Shown here in pieces: positions 1-64,000 of a stretch of DNA of 64,000 nucleotides. The notes under the pieces were generated by a model. That model was given only the letters and a program-made list of their open reading frames with translations, searched no databases and had not been told where the DNA came from. The stretch's first letter is position 1, and each line of letters starts with the position of its first letter. The stretch is from Terriglobales bacterium (GTDB taxonomy: Bacteria > Acidobacteriota > Terriglobia > Terriglobales > Acidobacteriaceae). Location: positions 114,501 to 178,500 of the forward strand of contig DATMAB010000026.1 of NCBI GenBank assembly GCA_035573675.1, read 5' to 3'. The position numbers and the translations under genes were made by a program.

Positions 1-852
1 TACCTGAAGATCCTGCCGGTGTTCATGCTCGTGCTGCCGGGGCTGATTGCGCTGGCGCTGTATCCCGGCGCGTTCCACATCGTCGATGGGCGGGTGACCA
101 ACGGCGATGTCGCCTATCCCACGCTGGTCATCAGCCTGCTCCCTACCGGTCTGGTGGGAGTGATGATTGCGGCGCTGCTGGCCGCGCTGATGGGTTCGAT
201 GGCTTCGGTCTTCAACTCGGCCTCGACCCTGGTGACGCTGGATTTCTACAAGAAGGTCCGGCCCCAGGCCAGTGAGCGGCAGCTCGTGTTCATCGGGCGA
301 ATCGCCACCGCCGTGATGGTGTTCCTGGGAATCCTGTGGGTGCCCTTCATCAACCTGCTGAGCGCGCAGTTGTTCATCTACCTGCAGAGCGTGCAGGCCT
401 ACGTAAGCCCGCCCATCGCGGTCTGTTTTCTGCTGGGGATCCTGTGGCCGCGTTTGAACGGCACCGGCGCCATCAGCTCCCTGCTGACCGGGTTCGTTCT
501 GGGTAGCGTTCGCTTCGTGCTGGAGGTGCTGGACAAGACCCGCCACTACCAGTCCTCAGCCATTCGCTGGCTGGTGGACATGAATTTTCTCCACTATGCC
601 ATTCTCATGTTCGCCGTATGCGCCGCGGTCCTGATCGGCGTGAGCCTCATGACCGCCGTCCCGGATCGCGCCAGGCTCGCCGGGCTGACCTTCGCCACCT
701 TGGGCTCGAAGATCGATGTCACTGCGCTGCGCGATCCTGTGGTGCTGGAATACAAGCCCGCCCCGGAAACGCCCAGGGAACACCGCATCAACGTGGCCAT
801 GAGCGTCCTGCTGGTGGTCACCGTGGTAGCGTTGTGGATCTACTTCGCTTAG
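1..852 (+). CDS. Sodium:solute symporter, SGLT-like (5'-truncated by window edge)
   Basis: This is the C-terminal 283 residues of an SSS-family Na+/solute cotransporter in the inner membrane. The frame is open from base 1, so the true start lies outside the window. The first visible residues (YLKILPVFMLVLPGLI) match the helix found in SGLT-type sugar transporters, and a TLV-x7-Y-like SSS segment (FNSASTLVTLDFYKK) follows at about residue 77. Several hydrophobic helices follow, the last one ending at the stop codon. The solute cannot be read from this part; a sugar such as glucose or galactose is the family's usual substrate. The next gene starts 10 bases after the stop with a strong ribosome site, so the two are probably co-transcribed. 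Confidence 0.85.
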   Translation, partial: YLKILPVFMLVLPGLIALALYPGAFHIVDGRVTNGDVAYPTLVISLLPTGLVGVMIAALLAALMGSMASVFNSASTLVTLDFYKKVRPQASERQLVFIGRIATAVMVFLGILWVPFINLLSAQLFIYLQSVQAYVSPPIAVCFLLGILWPRLNGTGAISSLLTGFVLGSVRFVLEVLDKTRHYQSSAIRWLVDMNFLHYAILMFAVCAAVLIGVSLMTAVPDRARLAGLTFATLGSKIDVTALRDPVVLEYKPAPETPREHRINVAMSVLLVVTVVALWIYFA

Positions 853-862
853 GAAGGGAGAC

Positions 863-1405
863 GTGAGCGTCATCCGCAGCCTGCGGCCGAATCTCAGCCG
901 GGAACAGGCTCTCGCGCGCTGGCGGCGCCCAGGTTTTCTGGGGCGATGGCTGGGTCGCGGTCCCCTGCGATCGCTCGCCGAGGTGTACATCCCCTTCCGG
1001 CTTTACCGGGTGGAGATACGGAACGCCGGCAAGTGCGACCGTCGCCTGCTGGCCCTGGACTCGGTCGCAGGGACGCTCGACCTCTACGGTTTCGACCATG
1101 TTCCCGAAGCCGGGGAAACCGTCGAGGTGGAGACGCGGAACCATCCTCCGCCCGCCATCGATACGGATCGGGCGCAGGACCTGGTCGTGGAGAAAGTCCG
1201 CCGGTTGCTCTTTCTCACCGGATTCTTCCGGGTTCGAGACTTGGCCGTGCGCGCGGAACCGCTGGACTTCGAGTTTCATGTCCCCTACTGGGTGGGATTC
1301 TTCGGTCGCGGGCCGGGTGTGCAGATGGCCGTGCTGGATGCGGTCCGCGGCAGTCCGGAAGGCGCCAAGATGCGCGCCCTGCTCCACGATTGGCTGATTC
1401 ACTGA
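863..1405 (+). CDS. Conserved-looking hypothetical protein, 180 aa
   Basis: I do not recognise this protein. It starts at GTG 863, 10 bases after the symporter stop, with a purine-rich ribosome site (GGAAGGGAG) at 852-860. It has no clear signal peptide or membrane helix. The N-terminal third is basic (many Arg, residues 5-35). The middle has alternating hydrophobic residues consistent with beta strands, and residues 130-160 are aromatic-rich (FEFHVPYWVGFFGRG). The tight spacing suggests a cytoplasmic partner or accessory of the upstream transporter, but that is inference from position only. Confidence 0.6.
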   Translation: MSVIRSLRPNLSREQALARWRRPGFLGRWLGRGPLRSLAEVYIPFRLYRVEIRNAGKCDRRLLALDSVAGTLDLYGFDHVPEAGETVEVETRNHPPPAIDTDRAQDLVVEKVRRLLFLTGFFRVRDLAVRAEPLDFEFHVPYWVGFFGRGPGVQMAVLDAVRGSPEGAKMRALLHDWLIH

Positions 1406-1523
1406 GAGCGGCTTCCGGGCCGGCGTACTTCCCTTGCGCTCTTGAGACTCAAGGACGCCAAGTCTCCGCCCCGCCAGCCTGCTCGGAGAAAGCTGCCGCG
1501 GGATCTTCAAGTGATTGAAACAT

Positions 1524-1600
1524 TGGTGGCGGCGGGTGGACTCGAACCACCGACCTAGGGATTATGAGACCCTCGCTCTAACCACCTGAGCTACACCGCC
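1524..1600 (-). tRNA. tRNA-Met (anticodon CAT)
   Basis: Read on the minus strand, this folds as a full cloverleaf. The acceptor stem GGCGGTG pairs with CGCCGCC, the T stem is GGTGG/CCACC around TTCGAGT, and the D loop begins TAGCTCAGGTGGTTAGAG. The anticodon loop is CTCATAA, giving anticodon CAT. The terminal CCA is encoded (positions 1524-1526). G1-C72 pairing and the lack of initiator features argue for elongator tRNA-Met; a lysidine-modified tRNA-Ile2 cannot be excluded by eye. A near-consensus promoter lies upstream at 1738-1766. Confidence 0.95.
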
Positions 1601-1737
1601 ATCCTCACGATGTGCAACCACCGAGGCTACACGGCCATGCCGACCACGCTCTGCTGTGGTGCAGCCAGAGAGTGCCACGGCGTGCGGGAAGAGGGCCGAA
1701 GTCAAGGAGGGCTGGCTCAAACAGCGGCCCAAAACCG

Positions 1738-1766
1738 ATTTTAAGAGCGCGCCAGAGGGGTGTCAA
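1738..1766 (-). promoter_or_regulatory. Sigma-70-type promoter for tRNA-Met
   Basis: On the minus strand there is a perfect -35 TTGACA (1766-1761), a 17-base spacer, and a -10 TAAAAT (1743-1738). Transcription would start near 1731 and reach the tRNA 5' end about 130 bases later, leaving a leader to be processed off. No other minus-strand gene lies between, so the tRNA is the obvious target. Confidence 0.7.
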
Positions 1767-2328
1767 ACCAGCCGTCGCAGGGCCGCGTGCGGAGCCTGCT
1801 CACGGACAAGGCAGCGCCAGGGGCACGTGTAAGACACCTAGATCCCGGGCCACCGCGGCGCGGATTCGCGCCAGGTGGTGCCAGCTATGCCGCAAGGCAT
1901 GGTCCTCTGCGCGTAGCGCTGGTGGCGGTAGGCGTGACTTTTGTCGTCGGGTTCTACAGCCTGATAGCGATTTGGCCTTCCGGCTGGTCGTGGCACGGAG
2001 GACAGTCACACAACCTGCCGAACTACCTGCAGATGATACTGGCCGTCTACCGACGCTGGGTATTTTCCTGCTGATTGCCAGCCGGAACCCGCTTGCCCAC
2101 TTGAGCCTGATCTGGTTCACGGTGTGGTCGAGCATCGCGCACGCTGGGATCATGGCGGCACAAGCGTTGGAAAATCCCGAGCACATCGCCCATCTGTGGG
2201 GTGACGTACCTGCCCTTCTCGCAATAGCGGCCTTGCTTGCAGTACTGGCGCCGCGCCGTGCAAGGTCAGTTAAGACGCGGGGGCAAGTCGGAACTGCGTT
2301 CAAGGCCGAGCAAGTAGTGTACCGGTAA
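1760..2328 (+). pseudogene. Frameshifted DUF6632-like small membrane protein
   Basis: Two adjacent frames together encode one small membrane protein. The first half (second codon frame, up to about 2050) reads PLRVALVAVGVTFVVGFYSL then WPSGWSW and LQMILAVY. The second half (first codon frame, from about 2052) reads TLGIFLLIASRNPLAHLSL then WSSIAHAGIMAAQAL and GDVPALLAIAALLAVLAPRR. This resembles the DUF6632 family (about 130 aa, four TM helices), recalled from memory. A one-base deletion at about 2050-2051 (TAC-CG-ACG) breaks the frame. The start is unclear, because the region before 1766 overlaps the tRNA promoter. It is a true pseudogene or a sequencing error; function is unknown. Confidence 0.6.
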
Positions 2329-2389
2329 GGGCTGAACAGACCGGCGTGTCAGCCGGGTGCGGTGCTAACATCATCGCCGCGGAGGAATC

Positions 2390-3124
2390 CTGGACGCGAT
2401 CGCCGTCATTCCGGCACGACTGGGTTCTACGCGGCTGCCGCGGAAGGTGCTGCGCGAGGTTGCGGGACGGCCGCTGCTGGCCTGGGTGGTGGACGCCGCA
2501 CGGGCCTGCCCGGGCCTGCGCGAAGTGATTGTAGCCACCGATTCGGAAGAAGTCCTGGCCCTGTGCCGGGCGCACGGGTGGACCGGGCGCATGACCTCGG
2601 GGGCGCATCGCTCCGGGACCGAACGCGTGCACGAGGTGGCGCAGGCGGTGGCGGCCGATGTGTACGTCAACATCCAGGGCGACGAGCCGCTGCTCGAACC
2701 GGCACACATCGAACTGCTGCTCGCCACCATGCGCGATCCCAAGGCGCTGGTGGCGACACTGAAAGCGCCCTGCGCACCCGCCGATGTCAACAATCCCAAT
2801 GCGGTGAAGGTGGTCACCGATCTCGTGGGCAGGGCGCTGTATTTTTCCCGCGCGCCGGTCCCGCACGACCGCGACGCCTCAGGCGCGGTCCGCTACTTCA
2901 AGCACCTGGGTGTGTATGCTTACCGGCGCGCGGCTCTGGACCGCTTCTGCGCCCTGCCGGAGTCACCGCTGGAACGGGGAGAACGCCTGGAACAGTTGCG
3001 CTTCCTCGAAAACGACATGCCCATCCAGGTTGCCGAGACCCCGCATGACACCATTGGAGTGGATACAGAGGAAGACCTGCGACGCGTAGAAGCAGTTCTG
3101 CTCTCGCGGGCTGGGAAGAGGTAG
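2390..3124 (+). CDS. kdsB: 3-deoxy-manno-octulosonate cytidylyltransferase (CMP-KDO synthetase)
   Basis: KdsB activates KDO with CTP to CMP-KDO for the lipid A inner core, so the organism should make KDO-containing LPS. The nucleotide-binding N-terminus (AIAVIPARLGSTRLPRKVL), NIQGDEPLLEP and the late GVDTEEDLRRVE segment are all family hallmarks. There is no ATG, GTG or TTG in frame before the essential IPAR motif. The first GTG (2447) would delete it. I therefore place the start at CTG 2390, four bases after a GGAGG at 2381-2385. This gives 244 aa, the usual length. The non-standard start is inferred from frame and ribosome site. Confidence 0.88.
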   Translation: MDAIAVIPARLGSTRLPRKVLREVAGRPLLAWVVDAARACPGLREVIVATDSEEVLALCRAHGWTGRMTSGAHRSGTERVHEVAQAVAADVYVNIQGDEPLLEPAHIELLLATMRDPKALVATLKAPCAPADVNNPNAVKVVTDLVGRALYFSRAPVPHDRDASGAVRYFKHLGVYAYRRAALDRFCALPESPLERGERLEQLRFLENDMPIQVAETPHDTIGVDTEEDLRRVEAVLLSRAGKR

Positions 3125-3148
3125 AGGTCTCAGGTCTCAGGTTATGAG
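3121..3148. repeat. Short intergenic GTCTCAGGTCTCAG-type repeat
   Basis: The short gap between kdsB and the convergent M48 gene holds a tandem GGTCTCAGGTCTCAGGTT. The same kind of unit recurs near 4303-4330. It belongs to a set of degenerate intergenic repeats seen at several places in the window. Confidence 0.5.
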
Positions 3149-4296
3149 CCTGCGGCTCCAGCTTGTCCCTTGGCAACGGCGTAGGCTTCGGCGGCGGCGA
3201 TGCGACGCGAAATCGCGGGATGGGAGTGGAAGAGCCACTCCACGAAGCGCGAGGGAGTGCGTTCGGCCAGGTTCTGTGCGCACAGCTTGTTGAGCGCCGA
3301 GATGTACGGCACAACGCTGGGCACAGCCGCAAAGGCATAGCGGTCGGCCTGGCGTTCGTTGTGCCGGGACCACGCGTTCATCACCGGCATGAGCAGCAGC
3401 GAGAGCACGGTCGAGACCAGCGCGAGCAGGGGAAGGCTGGCGAAGTCGGCCAGGGTCTCAAACATGTGGCGCTGTTCGATGGCGTAGAGCAACGCCTGAT
3501 TCGCCGCCCAGAATCCGAGGAACGTGGTCATGACGTGCACCACGATGCTCTTGGGAATATGGCGATGGACGTGGTGGCCGAGCTCGTGGGCCAGGACAGC
3601 CTCAATCTCATCGTGCGTGTAGTTCGCAAGGAGCGTATCGGCCAGCAGGATGCGGCGGGTCGCGCCCAAGCCGGTGAGCGCGGCGTTGGCTTTCCTGCTC
3701 TTCTCCGACAGCTTCCACTCGTAGACGCCGCGCACGCGGGTGCCAGCGCGCTCGCCCAGAGCGGTGAGTCTCTGCCTGAGGTCTTCGTCCTCGAGCGGCT
3801 TGAATTTGTAAAACAGCGGGAAGAGCACCACCGGAGCAATCTGCGCGAAGAACAAATACAGAAAGATGAACACGAACCAGGCGGCCAGCCACCAGTTTTG
3901 CGGCCACAGGCGAATGGCCAGGTAAATCAGCTCGACCACGAGGGTGGCGATGACCAGGCCGACCAGGAATCCCTTGAGCTGGTCCCAGGCCCAGGAGGCG
4001 AGCTTCTGGTTGGAAAGGTGGTAACGATGCTCGAGGCGGAACGCGTAGACATCGAGGCCCAGACCAAGCAGCTTGCTCGCCAGCAGCAACAGAAAAACGT
4101 AGAGGAAAACGGCGAGCCAGTAGTTCTCCAGCGATGCGCGAACGGCCAGGTCGCGCAGGCTGCGCGTCCAACCGGTGGCCAGCAGCACGAACAGGAACAC
4201 CAGGCCGAGGAGGAAATCGGCGATGGCGAGCCAGCGCTTGGTGCGGTTGTAGGCCCGGGCCTCGGGAGTGTCGGGCGGGTTGGAGGAGGGGAGCAT
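3142..4296 (-). CDS. M48-family zinc metalloprotease (Ste24/CAAX prenyl protease-like)
   Basis: This is an integral-membrane zinc endopeptidase of the M48A type. The active-site HELGHH motif (in EAVLAHELGHH) lies about two-thirds along the protein, followed by a distal metal-ligand region (NERQADRYA). There are about six to seven hydrophobic segments, as in Ste24/HtpX proteins. I start it at ATG 4296 (MLPSSNPP), giving 384 aa; a GTG at 4311 would add five residues that are largely repeat-derived. Bacterial members are thought to degrade misfolded membrane proteins; a CAAX substrate is unlikely in a bacterium. It is the last gene of the minus-strand mannose group and convergent with kdsB. Confidence 0.85.
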   Translation of the reverse strand: MLPSSNPPDTPEARAYNRTKRWLAIADFLLGLVFLFVLLATGWTRSLRDLAVRASLENYWLAVFLYVFLLLLASKLLGLGLDVYAFRLEHRYHLSNQKLASWAWDQLKGFLVGLVIATLVVELIYLAIRLWPQNWWLAAWFVFIFLYLFFAQIAPVVLFPLFYKFKPLEDEDLRQRLTALGERAGTRVRGVYEWKLSEKSRKANAALTGLGATRRILLADTLLANYTHDEIEAVLAHELGHHVHRHIPKSIVVHVMTTFLGFWAANQALLYAIEQRHMFETLADFASLPLLALVSTVLSLLLMPVMNAWSRHNERQADRYAFAAVPSVVPYISALNKLCAQNLAERTPSRFVEWLFHSHPAISRRIAAAEAYAVAKGQAGAAGS

Positions 4297-4375
4297 GGTC
4301 GGGGGTCTCACATGTCAGGTCTCAGCTTCCAGCTCCTGGCCGCTAGCTTCTAGCTGAAAACAACCCTCCGATTAA
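4297..4375. repeat. Degenerate GTCTCA / CTAGCTTCTAGCTG intergenic repeat
   Basis: The gap between the phosphomannomutase and M48 genes is filled by GTCTCA units followed by a run of CAGCT/CTAGC words. The same words, including CTTCTAGCT, appear in the next gap at 5858-5906. Nothing coding is seen here. Confidence 0.5.
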
Positions 4376-4396
4376 ACGATTGACGGCCGTTATCGG

Positions 4397-5860
4397 TCAC
4401 GCGCGCTGTGTGGCTGCAGTTGCCTTATCGGCGACGAACTCTTCGGCCTGGTCCAGGATGTTGCGGACCAGGTCCGGGGCAGCAGCCTCCGCGTACAGGC
4501 GCAGCAGCGGCTCGGTGCCCGAGGCGCGGACGAGCAGCCAAGGTTCTGCGCCGGAACCGTTGCGCGGCGCATCAAGAAACAATTTTATGCCATCCACCTT
4601 CTCGCGCCGCAGAACACGATAGGGGCCGACCGCAGCCGTCCCATCGCTCTCGGCATGGCGTATCGCCGCCCACTTTACCTCATCCGGGATGTGCAGGTCG
4701 CGACGGCCGTAATAGTGCGCGCCGAATTCCTGCTGGAGCTCGGCGACCAATTGTCCCAGCGTCTTGCCTTCCTCAGCCATCACGCCGGCGAGCAGCAGGG
4801 CGTTGAGGGTGGAATCGCGCTCGGGCAGGTGGCGCTTGAGGCCGATGCCGCCGGATTCCTCGGCGGCGATCAGGACGTTGCGCTCCATCATCAGCGCGCC
4901 CAGGTACTTGAAGCCGATGGGCGTGACGTGCATCTTGCGGCCGAAGCGGGCGGCGATGCGGTCGGCCATGTGGGTGGAGTTGAAGGCGCGGGCCACCTCG
5001 CCCGGCCACTGGCGGCGCGCCAGCAGCCAGTAGAGCAGGATGGAGAAGATCCTGTGGGGATCGACGAAGGCGCCGTTTTCATCCACGGCGCCGATGCGGT
5101 CGGCGTCGCCATCGGAAATGAAGCCGGCGTGGGCGCGCTCCTGCACCACCGTTTCCTGCGCCATGCGCACGTGCGGCTCGATGGGCTCGGGGTTGATCTC
5201 CGGGAAGAGCGGGTTGACGTCGTTGCGAATCTCGACGTGCTCGACGCGGTGCTGCCGGAAGATGCCGGCCAGCACGCCACGGCCGGAACCGTACATCACG
5301 TCGATGACGAAGCGGAATCCGGCGCGCGCGATGCGCTCCATGTCCACCAGGCGCGTGATGGCCTGGACGTAGTCGGGTTTGAAGTCCGCCGTGGTGATGG
5401 CGGCAGTCGCGCCCCTGGGCTGGGCGCCGGCGCGCAGCTCCTCCTCGATCTTTTTCATGATTTCGGGCGAGGCCGAACCGCCATAACGAGCCTTCACCTT
5501 GACGCCGTTCCAGTTCCAGGGATTGTGACTGGAAGTGACGACCACACCCGCGGCCAAACTGCGATTCTTCACCGTGAAGGAAACGACGGGCGTGGGAACG
5601 TAATCGTTTGAAAGCAGAACCGGAATGCCTGCAGCGGCCAAAGTCTCTGCCACAAGCTCTGCCGCGCGGGGCGAGGCAAAGCGTGTGTCATAGCCGACAG
5701 CGACGCCTTTGGCGGCATCCTCATATTTCACCACGTACGAGGCGATGGCCTGCGCGACACGGCGCACGTTGGCGAAGGTGAAATCGTCGGCGATCAGGCC
5801 GCGCCACCCGTCGGTGCCGAAATGAATCTCAGTTGCCAGTTGCCAGTACCCAATCGCCAA
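4397..5860 (-). CDS. Phosphoglucomutase/phosphomannomutase
   Basis: This enzyme interconverts hexose 6- and 1-phosphates (alpha-D-phosphohexomutase family). Domain marks run in order: FGTDGWRG at the N-terminus, the phosphoserine loop TSSHNPWNWNG (about residue 110), the Mg2+ loop DGDADRIG (about 250), the sugar-specificity loop EESGGIG (about 335), and the phosphate-binding RASGTEPLLR near the C-terminus. With manC and manA upstream it most likely supplies mannose 1-phosphate. The first ten residues (MAIGYWQLAT, from TTG 5860) are encoded inside an intergenic repeat, so the real start may be an unusual codon just before FGTDGWRG. Length 487 aa or slightly less. Confidence 0.88.
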   Translation of the reverse strand: MAIGYWQLATEIHFGTDGWRGLIADDFTFANVRRVAQAIASYVVKYEDAAKGVAVGYDTRFASPRAAELVAETLAAAGIPVLLSNDYVPTPVVSFTVKNRSLAAGVVVTSSHNPWNWNGVKVKARYGGSASPEIMKKIEEELRAGAQPRGATAAITTADFKPDYVQAITRLVDMERIARAGFRFVIDVMYGSGRGVLAGIFRQHRVEHVEIRNDVNPLFPEINPEPIEPHVRMAQETVVQERAHAGFISDGDADRIGAVDENGAFVDPHRIFSILLYWLLARRQWPGEVARAFNSTHMADRIAARFGRKMHVTPIGFKYLGALMMERNVLIAAEESGGIGLKRHLPERDSTLNALLLAGVMAEEGKTLGQLVAELQQEFGAHYYGRRDLHIPDEVKWAAIRHAESDGTAAVGPYRVLRREKVDGIKLFLDAPRNGSGAEPWLLVRASGTEPLLRLYAEAAAPDLVRNILDQAEEFVADKATAATQRA

Positions 5861-5906
5861 TAGCTGCTAGCTCCCAGCTTCTAGCTAGAAAGCTAGGAGC
5901 TCACAG
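5828..5906. repeat. Degenerate CAGTTGCCAGT / CTAGCTCCCAGCTTCTAGCT repeat
   Basis: Between manC and the phosphomannomutase there are imperfect tandem words: GTTGCCAGTTGCCAGT, then CTGCTAGCTCCCAGC and TTCTAGCTAGAAAGCTAG. The block overlaps the apparent 5' end of the phosphomannomutase gene. The CTAGCT part is partly self-complementary (TTCTAGCTAGAA). Confidence 0.55.
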
Positions 5907-7010
5907 CTAGAGAAGGTCCTTTCTTCGTTTTGCTTCCAGGTGCTTCACGATCTTGCCCACGTCCTGGGCGCGGTCGCGGGTGGTGATGAGCAGGGCGTCG
6001 CCGGTTTCCACTACGACCAGGTCTTTGACGCCGACGGTGGCCACGAACTTGCGTGGCGCGTGTACATAATTGCCGGCGGAATCGACCTCGAAGCGACCGT
6101 CCGCCTCGACAATGTTCGCGCCGTCCTGGAATGCGGCGGCGCGATGCTCATAGAGCGCGGCCCAGGAGCCGAGGTCGCTCCAGCCGAAATCTGCGGTGAT
6201 GCAGTAGAGATTCGACGCCGCCTCTCCCTTGGCCGACTGCGGCTCGGCCACGGCATAGTCGACGCTGATGTTCTCGACCTTGCGATACAGGCGCGCCAGC
6301 GTCCGCTTGAAGCGGCCGGTACCGCGCGCCGCAGCAATCTGTTCCAGCAGCGCCGCCGTGTGGGGCAAGTGCTCACGCAACAGATCGGCGAGCGTCTGGG
6401 CGCGCCACACGAACATGCCGCTGTTCCACTGATAGTTGCCGGCAGAAAGGAACTCGCGGGCGCGAGCGGCATCAGGCTTTTCGGTGAAGCGGCGGACACG
6501 GCGCAGGCCGGGCCCGACTTCCTCGCCGGTCTCGATGTAGCCGTAGCCGGTTTCGGGACGCGTAGGCGCAATACCCATGATGACCATGTTCGGTCCCGCA
6601 GCGGCGACTTCGACCGCCTGCAGCACCGCCTGGCGAAAGCGATTTGGATCGGCGATGACGTGGTCGGCGGGAAACATGCCGAGGACGGCATCGGGATCAT
6701 CGCGCAACAGCAGGAACGCGGCCAGGCCGGCGGCGGGCGCGGTGTTGCGACCCACGGGCTCGGCGATGATGTGCTTGCGCGGGACGCGCGGGAGCTGGCG
6801 CGCGATGGGCGCCTTGAGCTGACTGCCCGTGATGACCCAGAAGCGCCGCGGAGGAGCCAGCGCCGCCAGGCGCGCGGCGGTCTGCTGGAGCATGGTGCGT
6901 GTGCTGTCGAGCGCCAGCAGTTGCTTGGGACGGCGGGTGCGGCTGCGCGGCCAGAAGCGCGTGCCGCGTCCGCCAGCTACGATGACGGGATAGAAGTGGG
7001 CGAGACTCAT
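5907..7010 (-). CDS. manC: Mannose-1-phosphate guanylyltransferase
   Basis: ManC makes GDP-mannose from GTP and mannose 1-phosphate, the sugar donor for LPS, exopolysaccharide or protein glycosylation. The nucleotidyltransferase signature (VIVAGGRGTRFWPRSR, then PKQLL) is at the N-terminus, followed by FPADHVI, ETGYGYIETG, FTEKPD and WNSGMFVW. At 367 aa it is the short form without a fused isomerase domain. I start it at ATG 7010 (MSLAHFYPV), because the longer frame lies inside manA and is Arg/Gly-rich. The start overlaps the manA stop as ATGA, which implies translational coupling. Confidence 0.93.
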   Translation of the reverse strand: MSLAHFYPVIVAGGRGTRFWPRSRTRRPKQLLALDSTRTMLQQTAARLAALAPPRRFWVITGSQLKAPIARQLPRVPRKHIIAEPVGRNTAPAAGLAAFLLLRDDPDAVLGMFPADHVIADPNRFRQAVLQAVEVAAAGPNMVIMGIAPTRPETGYGYIETGEEVGPGLRRVRRFTEKPDAARAREFLSAGNYQWNSGMFVWRAQTLADLLREHLPHTAALLEQIAAARGTGRFKRTLARLYRKVENISVDYAVAEPQSAKGEAASNLYCITADFGWSDLGSWAALYEHRAAAFQDGANIVEADGRFEVDSAGNYVHAPRKFVATVGVKDLVVVETGDALLITTRDRAQDVGKIVKHLEAKRRKDLL

Positions 7011-8041
7011 GGAAGCGCGATCTCCGGCTCCGGAATCTCCGGCAAGCCGAGCATGACGGAGAGCAACTCCAGGCGCCACTGGGGCGAAAGCCGGCATTCC
7101 GCGACCGCGGCCGGCACGATGACCGCATCGCCGCGCGCAAGAGTCACCCGCTGGCCTCCACCCATATCGACCGTGCCGCAACCGTCGAGCGCTACGAGGA
7201 CATGCGGCGAGAGGCCTTCCGAACGCATCGTGACCAGGTCATCCTCGTCCAGCTTCCACTGCGAAACCACGAACAGGGGCGCAGCGATCAACTGTGTGAC
7301 ACGGGCCGAGCGCTTCGACTGCAGAAGCGGCCGCAGGTCCGGAACACGCTCCGGATCGGGCACGCCGGGCCGCACCTTCCCGGCCGCTGTCTGCTCCCTC
7401 AAGGCCGCCAGTCCCTGTTCCAAGTGCATCTCCCGCGCGCGCCCGTAATCATACAGGCGATAGGTGGTGTCGGAGTTCTGCTGGGTCTCGAGCAGCACCG
7501 AGCCCGGCCCGATAGCGTGGACGGTGCCGGCCGGGTTGTAGAGCATCTCGCCGGTGCGGATGTAAATCCAGTTGAGCAGTAGGTCGGCCCGGCCGCCGCC
7601 GCGGACGGCGGCTTCGAAGTCGGCGCGGGAAGTGCCGGGCTTCAGGCCGAGGCCTACCTGGGCGTCAATCTCCGCAGAAACCACGTACCAGCATTCGCTC
7701 TTGCCGCATGGGAGCCCCGCGCGGCGCGCGTCTTCGTCAGTCGGATGGACCTGCACGGAGAGCTTCTGGCGCGGGAACAGGAACTTCAGGAGCAGGGGAA
7801 GGCGGTCGGGCTCGGGCGCGGCCTCGCCTACCAGCTCACGGCCGTAGCGCTTCGCCAGGTCACCCAAGGTCTGCCCGGCCAGCGGCCCGTTGGCCACGCG
7901 GCATGCGTCTCCGGTCAGCCAGACTTCGCCGACGGGCTCGCCTTCGACCTTGTAGTTGGGATAGATGGGCGAAAGGTCGCGCGCGCCCCAGACGCGCTGC
8001 TTGAATTCGGGCAAGAGCAGGAGTGGATAGAGGTCGGACAT
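7007..8041 (-). CDS. manA: Mannose-6-phosphate isomerase, class I
   Basis: ManA converts fructose 6-phosphate to mannose 6-phosphate, the entry step to GDP-mannose. It is a cupin-type zinc enzyme. Metal-site segments are visible (SVQVHPTDEDA, then GKSECWYVV, then PAGTVHAIGPG). At 344 aa it is the short bacterial class I form. It heads a minus-strand set manA-manC-phosphomannomutase that covers all three steps from fructose 6-phosphate to GDP-mannose. The 4-base overlap with manC supports a single transcript. Confidence 0.9.
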   Translation of the reverse strand: MSDLYPLLLLPEFKQRVWGARDLSPIYPNYKVEGEPVGEVWLTGDACRVANGPLAGQTLGDLAKRYGRELVGEAAPEPDRLPLLLKFLFPRQKLSVQVHPTDEDARRAGLPCGKSECWYVVSAEIDAQVGLGLKPGTSRADFEAAVRGGGRADLLLNWIYIRTGEMLYNPAGTVHAIGPGSVLLETQQNSDTTYRLYDYGRAREMHLEQGLAALREQTAAGKVRPGVPDPERVPDLRPLLQSKRSARVTQLIAAPLFVVSQWKLDEDDLVTMRSEGLSPHVLVALDGCGTVDMGGGQRVTLARGDAVIVPAAVAECRLSPQWRLELLSVMLGLPEIPEPEIALP

Positions 8042-8276
8042 GCGCGGCCGCCTAATGGTAACAAGGGCAGGAAAAGCTTAACCACAAAGGACACGAGGGA
8101 AGCGAAGTGCCGACTAGGACGCGCGATGTCCGCCTTGAAAGCAAACCCAAGGTCCTTCGCTCGGGTTTGCCAAGCTGGAGAAGGCGCTTGGGAGCCCTCC
8201 CTCACTCAGGATGACGGCATGAATGTTGCGTTTAGCCCCTCTCTGCGATCTCTGCGGGCTCAGCGGTGAAGATTTC
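8042..8276. repeat. Intergenic region with degenerate repeat words
   Basis: No gene is seen in these 235 bases. The left part contains AACCACAAAGGACACGAGGG and the right part TCTCTGCGATCTCTGCGGG, word types that look like spreading intergenic repeats rather than regulatory DNA. The middle may hold the manA promoter, but no clear hexamers are visible. Confidence 0.4.
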
Positions 8277-9488
8277 TCATAGCGAGGTCAGGAACTTCTT
8301 CATCCGCTCCAGGCCCTTATCCAGCTCGGCGGCGGAGGTGGCGTACGACACGCGGATGTGCTCGCGCGTGCCGAAGGCTTCGCCGGGAACGGTGACCACG
8401 CCGGCCTCGCGCATCAGGCGGCCGGCAAGTTCGGTGGGTGAGTTGACGCCGCTGCGTCCGAGAAACGCGGAGATGTTGGGATAGGCGTAGAACGCGCCTT
8501 CCGGCTTGGCGCAGCGCACGCCCGGAATAGCGTTGAGGCCGGCTACCACGCGGTCACGCAAGCGGATGTAATCGGCCAGCATCTCTTCGACGCACTCCTG
8601 CGACCCGGTGAGGGCCGCCACCGCGGCCTTCTGCACGATGGAAGTGGGGTTGGACGTGGACTGGCTCTGCAGCTTCTGCATCGCGCCGACGATGGGCGCC
8701 GGCGCCAACCCGTAGCCCAGACGCCAGCCGGTCATGGCGTAGGTCTTCGACAACGAGCCGAGGATGACGAGATGCTCCTTGGCCTCGCGGACGGAGCCGC
8801 AAGAGAACTTCCGCCCGGTGAAGTTCAGGTAGACATAGCATTCATCAGCGAGGACGTAGATGCCGCGGGCGTGGGCCATCTCCACGATGGCGCGTACTTC
8901 TTCTTCGCGCATGACCGCGCCCGACGGGTTCGAAGGCGAATTGAGGATGATGGCCTTGGTGCGCGGCGTGATGGCACGCTCGATCATCGCCGCGCTAAGC
9001 GCGAAGCCGCGCTGCTCGTCGCACTCGATGAACACCGGCCGGCCGCCGGCGTACTGGATGATGTCCTTGAACGAGACCCAGTAAGGCACCGGCAGGATGA
9101 CCTCATCGCCGTGGTCCACCAGCACTTGAATGGCGTTGAACAGCGCATGCTTGCCGCCCACGGAGGCGATGCATTCTTCGCGCCGGTATTCCGAGCCGAA
9201 GTCCTGGGCGTGGCGGCGGATGATGGCGTCGCGCAGCTCGGCTGAACCGGCAACAGGTGTGTACCTCGTGTAATTGGCTTCGAGGGCCCGGACGCAGGCC
9301 TGCTTGATGTGCTCCGGCGTAGAAAAGTGAGGCTCACCGGCGCCGAAGTCCACCAGGTCGACGCCCGCGGCGCGCAGCCTGTCCGCCTCGTTCACCACCG
9401 CGAGGGTGGCCGAGATCTCGATGCGCTGGATGCGCTCCGTCAATGGACCGGACTTCGCCTGCATCTTCACCGGGGCTGTTGCCGCCAT
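8277..9488 (-). CDS. Class I/II aminotransferase (aspartate aminotransferase-like)
   Basis: This is a fold-type I PLP enzyme of 403 aa. The Schiff-base lysine is in SLSKTYAMTGWRLGYG (about residue 245), preceded by NSPSNPSGAV and ADECYVYLNF, which hold the PLP-contacting Asn, Asp and Tyr. The arginine near the C-terminus (IRVSYATS) binds the substrate carboxylate. The closest type is the thermophilic-style aspartate/prephenate aminotransferase (AspC, Ib subgroup). The exact substrate cannot be told from sequence alone. The start codon ATG 9488 lies next to the coaD stop (9490), so the two are co-transcribed. Confidence 0.88.
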   Translation of the reverse strand: MAATAPVKMQAKSGPLTERIQRIEISATLAVVNEADRLRAAGVDLVDFGAGEPHFSTPEHIKQACVRALEANYTRYTPVAGSAELRDAIIRRHAQDFGSEYRREECIASVGGKHALFNAIQVLVDHGDEVILPVPYWVSFKDIIQYAGGRPVFIECDEQRGFALSAAMIERAITPRTKAIILNSPSNPSGAVMREEEVRAIVEMAHARGIYVLADECYVYLNFTGRKFSCGSVREAKEHLVILGSLSKTYAMTGWRLGYGLAPAPIVGAMQKLQSQSTSNPTSIVQKAAVAALTGSQECVEEMLADYIRLRDRVVAGLNAIPGVRCAKPEGAFYAYPNISAFLGRSGVNSPTELAGRLMREAGVVTVPGEAFGTREHIRVSYATSAAELDKGLERMKKFLTSL

Positions 9489-9489
9489 G

Positions 9490-10020
9490 TCATCCTCTCC
9501 TTGATTGTCGCCGGCCGCGGGGCTGGCGCGGCGCGGTTCCGTTCACCTTGCTTTGCAGCCGTTCCTCGACGATGCGCGGCACCAGACCGCGCACCGAGCC
9601 GCCGTGCTCGAACACTTCCTTCACCAGGCGCGAGCTCAGGTACGAGTATTGCTCGGCGGGCATCATGAAGACGGTTTCCAGTTGGGGCTCGAGCTTGCGG
9701 TTCATCAAGGCCATCTGCAGTTCGTACTCGTAGTCGCTGATGGCACGGATGCCGCGCAGCACCGCATGCGCCTTCTTGCGGCGCGCGTAGTCCACCAGCA
9801 GGCCGGAGAAGATGTCCACACGCACGTTGCGGTAAGGGCGGGTCATGGCCTCCAGCATCTCGCGCCGCTCCGAGAGCGAGAACAGCGGCGCTTTTTCCGG
9901 GTTGCGCAGGATGGCGACGATGAGCTCGTCGAAGATCTTGCTGCCGCGCTCGATCAGGTCCAGGTGGCCGTTGGTAAGCGGATCGAACGAGCCGGGATAG
10001 ATGGCGATGACCTTTTTCAC
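9490..10020 (-). CDS. coaD: Phosphopantetheine adenylyltransferase
   Basis: CoaD adds AMP from ATP to 4'-phosphopantetheine, the penultimate step of coenzyme A synthesis. The nucleotidyltransferase signature is complete: YPGSFDPLTNGHLDLI with the TxGH motif near the start, then RGIRAISDYEYE, and SSRLVKEV late in the protein. The protein is 176 aa; the usual length is about 160, the extra part being a basic C-terminal tail (RQPRGRRQSRRG). It begins at ATG 10020. Confidence 0.94.
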   Translation of the reverse strand: MKKVIAIYPGSFDPLTNGHLDLIERGSKIFDELIVAILRNPEKAPLFSLSERREMLEAMTRPYRNVRVDIFSGLLVDYARRKKAHAVLRGIRAISDYEYELQMALMNRKLEPQLETVFMMPAEQYSYLSSRLVKEVFEHGGSVRGLVPRIVEERLQSKVNGTAPRQPRGRRQSRRG

Positions 10021-10124
10021 GCGGCCTCGGGGGATGAGCGCACTGGCGCGATTCTAAGAGCTTTCGTGCCCGGAGCAAAGGCCGTTTTTTAGAGCGCAGG
10101 CCAGATTCGCCGGTCGCGGCCAAG

Positions 10125-11162
10125 CTACCGGCCCGAGCTCTGCACGGACTGCAATTCCTGTGCGAGACGCAACTCGCGTTCCGCTTCCTCGTTCCTGCCC
10201 ACGGCCCGCAGGGCCTGCCCCAGCCAGTGGTGGGCCACGAAGTTGTTGGGATCCATTTGAATGGCGCGCTGCAAGGTGCGCAGGGCAAGCTGGTGCTCTT
10301 GCTTCTTCATCAGCACCTTGCCCAGCAGGATGAAAGGCCCGCTGGCGGTGGAATCCAGCCAGATGGAGTTCTGCAGCAGGCGCTGCGCCTCATCCCATTT
10401 CTGGATGCGGGTGTAGGCATCGGCCAATTTGTAGTAGGTGGCGGCTTGGGCCGGGTTGATGGCCAGCTCTTTCTCGAATTCGGCGATGGCTTCCGGGATT
10501 CTGGACTTGAACACGTACAGCTCACCCAGCAGGAAGTGGGCGCCGGGAAGCCTGGGGTCGAGCGACGCCGCCTTCAGGGCGTTCTCTTCGGCGACCGGAT
10601 CGAACTCCTGGCGCAGCAGCATGCGGGCCAGGAAAAGATGCGCGGCGGCGGAATCCGGCGGGACGCCATACATGCTTGCGAAGGCCCTCCGGGCACGCTC
10701 GAAATCCTTGACCTGGATGTAGGAAAGGCCCAGCACGTAATCGGCGTTCACGTTGGCGGAAGGCATCCACGACCGGACCTTCTCCAGCAGCGGAATGGCG
10801 TCGGCCATGCGGCCGGTGAAGTGATAGCTGAGTCCCAGGAGCTGCGTGACCTCCGGGTCGCTCGGGTTTTCCTCAAGGGCGCGCTGCAGATGTGGGATGG
10901 CGCGCGCATGCTCGCCCTTGCGGTAGTAGGCAACGCCCAATTCCCGTGCCAGACCCGGCCGCCCAGGCTCGGTTTTCGCAATCGCTTCCAGCCGCGCGAT
11001 GGCCTCGTCCAGTTTGCCCTCCTGGATCAGCGTGCGAGCGGCCGGCAGGGCATCGGGGCTCTCCTGCGGGGAGGCAGTCAGACTGCCGGCGAAGACCAGC
11101 AGTGCCAGAAATAGACAGGCGTCCCGCAGAGGCCTGCGTTTCCACGTGTGGGCCACGGTCAC
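10125..11162 (-). CDS. Secreted TPR-repeat protein, 345 aa
   Basis: The N-terminus is basic and then hydrophobic (KRRPLRDACLFLALLVFAGSL) with a likely signal-peptidase site near ASPQES, so the protein is exported. The rest consists of about eight tetratricopeptide repeats, recognisable by units such as ARELGVAYYRKGEHARAIPH, LGLSYHFTGRMADAIPLLEK and YYKLADAYTRIQKWDEAQRL. TPR arrays mediate protein-protein contacts; no enzymatic domain is present. The start is GTG 11162, with GTG 11156 as an alternative. It lies downstream of the TonB receptor, separated from it by a terminator, so it is probably transcribed separately. Confidence 0.8.
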   Translation of the reverse strand: MTVAHTWKRRPLRDACLFLALLVFAGSLTASPQESPDALPAARTLIQEGKLDEAIARLEAIAKTEPGRPGLARELGVAYYRKGEHARAIPHLQRALEENPSDPEVTQLLGLSYHFTGRMADAIPLLEKVRSWMPSANVNADYVLGLSYIQVKDFERARRAFASMYGVPPDSAAAHLFLARMLLRQEFDPVAEENALKAASLDPRLPGAHFLLGELYVFKSRIPEAIAEFEKELAINPAQAATYYKLADAYTRIQKWDEAQRLLQNSIWLDSTASGPFILLGKVLMKKQEHQLALRTLQRAIQMDPNNFVAHHWLGQALRAVGRNEEAERELRLAQELQSVQSSGR

Positions 11163-11200
11163 ATCAGTATAGCGTTCGCGATGCGGTCCACGAGAGCGAC

Positions 11201-11226
11201 AAAAAGGGGAGCCGCTTGGGCTCCCC
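11201..11226 (-). terminator. Rho-independent terminator of the TonB receptor gene
   Basis: On the minus strand a GC-rich hairpin (GGGGAGCCC, loop AAGC, then GGCTCCCC) is followed by TTTTTGTCG. It sits about 30 bases after the stop codon of the TonB-dependent receptor. Confidence 0.8.
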
Positions 11227-11252
11227 CCCGAGATTCCTGCTACGTTCGAGAC

Positions 11253-14200
11253 TTAGAAGCTTACTTTGGCGCCGAACTGCAACTGGCGCATGGGGCCACC
11301 GTGGTGGTCGATGGTCATGGCTCGGCCGCCGCAATCGATACAAGTATCTCCGCCGAATCCGAACTCGGACCAGAATACGCCGGGCGTGCCCCAGTTGACC
11401 CTGTTAAACACATTGAAGGCGTTGAAACGGAACTGGGCCCGCACCCGCTCCGTGATGGTGAAGTTCTTGAATATGGACAGGTCGGTGTTGAAGAACTGGG
11501 GACCGCGGAACGAGTTGCGACCGCTGGTGCCGAACTCGCCCACCTGGGGCCGTTGCCACGGGCCAATGCTGGCGCCGTTGGTCGTCAGGTTGCCCACGGT
11601 GGGGAGCCAGCCGTTCTCATCCCCGGTGTCCACGTCACCGATCAGGTCGGGACGACAGGGCCCAGTATCCCGATCCGACCCGCACTCGTCGTAGCGGACC
11701 GAGAACGGCAGGCCGCTGCTCCAGTTGGTGACGGTGCTGATCTGCCAGCCGCCGATCAGATAATCCAGCCCGCGGCTGACGTCGTTGCCGAACTTCTTGC
11801 CGCGCCCGAAGGGCAGCTCGACCAGATTGGTGAACACGAACACGTGCCGGCGGTTGAAGTTGTTCGGCCCGTAGTTCACCCGCGGATCGATGGGGAAGTA
11901 ATCCCCGTCTTCGTTGAAGGCCTGCGCCCAGGTGTAGTGGGCCAGGAACTGGTAGCCCTTGGAGAAACGCTTCTCCACCCGCATCTGGAGCGCGTTGTAG
12001 TTGTTATCCGCCAGGTTGCCGAAGAAGTCGATGCTCTGACCCCAGCAGAAGCCTACGTCGTCTCCAGCCAGGTCACCGCCGGGCGGTGTATCGATGACCC
12101 CGTTGGGTCCGGGGTCGGCCACCGCGGTGCACGCCCCTGTCGCTGGATTCACCGACTGGAACGGGTAGCGATTGAAGAACAACAACCGCAACGACCGCGG
12201 CACGCCGGCGGCAAAGCCCTCGACCGTTGCTTGGTTAACATTGAACGCTGGACCGTCGCCAGCAAAGACGTGCGTGCCCTTGTTACCGACGTAGGCAAGC
12301 TCCACGGTAAGCGTGGGCGTGATCTCGCGCTGGATGGTGATGTTCCAGGCGTCCACTGTGGGCAGGCGCATCTGGTTGGGCCGCGCCCGCTGGAATATCC
12401 GGTCACTCAACGTGATCAGTCCATCGGAGGGAATCACAGGTGGGGCGACTCCAGGAACACCACCGGGAGCGGAGAGGTTGAACTCCTGCGCGTTTGCAGT
12501 CCCGGCGTCGTTCTCCTGGATGGGCAGAACCGGGAGGTTCTGGGTCACCGCATGCCCGAAGATGGAACCGAACACGCCGATGTCAAAGCTGCGGCCATAG
12601 CCCATGCGCAGAATGGTTTTGGGCGTGATCTGGTAGGCAAGGCCCAGGCGCGGCGCGAAGTTGCTGAGGCTGTTCTGCACGTTCATGTTGCTTTGGATGC
12701 CGCCCACTCCAGCCACGCGAATCTGGCCCGTCTCCAGGTCAAGGAATCCGCCTTTCTCCGGCCCGGTGACGCTCTCCGGGAAGTAAATCTCCCAGCGCAG
12801 TCCGACGTTGACGGTCAGCTTGGGAGTGGCGCGCCAGGTGTCCTGGCCGTAAAAGAACCAGCGCTTCTGGCGCTCACCCGCGTCGGTAGGTGAGTCCGGA
12901 GGGTAGCGCGTGAAGCGCGTCACACCACCCAACAGGAAGGTGGCGATGCCCAGGCCGTCGGTGCCGTTATCGGAGGTGAACCGGCGGTCGAAGCTCAGTT
13001 CGCCGGCGCGATGCCGGTCGCTGGGCACCCGCAGGTTGCGGGCGTAGCGGATATCTGCGCCCCACTTGATGGCGTGGTTGCCGTGGATCTTGGTCCAGTT
13101 GTTGACGAACTGGAACTGATCCTCGTTCTGGATGAGCGGGCAGTTGCAGCGCGTCAGACGATCGGATAGGGCATAGCCGAACTCGATGTCACCACCCAGT
13201 TGTCCCTGGTCGCCGATGAAGAAGGCCGGCATGCCCGAGGTGAAGTCATTGCCGAAGTTCAGGCCGACCAGGCCGGCATCCGTCGCCGGCGTGGTGCCCA
13301 AACCGTTGGGATTCACGTTCACGCGATACTTGAACCAGCCGAAGCGAAAGTCCATCAGCAGGCTGGGACTGAAACTGTAATCGAATCCCGCAGCGATGCT
13401 TTGATCGCGACTCGCGGACTGGCCGGCAAAGCCATTCAGGCCGAGCCCGCGCCCGCCCACCGCGACCGAGTCGGTGTCGAACGCGCCCCGACCGGTGAGG
13501 CTGTACTGGGCGAAGCTGTAGCGCCCATAGATATGCAGCCGGTCGGTGGCCGCGTAGTCGGTGCGTATGGAAAACAGGTTGGCGTCAAATCCGCCCGTGC
13601 CAGTAGCCGTGAAGTTGCCCAGCGTGCCCGGCGCACTCGGAGGGGGCAACAGGGACAGCAAGGCCACAGCCTGAGGCGACAGCAGATTGCTGGGAATGAT
13701 GTTGCCCGCAAACTGGGTCCGCCCGGTTCCCGGGTCATCCGGCGTGCCAATCACGCTGTCAGGGCCGGGATCGCCGGTGAAAGGATTGAAAATAGGCGCT
13801 GTGTATTCGCTCAGGTCGCATATCAGGCTGGCCGGGTTAAGACAGGTGCTGCGTACCAGCGCCGTGGGTACGGTCAACTGAGCCGCGCGTCCTACTTTAT
13901 CGCGCGTGCCTTCGTAGGCGCCGAAGACGAACAGCTTGTTCTTCAGGATGGGACCGCCCAAGGTGCCGCCGAACTGGTTATGGAGCGCGTCGGCGATCTG
14001 CCTCCCGGTAACGGGGTCGACGCCGATGGTCGCATCCACGGCCTGCTGCTCGTCGCTGTGCCGGAACCAGTAGGCGCTGCCGTGCACGTCGTTGCTGCCC
14101 GACTTAGTCTGGGCTGTGATGACCGCTGCCAGGGCCTGACCGAACTCGGCGTCATAGTTCTGGGTGGCGACTTTGGTTTCCGTCACCGACTCCAGGGGCG

Positions 14201-14867
14201 GATTCACCACGATGATGCCCAGGATGGGGTCGCGATTCTCGGTGCCGTCGAGTTGGAACGAGGTTCCGGCGAAGTGCTGGCCGTTCACGTTGATCTGCTT
14301 ACTGGACTGGGGGTTCTCGCTGGAGGCGTGCTGCCAGGTAAACAGTTGCGTGCCGGGCGTGAGGAGCTGCAGATCGGTGAAGTTGCGGCCCAGGGAGACC
14401 GGCAGCTCGGTCACGGTTTTCTCAGAAAACGTGGTGGCCACATCGGCGCGGTCGGTCTTCAGCAGCGGGACGTCTTCCGCCGTCACGGTCACCGTTTCGA
14501 CGGCAGCGCCGATCTCGAGCTTGATGTTGACTTGTGCGCCCTGGTCGGCAAACACCTTGATGCCCTTGGCCTCGAAAACCTTGAAGCCCTGGATTTCGGC
14601 ACGGATGTCGTAGGTGTCGGGAATCAGGTGCGTGACGGTGTAGTTGCCGGTTTCATTGGTGGTCACCTCTCGAGAGGTGCCCTTGCTGACCGAAGTCACC
14701 GTGACCTTGACCGAGGGTACGGCGGCGCCAGCCGGGTCGGTGGCCACACCATAAATCTGGCCGAAGACCGCTTGGGCCGCAGTCCGGTTGGGCGACAGGA
14801 GCAGCAGCAAACCGCAAATCAGAGCGAAACCCAAAAGGCCTGAGGAAAGTCTTGCGACGCGCATCAT
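11253..14867 (-). CDS. TonB-dependent receptor with carboxypeptidase-regulatory N-terminal domain (Oar-like)
   Basis: This is a large outer-membrane beta-barrel protein of 1204 aa. It has a signal peptide (residues 1-31, ending in AAQ), a carboxypeptidase-D regulatory-like fold (about 35-115; GVATDPAGAAVPSVKVTV then TNETGNYTV), a plug domain (about 120-240; VTVTAEDVPLLKTDRADV, FQLDGTENRDP), and a long barrel ending in the aromatic FGAKVSF typical of barrel insertion. This Oar-like type is strongly expanded in Acidobacteriota. Family members bind or import large or oligomeric substrates; the nearby glucan enzymes make a polysaccharide link possible, but this is only inference. It has its own promoter (14916-14944) and terminator. 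Confidence 0.88.
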   Translation of the reverse strand: MMRVARLSSGLLGFALICGLLLLLSPNRTAAQAVFGQIYGVATDPAGAAVPSVKVTVTSVSKGTSREVTTNETGNYTVTHLIPDTYDIRAEIQGFKVFEAKGIKVFADQGAQVNIKLEIGAAVETVTVTAEDVPLLKTDRADVATTFSEKTVTELPVSLGRNFTDLQLLTPGTQLFTWQHASSENPQSSKQINVNGQHFAGTSFQLDGTENRDPILGIIVVNPPLESVTETKVATQNYDAEFGQALAAVITAQTKSGSNDVHGSAYWFRHSDEQQAVDATIGVDPVTGRQIADALHNQFGGTLGGPILKNKLFVFGAYEGTRDKVGRAAQLTVPTALVRSTCLNPASLICDLSEYTAPIFNPFTGDPGPDSVIGTPDDPGTGRTQFAGNIIPSNLLSPQAVALLSLLPPPSAPGTLGNFTATGTGGFDANLFSIRTDYAATDRLHIYGRYSFAQYSLTGRGAFDTDSVAVGGRGLGLNGFAGQSASRDQSIAAGFDYSFSPSLLMDFRFGWFKYRVNVNPNGLGTTPATDAGLVGLNFGNDFTSGMPAFFIGDQGQLGGDIEFGYALSDRLTRCNCPLIQNEDQFQFVNNWTKIHGNHAIKWGADIRYARNLRVPSDRHRAGELSFDRRFTSDNGTDGLGIATFLLGGVTRFTRYPPDSPTDAGERQKRWFFYGQDTWRATPKLTVNVGLRWEIYFPESVTGPEKGGFLDLETGQIRVAGVGGIQSNMNVQNSLSNFAPRLGLAYQITPKTILRMGYGRSFDIGVFGSIFGHAVTQNLPVLPIQENDAGTANAQEFNLSAPGGVPGVAPPVIPSDGLITLSDRIFQRARPNQMRLPTVDAWNITIQREITPTLTVELAYVGNKGTHVFAGDGPAFNVNQATVEGFAAGVPRSLRLLFFNRYPFQSVNPATGACTAVADPGPNGVIDTPPGGDLAGDDVGFCWGQSIDFFGNLADNNYNALQMRVEKRFSKGYQFLAHYTWAQAFNEDGDYFPIDPRVNYGPNNFNRRHVFVFTNLVELPFGRGKKFGNDVSRGLDYLIGGWQISTVTNWSSGLPFSVRYDECGSDRDTGPCRPDLIGDVDTGDENGWLPTVGNLTTNGASIGPWQRPQVGEFGTSGRNSFRGPQFFNTDLSIFKNFTITERVRAQFRFNAFNVFNRVNWGTPGVFWSEFGFGGDTCIDCGGRAMTIDHHGGPMRQLQFGAKVSF

Positions 14868-14915
14868 CTCCCCCTCACAGTCAGCTACCCGATCGGGCGC
14901 TGTAGATGGCGCGAA

Positions 14916-14944
14916 AGCTTATCGGCGCAGCGCTCCGTTGTCAA
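14916..14944 (-). promoter_or_regulatory. Sigma-70-type promoter of the TonB receptor gene
   Basis: On the minus strand: a perfect -35 TTGACA (14944-14939), a 17-base spacer and -10 TAAGCT (14921-14916). Transcription would start near 14909, giving a leader of about 42 bases before ATG 14867. A GGGGAG ribosome site precedes the start. Confidence 0.65.
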
Positions 14945-14978
14945 GAGTTTTCAAGAGGTTAGCGTCGTTCGTCACAAC

Positions 14979-16805
14979 TCAATGTGCGGGCGCTTCCAGC
15001 TTCGGGTCCAACTCGGCTGCCCGCTGAAAGGCGGTCTGGGCCTCGGCCTTCTGTCCCTTGCGCTGGAGCGCCTGGCCGAGGTGGTAGTAGGCGGGGGCGT
15101 ACTCCGGCGCGGCCTTGATGGCGGACTGAAACTGCCCGATGGCTCCGTCGAGGTCGCCGGCGTTCAACATCCGCAGACCGGAATTGGTCGCGAACGTGGC
15201 AGCCTGCAGCGCGGTCTTCTCGCGCGTGATCTGTTCGGCCGCCTTACGTTCTGCGGCGGCGCCTTCCGAATCGCCCAGTTGTTCCAGGACGGCGGCCAGC
15301 GTGGTGTGCGCGCCGGCAAAATCCGGCTGCAGGCGCAGCGCTTCGCGAAGCGAGGCTGCGGCGTCCGGCAGGTTGCCCAACTGTTTCAAAACCGTACCCA
15401 GCGTGTAGTGAGCCTCGGCATACTGCGGCGTGATGGCAAGTGCCGCACGCAGTTCGTTGGCCGCCTCAGGGAAAAGGCCCTGCTGCCAGTACGTGACGCC
15501 CAGCGTGTAGTGCGCGTCCGCGAGTTGAGGGTCGAGTTCGATGGCGGTGCGGAATTCCGCGATCGCCTCCGGGAGCTGGTCCTTCAGTTTCAGCGCCAAG
15601 CCCAGGTTGTAATGCAGTGCGGCCATCCGGGGAGCAAGCTGGAGCGCACCCCGCAGCTCCGTAATGGCAGAATCGAAGTCGGCTTTCTGAAGGTATGCGA
15701 TGCCCAGATTTCCGCGGAAGCTGGCGTCGGCCGGACTCATGCTCATGGCGATGCGGAATTGCTCGATGGCCGAATTGGCGTCCCCGCGCTGCAAAAGCGC
15801 CAAACCCAGGTTGTTGGGGATCTCGGGATTGGCCGGGTCGAGCTCTCGCGCGCGCCGGAAGGCGGTGATCGCCTCCTCCGGCTCGCCCGTGCGTTGCAGG
15901 AGCAACCCCAGCCGGTTGTGAGCCAGGGCATAGTCGGGCTTGAGCTCAACCGCCCGGCGAAGCTCCTCAATCGCCCGTTCCCGCTGCCCTTTGCGTTCCA
16001 GGACCAGAGCAAGGTAATAGCGAGGCTCCGCATGTTGGGGATTCAGCTCTGTGGCGCTCTGAAACGACGTCAGGGCGGAGTCGATGTCTCCCAGACGCCA
16101 GCGGGCGACGCCGAGATGGAAGTGCGCCTGGGCGAAACGGGGATCCAGGCGAACGGCTTCCGCGAATTGCTCGGTGGCCTGCTGCATGCGCTGGTCCTGG
16201 GCGAGGGCGGAACCGTAATCGTCGTGCAGGTCGGCACGGCCCGGCGCCAGCTCAACCGCGCGCCCAAGTTCGGCAATGCCCTCCGGGAGTTTTCCCTGGC
16301 TGACCAACAAGCGCGCCAGAGCCCGGTGCGACTCGGGATCGGAGGAATCCAGTTCGACGGCGTGCCGCAGTTGCGTGAGAGCCTCGTCCTGCTGTCCTGA
16401 TCCGGAGAGCGCTTCGCCCAGGTTGCGCCGGGCCGCGGCAAAATCGGGCCGCAAGCTCACCGCCCGCCGCAGGTGCGGGACCGCTTGTTCGTAAAGGCCC
16501 TGAACCAGCAGCGCCCAGCCTAATCCGTTATGGGCCTCCGGACTACGCGGGTCCAGCCGTACGGCATCCTGAAAGGCTCGGGCGGCTGCGTCGAAGTCGC
16601 GCTGTTCGATCGCTGCCTGGGCCCTCTTGTAGGCGGCGGCCAACCGCGGATGCGGGCGGGCGTCGGAAGTGTGGGCCGGAAAACACGTAGCCGCGAGAAT
16701 CAGCGCGAGCAGGCAAACAGCTCGCCGCGGGCCGCAAGCACGCGACACCATCCAGATGGTCCGAAACCCCATAACAGCTTTGTTGGTCGCCTCTGCAGAA
16801 AGCAT
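14979..16805 (-). CDS. Exported TPR-repeat protein, 608 aa
   Basis: An N-terminal hydrophobic stretch (CLLALILAATCFPAH, about residues 31-45) suggests export. From about residue 55 to the C-terminus there are roughly fifteen consecutive 34-residue TPR units with the usual W/L-G-Y-A-F-A-P pattern (for example HNGLGWALLVQGLYEQAVPH and HYTLGVTYWQQGLFPEAANE). No catalytic domain is present. It is divergent from the first CRTAC1 gene. TPR proteins next to CRTAC1/ASPIC-UnbV genes are a common pairing in Acidobacteriota, so the two may act together at the cell surface (inference). Confidence 0.82.
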   Translation of the reverse strand: MLSAEATNKAVMGFRTIWMVSRACGPRRAVCLLALILAATCFPAHTSDARPHPRLAAAYKRAQAAIEQRDFDAAARAFQDAVRLDPRSPEAHNGLGWALLVQGLYEQAVPHLRRAVSLRPDFAAARRNLGEALSGSGQQDEALTQLRHAVELDSSDPESHRALARLLVSQGKLPEGIAELGRAVELAPGRADLHDDYGSALAQDQRMQQATEQFAEAVRLDPRFAQAHFHLGVARWRLGDIDSALTSFQSATELNPQHAEPRYYLALVLERKGQRERAIEELRRAVELKPDYALAHNRLGLLLQRTGEPEEAITAFRRARELDPANPEIPNNLGLALLQRGDANSAIEQFRIAMSMSPADASFRGNLGIAYLQKADFDSAITELRGALQLAPRMAALHYNLGLALKLKDQLPEAIAEFRTAIELDPQLADAHYTLGVTYWQQGLFPEAANELRAALAITPQYAEAHYTLGTVLKQLGNLPDAAASLREALRLQPDFAGAHTTLAAVLEQLGDSEGAAAERKAAEQITREKTALQAATFATNSGLRMLNAGDLDGAIGQFQSAIKAAPEYAPAYYHLGQALQRKGQKAEAQTAFQRAAELDPKLEAPAH

Positions 16806-16867
16806 GTCACAATTCTGTTCTTGCAGGGAATCTGCATCGCATCGCCGTCAACTCGGAGACAGCCATC

Positions 16868-18640
16868 CTGGATACGCGAGTCCCTTCTCCGCTTCGCATT
16901 GCTCTGGTCATCGTCTCGCTTTTGACGGGCACGGTGTCCGGCCAGCGGCAACCCGGCCCGGCGACCAAGGAAGAGCCTGTCGCACACTTCGTAGACTTCG
17001 GGCAACAGGCGGGGCTGGACATGCAGATCATCTACGGCGGCAAAGACACCAAGAAATACATCATCGAGACCACCGGTACGGGTGTCGCACTGCTGGACTA
17101 CGACAACGACGGCTGGCTGGATATCTTCTTCGTGAACGGCCGGACCCTGGAAGGGACTGGCCCGCAGAGCGCGCCCTCGAACCGGCTGTACCGCAACCTC
17201 CGTAACGGGAAGTTCGCCGAGGTGACGAATGCGGCCGGCCTGGAAGCTGCCGGCTGGGGCCAGGGAGCCTGCGCGGGCGACTACGACAACGATGGGTGGC
17301 AAGACCTCTACGTCACGTACTACGGACAGAATCGCCTCTACCACAACCGTGGAGGCGTTTTCGAAGAAGTGAGCGAAAAAGCCGGTGTGGCAGGCACGAG
17401 CAGCCAGTGGGGAACCGGCTGTGCCTTCCTCGACTACGACCGGGACGGCCGCCTGGACCTGATCGTGGCGCGATATGTGTATTTCGATCTCGCCACCGCA
17501 CCCGTCCCCGGCCAGACCGCCAACTGCGTGTGGAAGAGCATTCCAGTGATGTGCGGACCGAGGGGCCTGAAGAAGGACAGCAACGTCCTCTATCGCAATC
17601 GCGGCGACGGAACGTTCGAGGACGTGACCGCCCGCAGCGGCATCAACAAGACACCGGGCCATTACTGTTTCAGTGTCTCGACACTCGACTATGACGACGA
17701 CGGCTGGACGGACATTTATATCGCCTGCGACAGCACGCCCAGCATTCTCTACCGCAACCAGGGCGATGGCACCTTCACCGACGTGGCGGTCATCGCCGGG
17801 GCCGCATACAACGAAGACGGGCACGCGCAGGCGGGCATGGGCTCGACGGTAGCCGATTACAACGGAGACGGTCACCTCGACCTGTTCAAGACCAACTTCT
17901 CCGACGATACCTCGACCCTGTATCGCAACAACGGGAACGGCACCTTCAACGACGTCACCTACGCCGCAGGTCTGGGCCTGAACACGCAATACCTGGGCTG
18001 GGGCACCATGTTCTTCGATTTTGACAACGACAGCTGGCCCGACCTGCTGCTGGTGAATGGGCACGTTTATCCGGAGGTGGATACGTACAACCTGGGCAGT
18101 TCCTACGCGGAGCCCAAGCTGCTTTATCACAACCAGGGAAACGGAACGTTTCGCGATATTTCGCGCCATGCGGGACCGGGAATCAACACGCCCAGTTCCG
18201 CGCGCGGCCTGGCCATGGGAGACCTGTGGAACGACGGCCGGATGTCCGCCGTCATCAGCAACATGCACGGCAAGCCCAGCCTGCTGGTGAATGAGGCCCG
18301 GTCAAGCAATCACTGGGTTGCGTTCAAGCTGGTGGGGAGCCAATCGAACCGGGATGGAATCGGCGCCCGGCTGACGCTCAAGGCGGGCACGCGGCAGTTG
18401 GTGGACGAGGTGCGCAGCGGGTCCAGCTACAACTCCAGCAACGACCAGCGGGTGCACTTCGGCTTGGGCCCGGCCACACGCGTGGATTGGCTGGAAGTTC
18501 GCTGGCCCAGCGGTCTGCGCGAGCGATTCGAGGGCCTGGCTGTGGACACGGTCCACATTCTGAAAGAAGCGACCGGCAAACCTGTTGACTCGGCTGAAAC
18601 GAAACCACCGGCGCCCACGGTTCCGCGCCAAAAACCTTAG
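16868..18640 (+). CDS. CRTAC1-family protein (FG-GAP/VCBS repeats plus ASPIC/UnbV domain), exported
   Basis: The body contains repeated calcium-binding FG-GAP/VCBS blades with DxDxDGxxD loops (DYDNDGWLDIFFVNG, DYDNDGWQDLYVTYYG, DFDNDSWPDLLLVNG). These form an extracellular beta-propeller. The C-terminal ASPIC/UnbV domain follows (VRSGSSYNSSNDQRVHFGLG then VDWLEVRWPSG). Starting at TTG 16922 would leave no signal peptide. The frame stays open upstream and encodes RVPSPLRIALVIVSLLTGTV, a good signal sequence, if translation begins at CTG 16868, nine bases after GGAG. I therefore extend it to CTG; this start is inferred. The 3' end overlaps the stop of the next, convergent CRTAC1 gene. Confidence 0.8.
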   Translation: MDTRVPSPLRIALVIVSLLTGTVSGQRQPGPATKEEPVAHFVDFGQQAGLDMQIIYGGKDTKKYIIETTGTGVALLDYDNDGWLDIFFVNGRTLEGTGPQSAPSNRLYRNLRNGKFAEVTNAAGLEAAGWGQGACAGDYDNDGWQDLYVTYYGQNRLYHNRGGVFEEVSEKAGVAGTSSQWGTGCAFLDYDRDGRLDLIVARYVYFDLATAPVPGQTANCVWKSIPVMCGPRGLKKDSNVLYRNRGDGTFEDVTARSGINKTPGHYCFSVSTLDYDDDGWTDIYIACDSTPSILYRNQGDGTFTDVAVIAGAAYNEDGHAQAGMGSTVADYNGDGHLDLFKTNFSDDTSTLYRNNGNGTFNDVTYAAGLGLNTQYLGWGTMFFDFDNDSWPDLLLVNGHVYPEVDTYNLGSSYAEPKLLYHNQGNGTFRDISRHAGPGINTPSSARGLAMGDLWNDGRMSAVISNMHGKPSLLVNEARSSNHWVAFKLVGSQSNRDGIGARLTLKAGTRQLVDEVRSGSSYNSSNDQRVHFGLGPATRVDWLEVRWPSGLRERFEGLAVDTVHILKEATGKPVDSAETKPPAPTVPRQKP

Positions 18641-20451
18641 CGCGGCGGCTCCGCGTTCTTCGGAGGGGGGAACTTCATCGTACGAATGACGCCTTCGCCT
18701 TCCTTCACGTAGACAAGCTGGTTGACGGCGAGGTCCTTGAGCGTCTCCACCCTGCCGCTGGGCCAGGTGATTTCGAGCAGGTCCACCTTCGGCGCGGGGC
18801 CCAGGCCGAAGTGCACCCGCAGATCGTTCTGCGAAAAGTAGCTTCCGCCACTGCGCACCTCGTCCACCTGGCTGTGCACCCCTCCTCCCGGCATTTTCGT
18901 GACGCACCGCAAGCGCGCGCCAATACCACTGCGATTGGATTTGGTGCCGATGGTCCGCACCTTGATCCAGTTGTGGGCGAGCGTAAGGTCGCACCGCAGG
19001 AGCTCGGGATAATCGTTGACGGGATTGATGATCACATCCAGGTCGCCATCGTTGTCGAAGTCGCCGAAGGCGCAGCCGCGGCCCGCGATGGGTGTACTGA
19101 TGCCCGGTCCGGCCTTCATGGAAACGTCCTCGAAGCGACCGTTGCGCAGATTGCGGTAGAGCAGCTTGCGCTGCGCATATCCCGCTTCCGTCCTGAGCTG
19201 TTCGACCTCCGGATAGACATGGCCGTTGATGAGCAGGAGGTCGACCCAGCCGTCGTTATCCATGTCGAAGAAGCCGCAGCCCCAGCCCAGATAGCGCGTG
19301 TTGGCTCCCAGACCCGAAGCATAGGTTGTGTCCTCGCAGGTCGCGTTGCCGCGATTGCGATACAGCGAGGGTGTGTCGCCTGCGAAGTTGGTCTTGACGA
19401 TGTCGAGACGCCCGTCCCGGTCATAATCGCCGGCGGAAACCCCCATGCCGGCCTGCGGCTTGCCGTCCACGCTGTAGGCGCAGCCCGCGGCAATGGCTGT
19501 GTCCGTGAACTTGCCATTCTTCTGGTTGATGTAGAGCGCGCTGGCCGTCGAGTCGTTGGCCACATAGATGTCAGGCCAGCCGTCATCGTTAAAGTCCAAG
19601 GTGAGCACCCCCAGGCCGTAGGTTCCCAGGGCCTCCGTGATGCCGGCTTTTTCGGAGACATCCGTAAACGTCCCGTCGCCGTTGTTGCGGTAGAGGATGT
19701 TTTTGCCGCCCGGCAAGCCGGGAGGGCCGCAGGCCACCATCACACCCTTGTAAAGGCAAGGACCGGACTCAGGCACCGGCGCCGTCGCCAGGTCCAACTC
19801 AATGTAGTTGGCAACGAACAGGTCGAGCCAGCCGTCGCGGTCATAGTCCACAAAAGCGCATCCGGTGTTCCATCGGGTTCCCTGGCCGCCAACCCCGGCT
19901 TTGGCGGTCACGTCGGTGAAGGTGCCGTCGCCGTTGTTGTGGAAGAGGACGTTCTGCCCGTAGTAGGCGACGAAAAGATCCTCGTATCCGTCATTGTCGT
20001 AGTCGCCGACACACACACCCTGTCCCCATCCCGAATGCGCCAAACCTGCCTTCAGCGTCACATCGGTGAAAGTGCCGTCGCGGTTGTTCTTGAACAGGTG
20101 GCACGTGGGCTGCTCGCCGGCCGGGAAGCCCTCCAGCCGCCAGCCGTTGACCAGAAAAATGTCCAGCCAGCCGTCGTTGTCGTAATCGTAAAAGGCGACG
20201 CCACAGCCCGTGGTTTCCAACAGGTACTTGTTCTTATGTTCGCTTCCAAACAAGGTCCTGGCATTCAGCCCCGATTCTTTGGCCACATTGAGGAAGGAAA
20301 CTCCGAGTGCGCCTTCCGAGGCGGACGCCGATGGGTTCGTCCCCATCCGCTGCTGTGCCGGCGACATGGACATGGCAAAGACCCCTTCCAGGGGCAGCAC
20401 CAACAGCGAACGGCTGAGCGAACTCAGGAATCTGCGGCGGCTGAAGGGCAA
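18637..20451 (-). CDS. CRTAC1-family protein with twin-arginine signal (FG-GAP/VCBS plus ASPIC/UnbV)
   Basis: This 604-aa paralogue of the convergent neighbour begins with a Tat-type signal (MPFSRRRFLSSLSRSLLVL), so it is probably exported folded. The propeller blades carry DYDNDGWLDIFLVNG, DYDNDGYEDLFVAYYG, DYDRDGWLDLFVANY and DFDNDGDLDVIINP. The C-terminal ASPIC/UnbV domain has VRSGGSYFSQNDLRVHFGLG and LEITWPSGRVE. The two genes share the blade layout and are clearly duplicates. Their stop codons interlock (TAG and TAA on opposite strands within TTAG at 18637-18640). Function is unknown; family members are surface or periplasmic and bind calcium. Confidence 0.85.
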   Translation of the reverse strand: MPFSRRRFLSSLSRSLLVLPLEGVFAMSMSPAQQRMGTNPSASASEGALGVSFLNVAKESGLNARTLFGSEHKNKYLLETTGCGVAFYDYDNDGWLDIFLVNGWRLEGFPAGEQPTCHLFKNNRDGTFTDVTLKAGLAHSGWGQGVCVGDYDNDGYEDLFVAYYGQNVLFHNNGDGTFTDVTAKAGVGGQGTRWNTGCAFVDYDRDGWLDLFVANYIELDLATAPVPESGPCLYKGVMVACGPPGLPGGKNILYRNNGDGTFTDVSEKAGITEALGTYGLGVLTLDFNDDGWPDIYVANDSTASALYINQKNGKFTDTAIAAGCAYSVDGKPQAGMGVSAGDYDRDGRLDIVKTNFAGDTPSLYRNRGNATCEDTTYASGLGANTRYLGWGCGFFDMDNDGWVDLLLINGHVYPEVEQLRTEAGYAQRKLLYRNLRNGRFEDVSMKAGPGISTPIAGRGCAFGDFDNDGDLDVIINPVNDYPELLRCDLTLAHNWIKVRTIGTKSNRSGIGARLRCVTKMPGGGVHSQVDEVRSGGSYFSQNDLRVHFGLGPAPKVDLLEITWPSGRVETLKDLAVNQLVYVKEGEGVIRTMKFPPPKNAEPPR

Positions 20452-20590
20452 GGGGGTGAGGATCCTCGGAAGCGTCGTGCTAGAATTCGCGCTGCTTTCG
20501 CGCTCGTTATATTGATATTGGAAGCGCGAGCCGGCTGCAACTGGTCGTTGCGGTCAGCGCGTCCGCAGCCGCCGACCCGACGGACGCACC

Positions 20591-23203
20591 ATGATCAGCG
20601 GATCACGATTGTTCTCGCGGCGCCCGATTGGTTGTGGCCTGCTCGTTGTGTTCCTGCTCGGCGCCCCGCCAACAGGTTCCTCTCAGGAGGCGCCGGCTTC
20701 GCCCGCCGTTCAGGATCGGCCGCGCACCATGGAGCTGTCCCGGCCCGTGCGGCCATGGGAATTCCTCAGCGCGGTCGGCCGGCAAGCCGGCATTCTCGGG
20801 TATGAGAACGGCCGTGTGGAAGCCTGGGTCTACCCGCTGAAACTGCTGCGGAACTTTGAGTTGGCATTCCACGCCGGGCAACGCAAGATTGCGGCAGCCG
20901 CCCTGGCCCGCACGCTCATCACTCGTCCCGAAGCCACGACCGTCCTTTACGCCAGCGACTCGTTTTCCGTGAAGGAGACGTTCTTCGTTCCCCTGGATGA
21001 GCCCGGCGCCGTAATCCTGCTCGAGATCGAGACGCTGGAGCCGCTGGAAGTGGAAGCCGGCTTCGAGCGCGATTTCCAACTCATGTGGCCGGCGGCGCTG
21101 GGGGCCACGTATGCCAATTGGGACGACAAGCTGGGCGCGTTCAGTCTCGGCGAGGAGCAGCGCCGCTTCTTCGGACTGGTGGGCGCGCCGGGCGCCATCG
21201 ACGCCCGCCCCGCTTTTCGCAGCAACTACACATCCTCGGAGCGGACTTTCTTCCGCCTGGCGCGGGTCGGGCCCGGAAGACATACACAGGTCATCGTCAT
21301 CGCCGCCTCGACCGAAAGCGCGGAAGCCGCAGCCAAGACGTACAACCGGCTGGCGGAGCAGCACGAGGAGCTGCGCCAGCAGGCCGCCCGCTTTTACGCC
21401 CAGTACCTGGAACAGACCGTCGTGGTCCGTCTGCCCGATTCGCGACTGGAGCAGGCCTATGACTGGGCGCGCATCAGCACCATCCAGGGGCTGGTGAAGA
21501 ATCCGTACCTGGGAACCGGACTGATCGCCGGCTACGGCCATTCCGGAAGCGAGGCTCGACCCGGTTTCGCCTGGTTTTTCGGACGCGATGCACTGTGGAC
21601 GGTACTCGGCCTCAACTCTGCGGGAGACTTCCGGACCGCGCGCACGGCGCTCGAATTCCTCATCCGCTACCAGCGCGCGGACGGCAAGATGCCGCACGAG
21701 ATCGCGCAGAGCGCCAGTGTTGTCCCCTGGTTCGAGGACTATCCGTACGGCTACGCTTCCGCCGATGCGACGCCGCTGTTCCTCATCGCCGCGGACGACT
21801 ATGTGACGCGTAGCGGGGACACGGGCTTCGCCCAGGATCAATGGGCCGCCATCTGGAAGGCGTACCAGTTCCTGCGCTCCACGTGGGACGCGCGTGGGCT
21901 GGCGAAGAACGACGGCGTGGGGCACGGCTGGGTCGAGGGCGGTCCGCTCTTGCCGGTGAAGACCGAGCTCTACCAGAGCGGACTGGGCGTACAGGCGCTG
22001 CGTGCGCTGGCGCGCCTGGCTCGGCGGGTCGGAAAGCCTGAGGTTGCCGCCGAGATGGAGGGCGCCTTCGCAACCAGCCGGACGCAGCTGAACCGCGCCT
22101 TCTGGATGCCTGAGAAGCAGCGGTACGCGTTCGCCCTCGACCTGCGGGATCGCCCGGTGGACGTTGCCAGCGTTCTGGCCACCGTCCCCATGTGGTGGGA
22201 TCTGCTGGATGCGGAGAAGGCTGACGCTATGATCAGCCAGCTCGCGCAACCCGACCACGCAACCGACTGGGGGATGCGCATCCTTTCGGACCGCCAGTCT
22301 TTCTACAGCCCGGCGGGCTACCACTTCGGCAGCGTGTGGCCGCTGTTCACGGGTTGGGCGTCGGTCGGCGAGTACCGTTATCACCGCAGCCATCCCGCGC
22401 TGGCCAACCTGGCTGCCAATGCACTGCTGGCGCTGGACGGAGCCGCCGGTCATGCGACCGAGGTGCTTTCCGGCTCCTTCTACGAACCACTCTCCACCAG
22501 CACCCCGCAGCAGATCTGGTCGGCAGCCATGATTCTCAACCCTTTGCTGCGCGGGCTGCTGGGACTGGAGGCGGATGCGCTCAACAGCCGCCTGCGATTT
22601 GCCCCGCACGTTCCGGCCACTTGGGAGGGGTTCGAGGTGCGGAACATAAAAGTGGGCGAGGCCCGTCTCGACTTCCGCTACCAGAGGTCCGAAGACACCA
22701 TTACCCTCGACCTGTCACGCACCGGGACCAGCCCGCTTGAACTTGAGTTTGCGCCTGCGTTCAGCCCGCGCGCCGCGATTGTCGCAGTGGAGCTGAATGA
22801 CCGACCGTTGTCCTTCCAGCGCGAAACCGGCGCCAGAGATCAGCACGTCGTGGTGCGATTTCCCGTATACGGCGGGCACAACACCCTGCGCATACGCTAT
22901 CGAAGCGAATTCGAGGTGGAGGCGCCGTTCACTCCGCCGTCCCTCGGCAGCGCCAGCCGAAACCCGAGACTGGTTTCAGAAACCTGGGATGCCTCCGGCC
23001 GCAGCCTGGCGCTGGACTTCACGGGGCCGGCGGGAAGCGTTCATGATTTCCCCACGCGGGGAGGAGCAGCGATCACTCGTGTCGAGGGCGCGGTAGTGGT
23101 CGAAGATCAGCCGGGCCGGTATCTGCTGCGGGTCACCTTTCCGGCCGGAGATACGACGACCTACCAGCCGCAGCACGTCAGCATCACGTTTGCCCCGCCT
23201 TAG
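20591..23203 (+). CDS. Exported glycogen-debranching/GH-type (alpha/alpha)6-barrel glycoside hydrolase
   Basis: An 870-aa protein with a signal peptide (IGCGLLVVFLLGAPPTGSSQ). The core from about residue 280 to 690 is the (alpha/alpha)6 barrel of the amylo-alpha-1,6-glucosidase group, with the hallmark segments WFFGRDALWTVLG (about 330), RADGKMPHEI, GYASADATPLFL and GVGHGWVEGGPLLPVKTELYQ. N- and C-terminal beta-rich regions flank it. It probably trims alpha-glucans or related oligosaccharides in the periplasm. The exact bond is uncertain, because the barrel is shared by several GH families. It converges on a GH31 gene with only ten bases between stops. Confidence 0.75.
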   Translation: MISGSRLFSRRPIGCGLLVVFLLGAPPTGSSQEAPASPAVQDRPRTMELSRPVRPWEFLSAVGRQAGILGYENGRVEAWVYPLKLLRNFELAFHAGQRKIAAAALARTLITRPEATTVLYASDSFSVKETFFVPLDEPGAVILLEIETLEPLEVEAGFERDFQLMWPAALGATYANWDDKLGAFSLGEEQRRFFGLVGAPGAIDARPAFRSNYTSSERTFFRLARVGPGRHTQVIVIAASTESAEAAAKTYNRLAEQHEELRQQAARFYAQYLEQTVVVRLPDSRLEQAYDWARISTIQGLVKNPYLGTGLIAGYGHSGSEARPGFAWFFGRDALWTVLGLNSAGDFRTARTALEFLIRYQRADGKMPHEIAQSASVVPWFEDYPYGYASADATPLFLIAADDYVTRSGDTGFAQDQWAAIWKAYQFLRSTWDARGLAKNDGVGHGWVEGGPLLPVKTELYQSGLGVQALRALARLARRVGKPEVAAEMEGAFATSRTQLNRAFWMPEKQRYAFALDLRDRPVDVASVLATVPMWWDLLDAEKADAMISQLAQPDHATDWGMRILSDRQSFYSPAGYHFGSVWPLFTGWASVGEYRYHRSHPALANLAANALLALDGAAGHATEVLSGSFYEPLSTSTPQQIWSAAMILNPLLRGLLGLEADALNSRLRFAPHVPATWEGFEVRNIKVGEARLDFRYQRSEDTITLDLSRTGTSPLELEFAPAFSPRAAIVAVELNDRPLSFQRETGARDQHVVVRFPVYGGHNTLRIRYRSEFEVEAPFTPPSLGSASRNPRLVSETWDASGRSLALDFTGPAGSVHDFPTRGGAAITRVEGAVVVEDQPGRYLLRVTFPAGDTTTYQPQHVSITFAPP

Positions 23204-23213
23204 ATCGCGCGCT

Positions 23214-25652
23214 CTAGTAGCTCACTCGAAGTTCCTGGGCCCGGCCGATCTCAGGGACAAACAATACCAGCTTCCGCTGCGCGGGATCGTAACTCCAATC
23301 GTGCAACGGAGTTTCGCCCAGCATCACACCGCGAGGACGGCGCTCCACTCCGAACACTTCGACCTGCACGTTCTTCCACCAGGGCGCAAAGGTGCCCTCC
23401 GGCGCGCCCAGGCTCACGCGCAGGGAATCGGGAGAGACAGCGCAGGTGTGTTCAACCCGGTAATACTCACCATGGGTGTAGGCAAAAGTCTTTCCGTCGT
23501 CCACATACAGCGAGCCACGGCAGTCCGGACCCGGATAGACGCGCACCTCCAGCGGACCGTCGGGGATCTCGTCCGAGTGCTGCACGACGGGCTGCTGCGG
23601 CAGGATGGCGCCGGCACGGACGTACACCGGCAGAGTGTCCAGCGGGGGAGTTACCTGGATAACTTTTCCCCCTGCTACGCGTTGTCCGGTCCAGTAGTCG
23701 AACCAGTCGCCCTTGGGAAGCTGCACGTCATAGGTGCTCAAGAATTCGTAGGCCGGAGGCGCCACCAGCAGGTCGCGTCCGAACAGGAACTGGTAATAGT
23801 CCTTCTTGTAGAAATCCGCTTCGTCGGGGTACTCGAGGAACATGGGCCGCATGATCGGCACACCTGTGCGAGCCGCTTCCTCGGTCACCGTATAGACGTA
23901 CGGCAGCAGGCGGTAGCGGAGCTCGATGTAACGCCGCCGGATGGCCTCGTGCCTGGATCCATGCACCCAGGGTTCCTGGTCCCGCGTTCCCTTCGTGGTG
24001 TGATTGCGAAAGAGGGGAGTGAACACACCCAATTGCGTCCAGCGAGTCAGCAGGTCGGGCGAGGGATCGCCCCAGAACCCTCCCACGTCGTTGCCCACCA
24101 GCGCATAGCCGGAGATGCCGAGGCCCAGCAGCGTGGGGACCGTGAGTCGGAAGTGGTTCCAGGAGCTGCTGTTATCACCGGTCCAGGTCGCCGTATAGCG
24201 CCAGGCCCCGGCGTAGGCCGCGCGGGTGAGCACAAACGGGCGCTCCTCCGGTCGCAGCCGCCGCAGGCCCTCATAGGTGGCGCGCGCGTTCAGCATCCCG
24301 AAGACGTTGTGGACGGCGCGATGGTCGAGCACGCTTCCGTCGTCCATGCGATGCCGGGTGGCGAGCGGCATGGTCTTGTCTTCACGCTGGAAGATGGCGG
24401 GTTCATTCATGTCATTCCAGAAGCCTCGAATGCCCATGCCCACGAAATCCTTGTACAGCGTCCCCCACCACTCGCGGCTGCGGGAGAGCGTGAAGTCCGG
24501 AAACACGCTTTCTCCCGGCCACACCACGCCCACGTATTCCGAGCCGTCTGGATTCTTGACGAAGTGGTCGCCGGCGTGGCCCTGCTCGTAGGGCGCGTAG
24601 CCCGCTTCCTTTTTCAGATGCAGGTCGGTAATGGCGATGACCTTGAAACCCTCCGAACCCAGGTCTTTGATCATGCCTTCGAAGTTCGGGAACTTCTGCC
24701 GGTCGATGGTGAACGGCCGGTTGCCGTCCTGGTAGTCGATGTCCAGGTAGATGACATCGGCGGGAATCTTCTTCTCCCGGAAGGTGCGTGCGATTTCCCG
24801 CACCCGCGCCTCCGGGAAGTAACTGTAGCGGCACTGCTGGTAACCGAGCGCCCACAGCGGTGGCAGAGGTGTGCGTCCGGTGAGGGCCGCGAACTCCTGC
24901 ACGACCTGCTTCGGATGCGGGCCATAGAAAAAGAAGTAGTCCAGCTCGCCGCCGTCGGAACCGAAGGAATATGCGTCCCGCGACTCTTTGCCGAAATCGA
25001 AGCTCGTGCGCCAGGTATTGTCCAGGAACAGGCCGTACGCCTTCCCCTGCCGCATGGCAAGGAAGAACGGGATGCTCTTGTAAAGAGGATCGGTCGATTC
25101 CTGCCAGCCGAACGCATCCGTGTTCCACATGGTGAATGCCTGGTTGCGGCGGTCCAGGGCGCCCGCCTTCTCGCCCAGCCCGAAGTAGTGTTCGTCCTCC
25201 GGCATGGTCTTCCACACCCGGAAGCCCCAGGGGCCCCATGAAATCGGACGCGAGGGCGAGTCTTCCAGGACCGTTTTTCCGTCCGGATCAAGGAACACGA
25301 CGCGCAGCGGCGCCCGGGTCACGCGCACACGTACCCGGCTGGTCGCGAACTCAACCGCATCCCGGGACTGCGCGACGTTGACCCGCACGTCCGACGCCAG
25401 CGCTTCGGGCAGCACGGCCCACGAGCGCTCCTTGGGGAACACGCCTTCGGGAGCCAGGCGCACGCGGATGGCCGCATCACCTACCGCGACGACGCGCAAT
25501 CGCGCTCTCCCTGAAGCCACTTCGACTCCGTTGGGAAGGACGCGAACGCCCGTCACCCGGCTGGCCCGCACGGTCTCTTGTGCCACGGCTGGTGGCACGA
25601 GCAAGGCCGGCAATAGTAGGAACAGCAGGAACGTTCCAGCCCGCTTCGTCAT
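23214..25652 (-). CDS. Exported GH31 alpha-glucosidase
   Basis: This 812-aa glycoside hydrolase family 31 enzyme has a signal peptide (GTFLLFLLLPALLVPPAVAQ). The catalytic nucleophile Asp is in GFWNDMNEPAIF (about residue 412) and the acid/base Asp in TWTGDNSSSW (about residue 490). The upstream YFGLGEKAGALDRR and PLPPLWALGYQQCRYSYFPE segments and the DIDYQDGNRPFT loop are typical for retaining alpha-glucosidases. It releases glucose from non-reducing ends of alpha-glucans, in the periplasm or outside the cell. With the facing debranching-type enzyme it makes a small starch/glycogen-use locus, possibly fed by the symporter or TonB receptor elsewhere in the window (inference). Confidence 0.9.
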   Translation of the reverse strand: MTKRAGTFLLFLLLPALLVPPAVAQETVRASRVTGVRVLPNGVEVASGRARLRVVAVGDAAIRVRLAPEGVFPKERSWAVLPEALASDVRVNVAQSRDAVEFATSRVRVRVTRAPLRVVFLDPDGKTVLEDSPSRPISWGPWGFRVWKTMPEDEHYFGLGEKAGALDRRNQAFTMWNTDAFGWQESTDPLYKSIPFFLAMRQGKAYGLFLDNTWRTSFDFGKESRDAYSFGSDGGELDYFFFYGPHPKQVVQEFAALTGRTPLPPLWALGYQQCRYSYFPEARVREIARTFREKKIPADVIYLDIDYQDGNRPFTIDRQKFPNFEGMIKDLGSEGFKVIAITDLHLKKEAGYAPYEQGHAGDHFVKNPDGSEYVGVVWPGESVFPDFTLSRSREWWGTLYKDFVGMGIRGFWNDMNEPAIFQREDKTMPLATRHRMDDGSVLDHRAVHNVFGMLNARATYEGLRRLRPEERPFVLTRAAYAGAWRYTATWTGDNSSSWNHFRLTVPTLLGLGISGYALVGNDVGGFWGDPSPDLLTRWTQLGVFTPLFRNHTTKGTRDQEPWVHGSRHEAIRRRYIELRYRLLPYVYTVTEEAARTGVPIMRPMFLEYPDEADFYKKDYYQFLFGRDLLVAPPAYEFLSTYDVQLPKGDWFDYWTGQRVAGGKVIQVTPPLDTLPVYVRAGAILPQQPVVQHSDEIPDGPLEVRVYPGPDCRGSLYVDDGKTFAYTHGEYYRVEHTCAVSPDSLRVSLGAPEGTFAPWWKNVQVEVFGVERRPRGVMLGETPLHDWSYDPAQRKLVLFVPEIGRAQELRVSY

Positions 25653-25812
25653 GGTCGCCCTCCAATGATGATTGCTGGGCAGGCTAGGCTAGTTGCTCCG
25701 CAACTGTCAAAGGGCCGGCACTTAGATTCGCGCACGCCAAGACGCTGGGCAAATCCAGGAAACAAGGCCCGCGACCTGCGGTGCGCCAAAGGGATGCCGC
25801 GTGGGCAGCCGG

Positions 25813-26061
25813 CTACTTCTCGAGCGACTTCAACTCACGTTCCAGCCGGGCGTGCAGGCGCTGGCGGAAGCCGGCGGGGAGGGTGAACACGCGCTCGTCA
25901 GCGAGCAGGACGACGATGTTGCGGGTGGCGTCGTATTCGGCGGCACAGTGGCGGCACTGTTCCAGGTGCCTCTCGATCTCGGCGCGCAGGGCGGGATCGA
26001 GGTCGCCCTCGAGGTAGTTGGAGACCTCGCGGCGGACGTGGTCGCAGTTGATGTTCACCAT
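25813..26061 (-). CDS. Zinc-finger anti-sigma factor (zf-HC2 type), 82 aa
   Basis: A short cytoplasmic ZAS-type anti-sigma. The motif HLEQCRHC (His32-x3-Cys36-x2-Cys39) with an upstream Cys6 would bind Zn2+, and NYLEGDLDPALRAEIERHL is the usual zf-HC2 helix. There is no membrane helix, so it probably senses a cytoplasmic signal, often oxidative, through its zinc site. The start ATG 26061 overlaps the end of the sigma-factor gene by seven bases, the expected arrangement for a cognate pair. Confidence 0.82.
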   Translation of the reverse strand: MVNINCDHVRREVSNYLEGDLDPALRAEIERHLEQCRHCAAEYDATRNIVVLLADERVFTLPAGFRQRLHARLERELKSLEK

Positions 26062-26720
26062 GGTTTCCTGCCCTTCTCGAACTCCTCCCGACCGCGCAAG
26101 CTCCGCGCCAATTCGGGCGCGAGCAGCTTCCGCATCCGCACGCGGGCCCGGAACAAGCGGATCTTCACCGTGGCCGGGGTCACGCCCAGGACCTCGGCGG
26201 TTTCCGCTATGGAGAGCTGCTGTGCGTCGCGCAACAGAAGCACCTCCCGGTATGTCTCCGGCAACTGTTCGATGGCACGGGCGACGGCCTCGCGCACCTC
26301 AGTGCGTTCCAACGCCTGGGAAGGCACTTCCCGCCAGTCCGCCAGGCGTTGATGCGGCGCTTCCTGTTCGTCGTCGGCCGTCTCATCGAGCGAGTCGTAC
26401 AGGTGTCGCCGATCCTTGCGGTAGCGCATGCGGGCTTCGTTGATCGCAATGCGTACCAGCCAGGTGTGAAAACGCGATTCGCCACGAAACTCCTTGAGGT
26501 GGCGAAACGCCTTCAAGAAAGTTTCCTGCGTCACATCTTCGGCATCGGCCTGGTTTTTAAGTATCGAGAACGCCGCTACGTAGACGTGGCCCTCATAGGG
26601 TCGGATCAGGTCGTAGAAGCAGTCCTTCTCTCCGCGAAGAACGCGCTCGATGAGAAGGCTCTCCCTCTGCCGCGCCTCGGTTTGCGGCGAGTCCCTCCAA
26701 TCCGTCCGCGTCTGGTTCAC
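26055..26720 (-). CDS. ECF-type RNA polymerase sigma factor
   Basis: A 221-aa sigma-70 family protein with only regions 2 and 4. Region 2 is at about residues 25-100 (NQADAEDVTQETFLKAFRHL, then FHTWLVRIAINEARMRYRK). Region 4 is at about 140-200 (LPETYREVLLLRDAQQLSI then AEVLGVTPATVKIRLFRAR). The basic C-terminal tail (RGREEFEKGRKPW) overlaps the anti-sigma start. It would redirect transcription to a stress or envelope regulon once released. The gene for a small membrane protein lies just upstream in the same direction. Confidence 0.92.
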   Translation of the reverse strand: MNQTRTDWRDSPQTEARQRESLLIERVLRGEKDCFYDLIRPYEGHVYVAAFSILKNQADAEDVTQETFLKAFRHLKEFRGESRFHTWLVRIAINEARMRYRKDRRHLYDSLDETADDEQEAPHQRLADWREVPSQALERTEVREAVARAIEQLPETYREVLLLRDAQQLSIAETAEVLGVTPATVKIRLFRARVRMRKLLAPELARSLRGREEFEKGRKPW

Positions 26721-26828
26721 GCGACCGTCCTCAGGGTCAGGTTACGCAGGGATCCTCCCGCAGGGACAGATGCGCCCCCAGCGTCAAAGGTTACGCCTGC
26801 CGGAGACACGGCCATCGCGCGCCACCTC

Positions 26829-27281
26829 TCAACGGGCGTGCAACGCATAGTGGCCATAGATTTCCGCAGCCAGCAGCGCCAGGGTCAGGAAGGAGGCGGT
26901 CAGGACCAGCGCCAGGCGGCGCCGCTCCGCCGTGCTCAGCGGCCGGACGCGCCAGCGGGCGGCGGGCAAGCGGCGCAAGCGCCAGCCGTTCCAAGCGGTG
27001 TAGAGATTGGCCAGCGCGACGGCACCGGCAAGGGTCATCACAGGAATACGCACGAGATCGCGATGAAGCGAGGAGCCGGCGCCCGCTGCCATCAGGCCGA
27101 AAAGGGCGGTGAACAGTGAAACGCCCTTCAGGAGAACAAGGCCGGCGCACACTGCCTGGGTTGCGGCCAGCGACAGCGCTCCCACACTCGGCCAGGTCGC
27201 CTGCGAAGAAAGCCGAGGCTGGGCGGCCGTCTCGCTGTTGGCGCCCGGCACGCTTTGCGCCAGTTCTGTGGTCTCCGTCAT
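26829..27281 (-). CDS. Small hypothetical membrane protein
   Basis: I do not recognise the family. From ATG 27281 (MTETTELAQ) it encodes 150 aa with a hydrophilic N-terminus of about 30 residues and four predicted membrane helices (two in 35-75, one at about 85-105, one at about 125-145), with a basic loop RLRRLPAARWRVR between helices 3 and 4. It precedes the ECF sigma gene by 108 bases on the same strand and may be in its operon or regulon. Confidence 0.6.
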   Translation of the reverse strand: MTETTELAQSVPGANSETAAQPRLSSQATWPSVGALSLAATQAVCAGLVLLKGVSLFTALFGLMAAGAGSSLHRDLVRIPVMTLAGAVALANLYTAWNGWRLRRLPAARWRVRPLSTAERRRLALVLTASFLTLALLAAEIYGHYALHAR

Positions 27282-27550
27282 GACACACCCAAAGACAAAA
27301 ACCATCCCCAACACTTAGACGCAGCAAGACGCTCGAAGACACACAGATTCCGACGGGTCTGAAGTTGTTGGCGGCAAGGCAGGACCCAACGGGCGCTTCC
27401 GTCAGGCAGACGGACTGCCCGCCAGACGGGAGTATGGGAAGGAGTCGCCCGTCCCTTACCACCGTCCTCTGTTCAAAGGGTGCAGAAGATCTTGGGGGCG
27501 TCGCAACCCTTCCCACGGTTTGCAGTGTTACGCGCGAAGCCTCCGTATGC

Positions 27551-27615
27551 CGTGACCCTGGTCACTCGGGCGTGTGACTGCCATCACGCCGCCGCCTCGG
27601 TTCCGGTGCTACGGT
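27551..27615 (+). promoter_or_regulatory. CRP-type tandem operator and -10 upstream of the stress operon
   Basis: The 363-base gap between the membrane protein and the phosphoribosyltransferase has no gene. It contains two palindromes, CGTGA-N6-TCACT (27551-27566) and TGTGA-N6-TCACG (27573-27588), with centres 22 bp apart. A TACGGT hexamer, in a TGC-TACGGT extended -10 context, lies at 27610-27615, starting 29.5 bases from the centre of the second site. This is class-II activator spacing (about -41.5). A GGAGG follows before ATG 27645. Confidence 0.65.
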
Positions 27616-27644
27616 AGCGATGGACGGGAATCGGAGGTGCCGTC

Positions 27645-28301
27645 ATGTCCTTCTATGACCGCGCCGATGCCGGCCGCCGGTTGGCTGCCCTCCTGACGCA
27701 GTATCGCCGTCGCCCCGACGTGGTGGTGCTGGCCCTACCTCGGGGCGGAGTCGCCGTGGGCTTCGAGGTGGCTACCGCGCTGGAAGTGCCTCTGGATGTG
27801 TTCCTCGTGCGCAAGCTGGGCGTGCCGTTTCAACCGGAATTGGCCATGGGCGCCATCGCTTCCGGCGGCACGCGTGTGCTCAACCCGCTGGTGACGGATG
27901 CACTCGCCATCGCGCCGGAGGTCCTTGAGTCTGTGATCGCGCGCGAACAGGACGAACTGGAACGGCGCGAGCGGGTCTATCGGCAAGGTCGGCCCAAGCT
28001 TGACGTCAAGGGCAAGACGGCCATCCTAGTGGATGACGGTATCGCCACCGGATCGACCATGCGCGCCGCGGTCCTGGCGCTGCGCGAACAGGGAGTCAAG
28101 GAGATTGTGGTGGCCGTGCCGGTGGCGCCGCAGTCCGCCCTGGCCGAACTGGGCAGCCTGGCGGATGAACTGGTGTGCGTCCTCGAACCGAGCGAGTTTC
28201 TGGCCATCGGCGAGTGGTACCAGGATTTCTCCCAGCTGACCGATGAAGACGTGAACGAATTGCTGCGGCAAGCGGCTCAGCCGGCGGCCAAGGCCGGATG
28301 A
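27645..28301 (+). CDS. Phosphoribosyltransferase-family protein
   Basis: A 218-aa type I PRTase fold protein. The PRPP-binding loop is clear (AILVDDGIATGSTMRAA, about residues 124-140), and ALPRGGVAVGFEVA with VRKLGVPFQPELAMGAI near the N-terminus match the group often annotated as predicted PRTase. In many bacteria this domain is fused to or adjacent to a dienelactone-hydrolase-like protein; here such a hydrolase is encoded 2 kb downstream in the same run. The substrate is not known for this group. It is the first gene after a CRP-type promoter and probably starts the stress operon. Confidence 0.82.
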   Translation: MSFYDRADAGRRLAALLTQYRRRPDVVVLALPRGGVAVGFEVATALEVPLDVFLVRKLGVPFQPELAMGAIASGGTRVLNPLVTDALAIAPEVLESVIAREQDELERRERVYRQGRPKLDVKGKTAILVDDGIATGSTMRAAVLALREQGVKEIVVAVPVAPQSALAELGSLADELVCVLEPSEFLAIGEWYQDFSQLTDEDVNELLRQAAQPAAKAG

Positions 28302-28328
28302 GCGCGCGGAAGCATGCGAGGAGGGAGC

Positions 28329-28553
28329 ATGAATCTCTGGAAGAGCAACAGCCTGATGTTCCTGTTCGGTTTCGGGATCGGTGCGGGCGTGATGTTCCTG
28401 CTGGATCCCGAGCGTGGCCGTCATCGTCGCGCCGTGCTGCGTGAGAAGGCGGTCGAGACTTTGGAGGAGATCGAGACCAAGGCCGCAGAAACCGCGTCGG
28501 GCGTGGTGAAGCGCGCCCGCGGGCTGGCGGTGGAAGCGAGGAGGGCGCTATGA
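28329..28553 (+). CDS. YtxH-like small membrane protein, 74 aa
   Basis: Starts at ATG 28329 behind GGAGGGAG. One N-terminal hydrophobic helix (LMFLFGFGIGAGVMFLLDP) is followed by an RGRHRRAVLREKA basic segment and a charged helix. This is the YtxH/GvpP-like pattern of a single-pass anchor with a cytoplasmic amphipathic tail. The next protein begins with a near copy of this segment, so the two are related by duplication. The stop overlaps the next start as ATGA. Function is unknown; relatives occur in stress operons. Confidence 0.7.
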   Translation: MNLWKSNSLMFLFGFGIGAGVMFLLDPERGRHRRAVLREKAVETLEEIETKAAETASGVVKRARGLAVEARRAL

Positions 28554-29767
28554 ACGCGCGAGGGACCTCGCTGCTGCTGGGCGGCCTGGGCCTGGGTGCG
28601 GGCCTCATGTACCTGTTCGACCCGGACCGCGGCCGAAGACGCCGGGCGCGCGTTCGTGACCGTGCCGTGGGCGCCTTGCACGACCTGGAGCAGTCCGCCG
28701 GCAAGACGGCCCGCGACCTGGCGCATCGCGGCCAGGGACTGCTGGCGCACGCGCGCGCGGTGTTCGAGCCGGAACAGGCGGTGGAGCCCGATGTGCTCGA
28801 ACAGCGGGTACGCAGCGAGATCGGGCGTGTCGTCTCACATCCCGGGTCAATCGATGTGACCTGCTACGACGGCAACGTCGTGTTGACGGGCCTCATCCTG
28901 CAGGAGGAGATCCATCCTTTGCTCGATGCGGTGCGACGCGTCAAAGGGGTGAAGTCCACCACGGACTGGCTGTGCGAGGTGCCGGGCGCGGAGCACATCT
29001 CGGCGCTGCAGGGCGGAGTGCCGCGTACCGGCCGCCGCTTCGAACTGCTGCAGGAGAACTGGTCGCCGGCCACGCGACTGCTGGCAGGAGTGGCGGGGGG
29101 CCTGCTGGCTGCCTGGGGCGCGCGACGCCGGGATCTGACCAGTCTGGCAAGCGCCACCGCCGGCGTGGCCCTGCTGGCACGCGCCTGGACCAACACCGAC
29201 CTGCGCCGGCTGCTGGGCGTGGGCCGCTACGCCGCTCCCATTGCTCTGCAGAAGACGCTGCGCATCGACGCGCCGGTGGCCGACCTGTTCGAGTTCTGGC
29301 GGAACCCGGAGAACTACCCGCGTGTGTTTGCCCACGTCCGTGAAGTAAAGAAGGTGGGTGAGAACCTCTACCACTGGAGCGTCGCCGGACCGGCCGGCAG
29401 TCACGTGGGCTGGGAAGGCACCATCACCCGTCTGGTACCGAACGAACTGCTGGAGTTCCGCAGCGTGGCCGGATCGCTGGTGGAGAATGCCGGGGTCGTG
29501 CGGCTGGATCCCAACTACGACGGCAGCACGCGGCTGCACATCCGCATGTCCTACCGACCGCCGGCAGGTCTGGTGGGCCATTGGATCGCCGAACTGTTCG
29601 GCGCCGATCCCAAGAGCGCTCTGGATGATGACTTGGCACGTCTGAAGTCGCTGTTCGAACGCGGTAAGACGCGGGCGCACGGAGAAACCGTCACGCGCCA
29701 GCAATTGCAGCCGCAACTCAAGAAGGCGGCGGCCGCCGGTCCCATGGACCTGATGGCCAGCACCTAG
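28550..29767 (+). CDS. YtxH-like anchor plus BON domain plus SRPBCC (polyketide cyclase-like) protein
   Basis: This 405-aa protein is modular. Residues 1-45 are a YtxH-like anchor (GLGLGAGLMYLFDPDRGRRRR). Residues about 80-145 form a BON domain (VEPDVLEQRVRSEIGRV then ITCY-like strand and VRRVKGVKSTTDWL). Residues about 165-215 are hydrophobic and may cross the membrane twice. Residues about 228-370 are a START/SRPBCC ligand-binding fold (APVADLFEFWRNPENYPRVF). BON domains bind lipid and SRPBCC folds bind hydrophobic ligands, so a membrane-lipid role is plausible (inference). The coupled ATGA start argues for co-translation with the upstream anchor. Confidence 0.75.
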   Translation: MNARGTSLLLGGLGLGAGLMYLFDPDRGRRRRARVRDRAVGALHDLEQSAGKTARDLAHRGQGLLAHARAVFEPEQAVEPDVLEQRVRSEIGRVVSHPGSIDVTCYDGNVVLTGLILQEEIHPLLDAVRRVKGVKSTTDWLCEVPGAEHISALQGGVPRTGRRFELLQENWSPATRLLAGVAGGLLAAWGARRRDLTSLASATAGVALLARAWTNTDLRRLLGVGRYAAPIALQKTLRIDAPVADLFEFWRNPENYPRVFAHVREVKKVGENLYHWSVAGPAGSHVGWEGTITRLVPNELLEFRSVAGSLVENAGVVRLDPNYDGSTRLHIRMSYRPPAGLVGHWIAELFGADPKSALDDDLARLKSLFERGKTRAHGETVTRQQLQPQLKKAAAAGPMDLMAST

Positions 29768-29785
29768 GAAAGGAAGCAAGCACTC

Positions 29786-30226
29786 ATGGACGTCACGAGA
29801 GAGACCGCCCCGGAGCCGGGGCGACAGCGCAACGGACAGCAAATTGTCACCCGCGAGGTACCACGGCGGGAGTGGCCCGCTTTCTTCGACATGTTCGGCC
29901 GCCAGCATCAGTCCTGGCTGGTGACGGTGGAGTTGTTCGGACCGGAGATTGGAGCCCAGGTCGAAGTACGAGACCGCCCTCTGGGTGGCATCACGGCCGA
30001 ACTCGGTCACGGCCGGGACGACTCGATCGTACTGTTCCTCGGCGCCATGCCCAGCGAGCTGACGCACATCGTGAACCGGCCCACACACGTGTGGTTGAAG
30101 CAGACCACTGCCGGCGTCGACCAGGCTGTGGCGATCGAACGCGACGGCGGGCCGACCACGCTTCTCCGCTTGCGATCGCCGATGCTGTTGGAGATGGTGG
30201 ACGATTTCGTGGTTTGGGGGCGTTGA
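29786..30226 (+). CDS. DUF5335-like protein, 146 aa
   Basis: The conserved pattern EVPRREWPAFFDMFGRQHQ, WLVTVELFGPEIGAQVE, PLGGITAEL, THVWLKQT and LRLRSPMLLEMVDDFV matches what I recall of the DUF5335 family of small cytoplasmic proteins. No function is known. It lies 18 bases after the BON/SRPBCC gene with a good ribosome site and is part of the same plus-strand stress operon. Confidence 0.65.
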   Translation: MDVTRETAPEPGRQRNGQQIVTREVPRREWPAFFDMFGRQHQSWLVTVELFGPEIGAQVEVRDRPLGGITAELGHGRDDSIVLFLGAMPSELTHIVNRPTHVWLKQTTAGVDQAVAIERDGGPTTLLRLRSPMLLEMVDDFVVWGR

Positions 30227-30278
30227 GAAAAAGCAGACGCAGCTCCGCCTGCGCCCGAGGAAAAGGGGGAGGAGAGTC

Positions 30279-30971
30279 ATGGCCGATGTAATCCGATCAA
30301 AACCGACGGCATCCCGCGTGGTCCGGGTACCGGCAGGACGCGCGCTGCTGGAAGGCAACCTGAACCTGCCTGCGAACGCCACGGGCATCGTGTTGTTCGT
30401 GCATGGCAGCGGCAGCAGCCGGTACAGCCCGCGCAACCGCCACGTGGCCGAGATCCTCAACCGTGCCCGGCTGGCCACGCTGCTCTTCGACCTGCTGATG
30501 CCGGAGGAGGAAGAGGTGGACGAGTACAGCACGGAACTGCGCTTCGATATTCCGCTGCTCTCGCAGCGGGTGGTTCAGGCGATCGAGTGGACCACGCGGC
30601 ACCCCGAGACGCGCTGGCTGCGACTGGGTTGTTTCGGCGCGAGCACCGGGGCGGCCGCAGCCTTGGTCGCGGCGGCGGAGTTGCCGGAAGCAGTGCAGGC
30701 GGTCGTGTCGCGCGGAGGGCGTCCGGACCTGGCCGGAGACGCGCTGGGCCGTGTGCGCACTCCCACCCTGCTGATCGTCGGCGGCGCGGATCGCGAGGTC
30801 CTCGAGCTGAACCGCGGTGCCATGGAACGGCTTCAGGGCGTGAAAGAACTCAAGGTAGTTCCGGGAGCCACGCATCTGTTCGAGGAGCCCGGCGCGCTCG
30901 ATAACGTAGCCGGACTGGCGCGCGACTGGTTCCTGCAGTACCTGGCAGGGGCCGGCAGCCAGGCCGCGTAA
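30279..30971 (+). CDS. Dienelactone hydrolase-like alpha/beta hydrolase
   Basis: A 230-aa alpha/beta hydrolase. The nucleophile elbow is GASTGAA (Ser at about residue 121), the oxyanion segment is FVHGSGSSR, the acid is likely in IVGGADREVLELN, and the late His is in PGATHLFEEPG. The closest type is the hydrolase that is often fused with a phosphoribosyltransferase, and such a PRTase is encoded upstream in the same operon. The natural substrate is unknown. A GGAGGAGAG ribosome site precedes ATG 30279. Confidence 0.78.
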   Translation: MADVIRSKPTASRVVRVPAGRALLEGNLNLPANATGIVLFVHGSGSSRYSPRNRHVAEILNRARLATLLFDLLMPEEEEVDEYSTELRFDIPLLSQRVVQAIEWTTRHPETRWLRLGCFGASTGAAAALVAAAELPEAVQAVVSRGGRPDLAGDALGRVRTPTLLIVGGADREVLELNRGAMERLQGVKELKVVPGATHLFEEPGALDNVAGLARDWFLQYLAGAGSQAA

Positions 30972-30997
30972 GTCTGCGCAGCTTTAGTGGAGGTACC

Positions 30998-31159
30998 ATG
31001 AAGCGACGCAAGGAAACCGGAGAGGCTCTGGCGACCGTGCAGGCCGTGAAGGCAGCGGCCCGGCTCGTGCCCCGCGGCACGCCGCTGCGTAACCGCAGGG
31101 TCCACCAACGGGGTTCCAGCGTTTCGGCCGTGGAGAAGCGAGCCGGCTTCCGAGGATGA
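30998..31159 (+). CDS. Small basic hypothetical protein, 53 aa
   Basis: A short open frame begins at ATG 30998, four bases after GGAGG, and ends at TGA 31157-31159. The product starts MKRRKETGEALATVQAVKAA and is rich in Arg and Lys (about a quarter of residues), without Cys or membrane helix. It fits between two genes on the same strand with ordinary spacing, so it may be a real small protein, for example a nucleic-acid binder. Evidence is ribosome site and position only. Confidence 0.4.
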   Translation: MKRRKETGEALATVQAVKAAARLVPRGTPLRNRRVHQRGSSVSAVEKRAGFRG

Positions 31160-31168
31160 GCATTCCTT

Positions 31169-31354
31169 ATGCTGGAGGCACTGGTCATCATCGCGGCATT
31201 GGGCGGCTTGGAGCTGATTCTGTGGCTTGCGGATCACCGCCGCCAGAAGAAACAGATCGAACTGCTGGAAGCCATCTGGACTGAACTGGCGCTTCTCAAC
31301 GTAGCCGAGGAGTCGGCGCATCCTACGGAGAGGGAGCCGGAGAAGAAATCGTGA
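31169..31354 (+). CDS. Small single-pass membrane protein, 61 aa
   Basis: Starts at ATG 31169. An N-terminal hydrophobic helix (LEALVIIAALGGLELILWLA) is followed by a basic turn (HRRQKKQ) and a charged tail that may form a short coiled coil. Its TGA overlaps the ATG of the next gene (TGATG at 31352-31356), so the two are translationally coupled. No family recognised. Confidence 0.5.
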   Translation: MLEALVIIAALGGLELILWLADHRRQKKQIELLEAIWTELALLNVAEESAHPTEREPEKKS

Positions 31355-32001
31355 TGAGAGCGTGGCTCGGGCTGGCTGTGCTCGCAGCCCTGGCGCTGGA
31401 TGCCTGGACTAAGGGCGCTGGCAACATCTCTGAGATGTTGTGGGCGTGTCACTGGGCCTCGGCGTTGATTGCCATGGGGCTGCTGGCGGATTCGCGAACC
31501 GCCGCCGCAGCAGGCTTGTTGTTCCATCTTGCGCTCGGCATCCCGGCCTGGCTGCTCGGCATCTTGTTTACCGGCGAGGTCTATCCCACTTCCGTCCTGG
31601 TGCATTCGGCGCCGGCGGTGGCCGCCCTCGTGTACTTGCGCGGGATTCGGACGTGGCCGCGCCATGCCTGGTCTTGGGCGTGGATCATCCATCCGGCAGC
31701 CATCGCCGTGAGCGAGCGCTTCGCCCGGCCCGAACTGAACGTGAACATGGCCCACCAGCCCTGGCCGCCCCTGGCCCATCTGTTTGCCAGCCTCCACTTA
31801 TTCCACCTGAGCGCGATTTCCCTCTCTTTGATCATGCTGTTGCTGATGAACCGCGCCATGGAGCGCTGGGTGGCGGAGCGGGCACAGCCCCGTCGCGTGC
31901 GTGCTTCTCGTGAGCCGCACACGTTTCCCGCGCAGAGCGGACCGCGCCCGCAGGGATGTGGGAAGATCGAGGAACCGAACTCCGTCGCGCGGGCACGCTG
32001 A
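31354..32001 (+). CDS. Multi-pass hypothetical membrane protein, about 215 aa
   Basis: The product has about six hydrophobic helices (first residues MRAWLGLAVLAALALDAW; later HLALGIPAWLLGILFTG and LFHLSAISLSLIMLLLM). Several His and Trp residues sit at helix ends (CHWASA, HAWSWAWIIHP, MAHQPWPP), which is common in quinone- or metal-binding membrane proteins but not proof. The C-terminal 40 residues are basic and probably cytoplasmic. It is the last gene of the run that starts at 27645. No family recognised. Confidence 0.55.
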   Translation: MRAWLGLAVLAALALDAWTKGAGNISEMLWACHWASALIAMGLLADSRTAAAAGLLFHLALGIPAWLLGILFTGEVYPTSVLVHSAPAVAALVYLRGIRTWPRHAWSWAWIIHPAAIAVSERFARPELNVNMAHQPWPPLAHLFASLHLFHLSAISLSLIMLLLMNRAMERWVAERAQPRRVRASREPHTFPAQSGPRPQGCGKIEEPNSVARAR

Positions 32002-32529
32002 TGCAGGTTTGAGCCTAGAGCGCACGCCTATGGGCGGGAGCCAAGTCTCGGGTGGCGGAAACGAATGTCCGAGGAGGGAAAATAATAAGGGCCGCGGCAT
32101 TGGTTATGCTCTAGCCGCCAGCTCCTGCGAGGGAGCCAACAGCGTGGACGCATGCACCACCACGGCCCTCGATGCGACCACCGCTTTCGCGGTCCCAGAC
32201 CCCAACGCGCCCTCGCAGGCGCTGTCGGTTTTTTCGGGTCCGGTTGCCCGGCGGGTTGCCCCGCCCGGCTGATCACCCAGCTTACTTCGGACTGGCGACT
32301 GTTTTCAGAAGCCAACCCTTTCAGCCGTCGACGGGGCACAAGTTAAATTTCAGGTCTATCTTTGTCAACGCCCGTTTTTGGTGCAACTGTGGAAAACTCA
32401 GACCTTGCTCCCGAGGACCTTTTTCCTCGCCAATTTTCCCCGCGAACCCGGCACTTTCCACAGACGAACCCAACAAAGCTCTTGACGTTTACTACATTTC
32501 TGCCGCATTTTGTTTTGAACGCAGCGCAC
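32002..32529. other. 528-base intergenic region
   Basis: I see no gene here. A possible plus-strand terminator for the upstream operon lies near 32209-32236 (GCGCC-CTCGCA-GGCGC hairpin, then a TTTTTT run six bases later). The right part (32340-32520) is AT-richer. It contains TTGACG at 32482-32487, which may be the -35 of an rnhA promoter, but the spacing to a -10 is unconvincing. No CRP-type palindrome is seen. Confidence 0.4.
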
Positions 32530-32931
32530 ATGTCCGATCTCGTAGCCTACGTGGATGGCGGCTCGCACGGAAATCCCGGACCCTCGGGTATCGGCGTGGT
32601 GCTTGAGGGTTCCGGCGAAGGCACCATCCGCATCGCGCGCTGGATCGGCCGCCAGGACAACAACGTCGCCGAATATATGGCGCTGCTGGAAGCTCTGCAA
32701 CTCGCCGTCGCGCTCAAGGCCCGCACCCTTCACGTGTACTCCGACTCGGAGGTCGTCGTGCGGCAGATGCGCGGGGAATACGCCTGCCTGAGTTCGCGCC
32801 TCTATTCCCTGAACTGGACGTGCCGCAAGCTAGCGCGCTTCCTGGATTTCTCCATCGCGCACGTGCGCCGCGAGCACAATACCGAGGCCAATCATCTGGC
32901 GCTCTCTGCCGTTCGTGCAAGGCTGCAGTAA
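32530..32931 (+). CDS. rnhA: Ribonuclease HI-family protein
   Basis: RNase H hydrolyses RNA in RNA:DNA hybrids. The 133-aa protein from ATG 32530 has the catalytic Asp9 (YVDGGSHGNPGPSG), Glu48 (NNVAEYMALLEAL) and Asp72 (VYSDSEVVV). The fourth conserved position, normally Asp in the AD-LA motif, is Asn121 (HNTEANHLAL). An upstream in-frame extension (from 32362) is Phe/Pro-rich and lacks family similarity, so I exclude it. It belongs to the short prokaryotic RNase HI-like group (YpeP/Rv2228c N-domain type). Confidence 0.82.
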   Translation: MSDLVAYVDGGSHGNPGPSGIGVVLEGSGEGTIRIARWIGRQDNNVAEYMALLEALQLAVALKARTLHVYSDSEVVVRQMRGEYACLSSRLYSLNWTCRKLARFLDFSIAHVRREHNTEANHLALSAVRARLQ

Positions 32932-32962
32932 GCGAGACTCCATCCCTGGGTTGCCCCCGTGG

Positions 32963-33006
32963 TGTGATTAAGGTCACAGCCCGAATTCCCTTCCGGGGGT
33001 TCTACT
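32963..33006 (+). promoter_or_regulatory. CRP-type operator and -10 upstream of the first universal stress protein
   Basis: A perfect TGTGA-N6-TCACA palindrome lies at 32963-32978. A TCTACT hexamer at 33001-33006 starts 30.5 bases from its centre, and the gene starts at 33025. There is no second full site 22 bp upstream here. Confidence 0.6.
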
Positions 33007-33024
33007 GGCTCCAGCGGGGACACC

Positions 33025-33885
33025 ATGACGGGCGATGCCGAGCCGGTTCCTCCCTTCCGAAACATCCTGTTCGCGACGGATTTCTCCGGCGAGTCGCGGG
33101 CGGCCCTGCCCTACGCCCTCGCGCTGGCGCGCCGTTACGACGCCAAGCTGTTCTTGGCGCACGTAATCGTTCCTGAAGAAGAGACCTTGCGGGACGGTGA
33201 AGAGGCTCGCCGCGCCGCCCAGCTCCTGATGGAGGAAATCGAAAAGGAAGCCCAGGGAGCCAACGTGCCTACGCAAACCCTCCTGGCCTGCGGCTCCATT
33301 CACGTGCGTTTGTGCGAGCTGGTCCGGCAGCATCAGGTGGACCTCATTGTCACCGGCACGCATGGTCGCACCGGCTGGAAACGTTTGGTGCTGGGTTCCA
33401 CCGCCGAAGAAATCTTCCGCTGCGCGCCTTGCCCGGCGCTCACGGTGGGGCCGAAAGCCATCACTCGCGCGCACCTGCCTGACGTGCAGCACATCCTCTG
33501 CGCCACGGATTTTTCTCCGGAGTCGAGCCACGCTGCGCGCTACGCCCACGCGCTGGCGCGGGCGTATGACGCGCGCATCACCATGCTGCACGTGTTGCCG
33601 GGATTGCTGGCGTCCAACCCGGAGGCGGAAAAGCTGGCGCACATCTTCGTGGAGGAGATGCGCCGCCAGCTTCCCGGCGTGATCCCGGGCAAGACCTATC
33701 TGGAGTGCCGGCTGGCCTTCGGGGAGCCGTCGGAGGAGATCTTCCGCATGCGCGAAGCCAGCCAGGCCGATCTGGTCGTCCTCGGGGCGCGCCGGGCCGG
33801 CCGCTACGCCACCCATCTGCTGGGCGGGGTGGCGTACCGGGTGGTGGCCAGGGCGGAGTGCCCCGTGCTCATCGTGCCTTCCTAG
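33025..33885 (+). CDS. Tandem-domain universal stress protein (UspA family)
   Basis: Two Usp domains (about residues 10-150 and 155-286) are in one 286-aa cytoplasmic protein. Each begins with an I-L-F/C-A-T-D-F-S strand (NILFATDFSGESR; HILCATDFSPESS). The first ends with the ATP-binding pattern GTHGRTGWKRLVLGSTAEEI. The second has a weaker version (GARRAGRYATHLLGGVA), so perhaps only the first binds ATP. Such proteins mark growth arrest, low oxygen and other stresses. It is transcribed from a CRP-type promoter, and another double Usp gene faces it. Confidence 0.88.
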   Translation: MTGDAEPVPPFRNILFATDFSGESRAALPYALALARRYDAKLFLAHVIVPEEETLRDGEEARRAAQLLMEEIEKEAQGANVPTQTLLACGSIHVRLCELVRQHQVDLIVTGTHGRTGWKRLVLGSTAEEIFRCAPCPALTVGPKAITRAHLPDVQHILCATDFSPESSHAARYAHALARAYDARITMLHVLPGLLASNPEAEKLAHIFVEEMRRQLPGVIPGKTYLECRLAFGEPSEEIFRMREASQADLVVLGARRAGRYATHLLGGVAYRVVARAECPVLIVPS

Positions 33886-33924
33886 CCCGGCGAAATCTCC
33901 CGAAAGACTCCGCCGTCTCCAGCG

Positions 33925-34836
33925 CTAGTGCCGGATGGTCAGCACCGGGCAGGGCGCTTCCAGCAACACCTTGTGCGCGGTGCCTCCGCCCACGTGTGTG
34001 GCCACGCCGGTGAACGCCGTGTGGCGCGCGCCCATCACGATGAGGTCCGCGCCCTGCTCGAGCGCCTTCTCCACAATCTGCTCGGCCGGGTCGCCGAACG
34101 CGACCAGCGGCTTGCACCACAGATCGGCGTTGCACTGTGGGACCATCTCCAGCAGCCGCTTCTGTCCGACTTCCTCCGCCATGTACCGGTCGAAGGAGAA
34201 GGTCTTGCCGTTGGGCTCCACGTGCAGCAGCAGCAGGTGCGCATGGAATTCCTGCGCCAGGGATACCGCGTAGGGAATCACCTGCTCCGCTCCACCGGAA
34301 AGATCAGTGGCAAACAGGATGTTCTTGAGCGCGAACTGTGTGGGTGGTTCGGTGCACACCTTCGGCCCGACCGTCAGCACCGGGCAGGGCGAGGTGCGGA
34401 ACACGGACTCGGCCACCGAGCCCAGAATCAGGCGCTCGAAGCCTTTCCGTCCGTGCGTGCCCAGCACGATCAGGTCGATATCCCGCTCCTGCATCACCTT
34501 CCAGAGCACGGCCGAAACTTCGCCTTCCCCCAGGATGGTTTCGAATCGGATGCCGCTCAGCAGCGGGGACTGGGACAGCACCGCCATGTCGGCTTCCGCT
34601 TGTGCGCGCACCTTGTCGTAAGAGATTGGAGCGCGCGGCGGGCCCAGCACATAGCCCTCCGGTGGCGCCATCAGGAAGGCTTCCGGCAGCAGAACATGGG
34701 TGACGTGCAGCTTGGAGCCGTAGCGCCGTGCCATGGCCGCAGCGTAGTGCAGCGCCGTCTCCGAGCAGGTAGAAAAATCGGTTGCGAACAGGATGTTCTT
34801 GAGTGCGATTTGCGTTTTGGAGTCGACGACTTGCAT
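33925..34836 (-). CDS. Tandem-domain universal stress protein (UspA family), PFOR-linked
   Basis: A 303-aa double Usp protein. Domain 1 starts KNILFATDFSTCSETALHYA and ends GTHGRKGFERLILGSVAESV; domain 2 starts KNILFATDLSGGAEQVIPYA and ends GARHTAFTGVATHVGGGTA. The ATP-binding G-2x-G-9x-G(S/T) pattern is good in domain 1 and looser in domain 2. It starts 12 bases after the PFOR stop, behind GGAGG, so it is in the PFOR operon and should be induced by the same CRP-type promoter. Confidence 0.88.
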   Translation of the reverse strand: MQVVDSKTQIALKNILFATDFSTCSETALHYAAAMARRYGSKLHVTHVLLPEAFLMAPPEGYVLGPPRAPISYDKVRAQAEADMAVLSQSPLLSGIRFETILGEGEVSAVLWKVMQERDIDLIVLGTHGRKGFERLILGSVAESVFRTSPCPVLTVGPKVCTEPPTQFALKNILFATDLSGGAEQVIPYAVSLAQEFHAHLLLLHVEPNGKTFSFDRYMAEEVGQKRLLEMVPQCNADLWCKPLVAFGDPAEQIVEKALEQGADLIVMGARHTAFTGVATHVGGGTAHKVLLEAPCPVLTIRH

Positions 34837-34848
34837 GGCATACCTCCT

Positions 34849-37800
34849 TCAGCGCAGGCCGGCCATTTCTTGCAGCCGGCGCCAGTTCTCCAGCCGGTCC
34901 TGCTGCGCCAGTAAGAGTTGTTCATCGGGCCGGCCCTCGGCGTCGAAATGGCGCGCAAAGCGGCCCTCGGTACGCGCAAAACTTACGAAGTCGCACGGCT
35001 GATTGCTCTTGGGATCCGTGTACCAGTCTTCTTTCATCGCCGGATTCCCGCGCAGGCTCAGGCGCTCGCGGATGCGCTCACCGTTGCGCGGGTCATAGAC
35101 CAGCAGCGGGAAGGCGCGCGATTCCACCGCCATCCGGGCGTGGATCACGGACTGGTCATCCGGCACGCCGTGCTCCGGCTGACAGGTGGAGTACGCAATC
35201 ACGACCGCCGGACCGGGGAACTCGTTGGCGGCCATGACCGCCTTATAGAAATGATTCAGGTGCGCGGGCGTGGTCTGGGCCACGAACACGTTGGGATGCG
35301 CCATCAGTACCTGCGCCAGCTCCTTGCGCCGTTCACGCTTGCCCGGCTGGGCTTTTCCCACCGCCGCCATCTTGGCGTCCTGGCTGGTGAACGTCGCGGT
35401 CGAGGTCTGTCCGCCGGTGTTGGAGTAGACCTGGGTGTCGAGCACCAGCACTTTGATGTCCATGCCGGAAGCCAGCATGCGCGAGAGCGATTGCAGTCCG
35501 ATGTCGAACATGGCGCCGTCGCCACCCACCGTCCACAATCGCCGCTTCTGATGTCCTTCCTGGTCCCAGCGCAGGCGGATGCCCATGGCGTCCGCGGGGG
35601 CGTTCTCGAATAGCGAATTCGTCCACGGCACAGCAAAGGGATTGAACGGGTAAGTGGAGCCGTAGACCGTGTTGCAGCCGGTGGCGGCCACGATGCCGAT
35701 CTGGTCGGCTCCGTACACGAAGCCGGTCGCGGCCAGCATGAGCCGCAGCGCCGTGGCTTCGCCGCATCCCATGCAGGAGCCAGCTCCGCCGGCATAGAGC
35801 AGGGCTCGCGAGGCCAGCATCATGTCGCCCAGCGACTTCTCGTTGAGCAGGTGCGCCGGAGTCTCTGGCAGGGCGTGGTACAGATCCATCGCCAGGTCGT
35901 ACGATTCGAGGGAAAGTTCCTGTTTCGGCGACATGTGCAGTGCGTTGTGCGAGCCGCAGGCCACGACGCACTCGCCGCACCCTTTGCACTTGTCGGGATC
36001 GATGAAAATCGAGAACAGGCCGCCCGGTTCGCCGCGCTTCTGTGGCAGATCGAAATACTTGCTGGTCTGGACGAACCGGGCGCGCAGTTCGTTGCGCAGA
36101 TCCGGGCGCTCCACGCGCGACAGTTTCTCCTCCAGCGCCGACGGCAGCACCGCCTTGGCCAGGATGGCTGTGTCCGGGCACTGGTTCACACATTCCATGC
36201 AGCCCACGCAATTCGCCGCTGTGAGCACAGGGATCTCCGGCGCAAGATTGCGGAAGCTGCGCAGGACAGCGGTTGAAGGCGGCATGAAACTGCGCGCGAC
36301 GTACTCGTCCGCCTCCAGTTCCTGTTCGCGTCCGCGGTTGTAGCCCGCCACTACGCGGTCGCAGAACTCGGGCGCCACTACGTCGGGCGCACCCGGACAG
36401 TGCCACTGCGGGTGATGGACGGAAAGCACGGCTGGGGCGGCGTCTTCGTCTCCCGCGGGGGGCACGACCTCGATCACCTCGTGGTAGCCGCGGCCCGCCG
36501 CTGTCAGATTGTCCTGTACGACTTTCTCGCCTCGCTTGCTGAAGTATTTCTCCAGCGGGCCGCGCAAGGCCGTGAACAGTTGCTCCTCGCTCAATCCGGC
36601 GCGTTGGCGGAAAGGCGTCAGGCGGAGGAACGCTCCCAACAGCACGATACCCTGCATGCGCACCTGCAGATCGGCGCGGCTGGCCGACTCGCGCGCGATG
36701 CGCAACGCGTCCAGCGCATACAGTTTCAGCCCGCGTTCGCGGATCGTGCGCCGTGCCGCCGCCGGCAGCCAGCGCCACACTTCTTCCGGCGGCAGGCTCG
36801 ACTGCACCAGCACTGTCCCGCCCGCCTGCAAGCCCGCCAGCGGGTCCGAGTTCAAGAACGCGTTCTGGTCCTGCAGGGCGACGAACTCCACTGTGTTCAG
36901 TTCGGCGTGCAGCCGGATGGGTTGGTTCGCCAGCGTCAGGAAGTAATTCGTCGGCAGTCCCTTCTTTTCCGAGCCGTACTTGGGGAAGGCTTGCGCATAG
37001 ACGCCGAACAGGTCGGAGGCTACCGAGGCCAGCACCTTGTTCGTGGTCACCGACCCGAAGCCGCCCACCGAGTGCCCGCGCAGCGAGTACGAGCCCGCCG
37101 GACGGACATCCGGATCTTCCGTGGCGTCCAGCGCTTCCGGATGCTTCACACCCAGCACGAAGCGGCGGCGCGTGTCGCCTCCCATCATGGCTTCCACCGT
37201 AGCGACGAAGTGTCCCGGACGGATGTCGCGCCCGCCCAGCCCGGCCACGCCGGAATACACCAGCGGCATCGGCAGCCGGCTGAACTCGCCGTCGCCCATC
37301 TGCGCGTCCGCCAGCGCCGCCTTGATTTCCGCTGTCAGGGGGTTGGATTCAGCCAGCGGAACGTCGGCGCGTTCGATGACGGCGAAGGCGCGACAGGGGA
37401 AGAGCAGCTCGGCCAGCTCGCGCGCCGGGAAGGGACGAAAACTCACCACCGTCACGGCGCCCACGCGCAAACCGCGGCCGCGGAGGAAATCGACCGTGGC
37501 TTCGGCCGTGTCCATCATCGAGCCCATACCCACCAGCGCGTACTCGGCGTCTTCCATGCGGTAAGGTTGCACGAACCCGTACTCGCGCCCCGTCAGCTCG
37601 GAGTACTCGCGCATGGCCGCGGCCAGCGCCGGCGCCACCCGATCGTAGAAGTAGCGTTGCGCTACCTTGCCCTTCATGTAGCTGTCCTGGTTCTGCACCG
37701 GACCGCTGAGCAGCGGATGCCGCGGGTCGAAAAGATTACGCAGGCGCGCTCTCGGCGCGCCCACGAGGTCGCGCATCAGTTCTGGCTCGGGCAGATTCAC

Positions 37801-38406
37801 GGTTTCCAGGGTGTGCGTGGTCAGGAAGCCGTCCTGCACGTTGAGGAAGGGAGTTTCGCTCTCTTCGGCAGTGCGGCGCGCGATCAGCGCCAGGTCGGCG
37901 GCCTCCTGCGCGTTGCGCCCGAACAGCATTCCCCAGCCGCAATCGGCCACGCCCATCACGTCATCGTGCCCGCAGTGCACGTTCAGCGAGTGCGAGGTCA
38001 GCGCCCGGGCCCCGATGTGGAACACCACCGGCAGCCGCTTGCCGGCAATGACGTACAGCACTTCCTTCATCAGGATCAGGCCCTGCCCGGAGGTGAAGTT
38101 GGCCACGCGCCCGCCGGCCAGCGCGAACCCCTCGCAGGCCGTCGCCGAACTGTGCTCCGACTCCGGCTCCAGGAATTGCAGCGCCTCGCCCCACAGGTTT
38201 TTGGTGCCGTTGGCAAACTCCTGCGCGAACCCGTCGCCCATCGGGGTCGAGGGAGTAATGGGATAGGCGCACGCCCCCTGCGCAATGTGAGATTCCACCC
38301 AGACCACGGCGCCCGAACCGTCGGCCGTCGTCCGGATACCCGGATACGGCGGCTCGGCCTTTGGGCATTCCGGTGGCGGTAGGATGACTTCCTTCAGTAG
38401 CGACAT
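34849..38406 (-). CDS. nifJ: Pyruvate:ferredoxin (flavodoxin) oxidoreductase, single-chain
   Basis: PFOR converts pyruvate and CoA to acetyl-CoA and CO2 and reduces ferredoxin; it is typical of anaerobic or microaerobic metabolism. All domains are fused in order: the pyrimidine-binding alpha domain (YPITPSTPMGD), the gamma domain (about 410-640), a two-cluster ferredoxin domain (NCVGCMECVNQCP about 725; KCKGCGECVVACG about 800), and the TPP-binding beta domain (CMGCGEATA about 877; VGGDGAMFDIG about 960; SNTGGQTSTAT about 995). From ATG 38406, preceded by GGAG, it is 1185 aa, the usual NifJ length. Its promoter carries two CRP-type sites. Confidence 0.94.
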   Translation of the reverse strand: MSLLKEVILPPPECPKAEPPYPGIRTTADGSGAVVWVESHIAQGACAYPITPSTPMGDGFAQEFANGTKNLWGEALQFLEPESEHSSATACEGFALAGGRVANFTSGQGLILMKEVLYVIAGKRLPVVFHIGARALTSHSLNVHCGHDDVMGVADCGWGMLFGRNAQEAADLALIARRTAEESETPFLNVQDGFLTTHTLETVNLPEPELMRDLVGAPRARLRNLFDPRHPLLSGPVQNQDSYMKGKVAQRYFYDRVAPALAAAMREYSELTGREYGFVQPYRMEDAEYALVGMGSMMDTAEATVDFLRGRGLRVGAVTVVSFRPFPARELAELLFPCRAFAVIERADVPLAESNPLTAEIKAALADAQMGDGEFSRLPMPLVYSGVAGLGGRDIRPGHFVATVEAMMGGDTRRRFVLGVKHPEALDATEDPDVRPAGSYSLRGHSVGGFGSVTTNKVLASVASDLFGVYAQAFPKYGSEKKGLPTNYFLTLANQPIRLHAELNTVEFVALQDQNAFLNSDPLAGLQAGGTVLVQSSLPPEEVWRWLPAAARRTIRERGLKLYALDALRIARESASRADLQVRMQGIVLLGAFLRLTPFRQRAGLSEEQLFTALRGPLEKYFSKRGEKVVQDNLTAAGRGYHEVIEVVPPAGDEDAAPAVLSVHHPQWHCPGAPDVVAPEFCDRVVAGYNRGREQELEADEYVARSFMPPSTAVLRSFRNLAPEIPVLTAANCVGCMECVNQCPDTAILAKAVLPSALEEKLSRVERPDLRNELRARFVQTSKYFDLPQKRGEPGGLFSIFIDPDKCKGCGECVVACGSHNALHMSPKQELSLESYDLAMDLYHALPETPAHLLNEKSLGDMMLASRALLYAGGAGSCMGCGEATALRLMLAATGFVYGADQIGIVAATGCNTVYGSTYPFNPFAVPWTNSLFENAPADAMGIRLRWDQEGHQKRRLWTVGGDGAMFDIGLQSLSRMLASGMDIKVLVLDTQVYSNTGGQTSTATFTSQDAKMAAVGKAQPGKRERRKELAQVLMAHPNVFVAQTTPAHLNHFYKAVMAANEFPGPAVVIAYSTCQPEHGVPDDQSVIHARMAVESRAFPLLVYDPRNGERIRERLSLRGNPAMKEDWYTDPKSNQPCDFVSFARTEGRFARHFDAEGRPDEQLLLAQQDRLENWRRLQEMAGLR

Positions 38407-38439
38407 GACGTCTCCGATCTCGACCAACTATCAACTTTA

Positions 38440-38505
38440 AGCCTACGGCCCGGGACAGGCAGGACACCGTGACAAGAGTCACATCGGGGTGTGACTCGCG
38501 TTACC
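38440..38505 (-). promoter_or_regulatory. CRP-type tandem operator and -10 for the PFOR-Usp operon
   Basis: Two palindromes, CGTGA-N6-TCACA (38468-38483) and TGTGA-N6-TTACC (38490-38505), have centres exactly 22 bp apart. On the minus strand TAGGCT (38445-38440) starts 30.5 bases from the proximal centre. Transcription would start near 38433, about 27 bases before ATG 38406. Confidence 0.6.
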
Positions 38506-38538
38506 TGTGTGCTTTACCCACGGACTGTCACCCCTGCT

Positions 38539-38581
38539 CGTGACCTCAATCACAGACGCTCACAGCCGCCGGTGGTGCAAT
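38539..38581 (+). promoter_or_regulatory. CRP-type operator and -10 for the Cys-rich membrane protein
   Basis: CGTGA-N6-TCACA lies at 38539-38554 and TGCAAT at 38576-38581, starting 29.5 bases from the palindrome centre. A half-site (TCACC, 38528-38532) is placed where a second site 22 bp upstream would have its right arm. The gene starts at GTG 38606. Confidence 0.6.
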
Positions 38582-38605
38582 GAACCCAGCGACGGGAGGT
38601 GTGCT

Positions 38606-39175
38606 GTGACCCTCGCGAATCTTCTTCTGATCGGCGCGCTCACTCTGGGTGGGCTGCTGGTTCTGTTGCGCCTGGTGCTGGCGATACGCTCGTATCGTCG
38701 CTTCCACGGCAAGATGCTGATTACCTGTCCCGAAAGCCGCACGCCCGAAGCGGTGGATGTCGAGGCCGGCCGCGCTGCCCTCACTGCCCTGGTCGGTACG
38801 CCGCACCTCCGCCTCAAGGACTGCACCCGCTGGCCGGAACGCGCCGACTGTGGCCAGGACTGCCTCACCCAGATTGCCGATCATCCTCAGGATTGCCTGG
38901 TGCGGAACATCGTGGCCCGCTGGTATGAAGGCAAGGGCTGCGTTTTCTGCGGCAAGTCCATCGCCACCGTCGATTGGCTCAAGCAGCGGCCCGCGCTGCT
39001 CTCCCCCGACCGCCGTACCGTGCAGTGGGACGAGGTGCATCCTGAGCGCCTGCCGGAAGTCTTCGCCACCCACCAGCCGGTGTGCTGGAACTGCCACATT
39101 GCCGAGTCCTTCCGGCGCGAGCACCCCGAGCGCGTCGTGGATCGCCCCCCGCACGACACCACCTACGTGGCCTGA
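38606..39175 (+). CDS. Cys-rich membrane-anchored hypothetical protein, about 189 aa
   Basis: No family recognised. From GTG 38606 (GGGAGG at 38594-38599) the protein starts with one membrane helix (LANLLLIGALTLGGLLVLLRLVL) and a basic stop-transfer region. The soluble part has about ten cysteines in small groups (ITCPES; DCTRWPERADCGQDCL; GCVFCGKS; PVCWNCHIAE). The last group is a CxxCH, the haem-c attachment motif, but the CxxC pairs could instead bind zinc or an Fe-S cluster. It has its own CRP-type promoter and sits between PFOR and the Mo operon, so a redox role is likely (inference). Confidence 0.65.
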   Translation: MTLANLLLIGALTLGGLLVLLRLVLAIRSYRRFHGKMLITCPESRTPEAVDVEAGRAALTALVGTPHLRLKDCTRWPERADCGQDCLTQIADHPQDCLVRNIVARWYEGKGCVFCGKSIATVDWLKQRPALLSPDRRTVQWDEVHPERLPEVFATHQPVCWNCHIAESFRREHPERVVDRPPHDTTYVA

Positions 39176-39195
39176 AGCTGCCAGTCACATCTACC

Positions 39196-39238
39196 GGTGA
39201 CATCAGTCACAGCCTGCTGCGACGCGCGCGCTTATAAA
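39196..39238 (+). promoter_or_regulatory. CRP-type operator and TATAAA -10 for the Mo oxidoreductase operon
   Basis: GGTGA-N6-TCACA lies at 39196-39211 and a near-consensus -10 TATAAA at 39233-39238, starting 29.5 bases from the palindrome centre. A half-site TCACA (39185-39189) is at the position of the right arm of a site 22 bp further upstream. The first gene starts at ATG 39341, leaving a leader of about 95 bases. Confidence 0.7.
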
Positions 39239-39340
39239 CGACCACAAGCCTGACGGGGCGTGAGTGAGCGGCTCTGCTTCCGGCGCTGCGCATCGCTCCC
39301 AAGTCCGGGCCGTGAGATTCCGGTCCAGGAGAAGCGAACC

Positions 39341-41878
39341 ATGGCGACTGCGGCTTCTGCATATCAGGGCAAGTGGGTTCCCAGCACCTGCGGCATGTGC
39401 CTGCACGGATGCGGCATCAAGGTGCTGGTGAAGGACGGCGTGGCGCTCAAGATCGAGGGCGACCCCACCAATCCCGACAACCTGGGCAAGCTGTGCCCCA
39501 AGGGCAACGCCGGTCTGGCGCGCCTCTACGACGCCACCCGCATCCTGCATCCCATGAAGCGCACCAATCCCCGGAAAGGCCCGGGCGAGGATCCCGGCTG
39601 GATCAAGATCTCCTGGGAAGAAGCCTTCGAGATCACCGCCCGCGAGCTGGGCAAGATCCGCGCCGACGACCCGCGCAAGCTGCTCTGCGCCATCGGGGAC
39701 TTCCAGCGCATCGTGCTCTGGGGATGGCCGGCGGTGTTCGGCTCGCCGAATTTCTTTACTTCCCTGGGCAATTACTGTGGCGGTTCCTACCACCCGGTGA
39801 ACGGATCCGTGGATGGTTCCTTCGCCGCCATCAACGACTACGAGCGCTGCAATTACTGGATCCAGATCGGCTCCGGCGACGGCTTTTCCTCGCACCTGCA
39901 CGTTTCCGGCAGTTCCAAGCGCATGGCCGATGCCCGCATGCGCGGCATGAAGCTGGTCGTTCTCGACCCGCGATGCTCGGTAGCCGCCGCCAAGGCTGAC
40001 GAATGGATTCCGATTCTGCCGGGCACCGACCGCGCCTTCGTGCTGGGTATGGCCCACGTGCTGGTGCACGAACTGAACCGCTTCGACCGCGAGTTCCTGC
40101 GCGACCGCACCAATGCTCCCTATCTCGTCCAGGATGATGGGCACTTCTTCCGCGGCGAGGACGGCAAGGCCCAGGTGTGGGACACCCGCACCGGCGCCCC
40201 GGCCGCTTGGGACGCCGTCCCGCCGGAGGCCATGGCGCTCGAAGGCGTGTTCCTGGTGGACGGCCGGCGGCTCCGTACTGGTTTCCAGCTCTGGAAAAAC
40301 GTGCTGGTGAACTGCACGCCCGAGCGCATGAGCGAGGTCACTACCGTGCCCGCGGCCACGATCCGTCGCATCGCCCGCGAGTTCGTGGACGCGGCTCAGA
40401 TCGGCGCCACCATCGAGATCGAAGGCAAGACCTATCCTTTCCGCCCGGCGGCGCTCAATTACTACCGCGGCTCGCAATCGCACGCCAACGGCCTTTTCGA
40501 CAACCTGACCTACAAGCTGTTCAACATGCTGGTGGGCAATCTCGATGTGCCCGGCGGCCACCTGGGCGTGCCGCTCGACCATCGTGGCTTCTTCGTCAGT
40601 CCGGGGGAGGACGGCATGCTCAAGCCGGAGCCGCACCAGCTCCACCCGGCGCCGCCCTTCAAGTATCCCCCGGATTCCACCCACCTGATGGAATGGTTTC
40701 CCATCGGCTTCGACGCCGGCCAGCTCAACACCGAGACTCTGCTCGAGCCCGAACGTTTCGGCCTGCAGTACCGGCCCGAGGCCATGCTGCTCTACCACTC
40801 CAACCCGCTGTGGAACATGCCCGAGACGGACAAGGTGGAGCGCATCATGCGCCGCATGAAGTTCGTGGTCGCCATCGACATCCACCGCACGGAATCCACC
40901 GAGTGGGCCGACGTCTTCCTGCCCGACCAGACGTTCCTGGAGTCCACACTGCTGAATTGCCTGGAGCCGCCCGTGGTTACCGGGCACTCCGTGCGCCAGC
41001 CGGTGGTTGAGCCGCTGGGCGACACCAAGGACGCCTACGAGATCCTCACCGAACTGGCGGAGCGGCTGGGCTTCCGCGACGATTGGAACGACCTGCTCAA
41101 CGTGGTCTGCGGCTTCACGCAAAAGCCGCAGTACCTGCTCGACCCCGAGAAGCGCTACAGCGTCGAAGAACTGTGGGACCGCTATGCCCGCTCCATCTAC
41201 GGCGACGATCACGGCCTGGAATGGTTCAAGCAGAACGGCCACGCTGTCCGTCCGCGCACCGCCGATGAGACCTTCATGCCCTATGGCAATCTGCGCGTGC
41301 CTTTCTACTTCGAGTTCATCCAGCGCACCGGCGAAGATCTGCGCAAGAAAATGGAACAGGCCGGCGTTCAGGATTGGCCGTTCGACAACTACAAGCCGCT
41401 GCCGTTCTGGAAGCCTTCGCCGGTCATCGAGGATGGCGCCCGCGGCTATCCCTTCTACGCCATCACCTTCAAGGAAGTGCTGCACACCTTCGCTGACACG
41501 GTGGTGATGCCCTGGCTCACGGAAATCAGCGAAAAGGACGCGGTGCACGGTGGCATCCTCATCAACTCAAAGACCGCCGCGAAGTTCGGCATCCGCACCG
41601 GCACCCGCATTCGTCTCACGTCACCGGCCGGCTTCATCGAGGGCGTGGCCCAGGTGGTGGAGGGCATCCACCCGCAGGTGCTGGGAGTCAGCAACGCCAT
41701 CACCCGCGAGTTCGTCACCAACCGCGAAGTGCGCGTCAAGGGCAGCCACTTCAACCGGCTGCTCACCGGCTCCATGCGCTACACGGATAACGCCACCGGC
41801 GGCCTGGAATCCACCGCGCGCGTGCGTTTGGAGATCGCCCCGAAATGGGGCCAGGAGGCTCACGATGCCGACGATTGA
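39341..41878 (+). CDS. Molybdopterin (bis-MGD) oxidoreductase, catalytic subunit
   Basis: An 845-aa DMSO-reductase-superfamily enzyme. The N-terminal [4Fe-4S] motif is canonical (Cys17-x2-Cys20-x3-Cys24-x27-Cys52). The likely Mo/W ligand is Cys146 (GNYCGGSYHP), as in the formate dehydrogenase/polysulfide reductase/arsenate reductase branch. The C-terminal cofactor-binding domain has TGTRIRLTSPAG. There is no twin-arginine signal, so the enzyme should stay in the cytoplasm, unlike most Psr/Phs/Ttr-type partners of NrfD. It is followed by MoaD-like, ferredoxin and NrfD genes. The substrate cannot be read from sequence. ATG 39341 has GGAG ten bases upstream; an in-frame GTG at 39260 would add 27 residues without a signal. 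Confidence 0.85.
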   Translation: MATAASAYQGKWVPSTCGMCLHGCGIKVLVKDGVALKIEGDPTNPDNLGKLCPKGNAGLARLYDATRILHPMKRTNPRKGPGEDPGWIKISWEEAFEITARELGKIRADDPRKLLCAIGDFQRIVLWGWPAVFGSPNFFTSLGNYCGGSYHPVNGSVDGSFAAINDYERCNYWIQIGSGDGFSSHLHVSGSSKRMADARMRGMKLVVLDPRCSVAAAKADEWIPILPGTDRAFVLGMAHVLVHELNRFDREFLRDRTNAPYLVQDDGHFFRGEDGKAQVWDTRTGAPAAWDAVPPEAMALEGVFLVDGRRLRTGFQLWKNVLVNCTPERMSEVTTVPAATIRRIAREFVDAAQIGATIEIEGKTYPFRPAALNYYRGSQSHANGLFDNLTYKLFNMLVGNLDVPGGHLGVPLDHRGFFVSPGEDGMLKPEPHQLHPAPPFKYPPDSTHLMEWFPIGFDAGQLNTETLLEPERFGLQYRPEAMLLYHSNPLWNMPETDKVERIMRRMKFVVAIDIHRTESTEWADVFLPDQTFLESTLLNCLEPPVVTGHSVRQPVVEPLGDTKDAYEILTELAERLGFRDDWNDLLNVVCGFTQKPQYLLDPEKRYSVEELWDRYARSIYGDDHGLEWFKQNGHAVRPRTADETFMPYGNLRVPFYFEFIQRTGEDLRKKMEQAGVQDWPFDNYKPLPFWKPSPVIEDGARGYPFYAITFKEVLHTFADTVVMPWLTEISEKDAVHGGILINSKTAAKFGIRTGTRIRLTSPAGFIEGVAQVVEGIHPQVLGVSNAITREFVTNREVRVKGSHFNRLLTGSMRYTDNATGGLESTARVRLEIAPKWGQEAHDADD

Positions 41879-42152
41879 TGTGGCCGCGCTGGGCACGGCG
41901 CGCAAGCTGCTCGGTTTCTCACGGCGCACCGTCCCGTTCGAAGAGGGTACGGTAGCGGATCTGCTGCGCTCGCTCGACACCCTCGACGGCGGCAACCTCT
42001 ACGCCTGCCTCACCTGCGAGGGCCGGCTGCGCGGCGATTTTGCCGTCCTGGTGGACGGCCTCAGTCTCAAACCCGATCAGCTCGACCGTCCCCTCCAGGG
42101 CGGCGAGCAGGTCGTGACCATGGCGATTCTGCGTCATTTGCACGGCGGTTAG
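41865..42152 (+). CDS. MoaD/ThiS-like sulfur-carrier protein
   Basis: A 95-aa ubiquitin-fold protein starting at ATG 41865, inside the end of the oxidoreductase gene (14-base overlap), with GGAGG seven bases upstream. The segments GTVADLLRSL, FAVLVDGLSL and LDRPLQGGEQVVTMAILRHL follow the MoaD pattern, and the protein ends in Gly-Gly, the residues that become a thiocarboxylate. MoaD donates sulfur to make molybdopterin dithiolene. A copy dedicated to this operon suggests local support of cofactor synthesis for the oxidoreductase, or another sulfur-transfer role. Confidence 0.75.
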   Translation: MPTIDVAALGTARKLLGFSRRTVPFEEGTVADLLRSLDTLDGGNLYACLTCEGRLRGDFAVLVDGLSLKPDQLDRPLQGGEQVVTMAILRHLHGG

Positions 42153-42165
42153 CGGGGAGGAACGT

Positions 42166-42780
42166 ATGGCCCGACTGGGAATGGTGATCGACCTCAAACG
42201 CTGTATCGGCTGCAACGCTTGCACCGTGGCCTGCAAGCAGGAGAACGGCACACCCGCCGGAGTCCACTTCGCCCGTGTCATCACCCGCGAAGTGGGCACC
42301 TACCCGCAGACCCGGCGAACCTTCCTGCCCGTGCTCTGCAATCACTGCGACGACGCCCCCTGCGCCCAGGTCTGTCCCAGCGGCGCTACGCATATCCGCG
42401 CGGACGGAATCGTCATGGTGGACAAGGACGTCTGCATCGGCTGCCGCGCCTGCGCCGTAGCCTGCCCCTACATGAACCGCCACTACATCGAGCGCGGCCT
42501 GCTCGCCCACGGCTACAGCGGGGATGGGGTCAGCCCGCTGGAGGCGGTGAAGTTTACCCAGTTCGAAGAGGGCACCATGACCAAGTGCACGTTCTGTGCC
42601 CACCGCGTGGATCAGGGTCTGGAGCCGGCCTGTGTGGTTACCTGCCCGACCGAGGCGCGCATCTTTGGCGACCTCGACCAGAAAGACGGACGCCTGCGGC
42701 GGTTGATCCGCGAGCGTAACGGCTGGACGCTCCTGCCCGAAGCCGAAACCAAGCCCAGCGTGTACTACCTGGACGAATAG
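42166..42780 (+). CDS. Four-cluster [4Fe-4S] ferredoxin subunit (DmsB/PsrB/NrfC type)
   Basis: A 204-aa electron-transfer subunit with four cysteine groups: RCIGCNACTVACKQ, LCNHCDDAPCAQVCP, VCIGCRACAVACP and CTFCAHR then CVVTCP. They would hold four cubane clusters carrying electrons between the Mo subunit and NrfD. There is no signal peptide, in line with the catalytic subunit. It follows the MoaD-like gene by 13 bases with a GGGGAGG ribosome site. Confidence 0.92.
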   Translation: MARLGMVIDLKRCIGCNACTVACKQENGTPAGVHFARVITREVGTYPQTRRTFLPVLCNHCDDAPCAQVCPSGATHIRADGIVMVDKDVCIGCRACAVACPYMNRHYIERGLLAHGYSGDGVSPLEAVKFTQFEEGTMTKCTFCAHRVDQGLEPACVVTCPTEARIFGDLDQKDGRLRRLIRERNGWTLLPEAETKPSVYYLDE

Positions 42781-42792
42781 AGTGAGGGAACC

Positions 42793-43701
42793 ATGAGCGC
42801 GCAATCTTCCATCGCCATCGCGCCGCACCGCTTCGCTTACGGCTACTACCGTCAGAGCTGGTGGAACTGGCTGATCGGCACTGCCTTTTTCTTCGGCGAG
42901 ATCGGCGCCGGCCTCTTCCTGGTTTCTCTGCTCACCGGGCCTGCGCTCGGCATGCTGGTGGGCTACCTCATCGTCATGGCGGGCAAGAACACCGCCCACC
43001 TCATGTACCTTGGCCGGCCCGCCCGCTTCTGGCGCGCCGCCATGCGGCCGGACCGCTCCTGGATCGCGCGCGGCATCTGGGCCACCGGCATCTTCGGCGC
43101 GAGCGGAGCCCTTCTGCTGCTGCCGCAGTTTTTCCCGCTCCCGTGGCAGCCGCAAGGAGCGACCGCTTCCGCCGTGACGTGGTTGGCCGGTCTCTCCGCC
43201 CTCTTCATCATGTTTTACGACGGCTTCGTCATGAACTCGTCCCGCGCTATCCCGTTCTGGAACACCGGCATGCTCCCACTGCTGTGCCTTACCTATGCCG
43301 CACTGGGCGGAACTACTCTTTCTCTCACCCTGCGCGAACTCACCGGCCTCGGCGAGGCGGCGCCCTCGCTTCTCGTCCAGGTCGAATACATCCTGCTGGT
43401 CACCAACTTCGTGCTGCTGGCCATGTACCTGGCGCACATGTGGGACTGGTCTCCGGCCGCCCGCGAAACGGTGCGCATGCTGGTGGTCGGGCGCTATGCC
43501 CGCTTCTTCCTTGGCCTGGTGCTGGCCGTAGGACTGGTGGCCACTCTCCTGCTGGCCGTTGTGCACAGCCGCATGCACGCCACCTGGCTGGCCATCCTCA
43601 TCGCCGCCTGCGAGCTTACCGGCGACTTCGCGCTGCTCATGGTGTTGCTGAAATCGGGCTTGTTTTCTCCGCAGACCGCTCCTGCATTCCGCAGCTCCTG
43701 A
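42793..43701 (+). CDS. NrfD/PsrC-type membrane subunit
   Basis: A 302-aa integral membrane protein with about eight helices. NrfD-family proteins oxidise or reduce quinone in the membrane and pass electrons to the ferredoxin subunit. Visible marks are GAGLFLVSLLTGPALGM, GKNTAHLMYLGRPARFW (the loop with Lys, His and GRP-RFW is typical), and MNSSRAIPFWN. With the previous genes it completes a three-subunit CISM-type complex. It starts 12 bases after the ferredoxin gene. Confidence 0.88.
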   Translation: MSAQSSIAIAPHRFAYGYYRQSWWNWLIGTAFFFGEIGAGLFLVSLLTGPALGMLVGYLIVMAGKNTAHLMYLGRPARFWRAAMRPDRSWIARGIWATGIFGASGALLLLPQFFPLPWQPQGATASAVTWLAGLSALFIMFYDGFVMNSSRAIPFWNTGMLPLLCLTYAALGGTTLSLTLRELTGLGEAAPSLLVQVEYILLVTNFVLLAMYLAHMWDWSPAARETVRMLVVGRYARFFLGLVLAVGLVATLLLAVVHSRMHATWLAILIAACELTGDFALLMVLLKSGLFSPQTAPAFRSS

Positions 43702-43778
43702 ACCGCGGCTGTTTCCCGGACTTCGCCTGTGGTAAGGTGCGCGCCACGGGTGTGATTCCCCGGGAAAGGAACACGGCC

Positions 43779-44090
43779 ATGCTGCCCTCGCAGTTCGAGC
43801 AATTGAAGAAGGACTACCCCGAGGTCTGGAAGGCATTCACCGAGCTGGGCGACCGTTGCCACCACGCCGGACCCCTGGACGACAAGACGCGCCGTCTCAT
43901 CAAGCTGGCGCTGGCCGTCGGCGGCGGCCTGGAAGGTGCGGCGCATTCGGCCGTGCGCAACGCCCTGGCTGCCGGCATCCAGCCCGAGGAGCTCCGCCAG
44001 GTGGCTCTGCTGGCGGTCACCACGCTCGGCTTCCCGGCCGCCATGCGTGCGCTCACCTGGATCGCCGACCAGACGCAAAACCAGGGCTGA
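43779..44090 (+). CDS. Carboxymuconolactone decarboxylase/AhpD-family protein, 103 aa
   Basis: A small all-helical protein from ATG 43779 (GGAAAGGA upstream). The core DKTRRLIKLALAVGGGLEG then SAVRNALAAGIQPEELRQVALLA matches the CMD fold. The CxxC of peroxidase-active AhpD proteins is absent (GLEGAAHSAV instead), so thiol peroxidase activity is unlikely. Its role in the operon is not known. It is 77 bases after nrfD and 51 bases before the Crp/Fnr gene. Confidence 0.8.
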   Translation: MLPSQFEQLKKDYPEVWKAFTELGDRCHHAGPLDDKTRRLIKLALAVGGGLEGAAHSAVRNALAAGIQPEELRQVALLAVTTLGFPAAMRALTWIADQTQNQG

Positions 44091-44141
44091 CGCCCTGCGG
44101 CGTCACGCGGGTTGGTGATATAGTCGGCTTAGGCGGTCGTC

Positions 44142-44855
44142 ATGCGGACTCCCTACGGCCTGCAGATCCTGGACAGTTGCCTCACCTGTGAGCTCAGGGA
44201 GAAGCGCCTTTTTTGCAATCTTTCTCCTACCGCCGTCAGGGACCTGGAAGCCATCCGCTCCACCGCTTCGTATCCCGCGGGCGCCGTGTTGTATGTGGAA
44301 GGCCAGAACCCGCGCGGGGTGTTTATCCTGTGCCAGGGGCGGGCCAAGCTCACCGCCTCTTCGGCCGAGGGCAAGACGCTCATCCTGAAGATTGTGGAGC
44401 CGGGTGAAGTGCTGGGGCTGAGCAGCACCGTCTCCGGCAAGCCCTACGAGGCCACCGTCGAGTTGCTCGAGCCCACCCAGGTCAACTTCATCCGCCGCGA
44501 CGAGTTCCTCAACTTCCTGCGCCGCCACGGCGATGCCGCCTTGCGCGTCGCCCAGCAGCTCAGCCAGAACTATCACACCGCCTACCAGGAGATCCGCACG
44601 CTGGGCCTGTCGCAGTCCGCCTCGGAGAAGCTGGCCCGCCTGTTGCTGGAGTGGTCGGCCAACGACAACTCCGGCCGCGGCCTGAAACTGAAGCTCACGC
44701 TCACCCACGAAGAGATCGCGCAGATGATCGGCACCTCACGCGAGACCGTGACCCGCGCTTTCGCCGACCTCAGAAAACGCCGCTTTATCGAAGTCCGCGG
44801 CGCCACGGTCACCATCCGCGACCGCACCGCGCTCGAAAGCCTGGTCGGCGCTTAA
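44142..44855 (+). CDS. Crp/Fnr-family transcription regulator with four cysteines
   Basis: A 237-aa dimeric activator. Residues about 35-150 are the cNMP-binding-type sensor domain (YPAGAVLYVEGQNPRGVF). Residues about 165-230 carry the winged helix (HEEIAQMIGTSRETVTRAF). The recognition helix has Arg200, Glu201 and Arg205 in the same spacing as E. coli CRP Arg180, Glu181 and Arg185, which read TGTGA. The only four cysteines are Cys13, Cys16, Cys25 and Cys64, a CxxC...C...C set that could hold an Fe-S cluster as in FNR (inference). It is the best candidate for the regulator of the TGTGA-N6-TCACA sites around it. No clear site is seen at its own start, so it may be read through from the Mo operon. 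Confidence 0.88.
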   Translation: MRTPYGLQILDSCLTCELREKRLFCNLSPTAVRDLEAIRSTASYPAGAVLYVEGQNPRGVFILCQGRAKLTASSAEGKTLILKIVEPGEVLGLSSTVSGKPYEATVELLEPTQVNFIRRDEFLNFLRRHGDAALRVAQQLSQNYHTAYQEIRTLGLSQSASEKLARLLLEWSANDNSGRGLKLKLTLTHEEIAQMIGTSRETVTRAFADLRKRRFIEVRGATVTIRDRTALESLVGA

Positions 44856-44966
44856 GCTCCTTCCCGCTCGGCATTCGTGGCTTGCTGCCGGCCGCCCTTG
44901 CTGGCCGCCAGCCCGGCTTTCGTTTCCCTCCCGCCACCTGTCTCATGTGCATCTGTCACTTTTCGG

Positions 44967-45009
44967 GGTGACTTAAGTCACAGCGCTCGCCCTAGCAAAG
45001 CGATATCAA
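44967..45009 (+). promoter_or_regulatory. CRP-type operator and -10 for the cNMP-binding protein
   Basis: GGTGA-N6-TCACA (44967-44982; the inner bases CTTAAG extend the symmetry) is followed by TATCAA at 45004-45009, starting 29.5 bases from the palindrome centre. A half-site TCACT (44956-44960) is where the right arm of a site 22 bp upstream would be. The gene starts at 45031. Confidence 0.65.
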
Positions 45010-45030
45010 TAGTCCTAACGAGGCAAGCCA

Positions 45031-45468
45031 ATGTCCCACATCCAGCATGCCGACCGGGCTTTCGCTTCCCCGGCCGACGCGGATCCCTGGCACGACCTGA
45101 ACGGCACTCGCCAGGTGCGCCGCTACCCGGAAGGTGCGGTTCTGTTCGAGGAGGGGCGGATGGCCGAGGGCGCCCTGCTGGTGCGTTCCGGGCGGGTCAA
45201 GCTCTCGGTGTCCTCACCCCGCGGCAAGACCCTGCTGCTGGAAGTCGCCGGCCCGGGCGAGATGTTGGGCCTCAGCGCCGTGCTCTCCGGCCGCCCCCAT
45301 GAGGTCACCGCCTGCGCCATTTCGCCGGTGGAGGCGGTGTTCTTCCCCCGCCAGGAGTTCCTCCATTACCTGGAGGACCACCCCGATGCCTGCCTGCGGG
45401 TCGTCAGCCTCCTCACCACCGACCTCGACGCCGCCTACGACCGGGTGCGCAACCTGCATCGACGTTAA
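45031..45468 (+). CDS. Stand-alone cyclic-nucleotide-binding-domain protein (Crp/Fnr without helix-turn-helix)
   Basis: A 145-aa paralogue of the sensor half of the upstream regulator: RYPEGAVLFEEGRMAEGALL, SVSSPRGKTLLLEVAGPGEMLGLSAVLSG and ISPVEAVFFPRQEFLHYL align with it closely. It ends at about the dimerisation helix (LDAAYDRVRNLHRR) and has no DNA-binding domain; the following 20 bases do not encode one in any frame. It lacks the N-terminal cysteine set. It could be a decay product, or a modulator forming mixed dimers with the full regulator (inference). It has its own CRP-type promoter. Confidence 0.8.
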   Translation: MSHIQHADRAFASPADADPWHDLNGTRQVRRYPEGAVLFEEGRMAEGALLVRSGRVKLSVSSPRGKTLLLEVAGPGEMLGLSAVLSGRPHEVTACAISPVEAVFFPRQEFLHYLEDHPDACLRVVSLLTTDLDAAYDRVRNLHRR

Positions 45469-45487
45469 CTCGCCTTCGCTGCCGCCT

Positions 45488-45552
45488 TGTGACATTTGTC
45501 ACATCCCCGGGTGACGCGAGTCACGGTTCTCGGCCCTTCGGTCCCTTATTCT
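45488..45552 (+). promoter_or_regulatory. CRP-type tandem operator and -10 for the Fe-S repair gene
   Basis: A perfect TGTGA-N6-TCACA (45488-45503) and GGTGA-N6-TCACG (45510-45525) have centres 22 bp apart. TATTCT at 45547-45552 starts 29.5 bases from the centre of the second site. ATG 45573 follows a GGAGGG. Confidence 0.7.
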
Positions 45553-45572
45553 CGTCTGCGTGGAGGGCAATC

Positions 45573-46313
45573 ATGAATCTGGACCCGAAGAAGACGGTTG
45601 GCGAACTGGCCCTGGAAACGCCCGCGCTCTTGCCGGTGTTCGAAGAGCTGGGTATCGACTACTGCTGCGGCGGACAGGTTCCCCTGGAGCAGGCGTGCCG
45701 CAAGGCGGAGGTCCCCGTGGAGCAGGTGGCGCAGCGGCTGGAAGAGCGCGCCGCCATCGCCCAGGAGCGGGAGCGCGACTGGATGAACGAGCCCTTGTTC
45801 GGGCTCGTCGCTTATATCGTCAATCATCATCATTACTTCACGCGTCGCGAAACCGCCCGTTTGGAAGAGCTGCTGCGCAAGGTCTGTGACGCGCATGGCG
45901 AGAAGCGCCCCGAGCTGTTCCGTATGCGCGACCTGTTCCGCGCGCTCTCCGGCGAGTTGCACATGCATATGGCACGCGAAGAGCAGGTCTTGTTCCCCTA
46001 CATCACCGACCTGGAGAAGCGCGTGACACGGCATGAGCCCGTCCTGCCTCCTCCGTTCGGTACCGTGCTCAACCCCATTCGCATGATGATGCACGAGCAC
46101 GATTCGGCCGGGGAAACGCTCAAGGCCCTTCGCAGCCTGGCCGCCGGCTACGCCGTTCCTGCCGAGGCCTGCATGAGCTGGCGCGCTCTCTACCAGGGAC
46201 TGCAGGAATTCGAGCAGGACCTGCATCGCCACATCCACCTGGAGAACAATCTGCTGTTCCCGCGCGCCGCCAAGCTCGAGGAAAAGGTGGAGACCCGCGC
46301 GGCCACGGCCTGA
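45573..46313 (+). CDS. RIC-family (ScdA/YtfE/NorA-like) di-iron iron-sulfur repair protein
   Basis: A 246-aa protein with an N-terminal ScdA_N domain (VGELALETPALLPVFEELGI then DYCCGG with Cys31-Cys32) and a C-terminal hemerythrin-like four-helix bundle. Likely iron ligands lie in NHHHYFTRRE, HMHMAREEQVLFP, MMMHEHDSAGE and HRHIHLENNLLFP. RIC proteins restore Fe-S clusters damaged by nitric oxide or peroxide. Placement behind two CRP-type sites and near Fe-S-rich enzymes (PFOR, Mo complex) fits that role. ATG 45573 is chosen because of the ribosome site. Confidence 0.9.
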   Translation: MNLDPKKTVGELALETPALLPVFEELGIDYCCGGQVPLEQACRKAEVPVEQVAQRLEERAAIAQERERDWMNEPLFGLVAYIVNHHHYFTRRETARLEELLRKVCDAHGEKRPELFRMRDLFRALSGELHMHMAREEQVLFPYITDLEKRVTRHEPVLPPPFGTVLNPIRMMMHEHDSAGETLKALRSLAAGYAVPAEACMSWRALYQGLQEFEQDLHRHIHLENNLLFPRAAKLEEKVETRAATA

Positions 46314-46317
46314 ACTC

Positions 46318-46545
46318 ATGGTGACTGTTGCGGCACGTCCGGGGTTCACGATGTCGAAAGCCATCACGGTGCGCGAGTGGGACGCCGAGAGCTTCCACGC
46401 CCGTGTGCTCGCTCTCGAAAAGCAGGGATACGTGGCGCGCCGCGAAACTTACAGCATCCGCGCCGAAATGCATCCCGAGACCGGCTGGATCGTCCATCTG
46501 CACTCCATGGAGATGGTGAAAGAGGAAGAGGAGACCAGGAGCTGA
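46318..46545 (+). CDS. Small hypothetical protein, 75 aa
   Basis: The frame starts at ATG 46318, four bases after the RIC stop; ATG 46351 (MSKAITVREW) would give 64 aa. The sequence is mixed charged, with ITVREWDAESFHARVLALEKQGY and a later Glu-rich tail. It has no Cys, no membrane helix and no family I recognise. Position suggests translation with the RIC gene. Confidence 0.5.
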   Translation: MVTVAARPGFTMSKAITVREWDAESFHARVLALEKQGYVARRETYSIRAEMHPETGWIVHLHSMEMVKEEEETRS

Positions 46546-46550
46546 GCTGT

Positions 46551-46597
46551 AGCGCCGGCATCCTCGCCGGCTGTCGTGGCGGCATCTTGTCGCCGCT
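46551..46597. repeat. Double-hairpin REP-like intergenic repeat
   Basis: Two adjacent GC hairpins with related cores: GCCGGC-ATCCTC-GCCGGC (46554-46571), and GCGGC-ATCTTGTC-GCCGC (46579-46596). The shared CGGCATC(C/T)T word indicates a repeat unit rather than a terminator; there is no T run. Confidence 0.5.
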
Positions 46598-46656
46598 CAC
46601 ACAGGGAAGGCATTCATGAGGCAGGCGAATCAGGTCCGGAACAGAGGGAGCGTGCG

Positions 46657-47793
46657 ATGGATCGCGAAATGATGGCCGTGCCCCGGCGTCCGTTCGACTT
46701 CAACCAGCGCCCGCTGGTGCTGATTTGGGAAACCACCCAGGCCTGCGATTTGACCTGCGCCCACTGCCGCGCCTGCGCCCAGCCCTTGCGCCACCCGCTC
46801 GAGCTCTCCACCGTCGAGGCTCGCGGCCTTATCGACCAGGTCGCCGCCTGGGAAGTCCCGGTCTTCGTGCTCACCGGCGGCGATCCCCTCAAGCGCCCCG
46901 ACATCTATGACATCGTCGAGTACTCCGCCGAGCGTGGCGTGCGCGCCTCGCTCACTCCCAGCGCCACCCCGCTGCTCACGCGCGAGGCCATCGAGGAATT
47001 GAAGCGCCGCGGCCTGGCCCGGCTGGCCGTCAGCCTGGACGCTTCCACGCCCGAGATCCACGACGCTTTCCGCGGCGTGCCCGGCGCCTGGGAGCGTGCC
47101 CTGTCCGCCGTGCGCTGGGCCAGCGACTGCCATCTGCCCCTGCAGATCAACACCACCGTCACCCGCCGCAACCTCGACGACCTGGACAACATGGTCGCCC
47201 TGCTCGACCGCTTGCACATCGTGCTGTGGAGCGTGTTTTTCCTGGTGCCCACCGGCCGCGGCCAGCTCGAGGACATGATCTCGCCCGACGAAGCCGAGCA
47301 GGTCTTCCGCAAGCTCTGGTCGTACGAAAGTTCCGGCCGCACCCGCTTTCACATCAAGACCACCGAAGGCATGCACTACCGCCGCTTCGTGCTCCAGCAG
47401 AAGGCCGCGGCCCGCGCCAATGGCGAGGGCTCGGTCAACGGCGCCATCTTCGAAGAGATTGCCCGCGCCCGCCAGGGCGTCAACGACGCTAAGGGCTTCA
47501 TGTTCGTTTCCCACGTCGGCGAGGTCTATCCCAGCGGCTTCCTCCCGCTCTCGGCCGGCAATATCCGCACCCAGCCGCTGGCCGAGATCTACCAGCGCTC
47601 GCCCCTGTTCCTTTCCCTGCGCGACCCCAGGAATCTGAAAGGGAAATGCGGCCTGTGCGAGTTCAACGACATCTGCGGAGGCTCCCGCGCCCGCGCCTAC
47701 GCCACCTCCCGCGACGTCTTCGCCGAGGAGCCCTGCTGTGCCTATCTGCCGGGTCTTTACCGCCGCGAGGCCTCTGCGCCCGCAGCCGGCTAG
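46657..47793 (+). CDS. Radical SAM/SPASM protein (resembles the TIGR04053 family)
   Basis: A 378-aa protein starting at ATG 46657 behind GAGGGAG. The radical SAM cluster is Cys30-x3-Cys34-x2-Cys37 (QACDLTCAHC). FVLTGGDPLKRPD follows as the SAM-binding GGD-P element, then LAVSLDASTPEIHDAFRGVPG. The C-terminal SPASM region (CGLCEFNDICGGSRARAYA, then CC) would bind further clusters. The pattern is close to the haem-pathway-like radical SAM/SPASM group (AhbC/NirJ relatives). The substrate is unknown. It lies after the RIC gene and may be a redox-linked cofactor-modifying enzyme (inference). Confidence 0.82.
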   Translation: MDREMMAVPRRPFDFNQRPLVLIWETTQACDLTCAHCRACAQPLRHPLELSTVEARGLIDQVAAWEVPVFVLTGGDPLKRPDIYDIVEYSAERGVRASLTPSATPLLTREAIEELKRRGLARLAVSLDASTPEIHDAFRGVPGAWERALSAVRWASDCHLPLQINTTVTRRNLDDLDNMVALLDRLHIVLWSVFFLVPTGRGQLEDMISPDEAEQVFRKLWSYESSGRTRFHIKTTEGMHYRRFVLQQKAAARANGEGSVNGAIFEEIARARQGVNDAKGFMFVSHVGEVYPSGFLPLSAGNIRTQPLAEIYQRSPLFLSLRDPRNLKGKCGLCEFNDICGGSRARAYATSRDVFAEEPCCAYLPGLYRREASAPAAG

Positions 47794-48067
47794 CGCTGCA
47801 ACCGTCATCCGTCGCTGCCTTTGGACAGCCACGTGCACTTGCAACCGGGGAGTTGTTGCCAGAACCCGATTCAAAAGAACTTAGGGGCCTTTTGCATCCA
47901 GAACCCGGACGCCGTTGTCTTGATTCCGGACGACGCGCGGGTGTGCCCGTGCTGCGGGCGCTCCTCCTGTTGAATCTGGACGCTTGTCGGGAGTACATTC
48001 TGCGGCAACAGGTCCGCAGCCTACGTCGCCTCGTTTCTGCGAGCGCCCGGCCCACGGGGGTGCTCGC

Positions 48068-51000
48068 GTGAGCCAGCGAATCCCGCACGACCGCGAGGCT
48101 GCCCATCGCCGGCTGCTCGACCGCATCCCGGTCGGCACTTTCCGCAGCACCGTGAGCGGGCGCATCCTGGAATGCAACCAGACCTTCGCCGACATCTTCG
48201 GCTATGACTCGCCGGAAGAAGCCTGCTCGGTCCCGGCCCTCGCCTTTTATGTGGACCCGGCGGAGCGAGAGGCGGCCATTGCCCGCCTGCGTCGGGACGG
48301 CTCGCTCACCAACTTCGAAGGCCTCCTCCGCCGCAAGGACGGCGCCCTCGTCTGGACCCTGGAAAACTGCACCCTCGTCTCCGACGAGGGCGGCCAGGAG
48401 GTGATTGAAGGGACCACCATCGATATCACCGCCCGCAGGCAGGCCGAGGCGGAGCGGAACAAGCTGGCTGAGCGCGATCACGCCCTCGTCCAGGCCATCG
48501 GCCAGATTGTTTACGAATGGCGGCCGGGCATCAGCTTTGTCTGTGAGGGCGATCTCTCGGGTGTGCTCGGCTACTCGCCTGAGGAGATGGGCGCCGACAT
48601 TGAAAGCTGGACCAGCCGCATTCATCCCGATGATGTGAAGCGTGCCGTCACTGAACTGGAGCAGTGCACGCTCGAGCGCAGAAACTATTCTGCCGAGTAC
48701 CGCTTCCGCCACAAGGACGGCGCCTACCGCTGGATGAGCGACCAGGGGGTTTGCTTCTTCACCCCCGGCGGCGACCTGGAGCGCATGATCGGCGTCTTCA
48801 GGGACATCACCGCCCGCAAGCAGGCCGAAGAGAAGCTCCAGGCGAGCGAGCAGCACCTCCGCCGCGTCCTGGATGGGCTCGGCCCGCACATGTTCGTGGC
48901 CTTGCTGACTCCGGACGGCAAGGTCCTCGAAGCCAACCGCAATGCCCTCGAAGCCGCCGGATTGCGCAGCGAGGACGTCCTGGGGAAGCCGGTCGAGGAA
49001 ACCTACTGGTGGTCGTACGCGGAATCAGTGCAGCAACAGTTGCGTGCGGCGGTTCAGCGCGCGGCGGCCGGAGAGACCGTGCGCTACGACGTGGACATAC
49101 GCGTGGCGGCAGGCCGGTTCATCACCCTCGACTTCTGCATTCATCCTCTGCTCGGTCTCGACGGCACCGTCGAATACCTGGTTCCTTCCGGTGTGGTCAT
49201 CACCGAGCGCAGGCGCGCGCAAGAAGCGTTGCGGGCGTCGGAAGAGAAGTTTCACAAGGCCTTCCACGCCGCCCCCGATGCCCTTTCCATCGCCCGTCTC
49301 GACGACGGCCGCTTCCTCGAGGTCAACCAGGCCTTCGAGCGCATGACCGGCTATAGCCGCAGCGAAGTTCTGGGCCGCAACTCGCTGGAGCTCGGCATCA
49401 CGGTCGATCCCCATCAGCGCGCGGCCATGGTGGAGGCGCTTCGCCGCCAGGGCAGCGTCCGCGACCTCGACTTCTATTTCCGCACCAAGCAAGGCAGGGT
49501 GCGCTTCGGCCAGTTGGGCGCGGAACTCATCCGGCTTGCAGACCAGGATTGCTACCTCGTCGTGGCCCGCGACATCACCGAGCAGAAGCAGGCCCAGGAA
49601 GCCCTCCTCGAAAGCGAAGACCGCTACCGCGATCTGATCCAGAACAGCGAAGACCTCATCTGCACCCACCTGCTCGGCGGCCGCATCCTCTCCGCCAATC
49701 CTGCCGCCTCTCGCATCCTGGGCTACGAGCTGCCGGATCTCCTCCGCATGAACATCCGCGACATCCTGGCCCCCGAGGTTCGGCCCGCCTTCGACCAGTA
49801 CATCGACCAGTTGGAGCGGGAAGGCTCGGCCCGCGGGCGCATGCTCGTCCAGACCCGCAGCGGCGAAAAGCGCATCTGGGAGTACGCCAACACCCTGCGG
49901 TCCGAAGGTATGGCGAGCCCCATCGTGCGCGGCATGGCCCACGACGTCACCGAGCGCGAGCGCGCCCAGCAGGCGTTCCGCGAGAGCGAAGCCCGCTTGC
50001 GCCTCTCCGCCGAGGCTGCCAACGTCGGCCTGTGGGATTGGGACTTGCTCACCAACCAGGTCGTCTACTCTCCCCAGTGGAAGAGCCAGATCGGCTATGC
50101 CGAGGACGAGATTTCTGATTCCTTTCAGGAGTGGGAGACTCGCGTCCATCCCGACGACCTCGAACCCACGCTGCAAAAGGTCCGCGCCTTCCTCGCCAAC
50201 CCGCAGGGCAAACACGAGGCCGAGTTTCGCTTCCGCCACAAGGACGGCTCCTATCGCTGGATCTACACCCAGGCCGACGTGCTGCGCGACACCCGCGGCA
50301 AGCCCGTGCGCATGCTGGGCTGCCACCTCGACATCACCGAGCGCAAGCGCGCCGAGCAGAAAATGCGCGACAGTGAAGCCAGCTTCCGCCTGCTGTTCGC
50401 CAGCAGCCCTCAGCCCATGTGGGTCTTCGACACGGAAACCCTCTCCTTCCTCGAGGTCAACCAGGCCGCCGTCCGCAAATACGGCTACTCCCGCGACGAA
50501 TTCCTGCGCCTGCGCATCACGGACATCCGCCCGCCCGAAGACGTTCCCCGTCTCCTGGAACAGCTGCGCGCCGCGGACCGCGGCGAATACGAACTGCGTC
50601 CCGGAGAGTGGCGGCACATTCTCAAGGACGGCCGCATCATTGACGTCGAGGTCGTTTCCCACGACCTGGAATTCGGCGGACGCCCTGCGCGCCTGGTGCT
50701 GGCCACCGACATCACGGAGCGCAAGCGCATAGAACGCGACCTGCGGGATAACGAGCAGCGGTTCCGGTTGCTGGCCGACACCGCTCCGGCTGCCATCTAT
50801 CTCCAAAATGCCGACGGCTTCATCTACGTGAACCCGGCCGCGGAGGCCATCTCCGGCTACTCGCGCGACGAGCTCCTAGGCATGGGGCCCTGGGACCTCG
50901 TCGGGCCGGAACGGGCCGCGGCCATGCGCTCTTTGGCCACCTCGCGCCTCAGTGCCGACCGGCCTCAGGACCGCTACGAGACTTCAATCGTGCGCAAAGA

Positions 51001-52243
51001 CGGAGAGCTTCGTTGGGTCGATTTGTCCGTCGACCGCCTCGAAGTCCGGGGCGGGCGTTTGATTCTGGGTTTCGCCGAAGACATCACCGAGCGCAAGCGC
51101 GCACAAGAGGCTCTCCAACGGGCCGCCGTCGAATGGCGTCAGACCTTCGATGCCTTGCAGGCCTGCATCCTCGTCCTCGACGGTGACGGGCGCGTCGTCC
51201 GCCTCAACCGCGCCGCCGTCGAGTCGCTGGGCGGCGAACTCAGGACCTACCCTGGACTGCGGCTGGCCGAAGTCGGCAGCGGCCCGCTCTGCCAGGCCGC
51301 CGCCCAACTCGCCGCGCAGTGTCAACTCCAGGGCGAACGCTTAACCTCCACCATCACGGACTCTGCCTCCGGCACGGTATGGGACGTCGCCGCCCTTCCG
51401 CTGGAGCTGCCACGAACCGGCGCCGGCACGCTGTTGGTCCTGCGCGACATCACCGAGACCGTGCGCCTGCAGGAAACCTTGACCCGCCAGCAGACCCTGG
51501 CAGCGCTCGGCAACCTGGTGGGCGACGTCGCCCACGAGGTTCGCAATCCGCTGTTCGCCATCTCTGCCACCGTGGATTCCTTCGAGGCCCGCCACGGCCA
51601 GAAACCCGAGTACGAACGCTACCTCACGCCCCTCCGCCGCGAACTCGCTCGCCTCGAGGCGCTGATGCGCGACCTGCTCGAGTACGGCAAGCCCGTCAGC
51701 ATGCAGCTCACTCCCGTCCCGCCCCGCGACGTCGTGGCCCAGGCCTTCATGTCGTGCGAGGCCCTGGCACGCCGCGCCGGCATCACCATCGAAAACCGTG
51801 TACCCAAAGACCTTTCCGGCGTCGCGATGGATCGTGACCGCATGGCCCAGGTCTTTCAGAATCTGCTGGAAAACGCCATCCAGCACACGCCCACCGGCGG
51901 AAAGGTCATCATCGAGGCCGCGCTAGGTTCCATGGATTCGCAACCTTGGCTGGAGTGGCGTGTCCGCGACTCCGGCCCGGGCTTCACCCCGGTCGATCTG
52001 CCGCGCGTCTTCGAGCCGTTTTACACCCGGCGCAAGGGAGGAACCGGCCTCGGACTCGCCATTGTGCAACGCATCGTTGAGGCCCACGGCGGCACCGTCA
52101 CCGCCGCCAACCATCCTGATGGCGGGGCCCTCATCACCGTACGCCTGCCTGCCGGTCAACAGCGCCCCGAAGCCTCGCTCCCGGCTCCCAAGCCCACGGC
52201 GAGCAGCGCGGCACGGTCGGCTTCTCAGGTGGAAGGACTCTGA
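48068..52243 (+). CDS. Soluble multi-PAS sensor histidine kinase (nine PAS domains)
   Basis: A cytoplasmic kinase of about 1391 aa from GTG 48068. Nine successive PAS/PAC units, each ending in an (I/V)T(E/A)(R/Q)(K/R)-type linker (for example [27 protein letters not shown]), cover about residues 15-1135. The HisKA domain has the phospho-accepting His at about 1156 (VAHEVRNPL). The HATPase domain has [24 protein letters not shown], and [17 protein letters not shown]. No transmembrane helix and no receiver domain are present, and no response regulator is encoded next to it. PAS arrays often sense oxygen, redox state or small ligands. The 274 bases before the start hold nothing I recognise. Confidence 0.88.
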
Positions 52244-52336
52244 GGGAAAGGCCGCAGAGGGCCGGCCGGCCCGAAAGAACCCTCGCCCACTCCACCTTCA
52301 ACGAACCTCCTTCGTGGCTCCAGCATCCAAATACCG

Positions 52337-52342
52337 TATAAT
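52337..52342 (+). promoter_or_regulatory. Consensus -10 (TATAAT) upstream of the S41-like gene
   Basis: A perfect TATAAT lies 60 bases before the start of the S41-family gene; the -35 region is weak (TTCGTG at 52311-52316, 20 bases away). Transcription would start near 52349. Confidence 0.45.
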
Positions 52343-52401
52343 CGTCCTCAGAAGGCGGCCGATTTCGGGCGAGTTCACCAAAGCAGGGATCAGATAGGAA
52401 G

Positions 52402-53610
52402 ATGTCCAGGCGACTGAAAGCCATCCTCATAGGAACCTCCGCAGTAGTGGCGTTGTTTGCTGTTCTGGGCGGGTTGGGCGTGCGCGCGGCCTCGGGCGAC
52501 GGCGCCTATCGCCAACTGGGCGTCTACGGCGAAGTGCTGCAGCGCATCCGCAGCGAGTACGTCGAAGAGCCCAACATGACCCAGGTCACCGACGGCGCGC
52601 TGCACGGTCTGGTGGAGTCGCTGGACGCCAATTCCAGCTACCTGAATCCCTCCGAGTATCGCCTCTACAAGCAGCACCGCGCCGACGGCAAGGGCAACAT
52701 CGGCGCCACACTCTCCAAGCGCTTCGGCTACGCGGCGGTCATCTCGGTCATCCCCGGCGGTCCGGCGGCCAAGGCGGGCGTCGAGGGTGGGGACATCATT
52801 GAGGCCATCGACGGTCGCTCCACCCGCGAGATGTCCCTGGCCGAGATCCAGAACCTGATGCCCGGGCAGGTGGGTTCCAACATCACCTTCTCCATCGTGC
52901 GTGCCCGCCGCAACGAGCCGCAGAAAATCACGGTCACGCGCGACCTGGTGCGTGTCCCGCCGGTCTCCGAGCGCGTGCTCGAAGGCGACGTCGGCTACCT
53001 CAAGGTCGAGACCCTGGGCAAGGGCCGCGCCCAGGAGATTGCTTCCAAGATCCGCGCTTTGGAGAATGCCGGCGCCAAAAGCCTGGTGCTGGACTTGCGC
53101 GGCGTCGCGGAAGGCGAACTCTCCGAGGGCGTCGCCGTAGCCAACCTGTTCCTCGACCGTGGCGTTATCGCCTACCTCGAAGGGCAGAAGTATGCGCGTG
53201 AGACCTTCACCGCCGATCCGGCCAAGGCCATCACCAGCCTGCCGCTGGTCGTGCTGGTGGACCGCGGTACTGCGGGCGCAGCCGAGGTCGTTGCCGCAGC
53301 CGTCCTGGAGAACGCTCGCGGCGATGTGGTCGGCGGGCGTACTTTCGGACTGGGTTCGGTGCAGAAGATCATTGAGATCGGCGACGGGTCGGCCCTCATC
53401 CTCTCGGTCGCCAAGTACTACTCGCCCGGCGGCAAGGCCATCCAGGACAACGCCGTCACTCCCAACGTGGTCGTCGCTTCCGCCCAGGACCAGTTCGACC
53501 TCGAGGGGGAGGGCGAGGCGGAAGGTCCCGAGGAACCCGCCAAACCGGGCGCACGCGAGGATGACGTCCTGAAGCGCGCCCTTGATCTCGTAAAAGGCCG
53601 CAAGTCGTAG
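52402..53610 (+). CDS. S41-family (C-terminal processing peptidase-like) protein lacking the catalytic Ser and Lys
   Basis: A 402-aa exported protein with a signal or anchor helix (residues 7-28), a PDZ domain (about 95-190; VISVIPGGPAAKAGVEGGD) and an S41 core (about 195-385). In active CtpA/Prc proteins the catalytic Ser is in a TASASE-type motif and the Lys in TFGKG. Here these are GTAGAAE (Gly292) and TFGLGSVQ (Leu317), so both catalytic residues are missing although the fold is intact. It may be a scaffold or inhibitor that binds C-terminal tails in the periplasm (inference). The C-terminus is acidic (EGEGEAEGPEEP). Confidence 0.82.
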   Translation: MSRRLKAILIGTSAVVALFAVLGGLGVRAASGDGAYRQLGVYGEVLQRIRSEYVEEPNMTQVTDGALHGLVESLDANSSYLNPSEYRLYKQHRADGKGNIGATLSKRFGYAAVISVIPGGPAAKAGVEGGDIIEAIDGRSTREMSLAEIQNLMPGQVGSNITFSIVRARRNEPQKITVTRDLVRVPPVSERVLEGDVGYLKVETLGKGRAQEIASKIRALENAGAKSLVLDLRGVAEGELSEGVAVANLFLDRGVIAYLEGQKYARETFTADPAKAITSLPLVVLVDRGTAGAAEVVAAAVLENARGDVVGGRTFGLGSVQKIIEIGDGSALILSVAKYYSPGGKAIQDNAVTPNVVVASAQDQFDLEGEGEAEGPEEPAKPGAREDDVLKRALDLVKGRKS

Positions 53611-53639
53611 GGGTTCAGAAGGTCTCACATCCCGGGCCT

Positions 53640-53755
53640 CGGAACGATGGTTGTGGTGTCCAATCCTCTGAGAACTGGGACACTGAGAACTGAGAACCGA
53701 GAGCTGGCCTTTCTCTAGCCACTAGCCACTGACCACTAGCCACTGTATTCTTGGT
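53640..53755. repeat. Degenerate GAGAACTG / CTAGCCACTAGCCACT repeat
   Basis: The gap before the penicillin-binding protein gene holds GAGAACTGGGACACTGAGAA and then CTAGCCACTAGCCACTGACC plus ACTAGCCACTG. These are short-unit imperfect tandem repeats of the same style as in the other gaps (3.1, 4.3, 5.9 and 62.1 kb). A TATGCT at 53755-53760 may be the -10 of the next gene. Confidence 0.6.
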
Positions 53756-53779
53756 ATGCTCCGGCACGCGTAGTAGTAG

Positions 53780-56011
53780 ATGGAACCCTTCGAGTCGCTA
53801 ACCCCTTCCGAACAGGCTCCCCGCAGGAAGCTGGTCGGCAAAGTCCTGATCGCCTTTCTGCTGATGGCGGCGGTCGTGGCCGGCGCCGGCGCCGGCCTGC
53901 TGCTCGTCTACACCACCGACCTGCCGCAGGTCGCCGAACTGGAGCACTATCGGCCCAGCGCGGTCACCGAGCTCTACGACGACCGCGGGCGCGTGATCGG
54001 CTCGTTCGCGCTGCAGCGGCGCATCATCGCCTCCTATGACGACTATCCGGTAGTCCTGCGCGAGGCCATCCTCTCTATCGAGGACAAGGAGTTCGAGAGC
54101 CACTGGGGCGTCAATGTCTGGCGCGTGGCCGGCGCGGCGTGGCGCAACCTGGTCTCCGGCCGCATGCAGCAGGGCGCTTCCACGCTCACCATGCAGCTCT
54201 CGCGCAATCTGTTTCTTTCCCCCGACCGGAAACTGGGCCGCAAGATTCAGGAATCGCTGCTCGCCATCCAGATCGAGCGCCGCTTCACCAAGGCCCAGAT
54301 TTTCACCATGTACGCCAACCAGATCTATCTGGGCCATGGCAACTACGGTTTCGAATCCGCCTCGCAATACTACTTCTCGAAACCGGCGCGCGACCTGACG
54401 CTGGAGGAAGCGGCGCTTCTGGCCGGGCTGCCGCAGAGCCCGGAATCGCTCTCTCCCATCAATCGGCCGGAGCGCGCGCTGGCCCGCCGCAACCTGGTGC
54501 TCAACGCGATGCTGGAGGACGGAAAGATCACCGCCGAGCAGGCCACGCGCGCCAAAGCCTCGCCCATCCGCCTGAAGGTAAACGTTCCCACCAACAGCCT
54601 GGCGCCCTACTTCGTCGAGGAAGTTCGCCAGTACCTGGAACGGAAGTACGGCAGCGACGAGGTCCATCGTGGCGGCCTGCGCGTCTACACCACGCTCAAT
54701 CTCGAACTGCAGAAAGCCGCCAATAAAGCGGTGCTCGACGGCCTGGCTGCCTACGAGCGCCGCCACGGCTGGAAGGGCAAATTGCGCAATGTGCTGCGCA
54801 TGGGCGAAACCCTCGAGGCCTGGCGGCATCCGGACTGGAGCGAACCCATCGAGCCGGGCAGCTACGTGCATGCGCTGGTTACCCAAGTGACACCAGCCAC
54901 CGCGACTGTGAAGCTGGGCAAACGGATGGCGGAGCTGGCGCCTTCCGATATCGCCTGGACCGGGCGCCGCTCCCCGGACAAACTGCTCGAAGTCGGGGAC
55001 ATCGTCTATGTGCGCGTCGTCTCTCTGGAGGGCGCGGACCGTGCGAAGGCCGTCCTGGAGCAGGATTCCGGCGCGCAAGGCGCGTTGCTGGCCATGGACA
55101 ACGCGACCGGCGACATCAAAGCCATGGTCGGGGGCCGCGACTTCGATGAATCCAAGTTCAACCGCGCCACGCAAGCCCTGCGCCAGGTAGGCTCCTCCTT
55201 CAAGCCCTACGTCTATACGGCCGCCATCGAGGAGGGCATGTCGCCGAACGACGTGGTCATCGATGCGCCGACCGTATTCGTTTCCGGCGGCGGACCCTAC
55301 GCGCCCCGCAACTACGACGGCAAGTATGAAGGCGCCATCACGCTGCGACGGGCGCTGGCCCAGTCGCGCAACGTGCCCGCGGTCAAAGTGGCCGAGGCGG
55401 TCGGGATCAACAGAGTCATCGACACGGCGCGACGCTTTGGCGTCACTTCACCGATGCCGCCCTACTTGCCGGTGGCGCTGGGCTCAGCCGAAGTCACGCT
55501 CGCCGAACAGACGGCATCGTTTGCCGTCTTTCCCAATGACGGCGTGCGCGTGACTCCGCATTACATCCGCCGCGTCACCGATTACGACGGCCGCGTGCTG
55601 GAGGAGAACTTCCCCGAAGTGCGCGACGTCATCTCCGCCCGCACCGCCCGCATCATGACCATGATGCTCCAGGGCGTGGTGCAGTTCGGCACCGCCGTGC
55701 GCGCCAAGTCGCTGGGCCACGCGCTCGCCGGCAAGACCGGCACCACCAACGACTTCACCGACGCCTGGTTCATGGGCTTCTCGCCCTCGCTCACCTGCGG
55801 CGTCTGGGTGGGCTTCGACGAGAAAAAGACCCTGGGCGCGAGGGAAACCGGCGGGGTGGCCGCGCTGCCTATCTGGATCGACTTCATGAAGGTGGCGCTC
55901 GAGGGGCGCGACGGCGAAGAGTTCATTCCCGCGCCGCCCGTGCCGCCCACCGCCATCGCCCAGAAAATCGATACGCCGGACGAAACCCCGGGCGACGGGG
56001 AAGCGCATTAG
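53780..56011 (+). CDS. Class A penicillin-binding protein (PBP1A-like), bifunctional peptidoglycan synthase
   Basis: A 743-aa inner-membrane enzyme with a single N-terminal helix (VLIAFLLMAAVVAGAGAGLLL). The GT51 glycosyltransferase domain (about 65-240) has the catalytic Glu in AILSIEDKEFESHWG, then GASTLTMQLSRNLFLS and KIQESLLAIQIER. The transpeptidase domain (about 420-700) has SSFK with Ser472, SRN in AQSRNVPAVK, and KTGT at Lys652. It polymerises glycan strands and cross-links peptides in the periplasm. The C-terminal tail is Pro/acidic. Confidence 0.93.
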   Translation: MEPFESLTPSEQAPRRKLVGKVLIAFLLMAAVVAGAGAGLLLVYTTDLPQVAELEHYRPSAVTELYDDRGRVIGSFALQRRIIASYDDYPVVLREAILSIEDKEFESHWGVNVWRVAGAAWRNLVSGRMQQGASTLTMQLSRNLFLSPDRKLGRKIQESLLAIQIERRFTKAQIFTMYANQIYLGHGNYGFESASQYYFSKPARDLTLEEAALLAGLPQSPESLSPINRPERALARRNLVLNAMLEDGKITAEQATRAKASPIRLKVNVPTNSLAPYFVEEVRQYLERKYGSDEVHRGGLRVYTTLNLELQKAANKAVLDGLAAYERRHGWKGKLRNVLRMGETLEAWRHPDWSEPIEPGSYVHALVTQVTPATATVKLGKRMAELAPSDIAWTGRRSPDKLLEVGDIVYVRVVSLEGADRAKAVLEQDSGAQGALLAMDNATGDIKAMVGGRDFDESKFNRATQALRQVGSSFKPYVYTAAIEEGMSPNDVVIDAPTVFVSGGGPYAPRNYDGKYEGAITLRRALAQSRNVPAVKVAEAVGINRVIDTARRFGVTSPMPPYLPVALGSAEVTLAEQTASFAVFPNDGVRVTPHYIRRVTDYDGRVLEENFPEVRDVISARTARIMTMMLQGVVQFGTAVRAKSLGHALAGKTGTTNDFTDAWFMGFSPSLTCGVWVGFDEKKTLGARETGGVAALPIWIDFMKVALEGRDGEEFIPAPPVPPTAIAQKIDTPDETPGDGEAH

Positions 56012-56057
56012 TGGGAATCAGCCGCCAGCCGAAGGCTCGGCCCTAAGGAAGACCCCC

Positions 56058-56215
56058 TCCCCCTATACCCACGGTCTTTGAAAACACAGGAGTTACAGGC
56101 TGTGGTCTGCGGAGAATCCTTGATTTCAAAGAGCTTAAGTCCTCGGTCTTTGATTCCCAAGGACTTAGCGGTATGAGAACCGCACAAAATAATAATATCA
56201 CTTAAGAAAGCAGCT
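56058..56215. repeat. Intergenic repeat with GGTCTTTGA units and a hairpin
   Basis: The unit GGTCTTTGA-N6-AGGA(G/C)TTA occurs twice in direct orientation (from about 56080 and about 56143), with an inverted partial copy (CTTGATTTCAAAGAGCTTAA) between them. TAAGTCCT and AGGACTTA form an 8-bp inverted repeat around the second unit. The 3' part (56185-56215) is AT-rich. Nothing coding is seen. Confidence 0.45.
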
Positions 56216-56278
56216 GTCAAGAGATTTTTCAATGGAAAAAGTAATGCGAGGCGGCTAGCAGGCCGCAGGCCCGCAGGG

Positions 56279-56314
56279 CCGAAACAGATTAGCCCAGCCC
56301 GTAAGGGCTGGGTC
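56279..56314 (+). repeat. Left 36-bp inverted repeat with internal hairpin
   Basis: Begins CCGAAACAGATTAGCCCAGC and ends GGGCTGGGTC; perfect reverse complement of 56853-56888. The internal stem is eight base pairs with a GTAA loop. Confidence 0.85.
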
Positions 56315-56368
56315 AGGGTAGGGGTAGGATGCGGCGAGCCCGCGGAGCGGGCGACACAGGGAGGCAAC

Positions 56369-56812
56369 GTGCCGCAATCCTTTGTCAGCAACAATCTGCA
56401 CATCATCTTCAGCACCCGCGAGCGCCGGCCGATGATTCCGCGGGAGATTCAAAAGCGGCTATGGGCCTACCTCGCTGGGATTGCGAGAAACATCGGAGGG
56501 CATCCGATGGCGATTGGCGGAACCGAAGACCATGTGCACATACTCGCGGCGTTGCCGGCGGATTTGTCGATCGCCAAAGCCGTGAACCTGTTGAAGTCGA
56601 ATTCGTCGAAGTGGATGGGGGAGCAAGGGCGTGAGTTCGCGTGGCAACGAGGGTATGGAGCATTCAGCGTGAGCGTCTCGAATCTGGCGAGCGTGACGGA
56701 ATACATCGAGAGCCAGGAGGAACATCACCGGCGGAGGGATTTCAAGCAGGAATTCATTGCCTTGTTGAAACGCCTCCGGATCGAGTTTGATCCGCGGTAC
56801 CTGTTCGAATAG
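56369..56812 (+). CDS. IS200/IS605-like Y1 transposase (RAYT-type)
   Basis: A 147-aa HUH-type single-strand transposase. The metal-binding HUH motif is His55-Val-His57 (TEDHVHILAAL) and the catalytic tyrosine is probably Tyr112 (VTEYIESQEEHH). Such REP-associated tyrosine transposases act on single-stranded hairpins and usually stay at one locus, spreading short palindromes instead of themselves. The start is GTG 56369 behind GGGAGG. No tnpB-like gene is present. Confidence 0.88.
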   Translation: MPQSFVSNNLHIIFSTRERRPMIPREIQKRLWAYLAGIARNIGGHPMAIGGTEDHVHILAALPADLSIAKAVNLLKSNSSKWMGEQGREFAWQRGYGAFSVSVSNLASVTEYIESQEEHHRRRDFKQEFIALLKRLRIEFDPRYLFE

Positions 56813-56852
56813 TGCCGCCCGGTTCGCGGGCTTTATCGTTTCTTCGCTTGCG

Positions 56853-56888
56853 GACCCAGCCCTTACGGGCTGGGCTAATCTGTTTCGG
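56853..56888 (-). repeat. Right 36-bp inverted repeat with internal hairpin
   Basis: Begins GACCCAGCCCTTACGGGCTG and ends TAATCTGTTTCGG; perfect reverse complement of 56279-56314. Confidence 0.85.
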
Positions 56889-56937
56889 CGCTGCGCGCCT
56901 GGGGATGACCTCTAACATCCGTGACATGGGGCCATTG

Positions 56938-57632
56938 CTACCACGTTCCATGCCCATATTCTGGAGTCTCAAATGTGTGTGATTCAGAGCCGCCGATTGT
57001 ATCCCGCAGCGTAAGCACACAACTCAGAAAGTGTGTGTCCTTCTCAGGGATGTCGTTGACGAAGAAGACAAGCTGACCTGGGCCGATTGTCTTCTCGGCC
57101 TCCACCGTTAAAACATCACCGGGCGCCAAGTCTGTGCCCGCTATTCCGACGTGCGCGGTAGTTGTTTGAACCCCCGTCTTGCGCAGTTGCCGAAGGTCGG
57201 AATAGCTCTTTTTCAGTTCGGGGATTGCTAAATCAAATTTATTGACGGTCGAATGCCGATTGCCGCGGTTTTCAACCAACAGCTCGAGTCGAATACAGAT
57301 ACCATGCACTGCTCGCGTGTTTGGATCCGCCAAACGGTAGAACATGGATCGGCGCGGATGTATGACAAGTTCTGCACCGCGTTGCGCCAGGGAACCCACC
57401 CTTTCTTGTAGCAGCTGAATCTTCTCCTCCTGTTGAAGGAAGAGTCGAAAGGAAGCAACAAAGAATGCAACGGCGAATACAACAAGGGGCACCCAGCGAG
57501 GAAATCTGGAAAGCGTGAATAAAAGGCAGGAAGGTAAGTTGCAATTGTAGAGCCGAAGCCAAGCACCGCGAGGGTGGCCAGCCACCACTGACGAAATAGA
57601 GCTCCAGAGAAGCGTCGAAGATCTCTGTACAT
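56938..57632 (-). pseudogene. Frameshifted hypothetical two-helix membrane protein
   Basis: The main frame (56938 up to about 57510) encodes PRWVPLVVFAVAFFVASFRL, a coiled-coil-like QQEEKIQLLQERVGSLAQRG and a beta-rich soluble domain. A second frame from ATG 57632 (MYRDLRRFSGALFRQWWLAT, then a helix ATLAVLGFGSTIATYLPAF) joins it if one base changes near 57510 (…YSRFP then PRWVP…). Joined, the protein would have two membrane helices followed by an extracytoplasmic or cytoplasmic domain of about 140 residues. No family recognised. Base composition is less GC-rich than neighbours, suggesting acquired DNA. It could be a real frameshift or a read error; alternatively a shorter protein starts at GTG 57588. 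Confidence 0.5.
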
Positions 57633-57657
57633 GGCCAATCTCTACCGACGGTTGGGG

Positions 57658-58968
57658 CTAGCGCGCCGCGCCTGCCATCCGAACTTCCTCCACCGCCGCG
57701 AAGCACTGGTCGAGGATGCGCGCGGCCTCGTCCACATCGCTCCGGGCGATGTTGAGCGGCGGCGACATGCGAATGACGTTGCCGTGCAGCCCGCCGCGGC
57801 CGATGAGCAGGCCGCGCTTGCGCGCTTCTTCCATGAGGGCAAGCGTAGCTTGCGTGGCCGGCTCTTTCGACTTGCGGTCGGCCACTAGCTCCAGCGCCTG
57901 CATCAGGCCCATGCCGCGCACGTCACCGATCAGCGGGTGCTTCTCCTTGAGCTCTTCCAGCTTTTCCCGGAAGTAGCCGCCGACCACGGCCGCGTTGGTG
58001 CGCAGGTCATCCTCCTCGATGAGATCGATGACCGCCTTGGCGGTGACGCAGGTTACGGGGTTCCCGCCGAAGGTGGAGATGGTCAGGCCCTGGAAAGAGT
58101 CGGCGATCTCGGGCCGGGCGACGGTCAGGCCCACGGGGATGCCGTTGGCCAGCCCCTTGGCGGAAGTGAGGATATCGGGCTCGACTTCCCAGTGCTCGAT
58201 GCCGAACCACTTGTGCCCGGTGCGGCCCCAGGCGGTCTGCACTTCGTCGGCGATGAAGTCGCCGCCGTACTGCCGCACGATGTTGAAGGCCAGTTTGAAG
58301 TATTCCTTGGGCGGAGTGATGAAGCCGCCGACGCCCTGGATGGGCTCGGCCAGCAGCGCGGCGATGCGGCCCGAAGTCGAAGTCTGGATGACCTGCTCGA
58401 TGTCGTTGACGCAGGCGATGTCGCACTCCGGGTACTTCAGACCCAAGGGACACCGGTAGCAGTAGGGATTCATGGCATGCACGATGCCGACTTCGATGGT
58501 GCCCTTGCGCCAGGTGTGCAGGCCGGTCATGGCACGGGCCATCGACGAGCGGCCGCTGTAGCCGTGGCGCAGCGCCACGATCTCGAAGTTGCCGGTGTGC
58601 ATGCGCGCGACCTGCACCGCGGTCTCATTGGCCTCGGTGCCGCTGTTCGTAAAGAACGATTTCTTGAGCGCGCCGGGCGTGATCTCCGCGATCTTTTCCG
58701 CCAGCGCCACCATCGGCTCGGTAGGGAAGCAGGTGGAGACGTGCTGGAGCTTTTCAATCTGCGCCCTGGTTTTTTCGGTGATGCGCGGGTTGGCGTGGCC
58801 CACGCTGATGGTGACGATGCCGCCGAAGAAATCCAGGTACTTGCGCCCGTCAGTGTCCCAGACGTGCTGCATGAAGCCGCGGTCGAGCGGCAACGGCTCC
58901 TGATAGTAGGTCGCGACCGAGGGGAAGATGAATTCCTTCTGCTTGCGCACGATCTCTTCGCGGGTCAT
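57658..58968 (-). CDS. Class III aminotransferase (AGXT2/GabT-like)
   Basis: A 436-aa PLP enzyme of the ornithine/GABA aminotransferase group. Segments include FFGGIVTISVGHANPRI, TNSGTEANETAVQVAR (PLP phosphate site), DEVQTAWGRTGHKWF (Asp for the pyridine nitrogen), the Schiff-base Lys in LTSAKGLANGIPVG, and STFGGNPVTC. The closest match by eye is alanine-glyoxylate/beta-aminoisobutyrate type. A run of cysteines (YCYRCPLGLKYPECDIAC, about residues 163-180) is a known insertion in this subgroup. ATG 58968 (MTREEIV) is chosen over a longer frame with a non-conserved basic extension. Confidence 0.85.
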   Translation of the reverse strand: MTREEIVRKQKEFIFPSVATYYQEPLPLDRGFMQHVWDTDGRKYLDFFGGIVTISVGHANPRITEKTRAQIEKLQHVSTCFPTEPMVALAEKIAEITPGALKKSFFTNSGTEANETAVQVARMHTGNFEIVALRHGYSGRSSMARAMTGLHTWRKGTIEVGIVHAMNPYCYRCPLGLKYPECDIACVNDIEQVIQTSTSGRIAALLAEPIQGVGGFITPPKEYFKLAFNIVRQYGGDFIADEVQTAWGRTGHKWFGIEHWEVEPDILTSAKGLANGIPVGLTVARPEIADSFQGLTISTFGGNPVTCVTAKAVIDLIEEDDLRTNAAVVGGYFREKLEELKEKHPLIGDVRGMGLMQALELVADRKSKEPATQATLALMEEARKRGLLIGRGGLHGNVIRMSPPLNIARSDVDEAARILDQCFAAVEEVRMAGAAR

Positions 58969-59066
58969 GAGCAGAGTCCTTTCCGCGGACGCGTGCGGCG
59001 TTCGCCGGGAAATGAAGAAACACATCTTCTCACGGAAGCCGCGCTCTGGCACACTGGCTTAGAACG

Positions 59067-59807
59067 ATGACGGCGAAGAGCGTCTTCCGCGGACTGCTGC
59101 TGGGTGTGGCGCTGGTCTTCGTGGCCATGGTGTCGGGATTGCTGGCCATGCGCTGGGCCATCCACGGGCACGAAGTGGAGATCCCCAGGCTGGTGGGCAT
59201 GGCGCCGGTGGAGGCGGAGCGCCGGCTGCGTACGCAGGGATTGCGGCTCGAAATCGAAGGCCGTTTCTACAGCGCCGACGTGCCCGAAGGGCACATCGTT
59301 TCGCAGCAGCCGCCTGCGGGCACGAAAGTGCGCGGCGGATGGCGCGTGCGGGTGGCGGTGAGCCTGGGCTCGCAGCGCGCCGAAGTTCCGAGCGTGGTGG
59401 GCCAGAGCTTGCGCGTCGCCGAGATCAACGTGGTGCGGCGGGGGCTGGAGGTGGGCAACATCGCCGTCGTACATCTGCCCGATCTGCCGGAAGACCAGGT
59501 GGTGGCGCAAAGCCCGCCGCCCTACGGCGGCCCGACCGCATCGCCGCGTGTGAACCTGCTGGTGACCGCGCCGCGCGATACGGAAGCCTTCGTCATGCCC
59601 GACCTGGTGGGACAGCCGCTGGCCGAGGCGTCAGCGGCGGTGGAGCAGGCGGGGCTGCTGGTGGGCAACGTCACCGTGGTGTTCGGCGAGCCCAAGACCG
59701 GGGATCCAACCTCCATCGCCAAGCCCACCGTCGTCAGCCGGCAGATGCCGGCGCCGGGCACGCGGGTGACGCCGGGCACCGTCGTGCACTTCGAAATCAC
59801 ACGCTGA
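59067..59807 (+). CDS. Membrane-anchored PASTA-domain protein
   Basis: A 246-aa protein with one N-terminal helix (FRGLLLGVALVFVAMVSGLLA) and three PASTA domains (about 37-102, 103-172 and 173-246), each with the P-x-L/V-x-G-x2-x2-A pattern (IPRLVGMAPVEAERRL; VPSVVGQSLRVAEINV; MPDLVGQPLAEASAAV). PASTA domains bind peptidoglycan or muropeptides outside the membrane. No kinase or transpeptidase domain is attached. It is divergent from the aminotransferase and convergent with rsmB. Confidence 0.85.
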   Translation: MTAKSVFRGLLLGVALVFVAMVSGLLAMRWAIHGHEVEIPRLVGMAPVEAERRLRTQGLRLEIEGRFYSADVPEGHIVSQQPPAGTKVRGGWRVRVAVSLGSQRAEVPSVVGQSLRVAEINVVRRGLEVGNIAVVHLPDLPEDQVVAQSPPPYGGPTASPRVNLLVTAPRDTEAFVMPDLVGQPLAEASAAVEQAGLLVGNVTVVFGEPKTGDPTSIAKPTVVSRQMPAPGTRVTPGTVVHFEITR

Positions 59808-59841
59808 GACGCAGGAGACACAGCAAGGTGCGCCTCTGCGA

Positions 59842-61179
59842 TCATAGGCGGCCACGTTCCAGAATCGCTGCGAAGAAGCCGTCGCAGGGATGCACGCCGG
59901 GTAGCGTGCGCAGGTACAGACCGCGGAGGAGCGAATCGACATCGCTCCAGACGAGCAGTCCGTCGGCGCGAAGGCGCGCGAGTTCTGGGCCGCAGTCGAT
60001 GAGGCGCACATCCTTCCGCTGGGCCAGCACCTCTTCCACGACTTGCTCGTCTTCTTCCGGTTCGAGCGAGCAGGTGGAGTAGATGACGCGCCCGCCCGCC
60101 GTGACCTGGGCCAGCGCGGCGGAGAGAATGGCAACCTGCCGGGCATGAAGGTCAGGAAGGTCTTGCGGCCGCAGACGCCACTTGATTTCGGGATTGCGCG
60201 CGAGCGTGCCCGTGCCCGTGCAAGGCACATCCGCGAGCACGGCGTCGAAACCGCCGGCGAAGGGCAGGCACGTGGCATCGGCGGCCATGACGCGCACGTT
60301 GGAGGCGCGCACTTGTAGGCGGAGCAGGCGGGCGCGATGCGGGTGAAGGTCGGTGGCGATCACGAGCGCCTCGGGATGGCGCGTGGCGATGGCAGCGCAC
60401 TTGCCGCCGGGCGCAGCGCAGCAATCGAGGATGCGCCGGCCGCCCCCTACCAGCAGCGCGACAAGCTGCGAGGCCTCATCCTGAAAGTGGACGCGGCCGC
60501 TGGCGAAGACAGGCGTGACGGTAACGTCTCCACTCACGACGCGCCGCGCGGTTGAGACCAGCACACCGGGCGTGAGCTTGATGCCGGCCGCAGTGAGGTC
60601 CGATTCAACCGCAGGATCGTCGACCCGCAGCACGGCCTGCGGTGGTCGCTGGTCGAATTGGCAGAGCAAAGTTGCGGTTTCGAGACCGAATCGACCGGCC
60701 CAGCGCTCCACCAGCCACGGCGGATGCGCAAACTGTTCAGCCAGTTCCGAAGCGTCGCCCGGCGGTTGTGCGGCAGGCTTCAGGCTGCCGGCATTTTTCG
60801 CCAGGCGGCGCAGCACGGCATTGACGAAGGGCGCGGCGAAACGCTTGCCCGCACGCTTGGTCAACTCGACGCTTTCATCCACGGCAGCGTGTACGGGTAC
60901 GCGGTCCAAAAATCCGAGCTGATAAACCGCGAGCCGCAGCGCCAGCAGTACTTCGGCATCAAGCTTGGCCAGGGCCTGGCGCGAAAGGGGTGCCAGTACA
61001 GCGTCCAGTCGCGAGCGCCAGCGGAGCACACCCATCACCAGCTCGGTGGTGAGGGCGCGATCGGCGGGTGAGAGCGGGTCGAGCATGCGCGAGTGCAACA
61101 GCTCATCCGTCCAGGCGGATTGCCGGTCCACGCGCAACAGGATGTCGAAGGCGGCGGCGCGGGCAGGTGAGACCGGCAT
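59842..61179 (-). CDS. rsmB: 16S rRNA (cytosine-967-C5)-methyltransferase
   Basis: RsmB (Sun/Fmu) methylates C967 of 16S rRNA with SAM. The 445-aa protein has the N-terminal NusB-like domain (about 1-140; RAAAFDILLRVD, VPVHAAVDESVEL) and a C-terminal Rossmann methyltransferase. The SAM site is LDCCAAPGGKCAAIA and the two catalytic cysteines are in VPCTGTGTLARNPE and YSTCSLEPEED. ATG 61179 overlaps the fmt stop as TGATG, so the two are coupled. Confidence 0.92.
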   Translation of the reverse strand: MPVSPARAAAFDILLRVDRQSAWTDELLHSRMLDPLSPADRALTTELVMGVLRWRSRLDAVLAPLSRQALAKLDAEVLLALRLAVYQLGFLDRVPVHAAVDESVELTKRAGKRFAAPFVNAVLRRLAKNAGSLKPAAQPPGDASELAEQFAHPPWLVERWAGRFGLETATLLCQFDQRPPQAVLRVDDPAVESDLTAAGIKLTPGVLVSTARRVVSGDVTVTPVFASGRVHFQDEASQLVALLVGGGRRILDCCAAPGGKCAAIATRHPEALVIATDLHPHRARLLRLQVRASNVRVMAADATCLPFAGGFDAVLADVPCTGTGTLARNPEIKWRLRPQDLPDLHARQVAILSAALAQVTAGGRVIYSTCSLEPEEDEQVVEEVLAQRKDVRLIDCGPELARLRADGLLVWSDVDSLLRGLYLRTLPGVHPCDGFFAAILERGRL

Positions 61180-62120
61180 CAGGCTGCCGCGCCAAGGCGC
61201 TCCCCGGGCTGCGGGCGATAGCCGTGCAGGAAGTCGCGCGCGGCCATGCGCTTCTTGCCTTCCGGCTGGACGTCCAGCAGTTCCAGCACGGTGCCCTCAC
61301 CACATCCCACCAGCATGCGTTCGCCTTCGACATGCAGTTCACCGGGCGTCAGCGAAGAGAAGCCTTCCGCAACCCGGGCGCGTTGAATGGCCAGTTGCTT
61401 CCCGCGGAAGGTGCTGTAGATGCCCGGCCAGGGCTGGAAGCCGCGCAGACGATTGTGAATCTCACGTGCGGTCTTCGCGAAGTCGATAAGGCCATCTTCC
61501 TTCTTGAGCAGAGGCGCGAACGTGGCGTGCTCGTGGTTTTGCGGCCGCGGCTCGATGGTGCCGGCTTCGAGGCCGCGCAGCGTATCGGCCATCAGGTCGG
61601 CGCCCAGTGCGGCGAGCCTGGGAGCCAGGGTTTCCGCCGTGTCGTCATGCGCGATGGGCACGGCGCGTTGCAGCAGGATGTCGCCGGTGTCCAGTCCTTC
61701 GTCGATGCGCATGGTGGTGACGCCGGTGATGGTCTCACCGGAGGCGATGGCCCACTGGATAGGCGCGGCGCCGCGGTACTTCGGCAACAGCGACGCGTGC
61801 AAGTTCAGGTTGCCGAGCGGCGGCAGGTCGATCATCCACCTGGGGATGATGCGCCCGTAGCCCACCACGATGATGGCTCGCGGCGCGAGCGACTCCAACT
61901 GCTCGCGGAAAGCGGAGTTGTTCTTGATCTTCTCCGGCTGCACGACCGGAAGCCGGAGCGCTTCAGCGCGGCGCTTGACCGGCGAAGCGGCGAGCTCCAG
62001 GCCGCGGCCCCGCGGGCGATCGGGTTGCGTCACCACGAGACGGACGTCATGGCCGGCTTCAACCAGGCGGTCGAGCGTGGGAACGGCGAACTCGGGCGTG
62101 CCGCAGAAAACAAGATTCAT
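61179..62120 (-). CDS. fmt: Methionyl-tRNA formyltransferase
   Basis: Fmt formylates initiator Met-tRNA using 10-formyl-THF. The start is ATG 62120 (MNLVFCGTPEFAVPTLD), giving 313 aa. The catalytic and folate-binding region is intact (HASLLPKYRGAAPIQWAI, then GETITGVTTMRIDEGLDTGDI), and the C-terminal tRNA-binding domain follows (NRLRGFQPWPGIYS). Neighbouring def encodes the deformylase, the classic def-fmt pairing, and rsmB follows directly. Confidence 0.94.
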   Translation of the reverse strand: MNLVFCGTPEFAVPTLDRLVEAGHDVRLVVTQPDRPRGRGLELAASPVKRRAEALRLPVVQPEKIKNNSAFREQLESLAPRAIIVVGYGRIIPRWMIDLPPLGNLNLHASLLPKYRGAAPIQWAIASGETITGVTTMRIDEGLDTGDILLQRAVPIAHDDTAETLAPRLAALGADLMADTLRGLEAGTIEPRPQNHEHATFAPLLKKEDGLIDFAKTAREIHNRLRGFQPWPGIYSTFRGKQLAIQRARVAEGFSSLTPGELHVEGERMLVGCGEGTVLELLDVQPEGKKRMAARDFLHGYRPQPGERLGAAA

Positions 62121-62127
62121 TGGGTGA

Positions 62128-62205
62128 TTGGAAAATTGGGCAACCGAGAAAAGCAACTGCGAATCCAATTATCAACTTTCCAAATTTCTCAATTTCCCAA
62201 TCGCT
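62128..62205. repeat. Degenerate GGAAAATTGGG / CCAAATTTCTC AT-rich intergenic repeat
   Basis: The def-fmt gap is AT-rich and contains TTGGAAAATTGGGCAACC with complementary words further on (CAACTTTCCAAATTTCTCAA, then TTTCCCAATC). The imperfect inverted arrangement could form a long hairpin between two otherwise tightly packed genes. Confidence 0.5.
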
Positions 62206-62715
62206 CTACCATTCTCCCGCCTTGGCCAGCTTGCGGATCTTGCGCTTGATCAGGTCGCGCTTGAGAGCGCTGATGTGGTGAATGAACAGGCGCCCGTTCA
62301 GATGATCGGTCTCATGGAGCAGGGCGCGCGCCAGCAAGTCCTCGCCGGTTTTCTCGAAGACCTTGCCCTCCAGATCCTGGGCGCGCACGGTGACGCGATG
62401 GGCGCGCGTGACCTCGGCGCGGAACTCCGGCAGGCTGAGGCATCCTTCACTCGAGCGCTGCTTGCCCTCTTTGTGAATGATCTCCGGATTCACCAGGACC
62501 AGCTTGGCGCCGGGATCCTCCTTGAAGCTGACGTCGATGACGGCCAAACGCTTGGAGATGCCGATCTGCGGCGCAGCCAGCCCGACGCCGTGGGCGGCGT
62601 ACATGCTCTCGAACATGTCCTCCACCAGCTTGCGCAGTTCATCGTCGAACACGGTGACCGGCGCGGCGGGCCGCTCGAGCACCGGGTCGCCAAACTTCAC
62701 GATGGGATAGATCAT
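62206..62715 (-). CDS. def: Peptide deformylase
   Basis: Def removes the formyl group from nascent proteins. The 169-aa protein has all three motifs: GVGLAAPQIG (motif 1), EGCLSLP with the metal-binding Cys (motif 2), and HETDHLNG, the HExxH metal site (motif 3). ATG 62715 directly follows the aroC stop (TGA-ATG without a gap), so translation is probably coupled. Confidence 0.95.
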   Translation of the reverse strand: MIYPIVKFGDPVLERPAAPVTVFDDELRKLVEDMFESMYAAHGVGLAAPQIGISKRLAVIDVSFKEDPGAKLVLVNPEIIHKEGKQRSSEGCLSLPEFRAEVTRAHRVTVRAQDLEGKVFEKTGEDLLARALLHETDHLNGRLFIHHISALKRDLIKRKIRKLAKAGEW

Positions 62716-63897
62716 TCAGTAGTTCCGTAACTGCTGGCAGTAGTTGCGGAAGTTGCGTTCCGTTTCCATCATAGAGTCGCCGCCGAATTTCTCCAACGCG
62801 CAGCGGGCGAGAGTCAGCGCCACCATGGACTCGGCGGCCACGCCAGCTGCGGGCACCACGCACACGTCCGAGCGCTCGTAGGCGGCCGCTACCGGCTCGC
62901 GCGTCTTGAAGTCCACGGATTCCAGGGGCCGCCGCAGGGTGGAAATAGGTTTCAAATAGCCGCGCACCAGGATGTCCTGGCCGTTGGAGACGCCGCCCTC
63001 GATGCCGCCGGCATGGTTCGAGCGGCGCGTGAAATGCGTGAACGTCGTCGCGCCGGCCGCATCGTAGACGATGGGATCGTGCACGGCCGAGCCGGGCGAG
63101 CCGGCTGCCGCCACGCCGGTACCGATCTCGACAGCCTTCACCGCGGGCAGCGACATCACAGCGTACGCCAGCAGGGCATCCAGACGCTCGTCCCAGTTGG
63201 CATAGGTGCCGAGGCCGGGTGGAACGCCGTGCGCCACGACTTCAAAGACGCCGCCGACGGAATCGCCCGTTTGCAGCGCCCGGTCCACTTCCTCCTTCAT
63301 GCGCGGTTCGGCTTCCGGGTCGGCGCAGTTGAGCAGGACCTCATCGCGCTCGGCCAGCGCCCGGATGCGCTCCCAGGGGATCTCGGCGTCGCGCACGGAA
63401 GCGCCGCCCACAGCCAGCACGTGGCTGAGGACCTCGATCCCCAGAGCGCGCAGGAACAGCTTGGCGATGGCACCGGCGGCGACGCGCGCCGCCGACTCGC
63501 GCGCCGAAGCGCGCTCCAGCACGAAACGCGCTTCCGGGAAGTTGTACTTGAGCGCGCCGGCGAGGTCGGCGTGTCCGGGGCGCGGGGAAGCGACCGGGCG
63601 ATGCTTGGCCGGATCGCCTTCCCCTACCGGCAGCGCTTCCTGCCAGTTCTTCCAATCGCGATTCTCCAGACGGATGGCGATGGGCGAGCCGATGGTCGCG
63701 CCCTGCCGCACGCCGCCGAGGATGTGCGCGGTGTCGCGCTCGATCTTCATCCGTCCGCCGCGCCCGTAGCCCTGCTGACGCCGCCAAAGTTCGCGGTCCA
63801 GGAAAGACTGGTCGATTGCGAGACCGGCAGGGATGCCGGAGAGCAACGCGATCAGGGCTTCTCCGTGGGACTCGCCGGCGGTGGAAAAGCGCAGCAT
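62716..63897 (-). CDS. aroC: Chorismate synthase
   Basis: AroC makes chorismate from EPSP with reduced FMN, the last common step of aromatic synthesis. The 393-aa protein has the signatures FSTAGESHG, QQGYGRGGRMKIE, PRPGHADLAG (one of the three family patterns), EIPWERI and RRSNHAGGIEGGVSNG. The length is usual for the longer bacterial form. It is the first gene of the minus-strand run aroC-def-fmt-rsmB. Confidence 0.95.
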   Translation of the reverse strand: MLRFSTAGESHGEALIALLSGIPAGLAIDQSFLDRELWRRQQGYGRGGRMKIERDTAHILGGVRQGATIGSPIAIRLENRDWKNWQEALPVGEGDPAKHRPVASPRPGHADLAGALKYNFPEARFVLERASARESAARVAAGAIAKLFLRALGIEVLSHVLAVGGASVRDAEIPWERIRALAERDEVLLNCADPEAEPRMKEEVDRALQTGDSVGGVFEVVAHGVPPGLGTYANWDERLDALLAYAVMSLPAVKAVEIGTGVAAAGSPGSAVHDPIVYDAAGATTFTHFTRRSNHAGGIEGGVSNGQDILVRGYLKPISTLRRPLESVDFKTREPVAAAYERSDVCVVPAAGVAAESMVALTLARCALEKFGGDSMMETERNFRNYCQQLRNY

Positions 63898-63935
63898 GGC
63901 AGGCGGTCATTCTAAACAATAACCCACGTTCTTTC

Positions 63936-63964
63936 TTGACAGCCCGAGCGCACGGGCGTAGCGT
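63936..63964 (+). promoter_or_regulatory. Sigma-70-type promoter reading out of the window
   Basis: Plus strand: a perfect -35 TTGACA (63936-63941), 17-base spacer, TAGCGT at 63959-63964. No gene follows within the remaining 36 bases, so it would serve a gene beyond the window edge, divergent from aroC. Confidence 0.45.
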
Positions 63965-64000
63965 GTGCGGCAACTTTTCGGTGAGTGGGTGCCCGGTCGC

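Follow-up and report, generated by a model that had tools for sequence, protein, structure and literature searches.

Background

Phenylacetyl-CoA:acceptor oxidoreductase, PadBCD, of Thauera and Aromatoleum is a membrane-bound Mo-FeS complex that acts on a CoA thioester, and relatives encoded in a PadBCD gene context form the nearest labelled branch to the enzyme described here. A second system, SoeABC, has cytoplasmic catalytic and FeS subunits, an NrfD-like anchor and no Tat signal; PMC8076601 describes SoeAB as lying on the N-side. The same placement is given for bSreA, which Table 1 of PMC10100899 lists as cytoplasmic. MoaD-type sulfur carriers work through a C-terminal thiocarboxylate, according to PMC1779556. 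In tungsten cofactor clusters, a MoaD linked to AOR is tied to one Mo/W enzyme and not to a cofactor operon.

Here we describe a four-gene operon from a Terriglobales bacterium, found in a 64,000-nucleotide stretch of DNA (the window), that shares features with each of these systems and departs from all of them. Relative to PadBCD, it has an additional MoaD-like gene and lacks nearby phenylacetate genes, and its catalytic subunit is only about 30% identical to the Pad-context sequences. SoeABC differs in belonging to a separate clade, in its longer catalytic subunit (about 945-1000 aa) and in having no MoaD-like gene that we could see. The MoaD-like protein resembles the AOR-linked MoaD in being tied to a single enzyme, but its partner is a MopB/CISM enzyme rather than AOR and there is no MoeB in the window cluster. 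We read the complex, at a probability of about 0.5, as a PadBCD-type, quinone-reducing, cytoplasm-facing CISM enzyme with a dedicated cofactor sulfur carrier and a putative substrate class of activated acids. This reading would extend PadBCD-like chemistry to the Acidobacteriota, and the operon-encoded carrier may point to a route of metal-cofactor completion that has yet to be described.

Results

Gene content and predicted topology

The operon spans positions 39341-43701 on the forward strand. Its first gene (39341..41878) encodes a catalytic Mo/W-bisPGD subunit of 845 aa, assigned through Pfam (Molybdopterin, Molybdop_Fe4S4 and Molydop_binding, all above cut-off), residue alignment and trees. 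The gene for the MoaD-like protein of 95 aa (41865..42152) starts inside it, with an overlap of 14 bases, and is followed by genes for a ferredoxin subunit of 204 aa (42166..42780), whose 16 Cys fall into four 4-Cys motifs for four predicted 4Fe-4S clusters, and an NrfD/PsrC-like membrane subunit of 302 aa (42793..43701), for which NrfD and DmsC are above the Pfam cut-off. The gene content in the original prediction, including the terminal Gly-Gly, the overlap and the missing Tat signal, was thus confirmed throughout.

The catalytic subunit has N-terminal 4Fe-4S cysteines at C17, C20, C24 and C52. The predicted metal ligand, C146, and the invariant H151 were found in 17/17 aligned rows, which bears out its assignment to the Cys-ligated branch. 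Formate dehydrogenases are marked by an adjacent Sec/Cys-His pair at the metal; here the two residues lie five apart and the Fdh-alpha match reached 157 bits of a cut-off of 666, so that this identity was rejected. An AlphaFold model of the subunit had a mean pLDDT of 39.1 and was left unused.

Neither the window protein nor any of seven close and eight wide rows has an RR motif among its N-terminal 60 residues, and the same scan found one in 9/9 rows of Tat-type enzymes or their homologues. Orthologues, in which a signal peptide would have spoken against cytoplasmic placement, therefore agree with the window protein, as does the charge pattern of the related NrfD subunits, which is positive-inside (L021, for instance, shows 18:3 and L038 shows 14:2). 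From these relatives the window NrfD is expected to have eight TM helices and its N-terminus inside; an extra helix precedes the core in the P-side types L036 and ActC-like L002/L003. The cytoplasmic side and the NrfD-like anchor are shared with PadBCD-type and SoeABC complexes, the FeS subunit is as in the PadBCD type, and the lack of a Tat signal is as in SoeABC. Cytoplasmic placement thus stands, but the view that it is unusual for this class does not, given the N-side SoeAB and the cytoplasmic bSreA.

Phylogenetic placement of the catalytic subunit

In trees covering 8/13 wide genomes, the window clade joined a wide acidobacterial clade with support of 96/95, and the PadBCD-context enzymes L121 and L122, together with a Sporomusa homologue, joined these at 97/96; a second tree omitted 8/32 rows (four outgroup, four close). 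A strict clade of close, wide and Pad rows without the Sporomusa row fell short of the best tree (p-AU 0.09). The Tat protein of G604 branches just outside (93/92), which implies that localisation changed within the wider branch. L044, L046 and L047 were in neither alignment A1 nor the trees, L049 (G010) was excluded from the alignments for a run of N inside its catalytic frame, and L030 and L031 are remote matches.

The Pad label of L121 and L122 is based on gene context. L121 is accompanied by PaaK ligase, PaaX, FdhD (TIGR00129) and IOR alpha, all above the NCBIfam cut-off, and L122 by a PaaK-like ligase (619 bits of a cut-off of 646) and a fused FeS-NrfD gene. A search for the PadI family gave 0/398 genomes above cut-off and hence no labelled Pad cluster. 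In the sister (wide) clade, CoA-transferase III lies beside 8/12 long stretches, and acyl-CoA ligases and a thiolase also occur. Beside loci of the window's own clade no CoA-handling gene recurs and there are no phenylacetate genes, so the evidence for the substrate class comes from the sister clade and the Pad-context cousins.

Other candidates fared less well, as the original prediction had required of an undescribed enzyme: the catalytic subunit did not cluster with SoeA, ArrA or PhsA. ArrA/ArxA was rejected because the protein neither grouped with ArrA nor carried a Tat signal. PhsA was the best NCBIfam match, but at 265.7 bits of a cut-off of 694 and with the Tat signal missing, PsrA/PhsA was rejected as well. 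That match, together with the common subunit plan and cytoplasmic side, is what would favour a SoeABC-type oxidoreductase for sulfite or another sulfur compound. We consider this distinctly improbable, since the SoeA-like rows, labelled by architecture only, formed their own clade, a joint clade was rejected (p-AU 0.007), and of the 857 columns of the profile these rows cover no more than about columns 5-601.

The MoaD-like protein and its distribution

The MoaD-like protein ends in HLHGG-stop. It scored 20.3 bits against a Pfam ThiS cut-off of 22.5, and a PDB sequence search returned nothing useful. Its predicted fold (mean pLDDT 88.7, with a flexible C-tail) is MoaD/Urm1/SAMP-like, with Z scores of 11.1 to SAMP1 (4hro) and 9.7 to MoaD (1fm0). 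Gly-Gly is present in 9/10 MoaD-like rows, the range taken for the tenth, L020, ending one codon short. The modelled beta-grasp fold and the terminal Gly-Gly together mark the protein as a probable carrier of the MoaD/ThiS kind.

The four-gene order is kept in 10/11 close relatives at 78-95% identity, that is, in 9/10 close loci and in the same-genus genome G299, a recurrence that argues against chance. The 14-base overlap is limited to the window and G299; in nine other loci the catalytic and MoaD-like genes are spaced by -1 to +31 bases. The MoaD-like gene is missing from one close relative, L025 (genome G297), and in the relative G131, 42% identical, it occupies another position, directly upstream. 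The neighbourhood survey therefore upheld the idea of a dedicated, conserved gene.

The operon MoaD-like proteins form a separate clade (99/99) and do not group with MoaE-partner MoaD. Their grouping with the AOR-adjacent MoaD of G120 (85/87) raises the tentative possibility, which we judge somewhat unlikely, that the protein is a second MPT synthase small subunit that makes the pterin of a tungsten-containing cofactor, as is proposed for AOR-linked MoaD in PMC1779556. The presence of MoaE in G299, G297 and G148, with a MoaD-MoaE fusion in G297 besides, would make the operon MoaD an extra copy. However, MoaE, MoeB and other cofactor genes are missing from the operon, no MoaE match was obtained in G000 and G120, and the G120 grouping is moderately supported and based on one AOR-linked sequence.

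Proposed mechanism and cofactor sulfuration

For the PadBCD-type complex we infer the redox direction, substrate class, quinone reduction and sulfur transfer as follows. The four genes would encode a CISM complex that faces the cytoplasm and belongs, among the Cys-ligated MopB enzymes, to the PadBCD-like branch. Its catalytic subunit would oxidise an organic substrate on the cytoplasmic side; the likeliest is an activated acid, for example a CoA thioester. The four FeS clusters of the ferredoxin subunit would pass the electrons to the NrfD subunit for reduction of quinone at the inner membrane face; a reductase direction is a possible alternative. The MoaD-like protein, made together with the enzyme, would be its dedicated thiocarboxylate carrier, supplying cofactor sulfur for either pterin dithiolene synthesis or late sulfuration, the step taken by FdhD in other lineages.

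FdhD sulfurates formate dehydrogenase cofactors. A search for it (PF02634) in 13 genomes, 11 of them acidobacterial, found none in the four searched genomes with an operon MoaD (G000, G299, G148 and G131) and detected it in G297, whose L025 is the only close relative lacking that gene. FdhD also adjoins related operons in G090 and G069 and sits in the Pad cluster of G525. The operon-bound carrier may thus alternate with FdhD, and could even replace it, with the C-terminal thiocarboxylate of this ubiquitin-like protein providing the bis-PGD cofactor's metal with its terminal sulfido ligand. We regard replacement as unlikely: three wide-clade genomes (G120, G101 and G274) have neither gene, the search covered some of the close relatives, FdhD loss may merely mirror the absence of formate dehydrogenase, and the one-sided Fisher values, from a small sample, were 0.049 (13 genomes), 0.106 (11 acidobacteria) and 0.12 (per genus). 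If true, replacement would share with FdhD the dedicated delivery of sulfur to a bis-PGD enzyme, here by a protein of unrelated fold whose sulfur comes from a C-terminal thiocarboxylate (PMC1779556) instead of from IscS (PMC10609526). It would then constitute a second, unrelated route to the sulfido ligand of these enzymes and might explain how Mo/W enzymes are served where FdhD is missing from the organism.

Neighbouring genes and palindromes

A gene for a single-chain PFOR (34849..38427, reverse strand) lies divergently from the operon, and it had been suggested that the complex couples ferredoxin from PFOR to quinone. This adjacency is confined to the genus of the window (window and G299), and PFOR was absent from the neighbourhood in 10/10 close loci. 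Palindromes of the form GTGA-N6-TCAC, candidate Crp/Fnr-type sites, lie upstream of both: GTGACATCAGTCAC (39197..39210) precedes the catalytic ATG by 130 bases, GTGACAAGAGTCAC (38469..38482) lies between the PFOR gene and position 38507, and GTGACCTCAATCAC (38540..38553) lies just within the 38507 reading frame as called, the latter two having counterparts in G299. These shared sites suggest co-regulation, which leaves room for a metabolic link. A ferredoxin:quinone oxidoreductase fed by PFOR is nevertheless very improbable: the metal-site residues are retained in the catalytic subunit, and an apparently intact Mo site in all members makes a substrate enzyme likelier than a ferredoxin:quinone wire. 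FNR boxes, TTGAT-N4-ATCAA, were not enriched (7 found, 8.0 expected).

Directly downstream of the operon, on the same strand, lies a gene for a carboxymuconolactone decarboxylase/AhpD-like protein (43767..44090; Pfam), which is not beside the operon in 10 close loci; L024 has a homologue upstream. It is followed, again on the forward strand, by a gene for a Crp/Fnr-family regulator with N-terminal Cys residues (44142..44855), a candidate regulator acting at the palindromes.

Operon structure and distribution

The genome to which the window belongs (3.16 Mb, 99.11% complete) carries a four-gene operon on the forward strand, in which the positions predicted for all four genes were confirmed: a catalytic Mo/W-bisPGD gene (39341-41878) with a start at 39341 that is kept in a relative of the same genus (G299), a MoaD-like gene (41865-42152), a ferredoxin gene (42166-42780) and an NrfD gene (42793-43701). 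As the original prediction had it, the MoaD-like protein ends in Gly-Gly, its gene overlaps the catalytic gene by 14 bases, and the ferredoxin, described there as a four-cluster protein, has 16 cysteines in four motifs.

A contig scan of genomes recovered ten close loci from acidobacterial MAGs, at 79-82% (best segment), and two remote loci. The order catalytic-MoaD-ferredoxin-NrfD was found in 9/10 close loci. The gene-neighbourhood survey suggested alongside the prediction placed the MoaD-like gene in the operon of nine of the ten and of G299, which has the complete set (95% identity for the catalytic protein, 92% for the MoaD-like protein). At close locus L025 the operon has no MoaD-like gene, and its genome, G297, also gave no match to P0002. 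Across the phylum, catalytic matches at E <= 1e-60 were present in 15 of 297 genomes, namely the window's own, G148 and 13 of a more distant "wide" clade at 34-42% identity. Of these 13, G131 alone has an operon-associated MoaD-like gene, which immediately precedes the catalytic gene: its stop codon falls a few bases short of the catalytic start codon, and the encoded protein ends in Gly-Gly. A profile search of the retrieved genomic stretches yielded no further operon-linked MoaD-like gene. The association of this gene with the operon in two gene orders argues for a functional bond. A search of open-licence papers, mostly represented by the starts of their abstracts, found no report of an NrfD-type MopB operon that includes a MoaD-like gene.

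A proposed dedicated sulfur carrier

The structure model of the MoaD-like protein is confident apart from the tail, and its fold matches SAMP1, Urm1, MoaD and CysO. In a tree of 23 carriers, nine operon MoaD-like proteins form one clade (99/99), joined at 85/87 by the G131 carrier and a MoaD-like protein of G120, and separate from MoaE-linked MoaD, ThiS and E1/JAB-linked carriers. The G120 gene adjoins an aldehyde ferredoxin oxidoreductase gene; dedicated MoaD genes are described for enzymes of that type in the available text of PMC1779556. Cys51 of the window's protein is invariant in 10/10 operon rows of the carrier alignment and is not kept in G131.

MoaE (PF02391) had no match in the window's genome despite 99% completeness, and matched in 36 of the 41 related genomes searched, the same genus included; the missing match could reflect either an assembly gap or a real loss. 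FdhD, searched in 13 genomes, was found in G297, G253, G041, G090, G525 and G566, and not in the window's genome, G299, G148, G131, G120, G101 or G274. All four genomes with an operon MoaD were without FdhD, whereas the close relative lacking that MoaD (G297) has it. We hypothesize that the operon MoaD replaces FdhD, and put it no higher because the numbers are small, the genomes are related and three genomes have neither gene. FdhD lies near the operon in G090, G069 and G525. Prok-JAB peptidases, a family found together with ubiquitin-like carriers, are encoded near 5/12 wide operons (L040, L042, L044, L047, L048). Thus, three kinds of sulfur- or ubiquitin-like-handling genes sit near these operons.

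Phylogeny of the catalytic subunit

The nearest PDB entries to the catalytic profile were ArrA and PsrA, with acetylene hydratase next. C146, invariant together with H151 in 17/17 aligned rows, lines up in the PDB alignments with one cysteine of ArrA and one of PsrA, the metal ligands of those enzymes. Among 398 genomes of another phylum, full-length profile matches were limited to three (G604, G525, G566). The remaining matches at the same cut-off aligned over about the first 600 columns only, within open frames 943-1106 aa long; several of those inspected adjoin a ferredoxin gene and one an NrfD gene, and they were taken as SoeABC.

A quick tree was followed by a careful tree with AU tests. 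In the latter, the window and wide clades group at 96/95, are joined by G525, G566 and a Sporomusa plasmid homologue at 97/96, and then by G604 at 93/92. The phylogeny recommended with the original prediction places the window clade apart from both SoeA (100/100) and ArrA, which groups with a second G604 protein (100/99). The AU test retained a grouping of the close, wide and Pad-like rows without Sporomusa (p-AU 0.09). A tree constrained to the SoeA grouping was rejected (p-AU 0.007).

Membrane orientation

The catalytic protein had been predicted to lack a Tat signal, and an RR motif was indeed present in none of the window, close or wide rows and in 9/9 Tat-type rows. NrfD proteins of this branch have eight helices with positive loops toward the N-terminal side (loop charge counts 18:3 in L021, 14:2 in L038, 15:4 in L040, 15:2 in L043 and 26:1 in L121; the Sporomusa row gave 8:9, favouring neither side). 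Counts for the window (4:14) and L028 (10:5) are unusable because the simple helix caller found too few helices, seven and six. L036, whose partner carries a Tat signal, and the ActC-like L002 and L003 have one extra helix ahead of the NrfD core, and their core is therefore turned over relative to this branch. The core orientation in the window's branch matches the inverted core proposed for SoeC in the available text of PMC8076601.

Gene neighbourhood and substrate class

The three enzyme genes of G525 (catalytic, ferredoxin, NrfD) lead into genes for PaaX and a phenylacetate-CoA ligase of PaaK type, and are flanked at the opposite end by genes for FdhD and 2-oxoacid oxidoreductase; in G566, FeS and NrfD are fused in a single gene, and a PaaK-like ligase is encoded as well. 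From this gene context, both operons are Pad-like. G604 has a Tat signal on its catalytic protein and a NarJ-like chaperone gene. Its locus holds two nearby Tat-bearing MopB catalytic genes, of which one branches immediately outside the PadB-like group and the other close to ArrA.

CoA-transferase III adjoins the operon in 8/12 long wide-clade stretches, where genes for acyl-CoA ligase, thiolase and SDR are present as well. Since PadBCD converts phenylacetyl-CoA to phenylglyoxylate (available text of PMC5109826), these neighbours and the Pad-like relatives make a cytoplasmic substrate of CoA-thioester type our best guess. Among the neighbours of the close loci, no such genes recur beside the window's own clade; an Rrf2 regulator (three loci, two Pfam-checked) and a luciferase-like protein (three loci, one checked) occur among otherwise unrelated genes.

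Two proteins without a Pfam match were noted. One, of 321 aa (L043, 6422-7387), lies between the CoA-transferase and catalytic genes and has homologues in L044, L047 and L048; the other, of 222 aa (window 38507-39175), lies between PFOR and the operon, carries several Cys and a hydrophobic segment at its N-terminus, and is kept in G299.

Regulation

GTGA-N6-TCAC palindromes occur 11 times in the window versus 0.71 expected (0/100 shuffles), at 2804, 12910, 27552, 27574, 32964, 38469, 38540, 39197, 44968, 45489 and 45511. They include sites 5' of PFOR (34849-38427, reverse strand), the operon, and Usp and RIC-type genes. With two Crp/Fnr-family genes downstream, the operon seems to be a member of a small Crp/Fnr-type regulon, to which the window-wide excess is likely due. 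The G299 stretch has five sites in an order matching the window's, and the ten close loci have 10 in ~136 kb. Four of these 10, in L021, L022, L023 and L025, precede the catalytic start by 53-120 bases.

Follow-up and report, generated by a model that had tools for sequence, protein, structure and literature searches.

The window analyzed here, that is, the whole stretch of 64,000 nucleotides, is part of contig C26 in a 3.16-Mb genome that is 99% complete. It contains the gene of a regulator of the CRP/FNR superfamily (hereafter REG), followed by the gene of an HTH-less paralog (hereafter SEN) and by that of the Fe-S cluster repair protein RIC. The features of this region and the palindromes discussed below, all on the forward strand, are as follows.

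27551..27588, +: tandem palindromes at 27551 and 27573, 22 bp apart, 5' of a phosphoribosyltransferase-domain gene (27645-28301), with TACGGT as the -10-like hexamer of the pair at 27610-27615
32963..32978, +: perfect palindrome TGTGATTAAGGTCACA, 5' of the gene of a double-Usp protein (33025-33885)
38468..38554, +: three palindromes (38468, 38490, and 38539), the first two 22 bp apart, 5' of the gene at 38606-39175
39196..39211, +: palindrome 5' of the Mo-oxidoreductase operon whose last gene is REG, with TATAAA at 39233-39238
39341..43701, +: Mo-oxidoreductase block of four genes
39341-41878, +: molybdopterin oxidoreductase
41865-42152, +: MoaD-like protein
42166-42780, +: 4Fe-4S subunit
42793-43701, +: NrfD-like subunit
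43779..44090, +: CMD/AhpD-like protein, just 5' of REG
44142..44855, +: REG, 237-aa CRP/FNR-superfamily regulator with an ATG start, from the open reading frame and Pfam
44178..44216, +: codons of Cys13-x2-Cys16-x8-Cys25, the same in 85 of 86 homologs, with one gap
44331..44333, +: codon of Cys64, present in 86 of 86 homologs and aligned to R72 of Escherichia coli FNR, not to C122
44736..44756, +: core of the recognition helix, SRETVTR
44967..44982, +: palindrome GGTGACTTAAGTCACA, 5' of SEN, with TATCAA at 45004-45009, 29 bp from its centre
45031..45468, +: SEN, 145-aa HTH-less paralog of REG with a beta-roll and a full dimerisation helix, the next gene after REG
45488..45525, +: tandem palindromes at 45488 (TGTGACATTTGTCACA) and 45510 (GGTGACGCGAGTCACG), 22 bp apart, 5' of RIC, with TATTCT as the -10-like hexamer of the pair at 45547-45552
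45573..46313, +: RIC (YtfE/ScdA) di-iron Fe-S cluster repair protein, a putative target (TIGR03652, 241 bits, cut-off 205)
46657..47793, +: radical SAM/SPASM protein (TIGR04053, 462 bits, cut-off 395)

A table of neighboring genes at homologous loci was used for REG, SEN, RIC, and the radical SAM protein, relatives of whose superfamily come after the regulator in many genomes. Judging from the spacing, the CMD/AhpD-like gene is probably on the same transcript as REG. In the sister species, the block from 38606 to RIC has the same gene order and the sites are at the same places. The product of the gene at 38606-39175 is small, rich in Cys, hydrophobic at its N-terminus, and without a Pfam match, and an apparent relative of it (locus L025, 673-1281) likewise lies behind a tandem pair. 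On the 3' side of the radical SAM gene there is an open reading frame of 1419 aa (47984-52243) whose product reads like a sensor histidine kinase with multiple PAS domains.

REG matched the Pfam families HTH_Crp_2 (PF13545, 9e-21) and cNMP_binding (PF00027, 1.2e-18), both above cut-off, and displays the features of the superfamily, namely a cNMP-type beta-roll, a dimerisation helix, and HTH_Crp. Its structural model aligned with a TM-score of about 0.85 to both GlxR and FNR, while the N-terminal Cys loop was modelled poorly (pLDDT 39-63). A preliminary description of this locus had stated that the protein contains only four cysteines, all in the sensor half, and translation of the open reading frame 44142-44855 bears this out: cysteines were found at positions 13, 16, 25, and 64 and nowhere else, the first three forming a CX2CX8C motif at the N-terminus and Cys64 sitting in the beta-roll. 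The same description had proposed an Arg-Glu-x3-Arg recognition helix as in CRP, which also holds, with SRETVTR at residues 199-205 (S199-R205; the predicted HTH helix spans 200-212). Conservation was counted over 86 full-length homologs taken from the loci fetched, in all of which R200, E201, and R205 are invariant. A second alignment of 54 sequences with 54-67% identity displayed the same conservation of the four Cys and of R/E/R. At the level of conservation, this argues strongly for a joint function of all four cysteines of REG. The named close relatives are Acidobacteriota; among the best 25 matches from plasmids, only distant relatives (<31% identity) were found.

The claim that the cysteine set is FNR-like stood in part. 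We used the FNR and CRP sequences of E. coli MG1655 as references. Like FNR, REG has three invariant N-terminal cysteines and a distant one, but their spacing is CX2CX8C instead of the CX2CX5C of the FNR ligands, so that the third Cys is spaced by 8 residues and not by 5. Moreover, the position of the fourth FNR ligand, C122, is occupied in REG by Asn115, invariant across the 54 sequences, and Cys64 lies on another strand than that position. In the usual jelly-roll topology the strand of Cys64 neighbours the one that carries the C122 position in FNR, and the fourth ligand of REG may thus have shifted to the adjacent strand. The NCBIfam Fnr model (PRK11161) scored REG at 38.9 bits, far under its cut-off of 228.

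That the fourth cysteine does not occupy the FNR ligand position speaks for a different chemistry, in which the same regulator would control the same regulon through a thiol/disulfide switch or a zinc site with no Fe-S cluster. One CX2C pair could suffice for it, and there is a precedent in CprK, a CRP-FNR protein that is reported to be reversibly inactivated through disulfide formation (PMC2610375). Four cysteines rather than two are invariant in REG, however, the CX2C..C arrangement plus a distant Cys resembles the ligand sets of the FNR type, and Fe-S repair and O2-labile enzymes are among the putative targets. We consider a thiol or zinc switch unlikely.

A cyclic-nucleotide-responsive CRP, with structural cysteines and a regulon of carbon or general stress control, would account for the CRP-type recognition helix and site, and the best structural and sequence neighbours of REG are indeed cAMP-binding CRPs such as GlxR. 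On the other hand, the residues that contact the cAMP phosphate in CRP, E72 and R82, align with a gap and with Tyr102 in REG, the NCBIfam CRP model (PRK11753) scored 59.1 bits against a cut-off of 266, and the putative target genes point to redox, NO, and anaerobic functions rather than to carbon control. We regard this explanation as highly improbable.

The recognition helix had been taken to predict TGTGA half-sites, and both sites named in the preliminary description exist, at 27573 (TGTGACTGCCATCACG) and 39196 (GGTGACATCAGTCACA), each with one mismatch. A scan of the window alone with up to two mismatches yielded 18 matches against 14.75 expected, that is, no excess, and for this reason other genomes were used to decide. 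The shared target that emerged is conserved and reads (T)GTGAY-N4-RTCAC(A), typically in two copies 22 bp apart. Specifically, when one mismatch at most was allowed, a site was found within 300 bp 5' of the regulator in 61 of 80 homologous loci and within 300 bp downstream in 55 of 78, as compared with 3.2% of random 300-bp stretches from the same loci. Control spacers of 3, 5, and 6 and other palindromes gave almost no matches near homologs. Genome-wide, there are 19 copies of GTGAC-N4-GTCAC versus 2 of the reversed control, and the 64-kb window, which makes up 2% of the genome, contains 6 of the 19 (binomial p ~1.5e-6); at least one strict genomic site falls within a coding frame (locus L017). 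The tandem pattern was present in 30 of 31 related genomes that encode the regulator and in 4 of 30 that do not (61 genomes; p=5e-12, kinship ignored), and the window's own genome has 18 tandem matches versus 1 for the control. Two candidates were rejected. FNR-type TTGAT-N4-ATCAA sequences as targets are at chance level in the window (7 versus 8.0 expected) and rare near homologs. Other CRP-type regulators as owners of the sites were dismissed because only two proteins of this genome score strongly for HTH_Crp_2, namely REG and a paralog with 56% identity on contig C25. The idea that CRP-type palindromes are the targets is therefore backed by the phylogenetic footprint, by co-occurrence, and by the promoter geometry described below, and from these sequence comparisons the link between REG and the palindromes is strongly supported.

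Among pairs of sites no more than 80 bp apart, with at most one mismatch per site, 75 of 101 are spaced by exactly 22 bp, and the window contains three such pairs (27551/27573, 38468/38490, and 45488/45510). In three separate sets of sites, a TATAAT-like hexamer starts 29 bp past the centre of the proximal site, with z-scores of 4.7 for sites 5' of the regulator, 4.5 for those 5' of the next gene, and 4.9 for six window targets. By this distance, the centre of the proximal site would fall near -41.5 and that of the distal site near -63.5, an arrangement that suggests class II activation with another dimer bound two turns of the helix farther upstream. The 22-bp tandem geometry and the class II position go beyond the preliminary description, as do the second paralogous pair and the HTH-less partner at 45031-45468 described below.

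Within the window, the putative targets are the phosphoribosyltransferase-domain gene, the double-Usp gene, the gene at 38606-39175, the molybdopterin-oxidoreductase operon with REG, SEN, and RIC. Elsewhere in the genome, sites precede or flank genes of an NnrS-like protein and an Rrf2-type regulator, hemerythrin, nitroreductase-like, VIT1, and CoA ligase-like proteins, a Dps-like ferritin, and CcmF. Among relatives, the genes 3' of tandem sites encode SEN, AhbD-related radical SAM proteins, multihaem cytochromes, and Usp proteins. Pyruvate:ferredoxin oxidoreductase (PFOR) is found in relatives divergent from the regulator with tandem sites, and because the two genes lie side by side the shared sites may serve either of them. 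The preliminary description had expected a regulon explained by oxygen or NO sensing, and RIC, NnrS-like, hemerythrin, Usp, nitroreductase, PFOR, and multihaem cytochromes as putative targets do fit O2, NO, and redox stress. The common theme of these putative targets would thus be low oxygen, NO, and Fe-S damage.

Some of the neighborhoods contain further arrangements. The NnrS-like protein (L009:1573-3015, contig C6) has a DUF1858/ScdA_N-like N-terminus, and its gene is divergent from that of the Rrf2-type regulator and lies behind three palindromes. In many partner-less loci (the L077-L101 group, e.g., L077, L083, and L094), an AhbD/NirJ-related radical SAM gene follows the regulator behind conserved palindromes. 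A Cys-containing family without a Pfam match (L019:1566-2237 and L022:9076-9804 (-); motif around ERDLLEVLKFELEFLEQGGYGR) is located 3' of tandem sites in 16 related loci, and a relative is also 3' of sites in the window's genome.

SEN matched cNMP_binding alone in Pfam, and its AlphaFold model (mean pLDDT 84.6) consists of a beta-roll, a short helix, and a long terminal helix (118-144). Counting only loci that have 1 kb or more of flank, it adjoins the regulator in 34 of 74. No HTH was detected in SEN in any of 36 loci, nor any HTH remnant within 500 bp after the gene, while the same HTH-motif test was positive in 79 of 80 regulators. Ratios of dN/dS between close pairs ranged from 0.02 to 0.18, with 0.124 in the window's genus (window versus sister species), and by this measure SEN is under purifying selection. 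Since none of the 36 loci has such a remnant and dN/dS lies far under 1, a frameshifted or decayed regulator was ruled out. In the tree, regulators stood apart from partners with 97% SH-aLRT for the regulators, several partner branches being long and the detail unsure; the topology fits one old duplication as the origin of the REG/SEN split. The genome contains a second pair of regulator and HTH-less partner (L018:599-2055, contig C25) beside Usp, nitroreductase-like, VIT1, and CoA-ligase genes, and the HTH-less neighbour of this paralog also has a palindrome in front. A 502-aa stop-to-stop frame had made this second partner a candidate fusion, which was discarded since translation from its own start yields an HTH-less protein of 167 aa.

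SEN is probably a feedback antagonist of REG and may thus act as its brake, although it is missing from about half of the loci and thus cannot be essential to the mechanism. Alternatively, SEN could be a co-sensor, a reservoir of cluster or ligand, or a positive heterodimer partner at half-sites. The retention of CX2CX8C in 30 of 36 SEN proteins, and of all four Cys in 29 of 36, implies that sensing is retained in most lineages. Nevertheless, the four-Cys motif is lost from SEN in the window and in the sister species, where dN/dS is still 0.12, so SEN cannot generally be a reservoir, and the sites are full palindromes, which speaks against a half-site partner. We consider such non-antagonist roles possible, though somewhat doubtful.

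As one explanation of the whole, we moderately favor a dimeric REG activator with an Fe-S cluster, tandem CRP-type sites, and negative feedback by SEN. The cysteines of REG would hold a cluster labile to O2 or NO, FNR-like in function with one ligand position different, and the state of the cluster would set REG dimerisation or DNA binding. Two REG dimers would bind next to each other on the same DNA face, with activation from -41.5 helped from -63.5, and would switch on genes of low oxygen, NO stress, and Fe-S repair. REG would also drive its neighbour gene SEN, whose product would pair with REG through the dimerisation helix. The resulting heterodimer would be unable to hold a full palindrome and would thereby exert negative feedback on the response. 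More tentatively, this system could be a conserved counterpart, in bacteria, of the Id-type inhibitors, in which a REG-induced HTH-less paralog caps the low-oxygen/NO response through non-binding heterodimers, in combination with an Fe-S sensor of relocated ligand and CRP sites that are mostly 22-bp tandems.

The fold and the general logic of REG are already known. In the literature searched, which lay mostly outside subscription journals, we found no paper that describes either the REG family or an FNR/CRP partner lacking an HTH. The combination of a relocated fourth Cys, CRP-type reading, a fixed tandem geometry, and an HTH-less partner was not found there either, nor was any O2/NO regulator of Acidobacteriota described. 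Acidobacteriota rank among the most abundant soil bacteria. What this work supplies can be put to direct test: a regulator family, its DNA word, the layout of its promoters, and a putative regulon. REG would part the FNR-like cysteine sensor from the FNR DNA word, two elements usually taught as one, and SEN offers a clean test case for the question of whether CRP/FNR-superfamily paralogs that cannot bind DNA are used by bacteria as feedback antagonists.

Among known systems, FNR, the [4Fe-4S] oxygen sensor of E. coli and A. fischeri, has in common with REG the CRP fold, the three N-terminal cysteines plus a distant one, a putative anaerobic and NO-related regulon, and the class II geometry at -41.5. 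In contrast, the FNR helix reads TTGAT half-sites with E-xx-S-R, whereas REG would read TGTGA with SRETVTR, and the tandem 22-bp sites and the HTH-less partner set REG further apart. CRP of E. coli, GlxR, and the CRP of Mtb are the closest solved folds. They and REG are alike in the R-E-x3-R recognition residues and in the TGTGA-N6-TCACA palindrome, but the lack of residues matching E72/R82, the four invariant Cys, and the putative redox/NO regulon distinguish REG from them. A Crp/Fnr protein of Bernardetia sp. (Bacteroidota; WP_338790804), 30% identical to REG, resembles REG in its CX2CX8C N-terminus and carries a Cys on the beta-strand of Cys64, two residues earlier, but its recognition helix differs (TATESAIR). 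CprK, likened here by description as another Cys-containing CRP/FNR regulator, represents the possible alternative chemistry, although it senses chlorophenols, unlike the putative O2/NO signal of REG. Finally, in Herbaspirillum seropedicae the FNR paralogs Fnr1 and Fnr3 heterodimerise via the dimerisation helix (PMC5934665); both of those partners bind DNA, whereas in the REG/SEN pair SEN carries no HTH.
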